A DNA stretch of 35,207 nt, taken from NCBI GenBank assembly GCA_021604105.1, contig BQIW01000046.1, positions 1 through 35,207 of the forward strand, written 5' to 3'. The notes beneath the pieces were generated by a model that had not been told where the DNA came from, did no database searches, and was given only the letters and a program-made list of their open reading frames with translations. This DNA comes from Nitrospirales bacterium. Its GTDB lineage: Bacteria; Nitrospirota; Nitrospiria; Nitrospirales; UBA8639. The first letter of the stretch is position 1. Each line of letters starts with the position of its first letter. Both the position numbers and the translations under genes were made by a program. Shown here in pieces: positions 1-35,207 of this stretch.

Positions 1-1
1 T

Positions 2-844
2 CATCTGCTCATTTCACAATATGAAAAAACCGGGAATTCTTTATGGGTAAAAGCCGCAGAACGTGCCATGGGTTATGTCGCCGAACATCTCATGGATCAT
101 TTTGACGACGGCAGCCTGTGGTTTTTGCATGATACGACGGAACATCAGGATACACGGACACATTTTCAGTCTACTCTATTTGGAAAATCACCCGGAAATT
201 CGCTGTGCATTAATACGCACGTGCAGGGTCTTACGGTTCTCCACCGCCTCCGGCGGGCGATCCCTCAAAACCCCATATATGGAGAAATGTTTGAAAAAGG
301 TGTAACAGCCCTGAAGAGGGTGCTAGAGCACCAACCGGCAGATGCGATCTATCGCGTATTTCTCGCGATGTGGATAAAAATTCGAAAAAAGCCAAAATCC
401 AAGGCTGAAATCGTTATGCATGCCGTGATGACGAGAAGTATCATTAAAGTGTTTTGGGCCGTGCGACGTAGGTTTCCCAGGCTGGCGTATCCCGGGGGAT
501 GGATTGACCGGGACTTAACCATCAGTTGTTTTTCTGAAAATTATCAAGTGACCAATCTGAAGGATTTTCTCACCTTGTATAAACAAGTGCCACTGCCCTG
601 GTTGCTGCCGTACATTAAAGATAATTTTGATGTTCTCAGGAAATTTCTTTGTCAATTCGGTTTAACAAATGCGCTTGAATCCAGCCCCTATTACATTGAA
701 TTTATAGATGTGTTGTATATGTATGACAAAATTATTGGAGAAATCGATGAGGAAGAAATTTTGAATGCCAAAGAAGCCGTCCGTCAGAAAGTGAACGGAA
801 CATCGGTCGATTATGTGGCTTCAGAACTTGTTCGTGGGAAATAA
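2..844 (+). CDS. Unassigned protein, 5' end outside window
   Basis: The reading frame is open from base 2 to the TAA at 842-844, and no ribosome-binding site precedes the first internal ATG at 68, so this is the C-terminal 280 residues of a longer protein. I do not recognise the family with certainty. The visible part begins with a helical stretch of the kind 'LLISQYEKTGN', has a Trp/His-rich segment (GSLWFLHDTTEH) and a Gly-Asn-Ser-Leu stretch followed by NTHVQGLTVLHRL. This pattern recalls alpha/alpha-barrel carbohydrate-active enzymes such as the C-terminal domain of glucuronyl C5-epimerases or lyases, but that is only a resemblance. The C-terminal half is basic, then acidic, with no membrane segment or signal visible. 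It lies 102 bp before a GT4 gene on the same strand, which suggests a role in the same polysaccharide locus. Confidence 0.6.
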   Translation, partial: HLLISQYEKTGNSLWVKAAERAMGYVAEHLMDHFDDGSLWFLHDTTEHQDTRTHFQSTLFGKSPGNSLCINTHVQGLTVLHRLRRAIPQNPIYGEMFEKGVTALKRVLEHQPADAIYRVFLAMWIKIRKKPKSKAEIVMHAVMTRSIIKVFWAVRRRFPRLAYPGGWIDRDLTISCFSENYQVTNLKDFLTLYKQVPLPWLLPYIKDNFDVLRKFLCQFGLTNALESSPYYIEFIDVLYMYDKIIGEIDEEEILNAKEAVRQKVNGTSVDYVASELVRGK

Positions 845-946
845 CGTGTTCGACTGAACAATCTTCGTCATGGCTGATTCACCTCGACAGACAAACACTT
901 TCATAAGAAAAGCCGCCACGAAGAAGTATAAAGGGACTAGGGTAAG

Positions 947-2203
947 GTGAAAATCGCATATATCGTGGGGCAGTTTCCCTCTCAGACACAAACCTTTATA
1001 CAAAGCCAAATAGTTGGAATGATAGAAGCTGGCCATGACGTGCATGTTTTTGCCGGAAAGCCAAGTGATGATTTTCAGATTCCTGGAGAACTGAAAAAAT
1101 ACCATTTGCGGGAACGCACGAGTTATCAAGCCATTCCCAATAGCGCACTTTTAAGATTTGCCATTGCCGTAGGACTGGTTGTCAAATATATATGGAGGTT
1201 TCCCGTCCCCATCCTGAGAGCTCTAAATGTGTTCCGGTTCGGAAGATCAGCGGCAACATTCTCGCTTCTGTATCAAATTATTCCATTTTTGGGTAAAGGG
1301 CCGTTTGACATTATTCATTGTCAATTTGGCACGTATGGCCCACAGGGCCTCAATCTCAAGCAGGTTCTGTCCGAAACAGCCAAAGTGGTCACGTCGTTTC
1401 GCGGGTTTGACGCGACAAAAGCCGTTCTGGCGCGCCCCGATCTCTATCAGACCTTATTTAGGGAAGGGGATCTGTTTTTGCCCGTCAGTCATTCACTAAA
1501 ACGTCTTATCATTCAACTGGGATGCAATGAAGACAAAATTGTCGTTTTGCCCTCTGGCATTAAGTGTCACACACTTCCTTTTTCTCCTAAAATTCTTAAA
1601 CACGGCGAACCTGTTCGAGTCATCACAATTGCCAGGTTGGTGGAAAAAAAAGGCATTGCCTATGCCATTCACGCGATCGAAGCTATCGTCAAATCCGGAA
1701 AATCCATCCAGTATTCCATCATAGGAGACGGCGAATTACGAGGTGATCTGGAGCAATTAATTGAGGAGAAAGATCTCAAAAAATTTGTGCAGTTACTGGG
1801 CTGGAAAAGTCATGAGAATGTTATTCGATTGCTAAAGGATGCGCACATTCTGATTGCTCCAAGCGTAACCGCCATAGACGGAGATCAGGAAGGCATTCCT
1901 AACGCTATTAAGGAAGCAATGGCTTTAGGATTGCCCGTGATTGGCACTCAGCATAGCGGCATTCCTGAAATTGTGGAGGATGGAGTGTCTGGTTTTTTAG
2001 TACAGGAACGAAATGCGGAGGCGTTGGCTGATCGGCTGTCATTCCTGATTGACCATTCTGAAAAATGGGCGGATATGGGAAGAGCCGCACGTGTGCGGGT
2101 AGAAACGGATTATGACATCAAGATCCTCAATGATCGGCTGGTGGAATTATATGGCCAGGTATGTGAAAAAAGAAAACCCTTGAATATTAAGAGGCCAATG
2201 TGA
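947..2203 (+). CDS. GT4-family glycosyltransferase
   Basis: This 418-residue protein is of normal length for a two-domain GT-B glycosyltransferase of family 4, which moves a sugar from a nucleotide donor to a lipid-linked acceptor at the inner membrane. The N-terminus (KIAYIVGQFPSQTQTFIQSQI) is the acceptor-side Rossmann start typical of the family. The donor-side domain shows ARLVEKKG near residue 230 and the E-x7-E motif, Glu315 and Glu323 in EGIPNAIKEAMALGLPVIG. The start is GTG at 947, preceded by a purine-rich AGGGACTAGGG stretch. It follows the truncated first gene by about 100 bp and is followed by a region of decayed IS DNA, so transcription of the downstream gene may depend on readthrough. 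Donor and acceptor sugars cannot be deduced. Confidence 0.92.
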   Translation: MKIAYIVGQFPSQTQTFIQSQIVGMIEAGHDVHVFAGKPSDDFQIPGELKKYHLRERTSYQAIPNSALLRFAIAVGLVVKYIWRFPVPILRALNVFRFGRSAATFSLLYQIIPFLGKGPFDIIHCQFGTYGPQGLNLKQVLSETAKVVTSFRGFDATKAVLARPDLYQTLFREGDLFLPVSHSLKRLIIQLGCNEDKIVVLPSGIKCHTLPFSPKILKHGEPVRVITIARLVEKKGIAYAIHAIEAIVKSGKSIQYSIIGDGELRGDLEQLIEEKDLKKFVQLLGWKSHENVIRLLKDAHILIAPSVTAIDGDQEGIPNAIKEAMALGLPVIGTQHSGIPEIVEDGVSGFLVQERNAEALADRLSFLIDHSEKWADMGRAARVRVETDYDIKILNDRLVELYGQVCEKRKPLNIKRPM

Positions 2204-2329
2204 TGAATAGTCATGTTCAAGATAAGAGACGTGACAGCCCAATCGTCCTGAGGCCCATCGTGACCGTGGCTTAGCTCCGGTCGGTGCATCTGTCTCATGC
2301 TGTATCTGAATAGTCGCTAGGGACACTTG

Positions 2330-2960
2330 GCCGGATTCAAACAGGTTGTACCAAAGCTGCGAACCTTAGCCAAAACCGACCTGCTGGATTTGCAGGTATT
2401 AGCGTAATTTGCCGGTACGTGTAGTCCTCTTTAGGTTCCCAACCCGATGTGCTGCTTAACAAGTGGGTGCGGTCTTGACACGACGTCCATAAGGGGTGGA
2501 ATGCTGATGCTAAGAAAAAAATCCCTGGCCATGTAGGTCGAGCCTGCCCTCTTCAAAATTCTGCGGGCTCATATCTACTGGTTGACAAAGGAATCAGAGA
2601 GGACCTAGCTGCTTCACCAGAGTTTGGCCGGGCGGCCATAGGATGATTTGTTGCAAATCTCCAAAGTGGCAGAGGGGGCAACCTTACAAACCTTGTTCCC
2701 AGAGATTCCTGAATTGGGACCGTTGAATCGAATCGGATTGTGCTTTTTAATGGCGAAAGTGGAGGTATACTGGAGAGATGGCACATTTGGGTATGTCTGA
2801 CGCAAGAGAAGTTTAAGGAGTCCTGGTCGCTGCGCGTTACAATTTCATAATCCGGTCGTTTTATGAGTGTCCTCCTGGCAGCTGGTAAAGAGAAAAAGAT
2901 GGCTTTATGAAACGCTGGCCATTTTCAATGCGGTAATCCATCAGCAGACGAAATAGCTGG
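2330..2960 (+). pseudogene. IS110-family transposase, heavily decayed
   Basis: No intact frame exists, but translating the three frames gives consecutive pieces of an IS110/IS1111-type transposase in the correct order. These are LAKTDLLDLQVLA (2366-2404), HIYWLTKES (near 2570-2600), PELGPLNR (2708-2731), HNPVV (near 2850), LLAAGKEKKMAL (2872-2907) and TLAIFNA (near 2920). The family consensus has LAKTDxxDAQVLA, PELGxLNR, HNPVI, LLAAGKxKKVAL and LLxILNA in the same order. Several frame changes and in-frame stops separate the pieces, so the gene is dead. I could not place the element's ends. The rest of the 2204-3137 gap shows nothing else convincing. Confidence 0.75.
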
Positions 2961-3137
2961 AGCGAGGGACCTGTCCAGATTATAGATGTCATGTATTGTC
3001 ACCTGTGAGGAATATATAATGGCTATGCTAAAAGCAGGAATCGGAGAGGTACACAGAGAAAATTGGAACTGCCTGCTCCATGCATTAAAAAATTGAATAT
3101 TCCCTTATTTTTGCGATTTAGCGAAAAGGAATAAACG

Positions 3138-4406
3138 ATGCCTTCCAAAAGACCAAAAATTTTATTTCTGGCGTATTATTTCCCGCCACTAAATGGTATT
3201 GCCTGCGTACGAACCTGGAATATCGCAAAATACCTCTCCCGGTTAGGTTGGGATGTTACCGTTGTGACGCCTGATCCTCATTTATGGCGATTGGGGGACT
3301 CGAGCGAAATTGAGAAAACAAATCTTGAGCTCAACAAAGCAGGCATCAAGCGATTGTCTACAGGGCATGGCTGGCGGTTTCTTTCGCCCGGTTCGTTGAA
3401 ATGCGAAAACGAGGGAATCAAATGGTTTGTGGGAGCGGTCTGTCGACAGATTGCGAGCAAGTGGAGGATTGATCGAGAGATTGGCTGGATCAATGAAGCC
3501 AAGCGAGCCTGTTCAACCCTTGTGAAAGAGGACGTAGATATTATTCTGGCAAGTGGAAAGCCTTTTTGTTGCTTTCGATTGGCCAAATGGCTGTCGGATA
3601 AACTGAAGCGGCCGTATGTCCTTGACTACCGTGATCCGTGGACAAACAATCCTCATGCGAAGCTTCAAAAATTTCAGAAAACCATCAAAGAGGAGCAACA
3701 ACTTCTTCAAAAGAGTGCGGCTGTCACCATCGTTTCTCCGTCATGGGCATTGGATTTACGAAAACGGTATGATCTCAAAGGCAAAGTCTACGTCATTTCA
3801 AACGGGTTTGATCCAGAAGAATTGAACCGGGTACAACCTGTCCAATTTCCCTATTTCACCATAGTGTATACTGGTAATTTCTATCCTCCCAAGCGAGTGA
3901 TTGCACCTCTCATGGCTGCTCTTAAGCAACTGAAGGAATTTAGGGGTGAAGAAAATGGAAAGTGGTTTTTACATTATTATGGGCAAATGGGAGACCATGT
4001 AAGAGAAGAAGCCGAGCGATTTGGGGTTACGAACAACGTGAAGCTCCATGGAAAAGTTCCCCGCAGTGTCGCGTTAGCCGCAGTTGCCGGTGCCGATGTG
4101 AGTGTGGTGATTACTTCAATACCCGATAAGGTCACGATTGCCGATCAGGGAATGGTCACAGGGAAAGTCTTTGAGCCGCTGGGTTTGGGAAGTCCGATTC
4201 TGCTTATTTGCCCATTAGAAAGTGATGCCGCGCTGTTGGGTCAATGCCAAGGCGTGCATGTGTTTCAAAAAGAGAATGTCGGGGGTATGGCCCACTTTCT
4301 CAATAAACTTATTGAAGGGAATGGTGAGAAAATAGCCGGGGGAGAAGAGTATTCGTGGGTAAATTTAAGCAAGCAATTAAATGACATTCTTCTTAAAAGT
4401 CTGTAG
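3138..4406 (+). CDS. GT4-like glycosyltransferase
   Basis: This 422-residue GT-B glycosyltransferase starts with KILFLAYYFPPLNGIACVRTWNIAKYL, the N-terminal pattern of GT4-type enzymes that carry a Glycos_transf_4-like donor/acceptor fold. The C-terminal domain has VYTGNFYPPKR near residue 237 and a KVFEPLGLGSPIL stretch at about 343-355. That stretch takes the place of the usual E-x7-E loop and resembles the KLFEYLAAGRPIL variant seen in many capsule enzymes. The ATG at 3138 has an AAAAGGA Shine-Dalgarno sequence 7-8 bases upstream. The gene sits alone between the IS110 remnant and the O-antigen ligase-like gene. Its sugar specificity is unknown. Confidence 0.88.
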   Translation: MPSKRPKILFLAYYFPPLNGIACVRTWNIAKYLSRLGWDVTVVTPDPHLWRLGDSSEIEKTNLELNKAGIKRLSTGHGWRFLSPGSLKCENEGIKWFVGAVCRQIASKWRIDREIGWINEAKRACSTLVKEDVDIILASGKPFCCFRLAKWLSDKLKRPYVLDYRDPWTNNPHAKLQKFQKTIKEEQQLLQKSAAVTIVSPSWALDLRKRYDLKGKVYVISNGFDPEELNRVQPVQFPYFTIVYTGNFYPPKRVIAPLMAALKQLKEFRGEENGKWFLHYYGQMGDHVREEAERFGVTNNVKLHGKVPRSVALAAVAGADVSVVITSIPDKVTIADQGMVTGKVFEPLGLGSPILLICPLESDAALLGQCQGVHVFQKENVGGMAHFLNKLIEGNGEKIAGGEEYSWVNLSKQLNDILLKSL

Positions 4407-4619
4407 GGGACTGAAATACAGTTAACCATTCTCGGACATCCAGGCAACTCGTTGGGACTTCAGTGGATTCAGCCGGACTGTTATTCTGAGATTGAACTAG
4501 AGATCTGTTTCCTGGTTGAAAAGGCCTGTTCTGCGAAAACCTCAATCTATGGGAAAAGCCGATCAGTGTAGGAACAATGATAGGCATTTAGGTTTCTGAA
4601 CGTTTTTGAAAAAAAGTCA

Positions 4620-6065
4620 ATGAGTCCTTCCACAGTAAACACAACCCAAGGAATTGGGGAAACCGGTAACATCCAATTCCAACATAAACCGATTTCTGGG
4701 AACAAACTGAATAAAATTATCCTGCTACAGGTGGCATGGTGTACATTCCCGGCTTTGGTTTTGATAAGGCTTGGAGCATTGCGGCCTGGAAGCATTTGGT
4801 GTTTTATATTTTTGTTGGCCTTTCTCGGATGGTATGCCCTTAAAAGAAATCTCCCGGCTTTCATGGCTTTATTGATTGCGACATTGCCTGCGCTTTCCTA
4901 TGCCCGAGGGTACTTTTTCTATAATTCTATTGTGGCCTTACTTGGCCTGGGATTGGGTCTGTGGTACCTCCGTTCTCCCAAAGAATGGTTAATACTATGG
5001 GCCAATCAATTATTTCGGTGGTTTTTTATCATGGGGACGGTGTATTGGTTTATATCCCTAATACTAACGGGACAGTATCATGCCAATCTACGTGCCATGG
5101 AAATGGTGTTTACGGTGAGCAGTATTTATTTGTTAGCGCAGTACCCGAAGTATTTAGCTACAGCCCTAGCTGGTCTAGGAATTTCAGTTTTTTCGGTGGC
5201 CATTGGAATGATTGGGCAGGGAGATCGTTTGGGCATGGCCGATATCGACGGGGAGCACGTGGGTAATGCCATTACTTTTGGACTTCCCGTAGCCTTAGTC
5301 CTTCTTTTGGCTATAGCGGACAATGGCAAATGGCTTTTTCTTCAAAATTCTAAGATTGTCAGAAACGGGTTGATCGCCATGTGCGGAATTTTTTTATTGC
5401 TATCTACATCACGGGGCAGTTGGTTGGTTGCTTTGGTGGGTATAGGGGTAGCAATCTTTTATCAATCTCAACAAAGAAGGAAAATCTTTTTCGCGCTTTT
5501 TTTGATGGGGTGTGTATTGGTTGGAGTTATGCAAACGCAAAGTGGAGAGAAAGTTTACGAACATTTCGAAAAACTTTTCGATTCCGAAAGAACGTTGGTT
5601 CAAAAGAGTACCGGCCGTTATGAAATGTGGCTACTCTTTCCAGAAGTTTTGAAGGATTCTCCTATTTGGGGTGTGGGGCCAGGACTGGGAAAGGAGGCGT
5701 ATGCCCACTATTCCTGGGTGGACAGAGAGGTGACCTATAGACAGGGACACGAAGTGGCCTGGCATGCCTTATATTTGCAAGTAGGTGTTGAAACCGGGCT
5801 GATAGGGCTGACAGTTTTAGGTATTTTTTTGATTAAATTGATTTTCAGGACTTTACTTTATCGAAAAATGACAAAACAGGTTATTCCGCTAGTCGGTATT
5901 TTAGGTTTTATGACCATTGGAATTACCGTTCCAGGGATAGATGGAATTTCAGGCCTTTTCCTGGGGCTTGCTTTTTTAGGTATTATGCCTCTTCAAAGAA
6001 AGATGCCTAAAAAATTATCTCGAAAGGACCCCAGAGAAAATTCAAAGTATATCCCACCTTTGTGA
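4620..6065 (+). CDS. O-antigen polymerase/ligase (Wzy/WaaL-like membrane protein)
   Basis: This 481-residue, very hydrophobic protein has about ten to twelve predicted membrane segments and belongs to the Wzy_C/O-antigen ligase type. In the family these proteins either polymerise undecaprenyl-PP-linked repeat units or ligate chains to an acceptor in the periplasm. Visible markers are the LLLSTSRGSWLVAL segment near residue 260, which carries the conserved arginine after a Ser/Thr-rich helix end. A large periplasmic loop follows, with GRYEMW near 330, SPIWGVGPG near 345, and the His377/His382 region in RQGHEVAWHALYLQVGVETG. The C-terminus is a basic cytoplasmic tail. No strong ribosome-binding site precedes ATG 4620, so the exact start is uncertain. 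In a Wzy-dependent locus with GumC and Wza, polymerase is the likelier role. Confidence 0.87.
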   Translation: MSPSTVNTTQGIGETGNIQFQHKPISGNKLNKIILLQVAWCTFPALVLIRLGALRPGSIWCFIFLLAFLGWYALKRNLPAFMALLIATLPALSYARGYFFYNSIVALLGLGLGLWYLRSPKEWLILWANQLFRWFFIMGTVYWFISLILTGQYHANLRAMEMVFTVSSIYLLAQYPKYLATALAGLGISVFSVAIGMIGQGDRLGMADIDGEHVGNAITFGLPVALVLLLAIADNGKWLFLQNSKIVRNGLIAMCGIFLLLSTSRGSWLVALVGIGVAIFYQSQQRRKIFFALFLMGCVLVGVMQTQSGEKVYEHFEKLFDSERTLVQKSTGRYEMWLLFPEVLKDSPIWGVGPGLGKEAYAHYSWVDREVTYRQGHEVAWHALYLQVGVETGLIGLTVLGIFLIKLIFRTLLYRKMTKQVIPLVGILGFMTIGITVPGIDGISGLFLGLAFLGIMPLQRKMPKKLSRKDPRENSKYIPPL

Positions 6066-6221
6066 CTCACCTTCCCACAGAATCAGTGAAAATAATTGTG
6101 AATAATTTCCTGGAGTGTTTTCTAATTTTAATCTTTACCCACACGAAGTATAATATTAGAAAAATCTTAATAAATTCGGTCTTTATTTATTCATAATCTT
6201 TTTTTGCGGTATTTTATATAT

Positions 6222-6941
6222 ATGACGCTATTTGAATTATATTTCTTATTTTTTCAGCCTGTCTATCCGACCATTTATCGAAAAATAAGGGGTCTCTTAT
6301 TAAATGCCCTTAGTGGCTATAATGAGCATGTGTCTGTATTAGACATTGGGGGACGAAAATCTCATTATACGATCGGAATTGGGGCAGACGTGATCATAAG
6401 TGACCTTCCTCGCATCACAGCTATGCAATCCAAATTACACTTGGGTATTAACTGGCCAATCATAAATCAATTGCGAAAACGTCGAAGCAATGTGAAACAA
6501 ATCGTTTATGATGATATGACCAGAACCTGTTTTAAAGACAATAGCCTCGATATTATTGTCTGCGTTGAGGTGCTTGAACATGTAAAAAAAGATGCAGCCT
6601 TTATTCAAAATGTACATCGCATTCTGAAGAAAGGTGGCTTATTCTTTATGACCACACCTAATGGAGATTACGTGCCGAAAACTATTCCCGATCATGAAAG
6701 GCACTATTCGAAATGCCAATTATATGCGTTACTACATGATTATTTTGATTCGGTAGAAACGTGGGGGGATGTTCGGAGTAGCAAATTTTATCGTTGGGGG
6801 CGAAGAGGGTGGTCATTAAAATATCCCCTGTTGACATTGAAAAGTATGCTGGGTAATGCCCTGAACTACTATGAATCCATACAAAGCCATGGGCAAGAAC
6901 ATAGAACACAGCATCTTTTTGCAAGATGTCAAAAGGAATAA
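6222..6941 (+). CDS. Class I SAM-dependent methyltransferase
   Basis: A SAM-binding Rossmann methyltransferase of the Methyltransf_11 type. Counting from the TTG at 6204, motif I is VLDIGGRKSHY at about 44-54. The acidic post-I residue lies in VIISDLPR, motif II is NSLDIIVCVEVLEHV, and motif III is RILKKGGLFFMTTPN. The fold looks complete. I chose ATG 6222; TTG 6204 is an in-frame alternative giving 245 residues, and neither has a good ribosome-binding site. The N-terminal segment FELYFLFFQPVYPTIYRKI is hydrophobic and may associate with the membrane. In this context it probably methylates a sugar of the repeat unit, but the substrate is unknown. The 138-bp AT-rich gap upstream contains a TATAAT at 6149-6154 without a clear -35 partner. 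Confidence 0.85.
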   Translation: MTLFELYFLFFQPVYPTIYRKIRGLLLNALSGYNEHVSVLDIGGRKSHYTIGIGADVIISDLPRITAMQSKLHLGINWPIINQLRKRRSNVKQIVYDDMTRTCFKDNSLDIIVCVEVLEHVKKDAAFIQNVHRILKKGGLFFMTTPNGDYVPKTIPDHERHYSKCQLYALLHDYFDSVETWGDVRSSKFYRWGRRGWSLKYPLLTLKSMLGNALNYYESIQSHGQEHRTQHLFARCQKE

Positions 6942-7257
6942 TCATTGGCATGGTGGGTTGGTCCCATGATGCACAAAAGGCACAGTGGACACCTGTTCTG
7001 GGTTACTCAAGATGAGGTTGTGGTCTTTTAATATAAAGTTTTTCTTTTCAATTTGTACCAGCTTGGCTTCCCTGTAGAAAAATCGTTTAATTATTTATTC
7101 AATTAAAATGTAGACACACATTGAAGTGGTGCCTTACTGCTGCCTGTTGTCTTTGCGTTTGAAATCTAGAGACTATGTCGAATTGAGCGGGTATGAAGTG
7201 CCATCGGAATTTTGGTCCAGACCTATGTTAGGTATTCTCAACTTGAGGAGGATCGAC

Positions 7258-7521
7258 ATGAGGAAGGAGCGATTCACGGATGAACCGATTGTGCGGATTT
7301 TGCGGGCCGGGGAGAATACCACCATTGAAGCGGCGGCCCGGTAGCATGGCGTCACTGCGAAATCTATTTATCGGGGGAAGGTCCAGTTCAGGCAGATGGA
7401 CGTGGATGATGTCCCGGAGTTACACCATTTCTGGCAGGAGAATGCCCGACTGAAAACAGTCCTGGCTGGACGGGATTTAGTGGTGGAAGTGATGAGGGAA
7501 CTGCGGGTAAAAAATTGGTAA
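7258..7521 (+). pseudogene. IS3-family orfA, interrupted by an amber stop
   Basis: The frame from ATG 7258 to the TAA at 7519-7521 reads as a normal IS3-family OrfA (helix-turn-helix plus leucine-zipper protein) apart from one TAG at 7342-7344. Before it stands MRKERFTDEPIVRILRAGE; after it HGVTAKSIYR, then MDVDDVPELHHFWQENARLK and RDLVVEVMRELRVKNW. The family pattern HGVSxxTIYRWK...ENxRLKxLLAERDLxxxxLKE is clear. A strong GAGGAGG ribosome-binding site sits about 10 bases before the ATG. The single premature stop and the damaged orfB behind it make the element inactive. The bases between 6942 and 7257 probably contain its left end, but I could not identify the terminal repeat. Confidence 0.82.
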
Positions 7522-7524
7522 GCC

Positions 7525-8326
7525 CACGGGCACGTCCACGAGTGGCTCGCGCCGCCTGGCTCTGCACGACCTCCCGGGCAGGCTTGGTGTACGAGGCGAA
7601 GAGACCGAAGTGCGATAGGCGATTGGCCAAGGCCCTGCGAGGGGATGGCTAAACAGAGGGGCTGTCGCTTTGCCGGGGGATTTCTGCAGCAACGTGGTTG
7701 GCAGGTAAATCTCAAACGGGTTCACCGCGTGTGGCGTCAATATGGGTTGCAGGTGTCCCATTGGAAACCGCGCATAAAGGTGTTGATAGGTGCGACGTTC
7801 TAGCCAATCGCCCAGACAAAGAATGAGGTGGGGAGTTGGGATTTCGTTCATAATTTGACGACCGCTGGTGAGCCGTTTCGGTGTTTGACCGTGAAGGATG
7901 AGGCAACCTGCTTATGTTTAGCCATGAAAGTGGATCGTTCGTTATCGCATCAGCGAGTGATCGCCCTGCTAAAACATCTGCTCGTTCTCTATGGCGTCCC
8001 CTGGTCCGTCCGGAATGACAACGCCCCCGAGTTGATGGTTCAATCGTTACTCACGTTTTTCAAGGGCCATGAGATCACGCCGAGTCGGATTACTACCGGT
8101 AAGCTGTCGCATAATGGGAGCAAAGAAAATTTCAATGGGACCTTTCGGGGGGAATGTTCAGACGCAAAGTGCTTTCACAGCTTGACCCAAGTTCAGATCG
8201 TCATCGAAGATTGGCGTCGTCAGTATACAAGATCGGCCTCATAGTACGCTTGATTGTCACTCGCCAGCGAATGCCTATAGGGCTCGTTCAGGTGGGGATC
8301 GGACGCAAGGTGCCTTTCAGCTCTAG
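7525..8326 (+). pseudogene. IS3-family orfB transposase, frameshifted
   Basis: This is the DDE transposase half of the IS3 relic, in several frames. LQQRGWQVNLKRVHRVWRQYG (7684-7746) is the pre-catalytic region. GSWDFVHN (from 7831) carries the first catalytic Asp, RNDNAPELM (near 8014) the second Asp region with its Glu context altered, and KLSHNGSKENFNGTFRGEC (8101-8157) the third block. Just after RRQY a frameshift moves the conserved RPHSTLDCHSPANAYR tail into another frame (from 8234), which runs to the TAG at 8324-8326. At least one more stop (near 7801) and a frameshift lie in the N-terminal half. The glutamate of the ESFNG block reads KENFNG here, so it is conserved despite the decay. 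Confidence 0.82.
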
Positions 8327-8514
8327 CGGGATAAAATCGACGCACAAAATTGGCCATGGCGCGATGATCGTCGACCGATCCGACTCAGAGTTTGGGGCGA
8401 AACCAGCCGGCATGTGCAGAGAACAAGAAATGATCACTCGGAAAATCTAACATTCCGAATGGCCAAAAAAATGAGGCAGTTCAGGTGGGGAAAAGCATCA
8501 AGAAAAGGATTGTT

Positions 8515-9693
8515 ATGGAACTGGTAATCGTGACGAGTACTATTCATTATAAAATGGGGGAATGTCTTTATGGCTATGGTCCCTATACCCGGGAAATCGA
8601 TATTTGGGCCGATCTGTTTGAAAACATATTTATTGCCGCTCCATTAAGAATGGCGACACCATCAGCAGATTGTATTCCCTTTACCAGAAACAATATTTCC
8701 ATGGTGCCGCAATTGGAAACGGGTGGGACGCGCTACAGCGACAAATTTTTACAGGTTCTTGCACTTCCCGTCCATCTATGGAATTTGAGTGTAGCTATGT
8801 CAAAAGCAGATGCCATTCATGTTCGGTGCCCTGGAAATCTTGGCCTGTTGGGAGTAATCCTGGCTCCACTATTTTCCCGGTTTTGTATAGCCAAGTATGC
8901 CGGACAGTGGAATGGGTTTAAAAGTGAGCCCTTCGCAACACGTCTGCAGCGGTTCATCTTAGGTTCATGGTGGTGGCGAAAGGGACTGGTCACTGTATAT
9001 GGGGAATGGCCCAACCAACCTAAGCAGGTCATTCCCTTCTTTACCTCCATGATGACGGCTGAGCAGGTGCAGCATAGTGCTGTCACGGCCAAAAGTAAGC
9101 AGCTGTTACTCCCGGCTGCAATTATCTATGCAGGTCGACTTGCACCGAATAAGGGCGTCGAAATTTTATTGCGAAGTCTTCACGTCCTGTTCGAGCAGGG
9201 AATGGCTTTTAACCTTTCTATCGTCGGGGATGGGCCTGAACGAAATTCCCTTTTAAAACTGACTCAAGAGTTAGGTCTAACAGATAAGGTTCATTTTGCG
9301 GGTGCTGTCCCTTATGACCAAATTATGAGTTGGTATGAAAAAGCCCATATTCTCGTATTGCCGTCTTTTCATTCTGAAGGTTGGCCAAAAGTGCTAGCGG
9401 AGGCGATGTGCCATGGAGTGGTCTGTGTAGGTACGGATCATGGTCTTGTTCCCTGGTTACTCCAGAACAGAGGAGTGGTCGTTCCCGTTGCTGATGTTGA
9501 AGCTCTGGCAAACGGTTTAAGAGCTATCCTGCAGGATGTTGAGGGATATAAAAAACTATCCCAGGAGGCCAGTGCCTGGGCTCATGGCTATTCTCTCGAA
9601 AGACTCAAGGAGTCATTAGGTGAACTTTTTGCAAAACACTGGGGATACCAGTTGCCGGTTGTAAATTCAAATCTTTCTCTTTCAAAAAAATAA
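8515..9693 (+). CDS. GT4-family glycosyltransferase
   Basis: This GT-B glycosyltransferase has 392 residues from the ATG at 8515. That start has an AAAAGGA ribosome-binding site five bases upstream and begins directly at the first beta strand (MELVIVTSTIHYKMG). A GTG at 8485 in the same frame would add ten basic residues and is the alternative. The donor domain shows YAGRLAPNKGVEILL, the SIVGDGPERNSL nucleotide-sugar loop, and E-x7-E as Glu288 and Glu296 in SEGWPKVLAEAM. The gene starts about 190 bp after the IS3 relic and is followed 13 bp later by another GT4 gene, so the two are probably co-transcribed. The donor sugar is not predictable. Confidence 0.91.
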   Translation: MELVIVTSTIHYKMGECLYGYGPYTREIDIWADLFENIFIAAPLRMATPSADCIPFTRNNISMVPQLETGGTRYSDKFLQVLALPVHLWNLSVAMSKADAIHVRCPGNLGLLGVILAPLFSRFCIAKYAGQWNGFKSEPFATRLQRFILGSWWWRKGLVTVYGEWPNQPKQVIPFFTSMMTAEQVQHSAVTAKSKQLLLPAAIIYAGRLAPNKGVEILLRSLHVLFEQGMAFNLSIVGDGPERNSLLKLTQELGLTDKVHFAGAVPYDQIMSWYEKAHILVLPSFHSEGWPKVLAEAMCHGVVCVGTDHGLVPWLLQNRGVVVPVADVEALANGLRAILQDVEGYKKLSQEASAWAHGYSLERLKESLGELFAKHWGYQLPVVNSNLSLSKK

Positions 9694-9706
9694 AGGTGTT
9701 ATCAGA

Positions 9707-10843
9707 ATGTCCGAGCCTTTAGCCGTCTTGCACATTACGGACACCATGCAAGCCGGAGGTTTAGAACGCATGGCTGTGAATCTGGTCAATCTTTTGCCTC
9801 CAGACCGCTGCCGGGCGTTTTTGTGCAGCACACGACGGGATGGTCCGCTCCTGGAGGAATTAGCCCCCCATGTGATGAGGCTCGCCTTGCGGCGCCGGCA
9901 TCGGTTTGATGTGCAAGCCATAAACAAATTGGTGCATTTTATTCGAGAGCAAAATATTCAGATTCTCCATGCGCATGGGCCTTCACTGTTTATTGCTGTC
10001 GTGGCAGCCATTTTTGCGCCTTTTCCTGCAGTCATCTGGCATGTTCATAGCGGCAGGTTGGCGATTGGAGGGAGAGCTACCTGGCCTTATAGACTGGTGG
10101 CCAGACGAATCAAGGGAGTTTTTGCCGTCAATCAAGATCTCGCCAATTGGGCGTGTCAAAAATTACACCTGCCCTCCAGTAAAGTATGGTATGTCCCGAA
10201 TTTTTCAAGTAAGGATCATACAGGAAAACCAAAGAAAAATATAACTTTACCAGGCCGGGACGGCTGGAGAATTGTGTGCCTGGCAAACCTTCGTCCATTG
10301 AAAGACCATCCTACCCTCCTGCATGCGATGGATCTGGTCATTCGACAGGCTTCTCACGCACATCTTCTTCTAATAGGGTCGACGAGTAATACGGTTTATC
10401 TTGAGAGTCTTCAAAAGTTGATATCGAAATATCAATTGGACAAGCATGTTTCCTTGCTTGGTCACAGAGATGATGTGACGAGCATACTCAATTCATGTGA
10501 TATTGGTGTGCTCAATTCGGTTTCTGAGGGCTTTCCCGTGACCCTTCTGGAGTATGGGATGGCAGAACTTCCTACGGTTGCCACACGGGTAGGACAATGT
10601 CCTGAGGTATTAGATGAGGGTCGTGCCGGGATTTTGGTGCAGCCCCGTTCACCATTGCAGCTCGCGGAAGCCCTGATGGAATTGCTTCGATCACCGGATC
10701 GACGTAAATACTTTGGCAAACAACTAAAACTTCATGTACATGAAAAGTTCAACCAACACCTTGTTCTAGAAAAATTCTGTCACTGTTATGAATCGATCTT
10801 GGGTGAGCAGATAGATTCCATCCCTTCTGGTTTTTATCTTTGA
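9707..10843 (+). CDS. GT4-family glycosyltransferase
   Basis: A 378-residue GT4 enzyme. The N-terminus LHITDTMQAGGLERMAVNLVNLL is the classic Gly-Gly-x-Glu acceptor loop of the family, followed by the IWHVHSGR segment near residue 113. The donor domain has LANLRPLKDHPTLLHAM, LLIGSTS and the E-x7-E motif Glu274/Glu282 in SEGFPVTLLEYGMAELPTVATRVGQCPEVL. ATG 9707 has AAAGGTG about nine bases upstream, and the gene lies 13 bp after the preceding GT4. It is the last gene of this transcription unit: an intrinsic terminator candidate is found about 100 bp downstream. It is probably one of the sequential transferases that build the repeat unit on undecaprenyl pyrophosphate. Confidence 0.92.
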   Translation: MSEPLAVLHITDTMQAGGLERMAVNLVNLLPPDRCRAFLCSTRRDGPLLEELAPHVMRLALRRRHRFDVQAINKLVHFIREQNIQILHAHGPSLFIAVVAAIFAPFPAVIWHVHSGRLAIGGRATWPYRLVARRIKGVFAVNQDLANWACQKLHLPSSKVWYVPNFSSKDHTGKPKKNITLPGRDGWRIVCLANLRPLKDHPTLLHAMDLVIRQASHAHLLLIGSTSNTVYLESLQKLISKYQLDKHVSLLGHRDDVTSILNSCDIGVLNSVSEGFPVTLLEYGMAELPTVATRVGQCPEVLDEGRAGILVQPRSPLQLAEALMELLRSPDRRKYFGKQLKLHVHEKFNQHLVLEKFCHCYESILGEQIDSIPSGFYL

Positions 10844-10940
10844 TGCAAGTTCCAGATTCTGTGTAAAAAGTTAGAGCAATTTTTGACCATTCACCTCTGT
10901 TAGATAACCGCAAGTCCCTGCCTCCATCAAATCAAAAAGA

Positions 10941-10974
10941 TGGGCTTGATATTTCAGAGCCCAGTCATTTTTTT
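10941..10974 (+). terminator. Likely Rho-independent terminator after the GT4 pair
   Basis: The arms TGGGCTTGA and TCAGAGCCCA (one bulged G) enclose a TATT loop and are followed by GTCA and a run of seven T. It lies about 100 bp after the stop of the second GT4 gene, where the transcription unit should end before a long gene-free stretch. Confidence 0.6.
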
Positions 10975-12028
10975 CTGAAGAGTCTTTCTTTAATGTCCCT
11001 TCCAAAATTTTATCGGGAAGGCATCCTACCCGTTTCGACTGAACTCCCTATTAAACTCTCGCGCTAGGTATTATTTTCCGTAGGAAAATCCTGGAAATTG
11101 CCTTGAACTGTAGGGAATAACCTTCATATTTGTTGGGAACCAATTGAACAAATATTTTACGGTATTGGCCTATTTGTCTATTGTTTAGGTGGACGTGGGC
11201 ATTTTTTTTGTGGTTTTTTGTTTGGGAACGAATTTTGCTCTACCCCGAACAGGGTCTGTGAAGAAATTGAACTCTTTGCCTGATTTTGTCGACGCACGAA
11301 TAGTGGAAAAACAAAATGGCAGTTTATCACCATTATGCGTTTCAGGAAATTTTGATGAGTAAACCCCATTTGGCTTTTTTGTGAGTTGTTCACGAGTGAC
11401 CATAGCAAAGCTTTTTTGTTTGGTTCAGACAAAACTTTATGGGCAAGGACCTGAAAGGTTTTCAAAACCCATAAGCTTTAAGATTTCTTTTCAAATGGAA
11501 TGGAGAGAGGAATGATGTTGGAATTTTTAATATCATGTTGAAAATGTTGCCTCCTTCATATCTTGTGCATCTCTTTATTCTCCAAAGTGTTATTTCGATT
11601 CATTTTCATTCTTCTCCCGCTTCATTCTCCATTTCATTCCGCACAATTGCAAATATCTTCAATTTTCCATAATTCGTAATTGGAAGACGAAGGTTAGGGT
11701 TGCCCGTTGAATCAATCTGGGGATTGTCATTCTACCCTTGTGGAAAATTTGGCCACAAAGAAACCCGAAAATCCCATTTTGGTTTGAAATAAAGTTGAGA
11801 TGGATAGGTAAAAACGCAAATCAGGGAGAACATGCCCTATGGAGAGAACTAGGTAAAAGGAAATTTGTTCGCCCCACATGAAACAAACGTTGTCAAAGAA
11901 GAAAACCTTTCGTCAAAGTTGGTTTTATGTGAACAATCCCAATCCTCCTTCCGACTCATCATTCACCACGTTTTTAACCAATGGAAAGTTAAGGAAAAAC
12001 GTACCTCTTTAAAATTGGAGAGAAAAAA
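10975..12028. other. Long AT-rich gene-free stretch upstream of the beta-helix gene
   Basis: About 1.05 kb with no convincing gene on either strand. The longest frames (for example 11178-11465 on the minus strand) are low-complexity, Lys/Phe-rich and lack a ribosome-binding site. The stretch is rich in T and A tracts, such as the T-run near 11200. It directly precedes the large secreted beta-helix gene, so it probably holds that gene's promoter and leader, but I could not identify a convincing -35/-10 or sigma-54 site. No transposase remnant was recognised here, unlike in the other long gaps. Confidence 0.5.
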
Positions 12029-14431
12029 ATGCAAAAACAAAGGAACGGACTAACAGTTCATGAAAACCTAACTGCCAATAGTCCTACGAGCACAATGTTT
12101 AATCAAGGGGACGTCTTTCAAAGGTTTCCCAAAAACGTCTTAAAAGCTTTCACAAAATCAGTTTTGAGGATATCTTCTTGCATATTCCCTCAAAGATTGT
12201 CCCTTTACATTCCCTTCTTAGCATTAGCGATTTTAATCCCATGCTCTCCCGTGTTTTCAGCTTCACTCAATATTTCGAACCTGACCGCGGCCAGTGGACA
12301 AGTGTATGTGGTGCCCTCCTCCGGCCTCCAGACCGGGGGCACGGTATATCGCGATCGCGCCTATACCTTTAAAACGGTCCCCTCTGTCGTGCAGGGTGCC
12401 GCCTACATCAGAACGGCCAATGATGACAAAGCGGCGACCAATTCGAACTTCCTTAGCTTTACTGTCAATGAACCGGTATCCGTGTACGTCGCCTATGATG
12501 ATCGTATTAAATCGAAACCCTCGTGGCTGGGCAGCTTTACCGATACCGGGGCGAATCTGGTGACCTCGGATGCGCCCTTCAGCCTATTTGTGCGAGCTTT
12601 TCCCGCTGGGACCATAACCCTCGGGGGCAATGCGAGTGGTGGATGTTGCAGCATGTATTCCGTCATCGTGAAATCTGGGAGCGGGGGGGCTACCACCACG
12701 CCCACTACCACCACGCCGACCACGACCACGCCGACTACGACCACGCCCACTACCTCCACGTCTTCATCCTCACACAGTATTTCGAACCTGACCGTGGCCA
12801 GTGGACAAGTGTATGTGGTGCCCGCCTCTGGGATCCAGGCCGGGGGCACGGTGTATCGCGATCGCGCCTATACCTTTAAATCGGTCCCCGCTGTCGTGCA
12901 GGGTGCCGCCTACATCAAAACGGCCAATGATGACAAAGCGGCGACCAATTCGAACTTCCTTAGCTTTACTGTCAATGAACCGGTATCGGTGTATGTCGCC
13001 CATGGCGATCGTATTAAATCGAAACCCTCGTGGCTGGGCAGCTTTACCGATACCGGGGCGAATCTGGTGACCTCGGATGCGACCTTCAGCCTATTTGTGC
13101 GGGCATTTCCCGCTGGCACCATAACCCTCGGGGGCAATGCGAGCGGTGGATGTTGCAGCATGTATTCCGTCATCGTGAAATCTGGGAGCGGGGGGACTAC
13201 TACCACGCCCACTACCACTACGCCGACCACCACCACGCCCACCACCACCACCACCACGTCACCAACCTCATCATCCTCCAGTAGTTCGGATGGGGATACA
13301 TACTTCGTGGCTGCGAGCAATGGAAACGACGGGAATTCAGGAACGCAACAATCCCCGTTTAAAACGCTGGAAAGGGGTGTTGATGTTTTACAGCCCGGTG
13401 ACACCCTCTATGTCCGAGGTGGGACTTACAAGGGATTTTACTTTTCTATAAATATTCCAAGTGGCAATTCCTGGTCCCAACCGGTAATCATTAAGGCCTA
13501 TCAGCAGGAAAAAGTGGTGCTCACTTCGCCAGCAAATAAAACCGCTCTTCAGTTTGTTAATGGAGCTCATCATATCATTGTGGATGGATTCACTATTGAT
13601 GCTAGAGGTGGCGCTGCGGGGATAGGAACGGGAAATGCCCACCATATACGCATCATGAATGGAGAGGTCATGAATGCATCGAAAACCGGTGTGATTGCTC
13701 ATGATGCTTCCAATGCTTTTGAATTCATCAATCTTCGAATTCACGATAACGGAAGCAGTGACTATGATCATGGTTTGTACATTACAACAAGTAACCATCT
13801 TGTGAAGGATTGTGAGATTTACCGAAATACTGGTTGGGGCGTCCATATTTATGGTAGTGGTAGTCCAAGCAATAATCGAATAATGAACAACAAGGTTTAT
13901 AATAACGCCCGATCAGGAAGAGGGGCTGGAATAGGAGTCTATAGGGGAACTGGAAATTCTATTGTCAATAATATTGTTTGGGGCCAAAATAAAACGGGTA
14001 TAGACATTAATTCTGGAGCATCGAATACAATGGTGTATAACAATACTATTCATAAGGAAGCTTATGGGATATATACATCTGGTAGTTCAGGGACGAAAAT
14101 CATTAATAATATCGTCAATGCAAGTTCATTTTATGGGGTAGTAATAAAATCAACGAGTAGCAGTACTCAACTCAAAAATAACCTTGTTTACGGAAGTGGG
14201 AGTGGAAGGGATATCCTTAATCAGGCGTCTTCAACTACATTGAGCAAAAATTTGGAGGGGAATAATTTTGATCCAAAATTTCAAAATGTGGGAAGCTTTG
14301 ACTTTCGCTTGCGGAGCGGAAGCCCTGCCATTGATGCCGGAATAAACTTAAGTGAAGTAAAAGAAGATTTTGCTTATACTTCAAGGCCACGAGGGTCTGG
14401 TCATGATATTGGTGCCTTCGAAGGGTCGTAA
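12029..14431 (+). CDS. Secreted right-handed beta-helix protein with two duplicated N-terminal domains
   Basis: 800 residues. A long basic N-terminal region (about 55 residues) precedes a hydrophobic signal segment (LSLYIPFLALAILIPCSPVFSA), with likely cleavage near residue 78. Two almost identical domains of about 130 residues follow (81-212 and 250-381). They contain VYRDRAYTF, AAYI(R/K)TANDDKA, SVYVA and KPSWLGSFTDTG, and end in GGNASGGCCSMYSVIV; they look like beta-sandwich or carbohydrate-binding modules, but I cannot name the family. Each is followed by a TTTTP-repeat and Ser-rich linker. Residues from about 425 form a right-handed parallel beta-helix of the pectate-lyase/DUF1565 type, from DTYFVAASNGNDGNSGT to the final DIGAFEGS. 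ATG 12029 has GGAGAG nine bases upstream. By family it may bind, cleave or epimerise the exported polymer; no catalytic set was assigned. Confidence 0.85.
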   Translation: MQKQRNGLTVHENLTANSPTSTMFNQGDVFQRFPKNVLKAFTKSVLRISSCIFPQRLSLYIPFLALAILIPCSPVFSASLNISNLTAASGQVYVVPSSGLQTGGTVYRDRAYTFKTVPSVVQGAAYIRTANDDKAATNSNFLSFTVNEPVSVYVAYDDRIKSKPSWLGSFTDTGANLVTSDAPFSLFVRAFPAGTITLGGNASGGCCSMYSVIVKSGSGGATTTPTTTTPTTTTPTTTTPTTSTSSSSHSISNLTVASGQVYVVPASGIQAGGTVYRDRAYTFKSVPAVVQGAAYIKTANDDKAATNSNFLSFTVNEPVSVYVAHGDRIKSKPSWLGSFTDTGANLVTSDATFSLFVRAFPAGTITLGGNASGGCCSMYSVIVKSGSGGTTTTPTTTTPTTTTPTTTTTTSPTSSSSSSSDGDTYFVAASNGNDGNSGTQQSPFKTLERGVDVLQPGDTLYVRGGTYKGFYFSINIPSGNSWSQPVIIKAYQQEKVVLTSPANKTALQFVNGAHHIIVDGFTIDARGGAAGIGTGNAHHIRIMNGEVMNASKTGVIAHDASNAFEFINLRIHDNGSSDYDHGLYITTSNHLVKDCEIYRNTGWGVHIYGSGSPSNNRIMNNKVYNNARSGRGAGIGVYRGTGNSIVNNIVWGQNKTGIDINSGASNTMVYNNTIHKEAYGIYTSGSSGTKIINNIVNASSFYGVVIKSTSSSTQLKNNLVYGSGSGRDILNQASSTTLSKNLEGNNFDPKFQNVGSFDFRLRSGSPAIDAGINLSEVKEDFAYTSRPRGSGHDIGAFEGS
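12271..12689 (+). repeat. Tandem internal duplication, copy 1
   Basis: A 419-bp unit repeated at 12778-13196 with an exact 507-bp offset and no insertion or deletion between the copies. By eye there are only about twenty mismatches. It encodes the first of two CCSMY-ending domains of the beta-helix protein. Nucleotide identity this high, including silent positions, points to recent duplication or gene conversion. Confidence 0.92.
12690..12765 (+). repeat. Thr-Pro linker microrepeat, first linker
   Basis: A run of ACN/CCN codons encoding about four TTTTP-type units followed by a serine tract. It is built from ACCACGCCNACN-like units and separates the two duplicated domains. A similar run at 13197-13262 follows domain 2. 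Such repeats can change length by slippage; the protein product would be an extended, possibly glycosylated spacer. Confidence 0.8.
12778..13196 (+). repeat. Tandem internal duplication, copy 2
   Basis: This is the second copy of the 419-bp unit at 12271-12689, in the same frame and offset by 507 bp (169 codons including the linker). Most differences cluster where copy 1 has SSGLQTG and copy 2 has ASGIQAG, and at the AYDD/AHGD position. These may mark binding-loop divergence between the two domains. Confidence 0.92.
13197..13285 (+). repeat. Thr-Pro/Ser linker microrepeat, second linker
   Basis: Second TTTTP-type run followed by a poly-Ser stretch, joining duplicated domain 2 to the beta-helix. 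It differs from the first linker by a longer uninterrupted Thr run (ACCACCACC...) and a longer Ser tract, as expected for slippage-prone repeats. Confidence 0.78.
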
Positions 14432-14518
14432 AGGTCTGGCCAGAAACTCATTTTCAAAATAGGTAATTGTGAAGAAATGTTTTCTGTTGCATTACCTCTG
14501 GGTTTTTCTTTAAAAAAA

Positions 14519-14555
14519 GGGGGCTCCTTCACTTACGAGTGGAAGGGGCCCCTTT
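14519..14555 (+). terminator. Strong intrinsic terminator after the 800-aa beta-helix gene
   Basis: A GC-rich hairpin has arms GGGGGCTCCTTCACT (14519-14533) and AGTGGAAGGGGCCCC (14538-14552) around a TACG loop, with one bulge and a G-U pair. It is followed by TTTCC and preceded by an A7 tract, so it could work in both directions. It lies about 90 bp after the stop codon. Confidence 0.85.
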
Positions 14556-14694
14556 CCAATTAGGTTGGTTCTTCTTGCTTAGCGTTCTCTACAAATTTCC
14601 CAAGAAGGAGGTAGTAATGCACCACATGCGTCAAGCCGTTTGCAGCTGAGTTCTGGGCACTGATGTGTAAGCTAATGTAGTGCTATCTCAAAAA

Positions 14695-15060
14695 CTAGAC
14701 GGCGGCATGCTGGAAAGTCGATGTCTTCTGCAGCGGGGTTTGTGCCGCAATTTCGGCTAACTTCTGGTGTGTGAGGTACCCCAGTGACCCATGCGACCGA
14801 TGTTCATTGTCATCCATTTGCCACGATTCAATCTTCTGCTGGGAATCGAGCAGAGAGGTGAATCCATTGTCATTGCAGCATTGGCCCCTAAATCGTCTGT
14901 TGAAACTCTCCTTCACCGAATTCTGCGATGTGAATTTTTTCCCTTACCTACCGTAATCATTTACGGATATTTTCCCCGTTTCCCCACACGTTCCAAGGCT
15001 GTGACGACCTTCGGGCCCGTCAGGCTGAAATCGACGGCAATTAATGAGCGGTCCAGATTT
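14695..15060 (-). pseudogene. IS3-family orfB C-terminal fragment
   Basis: On the minus strand, LDRSLIAVDFSLTGPKVVTA and LERVGKRGKYP (about 15056-14960) correspond to the central IS3 transposase region. After a stop, a deletion and a frameshift comes NSVKESFNRRFRGQCCND (ending about 14870), then FTSLLDSQQKIESW, the DDNEHRSHGSLGYLT tail and a stop at 14695. The segment that should carry the second catalytic Asp and the PGKPxxN block is missing, so the element is dead. Its 5' half is absent and replaced by IS5-type DNA. Confidence 0.78.
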
Positions 15061-15117
15061 AAGCTTCCTCGTCACGTGGACAGGGAAGCTTACATCTTGG
15101 CATTGGGAATTTGGTAA

Positions 15118-15347
15118 TGCAGATCAAATCCAAAGAGGCGCATCTGACAAATTATAGAAGGCTTGCAGCACGAGAGCTTTGAACATCAATACCGCATCAA
15201 ATGGGGCCGGCTGCCCTCCTGTTAGTTTGTACGCCGAAGATTCTTCTCCAACGTGTGGCGAAAGCTGGCCCAGAGAATTTGTCGCGCAAGGGGTTCAAAG
15301 GGGTACCTTTGTTGACTGATTGCATCGTAGTGGTTCGGTGTCAACAT
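15118..15347 (-). pseudogene. IS5-family transposase N-terminal fragment
   Basis: On the minus strand an ATG (complement of 15345-15347) with a perfect AGGAGG seven bases upstream starts MLTPNHYDAISQQRYPFEPLARQ. A frameshift after about 40 codons leads into LTGGQPAPFDAVLMFKALVL and QAFYNLSDAPLW (15201-15139). The FDxVLMFKxLVLQxxYNLSD motif is typical of IS5-family transposases. The rest of the gene is lost, and the fragment abuts IS3-type sequence. Confidence 0.75.
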
Positions 15348-15585
15348 AGGTCATCCTCCTGCGGATAGCTTGTGTCAGAGTCAGCCGGGAATGTCAGCAG
15401 TTTTTGACGATGCCCTCAAGTTTTGATACCTAAGGTTCGAATTACTTATAATATAACTGTTTATACCTTTTACAGATAGTTGATTCATAAGGCTCCAGAG
15501 TAATTGAACTAAAGTTTTTACTGATTGTGTCGAATCTTGAAATAGAAAAGATTGGCCATTCATTTTTAGAATCTGGAGAAGAGAA

Positions 15586-16794
15586 ATGAAACGTTGGAAG
15601 AAGCGCATGGACATAAAAATCTTCCTTTTCTGGTTGTTGGTTGTGGGTGGAGGTTTTACGTTTGGGGGAATAAACGAAGCCATTGCCAAAGACTATTTTG
15701 TAGCAGTTGCCAATGGAAAAGATGGAAATGCTGGCACAAAGGAGGCGCCGTTTCTCACTCTTGAGAAGGGGGTGAGCGTTCTTTTGCCAGGTGACACCTT
15801 GAATGTAAGAGGCGGCACATATCAAAGGTCGAAATACCTGTGGAGTCCGCCGAATGGCGATTCTTGGGAAAATGCTATTACGATCAAAAATTATAAGGGT
15901 GAAAAAGTAACTGTTAAACCACTACCGGGTTATTCTGTCTTTGAGTTTGAACCAGGCAGTCAATTCATTGTTATGGATGGTTTCATCATCGATGCAAAAG
16001 GCGGGCATGGAGGGATTCGGACCGGTGAAGGCAGCCATCATATTCGTATTATGAATGGTGAAGTCATGAATGCTCCTAGCCAGGGTATTCTTGCCGGAAA
16101 AAATTCCGAATATTTTGAATTCATTAACCTTCGAATTCATGATAATGGAACTACAGATCTTGATCATGGCATTTATCTCGCTTCAAACCACCATCTTGTG
16201 AAGGATTGCTCAATTTATCGAAATGCTGGTTGGGGAGTACATATTTATAGTTCTGGGAACCGGCCGAGCTTTAATGTCGTGATGAATAATAAAATTTTTG
16301 ACAATGCTCGCCTCGGGCACCGAGGAGCAGGAATAGGGCTTTATAGTGGGGAAGGAAATATGGCTATAAATAATCTAATCTGGGGAAGCCTACAGATTGG
16401 AATCCAAATACATTATGATGCATTAACCTCAAAAGTTTACAATAATACTGTTTATGGAAATAAAAGTGGGATTCTTGTTGGAACAAGGGCAAAAAATAGC
16501 AAAGTTGTTAATAATATCAGCTATAATAATTCAAGTAATAACTTTGAAAACGCAGGAGAAAATACATCGTCTAACAATAATCTGACAGAGAATCCGTTAT
16601 TTATTGATGCTTCGAAGCGAGATTTTCACCTTCAATCTGGAAGTCCTGCAATTTTAGCAGGTTCAATAATATCTGAGGTGGCTTATGATTTTGAATATAA
16701 GCCACGCTCTTCGAATGCCAATTATGATATTGGTGCCTTCCAAGCCGGTGAATCTTTGGCGCCCCCAACCGCTTTAAAGATTCTGAATCGTTAG
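15586..16794 (+). CDS. Secreted right-handed beta-helix protein (paralogue)
   Basis: 402 residues. A basic N-terminus and hydrophobic segment (IFLFWLLVVGGGFTFGG) end at a likely signal peptidase site near residue 35 (NEAIA-KD). The remainder is one right-handed parallel beta-helix that matches the C-terminal half of the 800-residue protein upstream throughout. Shared stretches include the DGNAGT/DGNSGT, PGDTL(N/Y)VRGGTY, HHIRIMNGEVMNA, EFINLRIHDNG, NHHLVKDC/NHLVKDC, GWGVHIY and RGAGIG motifs, and the DIGAF ending. It lacks the duplicated N-terminal domains and Thr linkers. The ATG has GGAGAAGAG eight bases upstream. The family contains lyases, epimerases and surface binding proteins; action on the exported polymer is inference. 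Two IS fragments lie between the paralogues. Confidence 0.87.
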   Translation: MKRWKKRMDIKIFLFWLLVVGGGFTFGGINEAIAKDYFVAVANGKDGNAGTKEAPFLTLEKGVSVLLPGDTLNVRGGTYQRSKYLWSPPNGDSWENAITIKNYKGEKVTVKPLPGYSVFEFEPGSQFIVMDGFIIDAKGGHGGIRTGEGSHHIRIMNGEVMNAPSQGILAGKNSEYFEFINLRIHDNGTTDLDHGIYLASNHHLVKDCSIYRNAGWGVHIYSSGNRPSFNVVMNNKIFDNARLGHRGAGIGLYSGEGNMAINNLIWGSLQIGIQIHYDALTSKVYNNTVYGNKSGILVGTRAKNSKVVNNISYNNSSNNFENAGENTSSNNNLTENPLFIDASKRDFHLQSGSPAILAGSIISEVAYDFEYKPRSSNANYDIGAFQAGESLAPPTALKILNR

Positions 16795-17250
16795 AATTGG
16801 CTAAAAGAAGATTTAAATGCTGCTTTATCCCTGAATACTATTTTTCAAAAAAGGAAAATTGATTCAATAGGGGGTCATTAATAGTCTGTGAACATTTGGA
16901 GATTTTGGACAAGGAGCTTTTTGCAAAGGCGAAAAATCCTGCACTAAGAAAGTATCCCAAAGCCCTTTGTTCGTTGAATAATATTCCTTCCTTTAGCTAG
17001 CGTATTAAATTACAATTAATGAGTTCTTGATAAGTGGTCTATTGAGAATGAAGGCATCGGCATTTCGGGTAGGGGTAATTTTTTAAGAAAACATATACTG
17101 CTTTACATGAAATTGTGACCACCTTTAAACCACAATTATCTCATAAAAGAGGATGCCAAAGGATAAAAGCTAGCTTTGGACGATCGAACGATGGACGGAC
17201 CAAAGGCCTAGTTAATTTGGTGCTAGCAAAGTCCTCAAAAAGATATCTGG
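16795..17250. other. Gene-free AT-rich stretch
   Basis: No open frame with coding character, clear terminator or promoter was found. It runs into the third IS3 relic and may include that element's left end and orfA remains, which I could not recognise. Confidence 0.4.
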
Positions 17251-17259
17251 ATTTCTGAA

Positions 17260-18100
17260 GTGGCCCGGCTCCATGGGCTGGCGATGGTGAAGATGGAGCA
17301 ACTGAACCGGGCATCTCACAACCGCAAGTTTTTCGGGTGTTGGTTGTTCGCTCAAAAGCTGAACCGAAAAACCGCTATGAGGTACCTCGTCGCTCAACCT
17401 GCCTTAATATGGGGTGACAAAGCTGCAGGAGCTCATTCAGCCATTTCCAACCTACGGGTTCCGGTACTTGTGGGCGCTGGTGCGATACCGAGAGGGGCTA
17501 ATGGTCAATGGGATAGCAATGTATTTCCCCACGGATGAAGGGTTGGTTAATTCCATCGGCGTTTCTGAACTCTGCATCGACGCATGCAACGGCTGCGAAA
17601 TTGTCCTCCAGCAAGTAACCAATTAGGAATGATGGAAGTGACCCCATATTCCGTTTGCCGAGACGGCTGGGGCTATCCGATCTAGGTGCTTGATTGGCAC
17701 GGTGTCGAAGTCACTGGGTTTGAGTTTGCCTTATACTGAAGAGCCAAGGAAACGACTTGTCTCGCCTGGTTTGAGACATTGTGTCCTGGCGGAAGAACTC
17801 CCCTGCTTCGGGGTGATAAGGGTTGGATCTTCCAGACTCTGTGGGTCCGCTAAACTTGTCGACACTATAAACTACCACAAAAATTTATCACGTCTTATAC
17901 GCCGGAACCGAATGGGCTCATTGAACGCTTTTTTGGGAATCACAAAGAGGAATGGGTGTAGCAACAACACTTTAATGGTTTTGCGGAGGCCCAGCAACCG
18001 ATCACATGAAGGTGGCGTGGGTACAAAAGAAGGAGCGTCTGCATTAAGCATTATGGTACCAGAGCCCTCGACAATTTTGGCAAGAACAACATTTACAGGT
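17260..18100 (+). pseudogene. IS3-family orfB transposase ghost
   Basis: Shifted-frame pieces in the correct order identify this as a different IS3 subgroup from the one at 7258-8326. KLQELIQPFPTYGFRYLWAL and VRYREGLMVN (from 17414) match the PTYGYRRLWALLRxxEGxxVN region. MMEVTPYSVCRDGWGY (from 17629) carries the first-Asp region, with Thr next to the motif instead of Asp. LRGDKGWIFQ (near 17810) is the second block. FITSYTPEPNGLIERFFGNH (from 17884) is the third, with its catalytic Glu in LIERFF. RALDNFGKNN (near 18060-18090) matches the C-terminal tail. Many stops and frameshifts make it inactive. It ends just before the next GT4 gene. Confidence 0.78.
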
Positions 18101-18129
18101 GACATGATTTCAGGGGAACACTATAAAAA

Positions 18130-19164
18130 ATGGTAAAACATAGTGGTAAGGGCTCGGTTTATATGGTAGCCAATGGCAATGTAATAAACGGTATTCCTGA
18201 AATCTCAACCTTTGTTCAAAGTCAGGCAAGCTCCATGCGGATGGCTGGATGGGAAGTTTTTTTGGGTATAGTTGATGACCGCACCTCTATCAAAGGTATT
18301 ATCAGAAACATCAGAAGGCTTCAGGGTGAGGTTGGCCAAAAAAAGCCAGATCTGGTGCATGTACTTTATGGGTCAATGACCGCTTTGGTCAGCTATTTAG
18401 GTAAAAGAAAACTTCCTTTAGTTTTATCATTTTGTGGTAGTGATTTATTGGGAGTTCCTGCCCCAAGTTTTGCTTGGCGAGTGCGCGAATGGGTGGGTCG
18501 GTTTATTGGGCTCTGGGTTGCCGGACGATCTGCTGCCATCATTGTGAAAAGTAATAATCTCTTGCAAAGCTTACCCAAAAATCTAAGAGAGAAGGCAGCA
18601 ATTATTCCAAATGGAGTTGATGTAAATTTTTTTCGGCCCATTGAAAAAAAAGAGGCGCGTGCAAAGCTTGGTTGGTCTCAAGAGGCCAGAGTGGTTGTAT
18701 TCAATCCTAGTAAGGATCATAATCAATATGTTAAAAATTTTAATCTTGCCCGTCGGACTGTTGAAGATCTCGCTAGATATGTGCCAAACACATCCTTGCA
18801 ATTGATTGCAAATGTAAGTGCTGAAGAGGTGCTCCTGCGGTTGAATGCGGCCGATTGTCTACTTGTGACTTCATTGCATGAAGGATCGCCAAATATTGTT
18901 AAGGAAGCGATGGCCTGCAATCTGCCAGTAATTTCCGTCCCATGCGGAGATGTGCCGGAACGGCTTGTGGGGGCCTTTCCTGGTGGTGTTTATCCCTATG
19001 ATGCATTGGCGCTTTCAGCGGGGATACAGGAAGTATTTAAATTCAAGGAACGATCGAATGGCCTTGAGCAACTCATTGCACAAGGATTAACTGCGGATTT
19101 AATCGCAGAACGATTAACTCAAATTTACTGCAAAGTACAGACTGAAAACATTTTTAATAAATAA
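18130..19164 (+). CDS. GT4-family glycosyltransferase
   Basis: 344 residues, slightly short for the family but with both GT-B domains. The N-terminus GNVINGIPEISTFVQSQASSM is a variant of the usual GG-x-ETFV acceptor loop, and LVHVLYGSMTALVSYL follows. The donor domain shows IPNGVDVNFFRP near 158, an ADCLLVTSLHEGSPN loop and E-x7-E as Glu251/Glu259, continuing into AMACNLPVISVPCGDVPERL. ATG 18130 has a GGGGAA about 11 bases upstream that is also part of the end of the IS3 ghost; ATG 18163 is a possible alternative. The N-terminus lies only about 30 bp after recognisable transposase sequence, so the original promoter may have been displaced. Confidence 0.87.
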   Translation: MVKHSGKGSVYMVANGNVINGIPEISTFVQSQASSMRMAGWEVFLGIVDDRTSIKGIIRNIRRLQGEVGQKKPDLVHVLYGSMTALVSYLGKRKLPLVLSFCGSDLLGVPAPSFAWRVREWVGRFIGLWVAGRSAAIIVKSNNLLQSLPKNLREKAAIIPNGVDVNFFRPIEKKEARAKLGWSQEARVVVFNPSKDHNQYVKNFNLARRTVEDLARYVPNTSLQLIANVSAEEVLLRLNAADCLLVTSLHEGSPNIVKEAMACNLPVISVPCGDVPERLVGAFPGGVYPYDALALSAGIQEVFKFKERSNGLEQLIAQGLTADLIAERLTQIYCKVQTENIFNK

Positions 19165-19281
19165 AATGTCTATAAGGCAAAACTACCTCAATTCCATTGA
19201 ATTTCTCAATTTCTGTTAGTTCTAACCTCTGTGCGTTTTCAGGAAAAATGCCTGTAGCTACAGTAATGAGAGGATTTTTAT

Positions 19282-19992
19282 TTGAAAAGGAAATCTCCTG
19301 AATCGGCACAAGTTGAAGAAGAGAGGATCCAGACTGCCTATGAGAAACGAAAAGGGAATATTCTCTATTCATGGTTGGATCCCAGCCTTGTTTTTCTGAC
19401 GCAGGAACGGGAACGCCGAATATTGTTTGTTCTGAAACAGTTAGGCTTTTCTTCCTTAAATACTATAAAACTTCTTGAAATAGGCTGTGGAACAGGGTTT
19501 TGGCTTCGCGAGTTTATTAAATGGGGGTTTGAGGCAGAACATATCACTGGAATTGACCTTCTTCCCGAACGGGTGAGGATTGCAAGGCAACTTTGCCCTC
19601 AAAATGTACAAATTAAATGTGGGACTGCGACTAAGCTTGGATTTTCCGACAGATCCTTTGATGTTGTTTTTCAATCGACAGTTTTTTCTTCTGTGCTTGA
19701 TCCCACTATGAGACAACAAATTGCTGGAGAAATGCTGCGAGTAGTTAAGTTAGATGGTGTCATTCTTTGGTATGATTTTCATGTGAATAATCCCAGGAAT
19801 CCGGATGTTCAGGGAGTGAACAAACGGGAAATCGAAAGGCTTTTTCCGAAATGCAGGGTTGACCTTCGCAGGATTACTTTAGCTCCTCCTATTTCTCGAT
19901 TTCTCGCGCCCTTTTCCTTTTTGACATGTTATCTGTTGGAAAGATGCAAAATCTTAAACACTCATTACCTCGGCGTTATTCGAATGTTATAA
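19282..19992 (+). CDS. Class I SAM-dependent methyltransferase
   Basis: 236 residues with a complete SAM-binding core. Motif I is LLEIGCGTGFW at residues 64-74, the post-I acidic residue is in ITGIDLLPERV, motif II is SFDVVFQSTVFSSV, and motif III is MLRVVKLDGVILWYDF. The start is TTG 19282 with GAGAGG eight bases upstream, which decides this start over later codons. The C-terminal part (SRFLAPFSFLTCYLLERC) is hydrophobic, as in some methyltransferases that act on lipid-linked sugars. It follows the GT4 gene by about 118 bp and precedes the GT2 gene, which suggests O- or N-methylation of the repeat unit. The substrate is unknown. Confidence 0.86.
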   Translation: MKRKSPESAQVEEERIQTAYEKRKGNILYSWLDPSLVFLTQERERRILFVLKQLGFSSLNTIKLLEIGCGTGFWLREFIKWGFEAEHITGIDLLPERVRIARQLCPQNVQIKCGTATKLGFSDRSFDVVFQSTVFSSVLDPTMRQQIAGEMLRVVKLDGVILWYDFHVNNPRNPDVQGVNKREIERLFPKCRVDLRRITLAPPISRFLAPFSFLTCYLLERCKILNTHYLGVIRML

Positions 19993-20045
19993 GTGAATTT
20001 GTTTTTTAAGTTTCATTCAATGGAATCTGATCGCTGTTGGTGTGT

Positions 20046-21110
20046 ATGAGTCCATTTGGTATTGTCGAAAATTGCCTTCCTGCAGTTTCAGTGGTCATTC
20101 CCTGTCGTAACGAACGAGATGGTATTGAGGCCTGTTTGCAGTCTCTATTGAAACAAGAATCGCCTCCTGGAGGATTTGAAATAATTGTTGCTGATGGTAT
20201 GTCTGATGATGGAACACGCGATATTCTTACCAACCTGTCGGACGAAATTTCGAATGTGCATATGGTCGATAACCCACGTCTCATTACACCTTGCGGAATG
20301 AATGCCGGAATTGCCATGGCTAGGGGCCGATATATTGCCATTATGGGTGCACATAATCGATATGCTCCTGACTATTTGGTACAGGCTCTGCAGGTGCTGG
20401 AATTTAATCAGGCGGACAATGTTGGTGGGACTATGTTGTGCGAAGGAGAATCCTGGGTTCAGCGAGCTATTGCCATTGCCCACCATAGCCCGTTTTCGGT
20501 AGGAGGTGCCAGGTGGCATCGCCTGCAGTATGAAGGTCCGGCTGATACGGTGTTCGGAGGGGTCTATCGCCGAACCGTTTTTGAGAAAATCGGTTTTTTT
20601 GATGAGGATTTGATTCGCAATCAGGATGACGAGTTTAATTTGCGCTTGAAAAAGGCAGGGGGGACTATTTGGCAGTCCCCTCGTATTAAAAGCTGGTATC
20701 GCCCGCGCGGATCCTTACTGGCACTTTTCCGGCAATATCAACAATATGGCTACTGGAAAGTGCGGGTGATTCAAAAACACCGGCTACCTGCATCAATTCG
20801 ACATCTGGTTCCAGGAGGGTTCCTATTGTTCCTTGGATTTCTGTTGACTCTGGCTCCCTGGTCAGCACTGGCCATGTGGGGTTTTCTTGGAACGCTCAGC
20901 ATCTATGCTTTATTTACCGTTGGCGCTTCTTTGGTATGTGCGGCCCGCTCAGAGTGGCGTTTTTTCCCCATTCTCCCAATTGTATTTGCATGTTATCATT
21001 TTGGCTATGGAATAGGATTTCTTGGTGGAATTTGGGATTTTGTCATTCGGCGCAAGGGCCCGCATACGACTTATACTCAACTCACCCGTACCTCGAAACC
21101 TTCCTCGTGA
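20046..21110 (+). CDS. GT2-family glycosyltransferase, ExoA-like
   Basis: 354 residues from ATG 20046; TTG 20037 and GTG 20040 are in frame just upstream, and none has a clear ribosome-binding site. The GT-A fold is shown by VSVVIPCRNERDGIEACL at the N-terminus and by IIVADGMSDDGT (Asp54, Asp55) for nucleotide binding. A DxD-like region follows, then the QDDEFNLRLKKAGG acceptor/base segment (Gln193-Glu196). The C-terminus has about three membrane segments (HLVPGGFLLFLGFLLTLAPW and those after it). The domain order and the YRPRGSLLALFRQYQQYGYWK stretch resemble ExoA, the succinoglycan beta-1,3-glucosyltransferase; that specificity is not proved here. It is the last gene before a 560-bp gap. 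Confidence 0.88.
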   Translation: MSPFGIVENCLPAVSVVIPCRNERDGIEACLQSLLKQESPPGGFEIIVADGMSDDGTRDILTNLSDEISNVHMVDNPRLITPCGMNAGIAMARGRYIAIMGAHNRYAPDYLVQALQVLEFNQADNVGGTMLCEGESWVQRAIAIAHHSPFSVGGARWHRLQYEGPADTVFGGVYRRTVFEKIGFFDEDLIRNQDDEFNLRLKKAGGTIWQSPRIKSWYRPRGSLLALFRQYQQYGYWKVRVIQKHRLPASIRHLVPGGFLLFLGFLLTLAPWSALAMWGFLGTLSIYALFTVGASLVCAARSEWRFFPILPIVFACYHFGYGIGFLGGIWDFVIRRKGPHTTYTQLTRTSKPSS

Positions 21111-21679
21111 TTCTTTGTGTCAATTGCGTTTTGAAGGTAGATACCATTCATAATAACACAGCAAGTTGAAGGTTACGTGGAACATCTTCGAAACCTTAGT
21201 TGCTCTAATTGATCACCGAACCTTTGCCATGGGTTTAGGCTGATATATGAATTTTGGCCTTTTGAAATTTCCTTTTGGCCAAAAAATTCCGATAAAAATT
21301 TTTGGTTTCCACGATGATACCCGTTTATAGGTTCTTTGTGTAGTTTTCTGCTACTCAGCTTTTTTGTTAGTAAGAATACGGCTGATCTGTCAAGCTGTTT
21401 TGTTGCCAAGAGATCTTGCACCAGGGACAAATGATGAAATCCCATATAGGATCTTCATAGCATTTGCAAAGATTCTTTGCGCTGGGTCGAGCTGATATGT
21501 GGTTTACGAAAAGGCCATGGTTTAGGAGGTTTCCTCCTGTCTCTTCATGGACTTAAGCCTGACTAACACCAGGCAGGTATTTCATAATTTGGGCTGAGGT
21601 TCGATGTGAGTATCCGGATGACAAATGGTGAAATTTCAGAATTAGCAGTTTTTTTAATTTAAAAGAGGGAGTTTTGCCA
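21111..21679. other. Gene-free leader with several inverted repeats
   Basis: No coding region was recognised. The stretch holds an 11-bp inverted repeat at 21249-21289 (GAATTTTGGCC / GGCCAAAAAATTC, two extra A) and two compact hairpins at 21515-21550 and 21557-21574 shortly before the next operon. It is likely the boundary between the ExoA-like unit and the sugar-nucleotide operon, and thus the place of that operon's promoter, but no -35/-10 pair stood out. Confidence 0.5.
21515..21574 (+). promoter_or_regulatory. Twin hairpins in the leader of the sugar-nucleotide operon
   Basis: Hairpin 1 has an inner AGGAGG-TTTTT-like loop-CCTCCT stem (21524-21538) and an outer CCATG/CATGG pair (21515-21519 and 21546-21550). 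Hairpin 2 is GCCTG-ACTAACAC-CAGGC (21557-21574). No T-run follows, so they are not simple terminators. The AGGAGG in hairpin 1 is sequestered but has no start codon nearby. The function is unknown. Confidence 0.35.
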
Positions 21680-23305
21680 ATGAGCACCTTGGAGAGCGGA
21701 CAGCAATCGAATTGGTCTCGTGTCGCAGTCGTAGGAACCGGCTATTGGGGTAAAAACCTGGTTCGGAATTTTCACGAACTCCATGCGCTTGCCGCCATTT
21801 GTGACAGTGACGATGAACGCCTTGGTGTCATGAGCCAGCAATATCCCGGTTCTAAGTCGATCCAATCCTATAGTGAAATTCTCTGCGACTCCACCATTCA
21901 AGGAGTGGTAATTGCTACGCCGGCTGAAACGCATGCCGCGCTGGTGCGCGAGGCCTTATTGGCCGGAAAAGATGTGTTGGTCGAAAAACCGCTTTGTCTT
22001 TCCGTAGAGGAAGGCCGTATGCTGGTTGAACTGGCACGGGAGCGACAACAAATTCTTATGGTGGGGCATTTGTTATGGTATCATTCCGCCGTCCTGAAGC
22101 TGAAACAGATGATTGCCGAAGGGGAACTGGGTCGTCTCCAATACATATATTCCAATCGTCTCAATTTGGGGAAAATCCGCCGTGAAGAAAATATTTTATG
22201 GTCCTTTGCCCCCCATGACATTTCGGTGATTCTAGGATTGGTGGGAGAAGTGCCGAATCGGGTGCTTGCACAGGGCGGAAATTATCTTCACCAGGAAATT
22301 GCCGATGCCACCGTGAGTTTGTTGTCCTTTCCCAGCGGAGTGAAAGCGCATATTTTTGTGTCCTGGCTCCATCCCTTCAAAGAGCAAAAGCTCATTGTCG
22401 TCGGGGATAAGAAAATGGCGGTGTTCGATGATATGGAAAAGAAGGATAAGCTCTTGCTCTACTCTCATTCGATCAATTGGAAACATCAGATTCCCGTGGC
22501 CAATAAGGCAGAGGCACAAGTGGTAGCCTTGGATACGACAGAGCCGTTGCGATCAGAATGCGAGCATTTTTTGGACTGTATTGAAACCAGGAGATCTCCA
22601 CGTACGGATGGGCAGGAAGGGCTGCGTGTCTTGAGTGTTCTCCAGCAGTGTCAGCAGGCCCTTGATGGTGAGAAAAGTCAGACCTTATCCCTATCCCTCC
22701 CAACGCCTTCGAAATCCCCTCTCCCCCCATCATTTTTTGTGCATGCATCGGCTTTTGTCGATGATCAGGTGGAAATTGGAGAGGGCACTTCAATCTGGCA
22801 TGTCTCGCATGTGCTGAAGGGGAGCCGGATAGGGAGCAATTGCAAGATTGGCCAGAATGTGGTGATTGGCCCTCGTGCACTCGTGGGAAATGGCGTGAAA
22901 ATTCAGAATAATGTGTCGGTGTATGAAGGAGTCACTTTGGAGGACTTCGTGTTTTGCGGCCCGTCCATGGTCTTTACGAATGTCATGAATCCCCGAAGCG
23001 AAATTCCCCGTATGCAGGAATTAAAACCCACGCGTGTGCGGAAGGGGGCCACTCTGGGGGCCAACTGTACGATTCTGTGTGGTGTGACCATCGGGGAATA
23101 TGCTTTTGTGGGTGCTGGGTCAGTGGTGACGAAGGACATCCCGAATTATGGACTGGTAGCCGGCTCTCCGGCCAAACTGATCGGGTGGATGTGCGCCTGT
23201 GGGACGAAATTAGTCTGGAACGGGGAGAGGGCGGTGTGTGGCTGTGGTGAACACTATCTGAAGGTCGGTGCCAGCGTCTCTCAACTTATTAACAAGAAGA
23301 AATGA
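21680..23305 (+). CDS. Fused Gfo/Idh/MocA dehydrogenase and hexapeptide acyltransferase (WbpB-WbpD/WlbA-WlbB-like)
   Basis: 541 residues from ATG 21680, which has AGAGGGAG eight bases upstream; a TTG six bases earlier is a poorer alternative. Residues 1-330 are a Gfo/Idh/MocA oxidoreductase with the NAD loop VGTGYWG (19-24), EKP (102-104) and a downstream HD pair (179-180). Residues from about 352 form a left-handed beta-helix acyltransferase ([55 protein letters not shown]). It ends in a four-cysteine zinc-ribbon-like tail (C505, C507, C520, C522), as in WbpD/WlbB. In Pseudomonas and Bordetella these two steps oxidise C3 of UDP-GlcNAcA and later N-acetylate the 3-amino group. Here they are on one chain. 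The DegT aminotransferase that would act between them overlaps this gene by four bases. Confidence 0.92.
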
Positions 23306-24477
23306 GGTGTTTCGTGAATGTACCCTTACTGGATTTGCATGCTCACCATGCAGCCATTAAAAAAGATATGGTGTGTGCGATTGAAGCGGTGCTCGAGAAG
23401 GGCGATTTTATATTAGGCGGAGAGGTAAAAAAATTGGAGGACCGGATTGCTGAATATTCGCAGACACGCTTTGGCATTGGCGTCTCATCCGGGACCGATG
23501 CATTGCTGGTATCACTTATGGCACTGGGGATCGGCCAAGGAGACGAGGTAATCACCACCCCCCTCTCGTTTTTCGCCACAGCTGGCGTCATTTCGCGGGT
23601 GGGAGCTATCCCGGTATTCGTGGATGTGGATCCGGTCACCTACAATCTGGATCCTCACAACATCGCTAAAGCGGTAACATCGAAAACGCGGGCCATTATC
23701 CCGGTCCATCTCTATGGGCAATGTGCCGATATGGCGCCAATTTTGGTTGTGGCCAGGGAATATGGCCTGGCGGTGATTGAAGATGCGGCACAAGCGATTG
23801 GTGCCGAATACCGGGATGGCTGTCGTGCGGGAAGTATGGGGAATTTGGGATGTTTGTCCTTTTTCCCGAGTAAAAATCTTGGCGCGGTAGGGGATGGCGG
23901 CATGGTGGTGACCAATGACGAAAATCTGGCTGACCGAGTGCGTTTACTCCGAACGCATGGCGGGCGTCCTAAATATTACCACAAGGTGATTGGAGGGAAC
24001 TTTCGTCTCGATACGATTCAAGCCAGTGTGTTAAACGTGAAGCTGGCATATTTGGATCAATGGACGGCTTTGCGCCAACAGCATGCGGAACAGTATGAAC
24101 GGTTGTTTTCAGAAAGCGGCTTGATTGAAAAGACGGGGTTACGATTGCCGGTCGCGGTGTACCGAGAGAGCAATGTGAAACATTTTCATATTTACAATCA
24201 ATTCGTCATTGGACTTCCCAATCGGGAAGCGCTTCGGGCCTTCATGAAAGATAAAGGCATCGGAACCGAGGTTTATTACCCGGTCCCGTTTCATCTGCAG
24301 GAGTGTTACCAGTCCTTGGGTTATTCTGAAGGGGATTTTCCCGAGGCCGAGCAGGCTAGCCGTGATTTGCTGGCAATCCCTGCATATCCTGAACTTACTT
24401 TTCAACAACAGGAATATGTGGTGAACAGTATACGAGAGTTTTATTTATCAAAAAATTCAATTCGAAGTGAAAAGTAA
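23302..24477 (+). CDS. DegT/DnrJ/EryC1-type sugar aminotransferase (WbpE/WlbC-like)
   Basis: 391 residues, normal for the family. These PLP enzymes transfer an amino group from glutamate to a nucleotide-linked keto-sugar in the cytoplasm. The PLP lysine is Lys191 in [14 protein letters not shown], and the [11 protein letters not shown] and [11 protein letters not shown] motifs are also present. The start ATG overlaps the preceding stop (ATGA), so translation is probably coupled. Its position directly after the dehydrogenase-acyltransferase fusion makes it the likely 3-keto-sugar aminotransferase of the UDP-GlcNAc(3NAc)A route. This part is inferred from context, since DegT specificities cannot be read from sequence by eye. 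Confidence 0.92.
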
Positions 24478-25634
24478 TGGATCGATTTCTACCCTTTCAT
24501 GTTCCTGATATCGGGGAGGAAGAAATTCAGTCGGTGGTCGAGACTCTTCGTTCAGGTTGGTTAACCACAGGTTCAAAGACCAAGCATTTCGAGGCGGAGT
24601 TTGCGCAGCGGGTAGAGGCTCGACATGCTGTGGCACTGAATTCCTGTACGGCTGCTTTGCATCTTGCCCTCGAAGCCGTTGGCGTGACCGAAGGCGACGA
24701 GGTCATTGTGCCCACCATGACCTTTGCCGCCACCGCAGAGGTGGTGCATTACCTCAAGGCGAAACCGGTGTTGGTGGACTGCCGGGCTGATACCTTGAAT
24801 ATTGATGTAGCCCAGATTGAAAAAGCGATCTCGCCGAGAACAAAAGCGATCATACCTGTTCATTATGCCGGTCAGCCCTGTGAAATGAATCGCATTCTGG
24901 AGATTGCTAGATTTCATCATTTGAAGGTTATTGAGGACGCTGCCCACGCTCTTCCGACCCGTTATCGTGGAAGGATGGTCGGGTCGTTGGGAGATATTAC
25001 GTGCTTTTCTTTTTATTCAACCAAAACGATCACGACTGGTGAAGGGGGGATGGCCACGACTGAAAATGCTGAATGGGCAGAGCGCATGCGAATTTTAAGT
25101 CTGCACGGCATCTCGCGGGATGCCGTGAATCGATATACCCCTGAGGGCACCTGGTATTACGAGATTTGCTATCCTGGGTATAAGTATAATCTGACGGATA
25201 TTGCGGCAGCACTAGGAATTCCCCAGCTACACAAATGCGACCGCTTTGGAACGATCCGCCAGCGGTACGCCACCCTCTATAATGAAGGTTTTAAGGGGAT
25301 TCCGGAAATTACGGTACCCCATGTTGCTGACGATGTGGAGCATGCCTGGCACCTCTACGTCATTCAGTTGGATCTGGAACGGTTACGGATCGGACGGAAC
25401 GAAATGATCGATCTTCTGAAGAAACAGGGCATCGGAACCAGTGTGCATTTTATCCCCTTGCATCTTCACCCCTATTATAGGGATAATTACGGGTGTCTCC
25501 CCATTAATTTCCCTGTGGCTAGTTCCGTATTTGAACGCATTATATCTCTCCCTATTTATCCTAAAATGACAGAAATGGATATCCAATACGTCATTGAGGT
25601 GGTCGCAAAACTTATCAAAGCGCACCGGCGATAA
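24477..25634 (+). CDS. DegT/DnrJ/EryC1-type sugar aminotransferase, second copy (PglE/ArnB/PseC-like)
   Basis: 385 residues. The start ATG shares one base with the stop of the previous aminotransferase (TAATG), which indicates coupled translation. The PLP lysine is Lys183 in FYSTKTITTGEGGMATT; ALNSCTAALHLAL and VIEDAAHALPT are further family motifs. The STKxxTTGEGG version is typical of enzymes acting on 4-keto sugars (ArnB, PseC, PglE), whereas the neighbouring gene has the PSKNLGAxGDGG version usual in WbpE-like enzymes. It is followed, after about 170 bp, by the fused PGT-dehydratase, whose C-terminal part makes the 4-keto-6-deoxy sugar it would use. The pairing is inference. Confidence 0.92.
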   Translation: MDRFLPFHVPDIGEEEIQSVVETLRSGWLTTGSKTKHFEAEFAQRVEARHAVALNSCTAALHLALEAVGVTEGDEVIVPTMTFAATAEVVHYLKAKPVLVDCRADTLNIDVAQIEKAISPRTKAIIPVHYAGQPCEMNRILEIARFHHLKVIEDAAHALPTRYRGRMVGSLGDITCFSFYSTKTITTGEGGMATTENAEWAERMRILSLHGISRDAVNRYTPEGTWYYEICYPGYKYNLTDIAAALGIPQLHKCDRFGTIRQRYATLYNEGFKGIPEITVPHVADDVEHAWHLYVIQLDLERLRIGRNEMIDLLKKQGIGTSVHFIPLHLHPYYRDNYGCLPINFPVASSVFERIISLPIYPKMTEMDIQYVIEVVAKLIKAHRR

Positions 25635-25712
25635 GTAATCGAGGCATTGAGACTCGGATTCTTGAAGCTTTCTAGTGGATACATAGCATGTTTCCCCCCT
25701 CCTTATGGTGGT

Positions 25713-25750
25713 AGCTCTATTTTTCCATCAAATTGGAAAATGATAGAGCT
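25713..25750 (+). promoter_or_regulatory. Inverted repeat upstream of the PGT-dehydratase fusion
   Basis: Arms AGCTCTATTTTTCCA (25713-25727) and TGGAAAATGATAGAGCT (25734-25750) pair almost completely around a TCAAAT loop with a small bulge. No T-run follows. It lies 50 bp before the gene and could be an mRNA structure or protein-binding site in the 166-bp intergenic leader. Confidence 0.4.
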
Positions 25751-25803
25751 CGAAATTCATATTCCAGCGAAATGATTACAATGTTCATTCAGGAGTACCG
25801 GTG

Positions 25804-28338
25804 ATGACTAAGCGTGTTGTTGACACTCTTGGTGCGTTTTTTGGCTTGGTGGTATGTATGCCCCTCTTTGTTGTGCTCGCTATTCTTATCAAAATGGATT
25901 CCCGAGGACCTGTCTTATTTCGACAGGTGCGCGTGGGTCTGGGGTTTAGGCCATTTTGTTTATATAAGTTTCGTACGATGGCATCGGACGCCTCAAGAAA
26001 AGGAGGGGAACTGACCATCGGCGAAGATCCTCGTGTGACCCGCCTCGGACGATTTTTGCGCCGGTTGAAACTTGACGAGCTTCCGCAGCTGTTCAATGTC
26101 TTGATAGGTGATATGAGTCTGGTGGGCCCTCGTCCGGAAGTGGCCTATTATGTCGAAAAGTTTAAAGAGGACTATTGCGATGTTTTAACGGTCCGGCCTG
26201 GTTTAACGGATCTGGCTTCTCTGAAGTATATCGATGAACAGGGTGTGCTCGGAAAGGTCGAGAAACCCGAAGATGAGTATACAAATACGATCCTGCCGGA
26301 AAAAATCCGATTAGCAAAATTATATATCGAACATGCCTCATTGGCTTTTGACCTTGCCGTTATTGCTCAGACGTTATTACAACTGCTGGGGTTGCGGAGT
26401 GTCATTTTGAAGGTTACCGATCGTGATAATCATGATGAGGTGGCTTTTCTTGAAGGTTCGGTACTTTTCCAGTTTATCACCAAATATCGCCGACCCATTA
26501 TTATTACGTTGGATCTGGCATTAATTGTTTTGGCCTATTATCTGGCGTTCTGGTTGAGGTTTGACGGCAACATCCCCGAAGAGGCCGGCCAACTTTTTCT
26601 CAGGACATTGCCAGGGCTGCTTGCGATTCGTGGGATTGCCTTTATGATTTTCAGGCTCAATGAAGGGCTGTGGAGATATATTAGTATCTGGGATTTAAAG
26701 AAAATTACGGGTGGGGTGTTGGCTGGAACCATAGTGTTCTATGGCTTCGTCAAATGGGGATTCGGTATAACCGGATATCCTCGGTCCATCTTTATCATCG
26801 ATAGTATCCTGTTGGTCGGATTTTTGTGTGGGATCCGGCTTGCGGTTCGAATCTTTCGAGAGCGAAAGATTTTGCGAAAGACGAAACGTGTTCTCATTAT
26901 TGGGGCTGGCGATGCGGGGGAAAACATCGTTCGGGAGATGCAATCACATTCCACCTCTTCTTATACGCCAATTGGATTTGTGGACGATGATGTCTCCAAA
27001 GTGAGCAAGCGCATCCATGGGGTCAAAGTTCTGGGGACACGCCAGGACCTGTCACGCATTCTTCAAACTCATAAGCCGGAGGAAGTGTTAGTGGCCCTGC
27101 CCGGGACGAATTCAGCTGTTCTTCGAGACATTACGGCACTGTTGGCCCCCTTTAACGTGCGCATCAAAACACTCCCGAATTTGGGTGATATCCTGGAAGG
27201 CAAAGTCACAATCAGTCAGATACGGGATCTCGCAATTGAAGACCTGCTTCAGCGCCCCCCCGTGGGATTGGATCCTCAGCCAGTACGCAATTTAATCGAA
27301 GGGAAGCGGGTCTTGGTGACCGGGGCTGGCGGGTCTATTGGTTCGGAACTCTGCCGCCAAATTGTCGCGCTTGCTCCCAAAGCGATCATTTTATATGAAC
27401 GACACGAGAATAGTTTATACGCAATTGCGGGGGAGTTGGCTGATCAGGGGAATTCCGGTGTGATTCATGAAGTGCTGGGAGATATCACTGATGTTCCCCG
27501 TCTCCACGAGACATTTAAGACCTATCATCCGGAGATAATCTTCCATGCGGCGGCTCACAAGCATGTTCCGTTAATGGAGGTGAATCCTGGGGAGGCGTTC
27601 AAGAACAATATCCTGGGCACTCGTTTAGTGGCTGAAGCGGCCGCGCATTTCGGTGCCGAGCATTTTGTGTTGATTTCTACAGATAAGGCCGTGAATCCTT
27701 CCAGTGTAATGGGAGCGACCAAACGGGTCGCGGAATTGGTTGTCCAGGCTATGGCGAGTCAGAGTCAGACACGATTTCTGACTGTTCGCTTTGGCAATGT
27801 CTTGGGCAGTAATGGCAGTGTCGTGCCGCGCTTCCAAAAACAGATCAAGGCTGGGGGACCAGTCACTGTCACGCATCCGGAGGTGCGCCGCTACTTTATG
27901 CTGATTCCAGAAGCGGTGATTTTAGTATTGCAGGCTGCAGCCATTGGAGAGCAAGGCGCGATTTATGTCCTGGAGATGGGTGGACAAATTAAACTGGTGG
28001 ATCTCGCGCGTAACCTCATCCGACTCTCCGGGCATGTACCGGAGAAAAATATTCCTATCCAGTTTATCGGTCTTCGCCCTGGGGAAAAACTCGAAGAAGA
28101 ATTGGTGGGCGAATGTGAGCAAGCTGTCCCTTCATCGATTGATAAGATCCTCAGGATTCAATCGGGACAATCCTTTGATCCGGCATTCCTGAATAATATT
28201 TTGAGCAAGCTGGAGGACGTACAAATATTGGGTCATTCACCATCGGTTATTGAGCTTCTTCAGCAGTTGGTGCCGGCTTTCCATCGTCCAGAAATTTTGG
28301 AAATGGCCGCGATGGGTGAAGAATATCAAATTCGATAA
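25804..28338 (+). CDS. Fused phosphoglycosyl transferase (PglC/WcaJ-type) and WbpM/CapD-type 4,6-dehydratase
   Basis: 844 residues from ATG 25804, with AGGAG eight bases upstream; GTG 25801 is adjacent. Residues 1-200 are a bacterial sugar transferase. They have a hydrophobic N-terminal re-entrant helix, KFRTM (55-59), the catalytic Asp-Glu in LDELPQL (Asp91-Glu92) and GDMSLVGPRPE (102-112). This part moves a sugar-1-phosphate to undecaprenyl phosphate. After a linker, four membrane segments start near 226 (PIIITLDLALIVLAYYLAF). A CoA/NAD-type Rossmann domain follows (VLIIGAGDAG, 363-372), then an SDR domain with TGAGGSIG (506-513) and Met636-x3-Lys640 in VMGATK. WbpM-type enzymes use such a Met in place of the SDR Tyr. 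This half should turn UDP-GlcNAc into the 4-keto-6-deoxy product. The fusion joins an early and a late step of glycan initiation. Confidence 0.93.
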   Translation: MTKRVVDTLGAFFGLVVCMPLFVVLAILIKMDSRGPVLFRQVRVGLGFRPFCLYKFRTMASDASRKGGELTIGEDPRVTRLGRFLRRLKLDELPQLFNVLIGDMSLVGPRPEVAYYVEKFKEDYCDVLTVRPGLTDLASLKYIDEQGVLGKVEKPEDEYTNTILPEKIRLAKLYIEHASLAFDLAVIAQTLLQLLGLRSVILKVTDRDNHDEVAFLEGSVLFQFITKYRRPIIITLDLALIVLAYYLAFWLRFDGNIPEEAGQLFLRTLPGLLAIRGIAFMIFRLNEGLWRYISIWDLKKITGGVLAGTIVFYGFVKWGFGITGYPRSIFIIDSILLVGFLCGIRLAVRIFRERKILRKTKRVLIIGAGDAGENIVREMQSHSTSSYTPIGFVDDDVSKVSKRIHGVKVLGTRQDLSRILQTHKPEEVLVALPGTNSAVLRDITALLAPFNVRIKTLPNLGDILEGKVTISQIRDLAIEDLLQRPPVGLDPQPVRNLIEGKRVLVTGAGGSIGSELCRQIVALAPKAIILYERHENSLYAIAGELADQGNSGVIHEVLGDITDVPRLHETFKTYHPEIIFHAAAHKHVPLMEVNPGEAFKNNILGTRLVAEAAAHFGAEHFVLISTDKAVNPSSVMGATKRVAELVVQAMASQSQTRFLTVRFGNVLGSNGSVVPRFQKQIKAGGPVTVTHPEVRRYFMLIPEAVILVLQAAAIGEQGAIYVLEMGGQIKLVDLARNLIRLSGHVPEKNIPIQFIGLRPGEKLEEELVGECEQAVPSSIDKILRIQSGQSFDPAFLNNILSKLEDVQILGHSPSVIELLQQLVPAFHRPEILEMAAMGEEYQIR

Positions 28339-28747
28339 GGGAGCTTGCTGAAATCACCGAGTTTGACCGATGGTGGGTGATCACATGTTGAGCCTCGGTT
28401 TTGGTGGAAAACAGGCAGGGTCTAAGGTTCCGGTTATTCTTAATTTTTAAATTGATTCATCCGAGAGGGGGAGTAAGTTCCTATATTTATTGGCCTTGAT
28501 AGAATTTAGTTTTATAGGTTAACCTCTATGGTTAGCTTAAAAATTCCATAAATAAGGGCCTCCTCGTTAATAAGGGAGTTGCGAAGTGCCATCGTCAGGT
28601 AAATTTATAAGTGCATGAAAATTAATACAATTTTGGTAAATTGAGAAGGTCATTTTCAACTATTCCTCTGCCATGGTGTTTCCTGCTGCAACGAAGTGAA
28701 CAGGTTAGGGTCTACAGAGGATTTGTTAGTTATGAAGGAAAAATAAG
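28339..28747. other. Intergenic leader of the export operon
   Basis: 409 bp without a gene. I looked for a sigma-54 type GG-N10-GC site near 28675 and found only an 11-base spacing, so it is not claimed. An imperfect inverted repeat with ACCGAG and CTCGGT arms lies at about 28358-28400 and may be a weak terminator after the dehydratase fusion. A promoter for the export genes is expected here but not visible. Confidence 0.4.
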
Positions 28748-29443
28748 ATGAGAATTCTAATGGTTGTGGCTACGTTTATTCTTCTGTGCGGGTGTAATTC
28801 TGGATGGAAGGGAATGAAAACCGTTAATGCCTCAAGTTTGGAACCCAATGGTTACCCTGCTCTTTCTGGAAAAACAAATGTTGAAGGTCCAACGAGGGCT
28901 CATGGTCAAGAGAAGGAACAAATCAGCATCGATGATCCGCGTTATATCATCCAACCCGGCGACCAATTAAGCGTAAAATTCTTTTTTAATCCGGAGTTAA
29001 ACGAAGAAGATTTAGTGGTGAGGCCTGATGGACAAATTTCCCTTCAATTAGTTCATGAAGTGAAGGCGGCAGATTTGACCCCCTTGCAGCTCAAAGGCGT
29101 TTTAGAGAAAAAATATGTTGGACAACTAAAAAACCCCGAGATTGCCGTCATTGTTCGTTCAATTCGGGAGCCTTATAGAATCTATGTCGATGGAGAAGTT
29201 AAGACACCGGGTGAATATGAAATGGTCGGGTCATTAAGTGTATTGCAAGCAATTGCGCGGGCCGGGGGTATGAAGGAAGACACGGCGAAGAAAAGTGAGG
29301 TAAAGGTCATCCGGGAGGATCAGGATGGTCAGAGGTTTGTCATTAATGTGGATTTGGATGGAGCCCTCAATGGAGGTGATCTGAGTCAGGATATTCGACT
29401 GCTTCCGTCTGATATGGTCTATGTACCCAGGTCATTTTGGTAA
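28748..29443 (+). CDS. Wza-like polysaccharide export lipoprotein
   Basis: 231 residues. The N-terminus MRILMVVATFILLCGC is a lipoprotein signal peptide, with the modified Cys at residue 16. From residue 66 comes a polysaccharide-export (Poly_export/PES) domain, YIIQPGDQLSVKFFFNPELN and RPDGQISLQL, then a single SLBB domain (YRIYVDGEVKTPGEYEM, VLQAIARAGG). It is shorter than Escherichia Wza (about 379 residues): one SLBB domain and no C-terminal amphipathic helix for an outer-membrane pore are visible. It may therefore need a partner to cross the outer membrane. The ATG has GAAGGA nine bases upstream. It is the first gene of the export block and shares its PES sequence with the next gene. Confidence 0.9.
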   Translation: MRILMVVATFILLCGCNSGWKGMKTVNASSLEPNGYPALSGKTNVEGPTRAHGQEKEQISIDDPRYIIQPGDQLSVKFFFNPELNEEDLVVRPDGQISLQLVHEVKAADLTPLQLKGVLEKKYVGQLKNPEIAVIVRSIREPYRIYVDGEVKTPGEYEMVGSLSVLQAIARAGGMKEDTAKKSEVKVIREDQDGQRFVINVDLDGALNGGDLSQDIRLLPSDMVYVPRSFW

Positions 29444-29686
29444 GTTAATGTGTTTGCAAGTGAAAGAATGTTACCTGGTTTTCCAGGCTCAATACTTATA
29501 TAGATCAATAATGAGTTTAATTGACTCCTTGACTCCAATTCCCCTTAGCTTGCTTGGGAGTTACCATTTGAGAACTATAAGCTATTAATTCGTTGAATAC
29601 TCCGATCGCTTGTGTTGGGGATCTTTTATTTAGCATTATTTTAGGATTAATAGAGATTTGCTTTGAAAAGGGATGAAAGGAATATC

Positions 29687-30832
29687 GTGGATATTACAAA
29701 GATTCATTTAGCTTTTCGACCTTTCTACAGACATAGGCTAATTATGACAATCTCATGGTCTTTTTTACTTGCACTCGTCATGTTTGGGGTTATTCTCTTC
29801 CCTCAGGTTTTTTCTTATGCGGACCCTGGGTCAGGAACTAAAAATATTTCGAGTTCGGCAGATGTTGAAAAATCCGACAATCAGGTATTTTCGATTATGA
29901 AGCAACAACTCCGTTCTTATCAACAGAGTCTGGAGGAATCGGAGGGCCGTCTTCAAGATTTTCAACGGAAGCATGGAATTATTCTCATTGAAACGCAAAT
30001 GAATCATCTTCTTGAACAGCGTAAATCTTTGGACAATTCATTAAAAGAGGCCGAAAACCAAGTCAAGGGTTTTCAAGAGAAACTTGCCTGGATTCAGGGT
30101 CAGATTAGCCAGATTCCTCCCGAAGTTCCTCTTTCGAGTTCGGACAAAGAAGGAGGGCTTGTTGGTGGGGCCAAGAATAATTTACTGAGCCTCCAATTAA
30201 AGGAGCAGGAATTATTGAATAAATATAACGAAAACAACCCTCATATTCAGTCTCTTCGAAGGGAAATGGAATTGATTAATCAGTTCATTGAGGAACAGAA
30301 AGCGTTCTCCACCGGCAAGAACCCCCTCTATCTTGAGATGGAAATGCAATTATTTCACACGCAAGCTGAGCTCGTCTCGGCCGAAGCCCAAGCTGGAGTG
30401 ATCAAACAACAGATTGCTGAAGTGGACAAGGAGCTGAATAGGCTAAGAAATTTGGGACCGGAACTCGATGAACTGCGGCGCCAAGTCACAGCAGATGAAA
30501 AAAATTACATAAATTATCTCACCAAAGTAGGGAAGACTCCACCACAAGATTACCAAGTTCAGGTTGGGGATCAGCTCGATATTAAATTCTTTTTTAATCC
30601 GGAACTCAATGAAACCGTCTTGGTTCGTCCTGATGGGCGTATCGCTTTGCAGTTGGTCGGTGAAATCACTGTTGTTGGACAGACGGTGCAACAAATTCGA
30701 TCGATTTTAATCAAGACGTATTCCGGACAACTCAAGAACCCAGAAGTGGCTGTCCTTCTTCGATCAACTAATGTGCCTGGGGAGGAAACAACCGGCACCA
30801 CATCAGCCCTAGGAACTTCTGGAGTGAAATGA
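29687..30832 (+). CDS. Coiled-coil protein with C-terminal polysaccharide-export domain (GumC-like/Wza-like chimera)
   Basis: 381 residues from GTG 29687, which has GAAAGGA six bases upstream; TTG 29663 is an alternative with a poor site. One membrane segment (IMTISWSFLLALVMFGVIL, about 18-38) is followed by a long coiled coil (about 70-285). The coiled coil resembles the periplasmic helices of the GumC-like protein encoded next: LxxYQxxLExSExxLQxFxRKH, LLEQR, KEQELLNKYNENNPHIQSLRREME, and DExNYINYLxK. Residues 288-365 are a PES domain almost like that of the preceding lipoprotein (GDQLDIKFFFNPELN, VRPDGRIALQL, GQLKNPEVAVLLRS). It lacks the Wzz N-terminal domain and second membrane helix of GumC, and the SLBB domain and lipobox of Wza. 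It could bridge the inner-membrane length regulator and the outer-membrane exporter; this is inference. Three bases separate its stop from the next start. Confidence 0.82.
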   Translation: MDITKIHLAFRPFYRHRLIMTISWSFLLALVMFGVILFPQVFSYADPGSGTKNISSSADVEKSDNQVFSIMKQQLRSYQQSLEESEGRLQDFQRKHGIILIETQMNHLLEQRKSLDNSLKEAENQVKGFQEKLAWIQGQISQIPPEVPLSSSDKEGGLVGGAKNNLLSLQLKEQELLNKYNENNPHIQSLRREMELINQFIEEQKAFSTGKNPLYLEMEMQLFHTQAELVSAEAQAGVIKQQIAEVDKELNRLRNLGPELDELRRQVTADEKNYINYLTKVGKTPPQDYQVQVGDQLDIKFFFNPELNETVLVRPDGRIALQLVGEITVVGQTVQQIRSILIKTYSGQLKNPEVAVLLRSTNVPGEETTGTTSALGTSGVK

Positions 30833-30835
30833 AAT

Positions 30836-32314
30836 ATGGAAACTGAGTACTCTGAAGCGGGAGATGGTTTTCCTTACCCTCTAGGAAGTGTTCGGGATAT
30901 CCTGACCGCTCTTTTTAAGCATAAAACTAAGATTGTTACTGTTTTTTTAATAATATTTGGAATTGTTGCCGGCTATGTTTTTACATTGGTCCCTCTCTAT
31001 GAGGCTCGAACCAGTCTGCTTCTGAAGCTTGGAAGGGAACATATATTCCGTCCTGAAGTAGGAAAAGATAATCAAATTGTGGAATATAATGAGGCTGCTG
31101 CGCTTCAATCAGAGATAGAAATTATTTCTAGTAAAGACCTCATAAGACGAGTCGTGAGTACTTTAGGCGTTGAAAAAGTCTATCCAGAATTTTTAGATCC
31201 TTCATTGGAGATTCACAACCCTTTAGAGAAAGGTGTTTCAACTTTTTTGAAAAATCTGTCACCCATCCCGGTCAAGGGTTCGAGTGTGCTAGAAATATCA
31301 TATTTAAATCCACGACCTGAGGTAGCAGCTGAAGCACTCAATCTCCTTGTTGATTTATTGAAAGAGAAACATCTTCAAGTGTTTAGCGACCCGAAGGCTT
31401 CGTTTTTAACGAATCAGTTAAATGACTACCAGGAAAAGTTGGAACAGTCAGAAGCAGATCTTCAGGCTTTTAAACGTAAGCATGATCTTTCCTCACCCCT
31501 TCTCGAGCAACAACGCCGCCTCCTGGACCAGCGGGCCACCCTGGATAGTAATTACAAAACGACTAAAAACAAGCTGCAAGGATTGGCAGGTAAAATTGTT
31601 GCACTTGATACTCAGATGAAAACCATTCTCGAAAGTATTTCTGTTTCCAAGGTGGAAGAAGGGGGGAACCTGGAAAAGGCAAAAGCGGAATTGTTTGCTC
31701 TAAAACGTGAGGAACAAAAGCTTCTAACAAAATACACCGAAACGAGTTTTCCTGTTTTGAACCTTCGAAAAGAAATTGACCAGATGGAAGCTTTTATTCT
31801 TGCCGAACAGAAAAACGAGCGAGCGAATACCATAGCAAGTGGAAAGAAAGCGATGTACAGCCAGCTTGAAAAGGAGCGGTTGGGAGCCATATCTGAGGAA
31901 ACGACTCTCCAGGCAAGCAGTCAGGTGATTGCCCTTCAAATCGAGGATCTTGACAAGAAAATCCAGAGGCTCGACGAATTAAATAAGGAACTGATTGTCC
32001 TGGAGCGGCAGAGGGCAGCTGATGAGCAAAATTACAATTTATATCTTTCTCGAGTAGAGGAAGCGAATGTATCTGAAGAAATGGACCGGCTCAAAATGGC
32101 CAACATTAGTGTGATCCAGCGGGCTGAGGTCCCCGGGGGGCCAGCTGGACGCTCTCCATTACTGCTTATAACCCTGGGAGGTATTCTGGGGATTATGACT
32201 GGAACAGGATTTGGGCTTCTTTTAGAGTACTTCCAAGGTGCCTATACCCGCCCGGAACAAGCGGCCAACGATCTAAACCTTCCCCTCCTGGCTACTTTCG
32301 GTCAAAAACTGTAG
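30836..32314 (+). CDS. GumC/Wzz-type chain-length determinant (PCP-2a without kinase domain)
   Basis: 492 residues. An N-terminal cytoplasmic stretch, a membrane helix (IVTVFLIIFGIVAGYVFTL, about 33-52) and the Wzz domain with YEARTSLLLKLGRE come first. A long periplasmic coiled coil (about 185-430) follows, then a PGGPAGRSPLLL Pro-rich motif and a second membrane helix (about 441-465). The chain ends at LLATFGQKL. No P-loop or Tyr cluster is present, so the kinase part of PCP-2a systems is encoded separately (33705-34481). In the family these proteins fix polymer length and dock onto Wza in the periplasm. The start ATG is three bases after the previous stop and GGAGTG lies just upstream. Confidence 0.92.
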   Translation: METEYSEAGDGFPYPLGSVRDILTALFKHKTKIVTVFLIIFGIVAGYVFTLVPLYEARTSLLLKLGREHIFRPEVGKDNQIVEYNEAAALQSEIEIISSKDLIRRVVSTLGVEKVYPEFLDPSLEIHNPLEKGVSTFLKNLSPIPVKGSSVLEISYLNPRPEVAAEALNLLVDLLKEKHLQVFSDPKASFLTNQLNDYQEKLEQSEADLQAFKRKHDLSSPLLEQQRRLLDQRATLDSNYKTTKNKLQGLAGKIVALDTQMKTILESISVSKVEEGGNLEKAKAELFALKREEQKLLTKYTETSFPVLNLRKEIDQMEAFILAEQKNERANTIASGKKAMYSQLEKERLGAISEETTLQASSQVIALQIEDLDKKIQRLDELNKELIVLERQRAADEQNYNLYLSRVEEANVSEEMDRLKMANISVIQRAEVPGGPAGRSPLLLITLGGILGIMTGTGFGLLLEYFQGAYTRPEQAANDLNLPLLATFGQKL

Positions 32315-32330
32315 ACAGAAACTTAATACT

Positions 32331-33695
32331 ATGTACCTAGCATTTTACGGTCTCAAAAAGGAACCATTTCATACTACTCCTGACCCGAATTTTCTATATC
32401 TGAGCCCCAGCCATAAGGAAGCGATGGGGGCGATTATTTATGGAATTGAGCGAAGAAAAGGTTTTGTCGCCATTTTTGGCGAAGTCGGAGTAGGAAAAAC
32501 GACGATTATCCGTGCGTACCTTGAAAAAACGAGTGACCGAAAACAGAAAACCGTCTATATTCTTAACCCAGTTTTATCCTTTCATGGGCTTCTGACCGAC
32601 ATATTTCGAAGCCTTGATCTTGTACCGTCACATGATGATTCGGCTCAGATGGTCAATCAACTTCAGGAAGCATTGATTCAGGAATACCGGTCGGACAGTA
32701 CGGTTGTGCTGGTCATTGACGAAGCCCAAAACATGCCGGTTAAAACATTGGAACAGTTGCGACTGCTCTCTAATCTGGAAACATCTACAGACAAGCTTAT
32801 CCAAATTGTTTTAATCGGGCAGCCGGAATTAACAACATTACTGAATCATCCTACATTGAAATCCTTGAACCAGCGCATTGCCCTTCGGGCAACGATACAA
32901 CCGCTGCAATCGAAAGAGAGTCAAGCCTATATCGAACATCGAGTTGCACTGTCTTCTTCAACCGGGACGCCTTTATTTACGCAAGGAGCCATGAAGCTGA
33001 TTATTCGCGAGGCTCAGGGCATTCCACGGAGAATTAATATTCTTTGCGATAATGCCTTGATTACTGGATATGGCAGGCAACAAAAACCCGTCTCTATTAG
33101 CGAGGTACGAGAAATTCTTGTTGACATCGATGGCCCTCGTTCATCTTATCTGGTGAAGTGGGCGGTTGGTGTGGCCGTGATCATACTCTTGGCGATTGGG
33201 GCATTTTTGTTAAGCCCGATCTTTCTTCCTGAAAACGCCGGCCTATCCCAAGTAGATTTGAGTGAACGTGACAGCCAGAACGCGAGGGCGACCTCCTCTG
33301 AAAAAATGTCTGAGGAAAGCATGGGTCAACTTGGGGACCAGTCGATACCTATGGCCTCATCTGTCTCTCAAACGGAACGACCTATTTCTCATGCCGATAC
33401 AGGGGAAATGGATTCTGGTTTGACGGAAAAATCCATCGAAAAGGTACTAGAAACATCCAAGTCTGATGGTAAAATCAGGGATCACACGGAAGTGGTTTCA
33501 AAGTCAAGCCAGGGTTCACCAGTAACCAGGGCCGTTAAAGAGGGGGATAATTTGAGTCGAATTGCCAATGAAGCCTATGGTTCTTCAAGCCGGCAATATG
33601 TGGAATGGCTCCGTCGGCATAACCCGCAAATCAGCGATCCCGATATCATTCTTCCAGGTCAAAAGATCGTGTTACCTGAGTATGTGAAAGAATAA
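32331..33695 (+). CDS. ExeA-like AAA ATPase with C-terminal LysM domain
   Basis: 454 residues. The N-terminus MYLAFYGLKKEPFHTTPDP is the ExeA/GspA signature. Walker A is GEVGVGKTT (50-58, Lys56) and Walker B is VVLVIDEAQ (Asp130-Glu131). ALRATIQPL, YIEHRV and the IPRRINILCDNAL sensor region complete the AAA_22-type ATPase. A membrane helix (about 278-300) puts the rest in the periplasm: a Ser/Glu-rich spacer and a LysM fold at about 398-452 (VKEGDNLSRIANEAYGSSSR, ILPGQKIVLPE). In type II secretion ExeA binds peptidoglycan and helps secretin assembly. Here, between a GumC and a kinase-like gene, it probably helps build or energise the trans-envelope exporter. No good ribosome-binding site is seen, so translation may be coupled to the preceding gene 16 bp upstream. 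Confidence 0.9.
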   Translation: MYLAFYGLKKEPFHTTPDPNFLYLSPSHKEAMGAIIYGIERRKGFVAIFGEVGVGKTTIIRAYLEKTSDRKQKTVYILNPVLSFHGLLTDIFRSLDLVPSHDDSAQMVNQLQEALIQEYRSDSTVVLVIDEAQNMPVKTLEQLRLLSNLETSTDKLIQIVLIGQPELTTLLNHPTLKSLNQRIALRATIQPLQSKESQAYIEHRVALSSSTGTPLFTQGAMKLIIREAQGIPRRINILCDNALITGYGRQQKPVSISEVREILVDIDGPRSSYLVKWAVGVAVIILLAIGAFLLSPIFLPENAGLSQVDLSERDSQNARATSSEKMSEESMGQLGDQSIPMASSVSQTERPISHADTGEMDSGLTEKSIEKVLETSKSDGKIRDHTEVVSKSSQGSPVTRAVKEGDNLSRIANEAYGSSSRQYVEWLRRHNPQISDPDIILPGQKIVLPEYVKE

Positions 33696-33704
33696 GACAA
33701 CATT

Positions 33705-34481
33705 ATGAGTAAAATTTACGATGCTCTACAAATTGCCTATGGAGAAAAGTTGGCCTCAGGCAATGAGTCAAAAAAGGTGCCCATAGAAGTTCCTTCTGTA
33801 TCGATCCCGTCCCCTTCGTTATTACAAGTTCAAAGTGCCACGTCTATCCAAAGGCTTTACAACGAATCCGAATTGATGGTTATGGCTCAAAATATTGCGG
33901 CGCTTCTTCCAAGTCCTGAAAAAAACGTCATTCAGTTCATTGGGTCAAGAAAGGGAGAAGGCACGTCAACTCTTGTTCGGGAATTTGCTCTGGTTTCCTC
34001 TCAGCACAGCAAAAAGCCTGTTCTTCTTGTCGAAGCAGATCTCATGCAGCCTTGTCAGTATCAGGCATTCGGAATCGAGGCTAAATCCCCTCTGGACCAT
34101 GTCTTAAAAGATGGGAAAGCTCTTGATGGTGTCGTTTCTCAGGTTGAACAATCGAATCTTTTCCTCGCTACATTATCTTCTAAAGTTCAGTCAGCTCTCA
34201 CAACACGCACCTTTTACAATCCTACTGATATGTGGAAAATTGTTCGTGAACAATTTTCCCTCATACTCATAGATTCTTCTCCGGCCAATGTTACCGCAGA
34301 TAGCTTGGCGCTTTGTGAAACCGTTGATGGTATTGTGCTGGTGGTTGAAGCCGAACAAACCCGTTCGGCAGTCGCAAAAAAAGTCAGAGATCAGATTCTT
34401 ATGCAGGAAGGAAATCTACTTGGTATGGTATTTACGAAACGGCATTTATACATCCCGGAATCTCTTTATAAATTCATTTAG
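33705..34481 (+). CDS. CpsD/CapB-like tyrosine-kinase-type ATPase with degenerate Walker A
   Basis: 258 residues with the MSKIYDALQIAYGEK N-terminus common in exopolysaccharide-locus CpsD-type proteins. The P-loop reads GSRKGEGTST (80-89): the Walker A lysine is replaced by Thr87, although Lys83 before it is kept. Downstream, PVLLVEADLMQP is the Walker A' strand, and IDSSPA at Asp190 stands where DTPP/DxPP is usual. The MSKI N-terminus is 10 bp after the preceding stop. The C-terminus has only two tyrosines (YIPESLYKFI) instead of a Tyr-rich cluster. Length and fold fit a BY-kinase domain, but loss of the P-loop Lys and of the Tyr cluster suggests it may not autophosphorylate and may serve as a structural partner of GumC. 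Similar GEGTS variants are known in this family. Confidence 0.87.
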   Translation: MSKIYDALQIAYGEKLASGNESKKVPIEVPSVSIPSPSLLQVQSATSIQRLYNESELMVMAQNIAALLPSPEKNVIQFIGSRKGEGTSTLVREFALVSSQHSKKPVLLVEADLMQPCQYQAFGIEAKSPLDHVLKDGKALDGVVSQVEQSNLFLATLSSKVQSALTTRTFYNPTDMWKIVREQFSLILIDSSPANVTADSLALCETVDGIVLVVEAEQTRSAVAKKVRDQILMQEGNLLGMVFTKRHLYIPESLYKFI

Positions 34482-34922
34482 ATGTTTCCTGTTTGGTCAT
34501 TCTGCTTGTTTTTCGTTAATTATATGAATACGCCTTACTTTTTTCATTGCTTTCTTTGAGAGCGCATCTGCAGTTGGATCTGTCCTATTCGGACGTCTTC
34601 CCTTTCCAGCATTTCAAATTCCTTTCATTGACCTTGGGTATCTTCACAATTTCAACATGATCATGTTGGAATAGGTGGAAACTTATTGGGATGGTCTAAT
34701 ATCTCCAGTTTTTTGAGGGGACAATGAACAGAAACATGTCACCCTTCAGGAAAATAGAACAGCCAAAGAGCAGGCTCGCCAGAATCATTGTCCGGGTGGA
34801 AGGACATCCTTGATTTCACAAAAAGATTCCGACGAAGGAAGTGTTCTCACATACGGGAATGCACCTTTTTCAGCGACGGTTAATTCTATAAACAGCAATA
34901 ATATTACGATACGATCGTAGGG
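34482..34922. other. Convergent intergenic region
   Basis: 440 bp between the export operon and the oppositely oriented peroxidase. A 28- to 29-codon frame at 34724-34813 follows a GAGGGG only three bases from its ATG and was not accepted as a gene. One perfect palindrome is listed separately. No clear T-run terminator was found for either side. Confidence 0.45.
34653..34668. promoter_or_regulatory. Perfect 16-bp palindrome
   Basis: CAACATGATCATGTTG reads the same on both strands, and the flanking TTT/GAA partly extend the pairing. It has no loop and no T-run, so a dimeric protein-binding site is more likely than a terminator. It lies in the convergent region with no obvious promoter next to it. 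Confidence 0.35.
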
Positions 34923-35207
34923 CTAGGAAGATCGTAACGTGTTTTCAATATCGTTCACGATTTTTGGTGACAGAGGCTTCTGCTTCGGATCATACCGCGC
35001 AATGACCGTTCCTTTACGGTTGATAAGGAATTTTTGGAAATTCCATGTGATCTCACCTTTAAAGTTGGTGTCTTCAGTGAGATAGCGATAGAGAGGGTGC
35101 TTTTGGTCTCCGATTACGGTGATTTTACTAAACAGCGGAAATTCCAAGGAATACTTTGTATAGCAAAATTCAGCAATTTCCTTGTTGTCTCCAGGCTCCT
35201 GTTTGCC
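34923..35207 (-). CDS. Glutathione peroxidase family protein, 5' end outside window
   Basis: The minus-strand frame runs in from the right edge and stops at 34923-34925 (95 codons including the stop), so this is the C-terminal part of a gene usually about 160-180 residues long. The start of the visible part, GKQEPGDNKEIAEFC, matches the family block GxQEPGxNxEIxxFC. It contains the Gln of the Cys-Gln-Trp catalytic set; the Trp is in ITWNFQKFLINRKG, the WNFxKFL motif. FPLFSKITVIG and HPLYRYL are further family motifs. These thioredoxin-fold enzymes reduce peroxides, in bacteria usually with thioredoxin. The catalytic Cys lies outside the window. It is unrelated to the polysaccharide locus and convergent to it. 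Confidence 0.9.
   Translation of the reverse strand, partial: GKQEPGDNKEIAEFCYTKYSLEFPLFSKITVIGDQKHPLYRYLTEDTNFKGEITWNFQKFLINRKGTVIARYDPKQKPLSPKIVNDIENTLRSS

Follow-up and report, generated by a model that had tools for sequence, protein, structure and literature searches.

A gene lying between the OPX lipoprotein and PCP genes of an export operon in a Nitrospirales bacterium, a relative of the nitrite-oxidising bacterium Nitrospira, encodes a protein in which a PCP-type helical hairpin is followed by a C-terminal PES domain. Comparison with homologues and with the known Wza-Wzc interface gives strong support to the view that this one protein carries both halves of the contact, namely a Wzc-type tip and a Wza-type receptor surface. 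We propose, at about even odds, that between PCP and OPX lipoprotein it forms an additional ring, in series with both, thereby lengthening the polysaccharide conduit. Coordinates refer throughout to the window, the whole stretch of 35,207 nt of contig BQIW01000046.1 (assembly GCA_021604105.1) that was analysed, in which the following features were located:

28748..29443, + strand: short OPX lipoprotein, PES plus one SLBB, lipobox LCGC, without Wza_C helix (Pfam and sequence)
29663..30832, + strand: fusion gene, signal peptide plus PCP-type helical hairpin plus C-terminal PES, 389 aa counted from TTG
29687..29821, + strand: Sec signal peptide, probably cleaved, residues 9-53, site SYA/DPGS (conserved AxA-type site; dN/dS)
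29858..30529, + strand: predicted helical hairpin, residues 66-289 (AlphaFold2 model against PCP model; BLASTP 36%; dN/dS 0.05-0.16)
30221..30241, + strand: hairpin tip loop K187-P193, KYNENNP (aligned with Wzc 325-345, PslE and homologues)
30542..30772, + strand: PES (Poly_export, Wza D1-like) domain, residues 294-370 (Pfam, Foldseek, VIA)
30587..30610, + strand: PES docking loop 1, FFFNPELN, residues 309-316, E314 equivalent to Wza E102 (alignment; PMC12881504)
30722..30745, + strand: PES docking loop 2, SGQLKNPE, residues 354-361, Q356 equivalent to Wza Y155 (alignment)
30773..30829, + strand: C-terminal tail, residues 371-389, non-conserved and predicted to be disordered
30836..32314, + strand: GumC/PslE-like PCP, with Wzz base, long hairpin, GNVR and two membrane helices
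32331..33695, + strand: ExeA-like AAA ATPase with C-terminal LysM domain, near TIGR03015
33705..34481, + strand: BY-kinase-like protein, Walker-A lysine replaced (GEGTST)

The fusion gene is a single open frame of 389 aa with 0 internal stops (29663-30832). Close relatives point to GTG 29687, which is preceded by AAAGG, as the probable real start in place of TTG 29663. The preceding OPX lipoprotein has the Class-3 OPX WzaB as its best PDB match, and the PCP gene starts 3 bases downstream of the fusion gene, at 30836. The AAA ATPase encoded further down the operon may prepare peptidoglycan for the conduit. The BY-kinase-like protein is a probable pseudokinase partner of the PCP: its Walker-A motif reads GEGTS or GEGVS in every operon where the motif was found, it has no Tyr-rich tail, and it can be likened to pseudokinase partners such as EcpK and HfsB. 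Upstream, positions 25801-28335 encode in a single frame an 845-aa protein in which a phosphoglycosyl transferase is fused with a CapD/PseB-like sugar dehydratase; this arrangement is conserved in several relatives, and in L042 it is broken up into two overlapping frames. Two secreted-looking proteins are also encoded inside the polysaccharide cluster (12029-14431 and 15586-16794); their C-terminal repeats are alike and appear beta-helix-like by eye, and in the former Thr/Ser-rich linkers separate the repeated domains.

The composite nature of the protein had been noticed in a sequence-only reading of this DNA, which described a coil similar to that of the next gene's GumC-like product, a PES domain close to that of the preceding lipoprotein, and the absence of a Wzz N-terminal domain, a second membrane helix, a lipobox and an SLBB domain. 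All of these points are borne out. The fusion coil (74-289) shares 36% identity with the coil of the neighbouring PCP (BLASTP, E 3e-34), with which an HMM built on the fusion coil can be aligned over the full length, and the fusion PES (297-372) is 57% identical to that of the lipoprotein (E 2e-25). The Pfam search proposed in that reading places Poly_export (PF02563) at residues 293-365 (E 2.6e-19, 69.6 bits against a cut-off of 28) and yields no match at E <= 1 to Wzz (PF02706), GNVR (PF13807) or SLBB; Wza_C has no Pfam match in the protein either, and a lipobox is likewise absent. An AlphaFold2 model computed from a 15-row alignment predicts an up-arm (66-187), a tip (188-192) and a down-arm (193-289), each arm bearing a strand, followed by the PES domain, at a confidence that is moderate overall and leaves the relative placement of the domains uncertain (mean pLDDT 71.5, pTM 0.38). 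The model of the PCP has the same hairpin layout, and its best match is Wzc in the Wza-Wzc complex. The fusion PES matches the Class-3 OPX WzaB (Z 12.9, rmsd 1.3) and Wza D1 (Z 11.7) in VIA, while structural alignment of the fusion coil against PDB hairpins returned generic coiled-coil matches only. Going by the count of helical residues, each arm of the hairpin would extend some 14-16 nm if straight.

Where our analysis departs from that earlier description is the N-terminus, which had been taken for a membrane helix. The protein has a single hydrophobic segment, as opposed to the two membrane helices of a PCP, and hydropathy by itself fails to separate a signal peptide from a membrane anchor. 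However, in 14 of 15 homologues the hydrophobic core is followed, at the same aligned place, by an A-x-A type (SPase I) site, such as SYA/D, AYA/E, VYA/K, AHA/D or SFA/E, the fifteenth reading VFG/Q. Furthermore, the segment itself evolves almost freely (dN/dS ~0.5-1.1), as compared to 0.05-0.16 in the coil. Both observations argue against an anchor, which we have set aside, and for a cleaved Sec signal peptide as the very probable nature of the segment, so that the mature protein would very probably be soluble and periplasmic.

The functional meaning of the two halves can be approached through the E. coli Wza-Wzc complex, in which residues K332, Y334, T335 and H338 of the Wzc arm tip bind D99, E102 and Y155 of Wza, and in which mutation of the interface abolishes capsule production (PMC12881504). 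With Wza and Wzc numbering checked on the MG1655 sequences and the Wzc tip placed by ungapped motif, the fusion tip (L041) aligns without gaps to Wzc 325-345 (LKEQELLNKYTENNPHVQSIR versus FKEAEISKLYTKVHPAYRTLL), and its loop K187-P193 corresponds to the Wza D1-docking loop of Wzc, L333-P339. On the receptor side, E314 of the fusion protein aligns with Wza E102 and Q356 with Wza Y155. The charged pairs are kept only in part, Wza D99 being replaced by F311 and Wzc K332 by N186, and this counts against a link in series. The docking stretches are nonetheless singled out by their conservation between the fusion PES and the lipoprotein PES, which are identical at 15 of 16 positions there as against 28 of 58 elsewhere (Fisher p 0.001), and four control comparisons with other OPX proteins reveal no docking-stretch bias. 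Positions 314, 356 and 357 vary across operons, with the fusion protein equal to its OPX in 14/14 of them, and the change of tip between P-type and SR-type falls between the same two clades in the fusion protein and in the PCP; this co-variation of tip and PES rests on about two clade-level events, its permutation test ignores the tree and its statistic is uncorrected. In L051, moreover, L357I and N359T occur in both PES paralogues via different codons, and hence do not stem from gene conversion.

A link in series would make use of both surfaces. In such a scheme, Sec would export the protein and the signal peptide would then be removed, leaving a mature product that would fold into a PCP-type hairpin with a Wza-D1-like PES at the hairpin's open end and would probably assemble as a ring. 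The PCP, in the inner membrane, would place its arm tips on the PES face of this ring, much as Wzc does on Wza D1, and the ring's own arm tips would dock on the PES ring formed by the lipoprotein at the outer membrane. Both ends of D1 in Wza face D2, that is, the outer-membrane side, so that under a Wza-like D1 topology the arms would be directed towards the outer membrane, with the receptor loop turned to the PCP, the orientation required of a relay. The outcome would be one extra storey in the polysaccharide conduit, by which a short OPX (PES plus one SLBB) could serve a wide periplasm. For OPX proteins of this short kind, the current view is that PCP helices must be extra-long if the periplasm is to be spanned (PMC9601211), and an extended periplasmic space is common to all described Nitrospirales (PMC13049253). 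On the other hand, a wide periplasm is also present in Nitrospirales without the fusion gene, and no outer-membrane barrel gene was identified in the fusion operons, both of which count against the series link. Furthermore, one genome (G031, locus L056) lacks the fusion gene but possesses those for OPX, PCP, ATPase and kinase, and its PCP is no longer than other PCPs, indicating that a conduit can be built without the fusion protein. The sequence-only reading had also suggested a periplasmic bridge joining the length regulator to the exporter. A bridge is still the best-supported mechanism, but the SPase I-type site favours a soluble series link over the membrane-anchored form. Since tip and receptor belong to the same interface, copies of the protein might even stack head to tail into a tube between the PCP and the OPX lipoprotein, with as many storeys as match the width of the periplasm, although we regard this elaboration as very improbable.

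Other placements of the same two surfaces have to be weighed against a ring in series. The protein might instead enter a mixed ring with the PCP, its hairpin packing among PCP hairpins and its PES, close to the inner membrane where the crown of the PCP has its base, acting as a gate or length adjuster. Conservation of the whole PCP coil from end to end, with the same hairpin layout, would suit this arrangement, as would the main-clade arrangement of the fusion gene, which overlaps the PCP gene or is separated from it by no more than 4 bases, suggesting coupled synthesis. Yet the fusion protein is devoid of the membrane helices and Wzz base that carry the oligomer contacts of PCPs, and the docking positions would have no reason to co-vary between the two PES domains, which makes a mixed PCP ring rather unlikely. 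We consider it unlikely, too, that the protein works outside the conduit, as a regulator or assembly factor that would transiently cap the PCP tips or the OPX docking surfaces as a soluble mimic and thereby set chain length or the timing of docking. The probable solubility of the protein, free of any membrane anchor, its two interface halves and its dispensability in G031 speak for such a factor, but a competitor needs no whole 220-residue hairpin maintained under a dN/dS of 0.05-0.16. More doubtful still is the insertion of the fusion PES within the PES ring of the lipoprotein, with the hairpin hanging towards the PCP as a tether. The 57% identity and the operon-matched docking residues of both PES domains are compatible with a shared ring, but the fusion protein has no SLBB with which to continue it upwards, the arm would exit the PES on the wrong side for the PCP under a Wza-like topology, and the operon-matched positions are precisely the PCP-facing ones.

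The distribution of the gene bears on its origin. Searching related genomes for homologues, as the sequence-only reading had recommended, reveals the same architecture in 20 full-length copies, none with internal stops, from 17 of the 49 genomes of the host's family within the Nitrospirales. Two of the fusion-bearing genomes are single-contig and the assemblies are independent. That reading had named a frameshift as one of the findings that would undo its proposal; the frame is open, and the 20 full-length copies rule out a frameshift or assembly artefact. The fusion gene is present in 17 of the 18 family genomes having the OPX-PCP pair, almost always between both genes, and the order OPX, fusion, PCP, AAA ATPase and kinase-like gene holds in nearly all loci read. 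No full-length fusion was found elsewhere among 396 genomes of the phylum, a plasmid search outside the phylum gave PES-only matches, and a species-wide scan of close relatives returned Nitrospirales and Nitrospira records only (the close family records are titled Nitrospira, Nitrospiraceae or Nitrospirales).

In maximum-likelihood trees, the fusion PES domains make up one clade and the fusion coils another, apart from the OPX and PCP clades, with fork supports of 85/70 (PES) and 95/87 (coil) and one change in 200/200 bootstrap trees, and a single origin of the fusion is thus strongly supported by the sequences. Both halves are under strong purifying selection (dN/dS 0.05-0.16 in the coil and 0.01-0.16 in the PES domain). 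Fusion and OPX PES domains of the same genome show no excess codon identity (0.427 versus 0.430, with 2879 of 5000 permutations as high), and shared codons at identical PES residues are no commoner within than between genomes, so ongoing gene conversion is not seen. The recombination between two neighbours that had been put forward as an alternative origin therefore finds no support as a recent event, given the single clades in both trees and the codon identity; one ancient fusion of a PCP-coil copy with a PES copy is the likely origin of the gene. Even though both halves resemble the two flanking genes, there is hardly any chance that the gene is a fortuitous or recent recombinant, or an assembly artefact, with no function, given its full-length copies in independent and partly single-contig assemblies, its single origin in both trees and the selection acting on it.

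Several further export loci came to light in the course of the comparison. A second one (L059, G000 contig C14, 3467-4774) contains two adjacent short OPX genes, together with a gene for a 785-aa PCP-similar protein and a barrel-like gene with a weak TIGR03016 match; TIGR03016 matches in the host genome are confined to other contigs and fall below the cut-off. A third locus (L057, G000 contig C42, 4032-10904) has PCP, ATPase and kinase-like genes with no OPX nearby, and, by score, the coil of its PCP is nearer to the fusion coil than that of the window's own PCP is. Two tandem PES (OPX-type) matches are located beside the fusion gene in G420 (C6, 81913-83453) and G421 (C285, 1410-2940). A barrel gene beside the operon was also considered and rejected, as the next genes in L052, L053, L054 and L057, after the kinase-like gene, encode right-handed beta-helix proteins (5481-7037, 3078-4880, 3630-5228 and 4032-5672, respectively).

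How polysaccharide conduits bridge periplasms of different width is an open question, and it is sharpest for short-OPX exporters. That exactly the two pieces in contact are combined in a conserved soluble protein suggests a modular answer, in the form of extra storeys, and illustrates how domain shuffling creates a new component of an envelope-spanning machine. By uniting tip and receptor in one soluble molecule, the fusion protein also constitutes a compact reagent for tests of the PCP-OPX contact.

The fusion protein fits neither the OPX nor the PCP definition. An OPX protein has an N-terminal PES followed by at least one SLBB (PMC9603273); the fusion protein possesses a PES, but at residues 293-365 of 389 and without SLBB, and it shows neither the lipobox nor the Wza_C helix through which outer-membrane attachment is commonly, if not universally, achieved. 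It has the long periplasmic hairpin of a PCP, but neither the Wzz N-terminal domain nor the GNVR region, and it scores below the cut-offs of both TIGR03007 (60.4 versus 278.85 bits) and TIGR03027 (57.6 versus 180 bits). In the literature covered, which included few subscription papers, and with searches centred on the host's own phylum, we found no description of a PCP coil followed by a PES, and no broadly known family with this order, consistent with the earlier remark that no named family is known to display it.

The best NCBIfam matches of the operon proteins, or nearly so, are those of the XrtA/PEP-CTERM set (TIGR03007, TIGR03015, TIGR03018, TIGR03027), but all of these proteins fall below the curated cut-offs and the fusion protein has no counterpart model. 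With PCPs of the Wzc/PslE/GumC type it shares the long periplasmic hairpin and the YTxxxP tip, the PslE coil being matched by profile, whereas it differs in being secreted, in ending with a PES and in lacking the Wzz base, GNVR and membrane helices. With Wza and the short (Class 3, D1D2) OPX proteins (EpsY/WzaX, WzaB, PslD) it has in common the Wza-like PES (D1) fold and the docking loops, but its PES is C-terminal, after a PCP coil, and is accompanied by no SLBB, lipobox or outer-membrane helix. The ExoF-type OMA proteins of the α-Proteobacteria likewise combine an exporter domain with a long helical region taken over from a family of inner-membrane partners; there, this region is central, HlyD-like (MFP-related) and flanked by alpha/beta regions on either side (PMC2850547). 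In the fusion protein, in contrast, the coil is N-terminal and comes from the PCP family, and the PES ends the protein, so that the OMA proteins represent a distant precedent for the borrowing of a partner's helices by an exporter domain.
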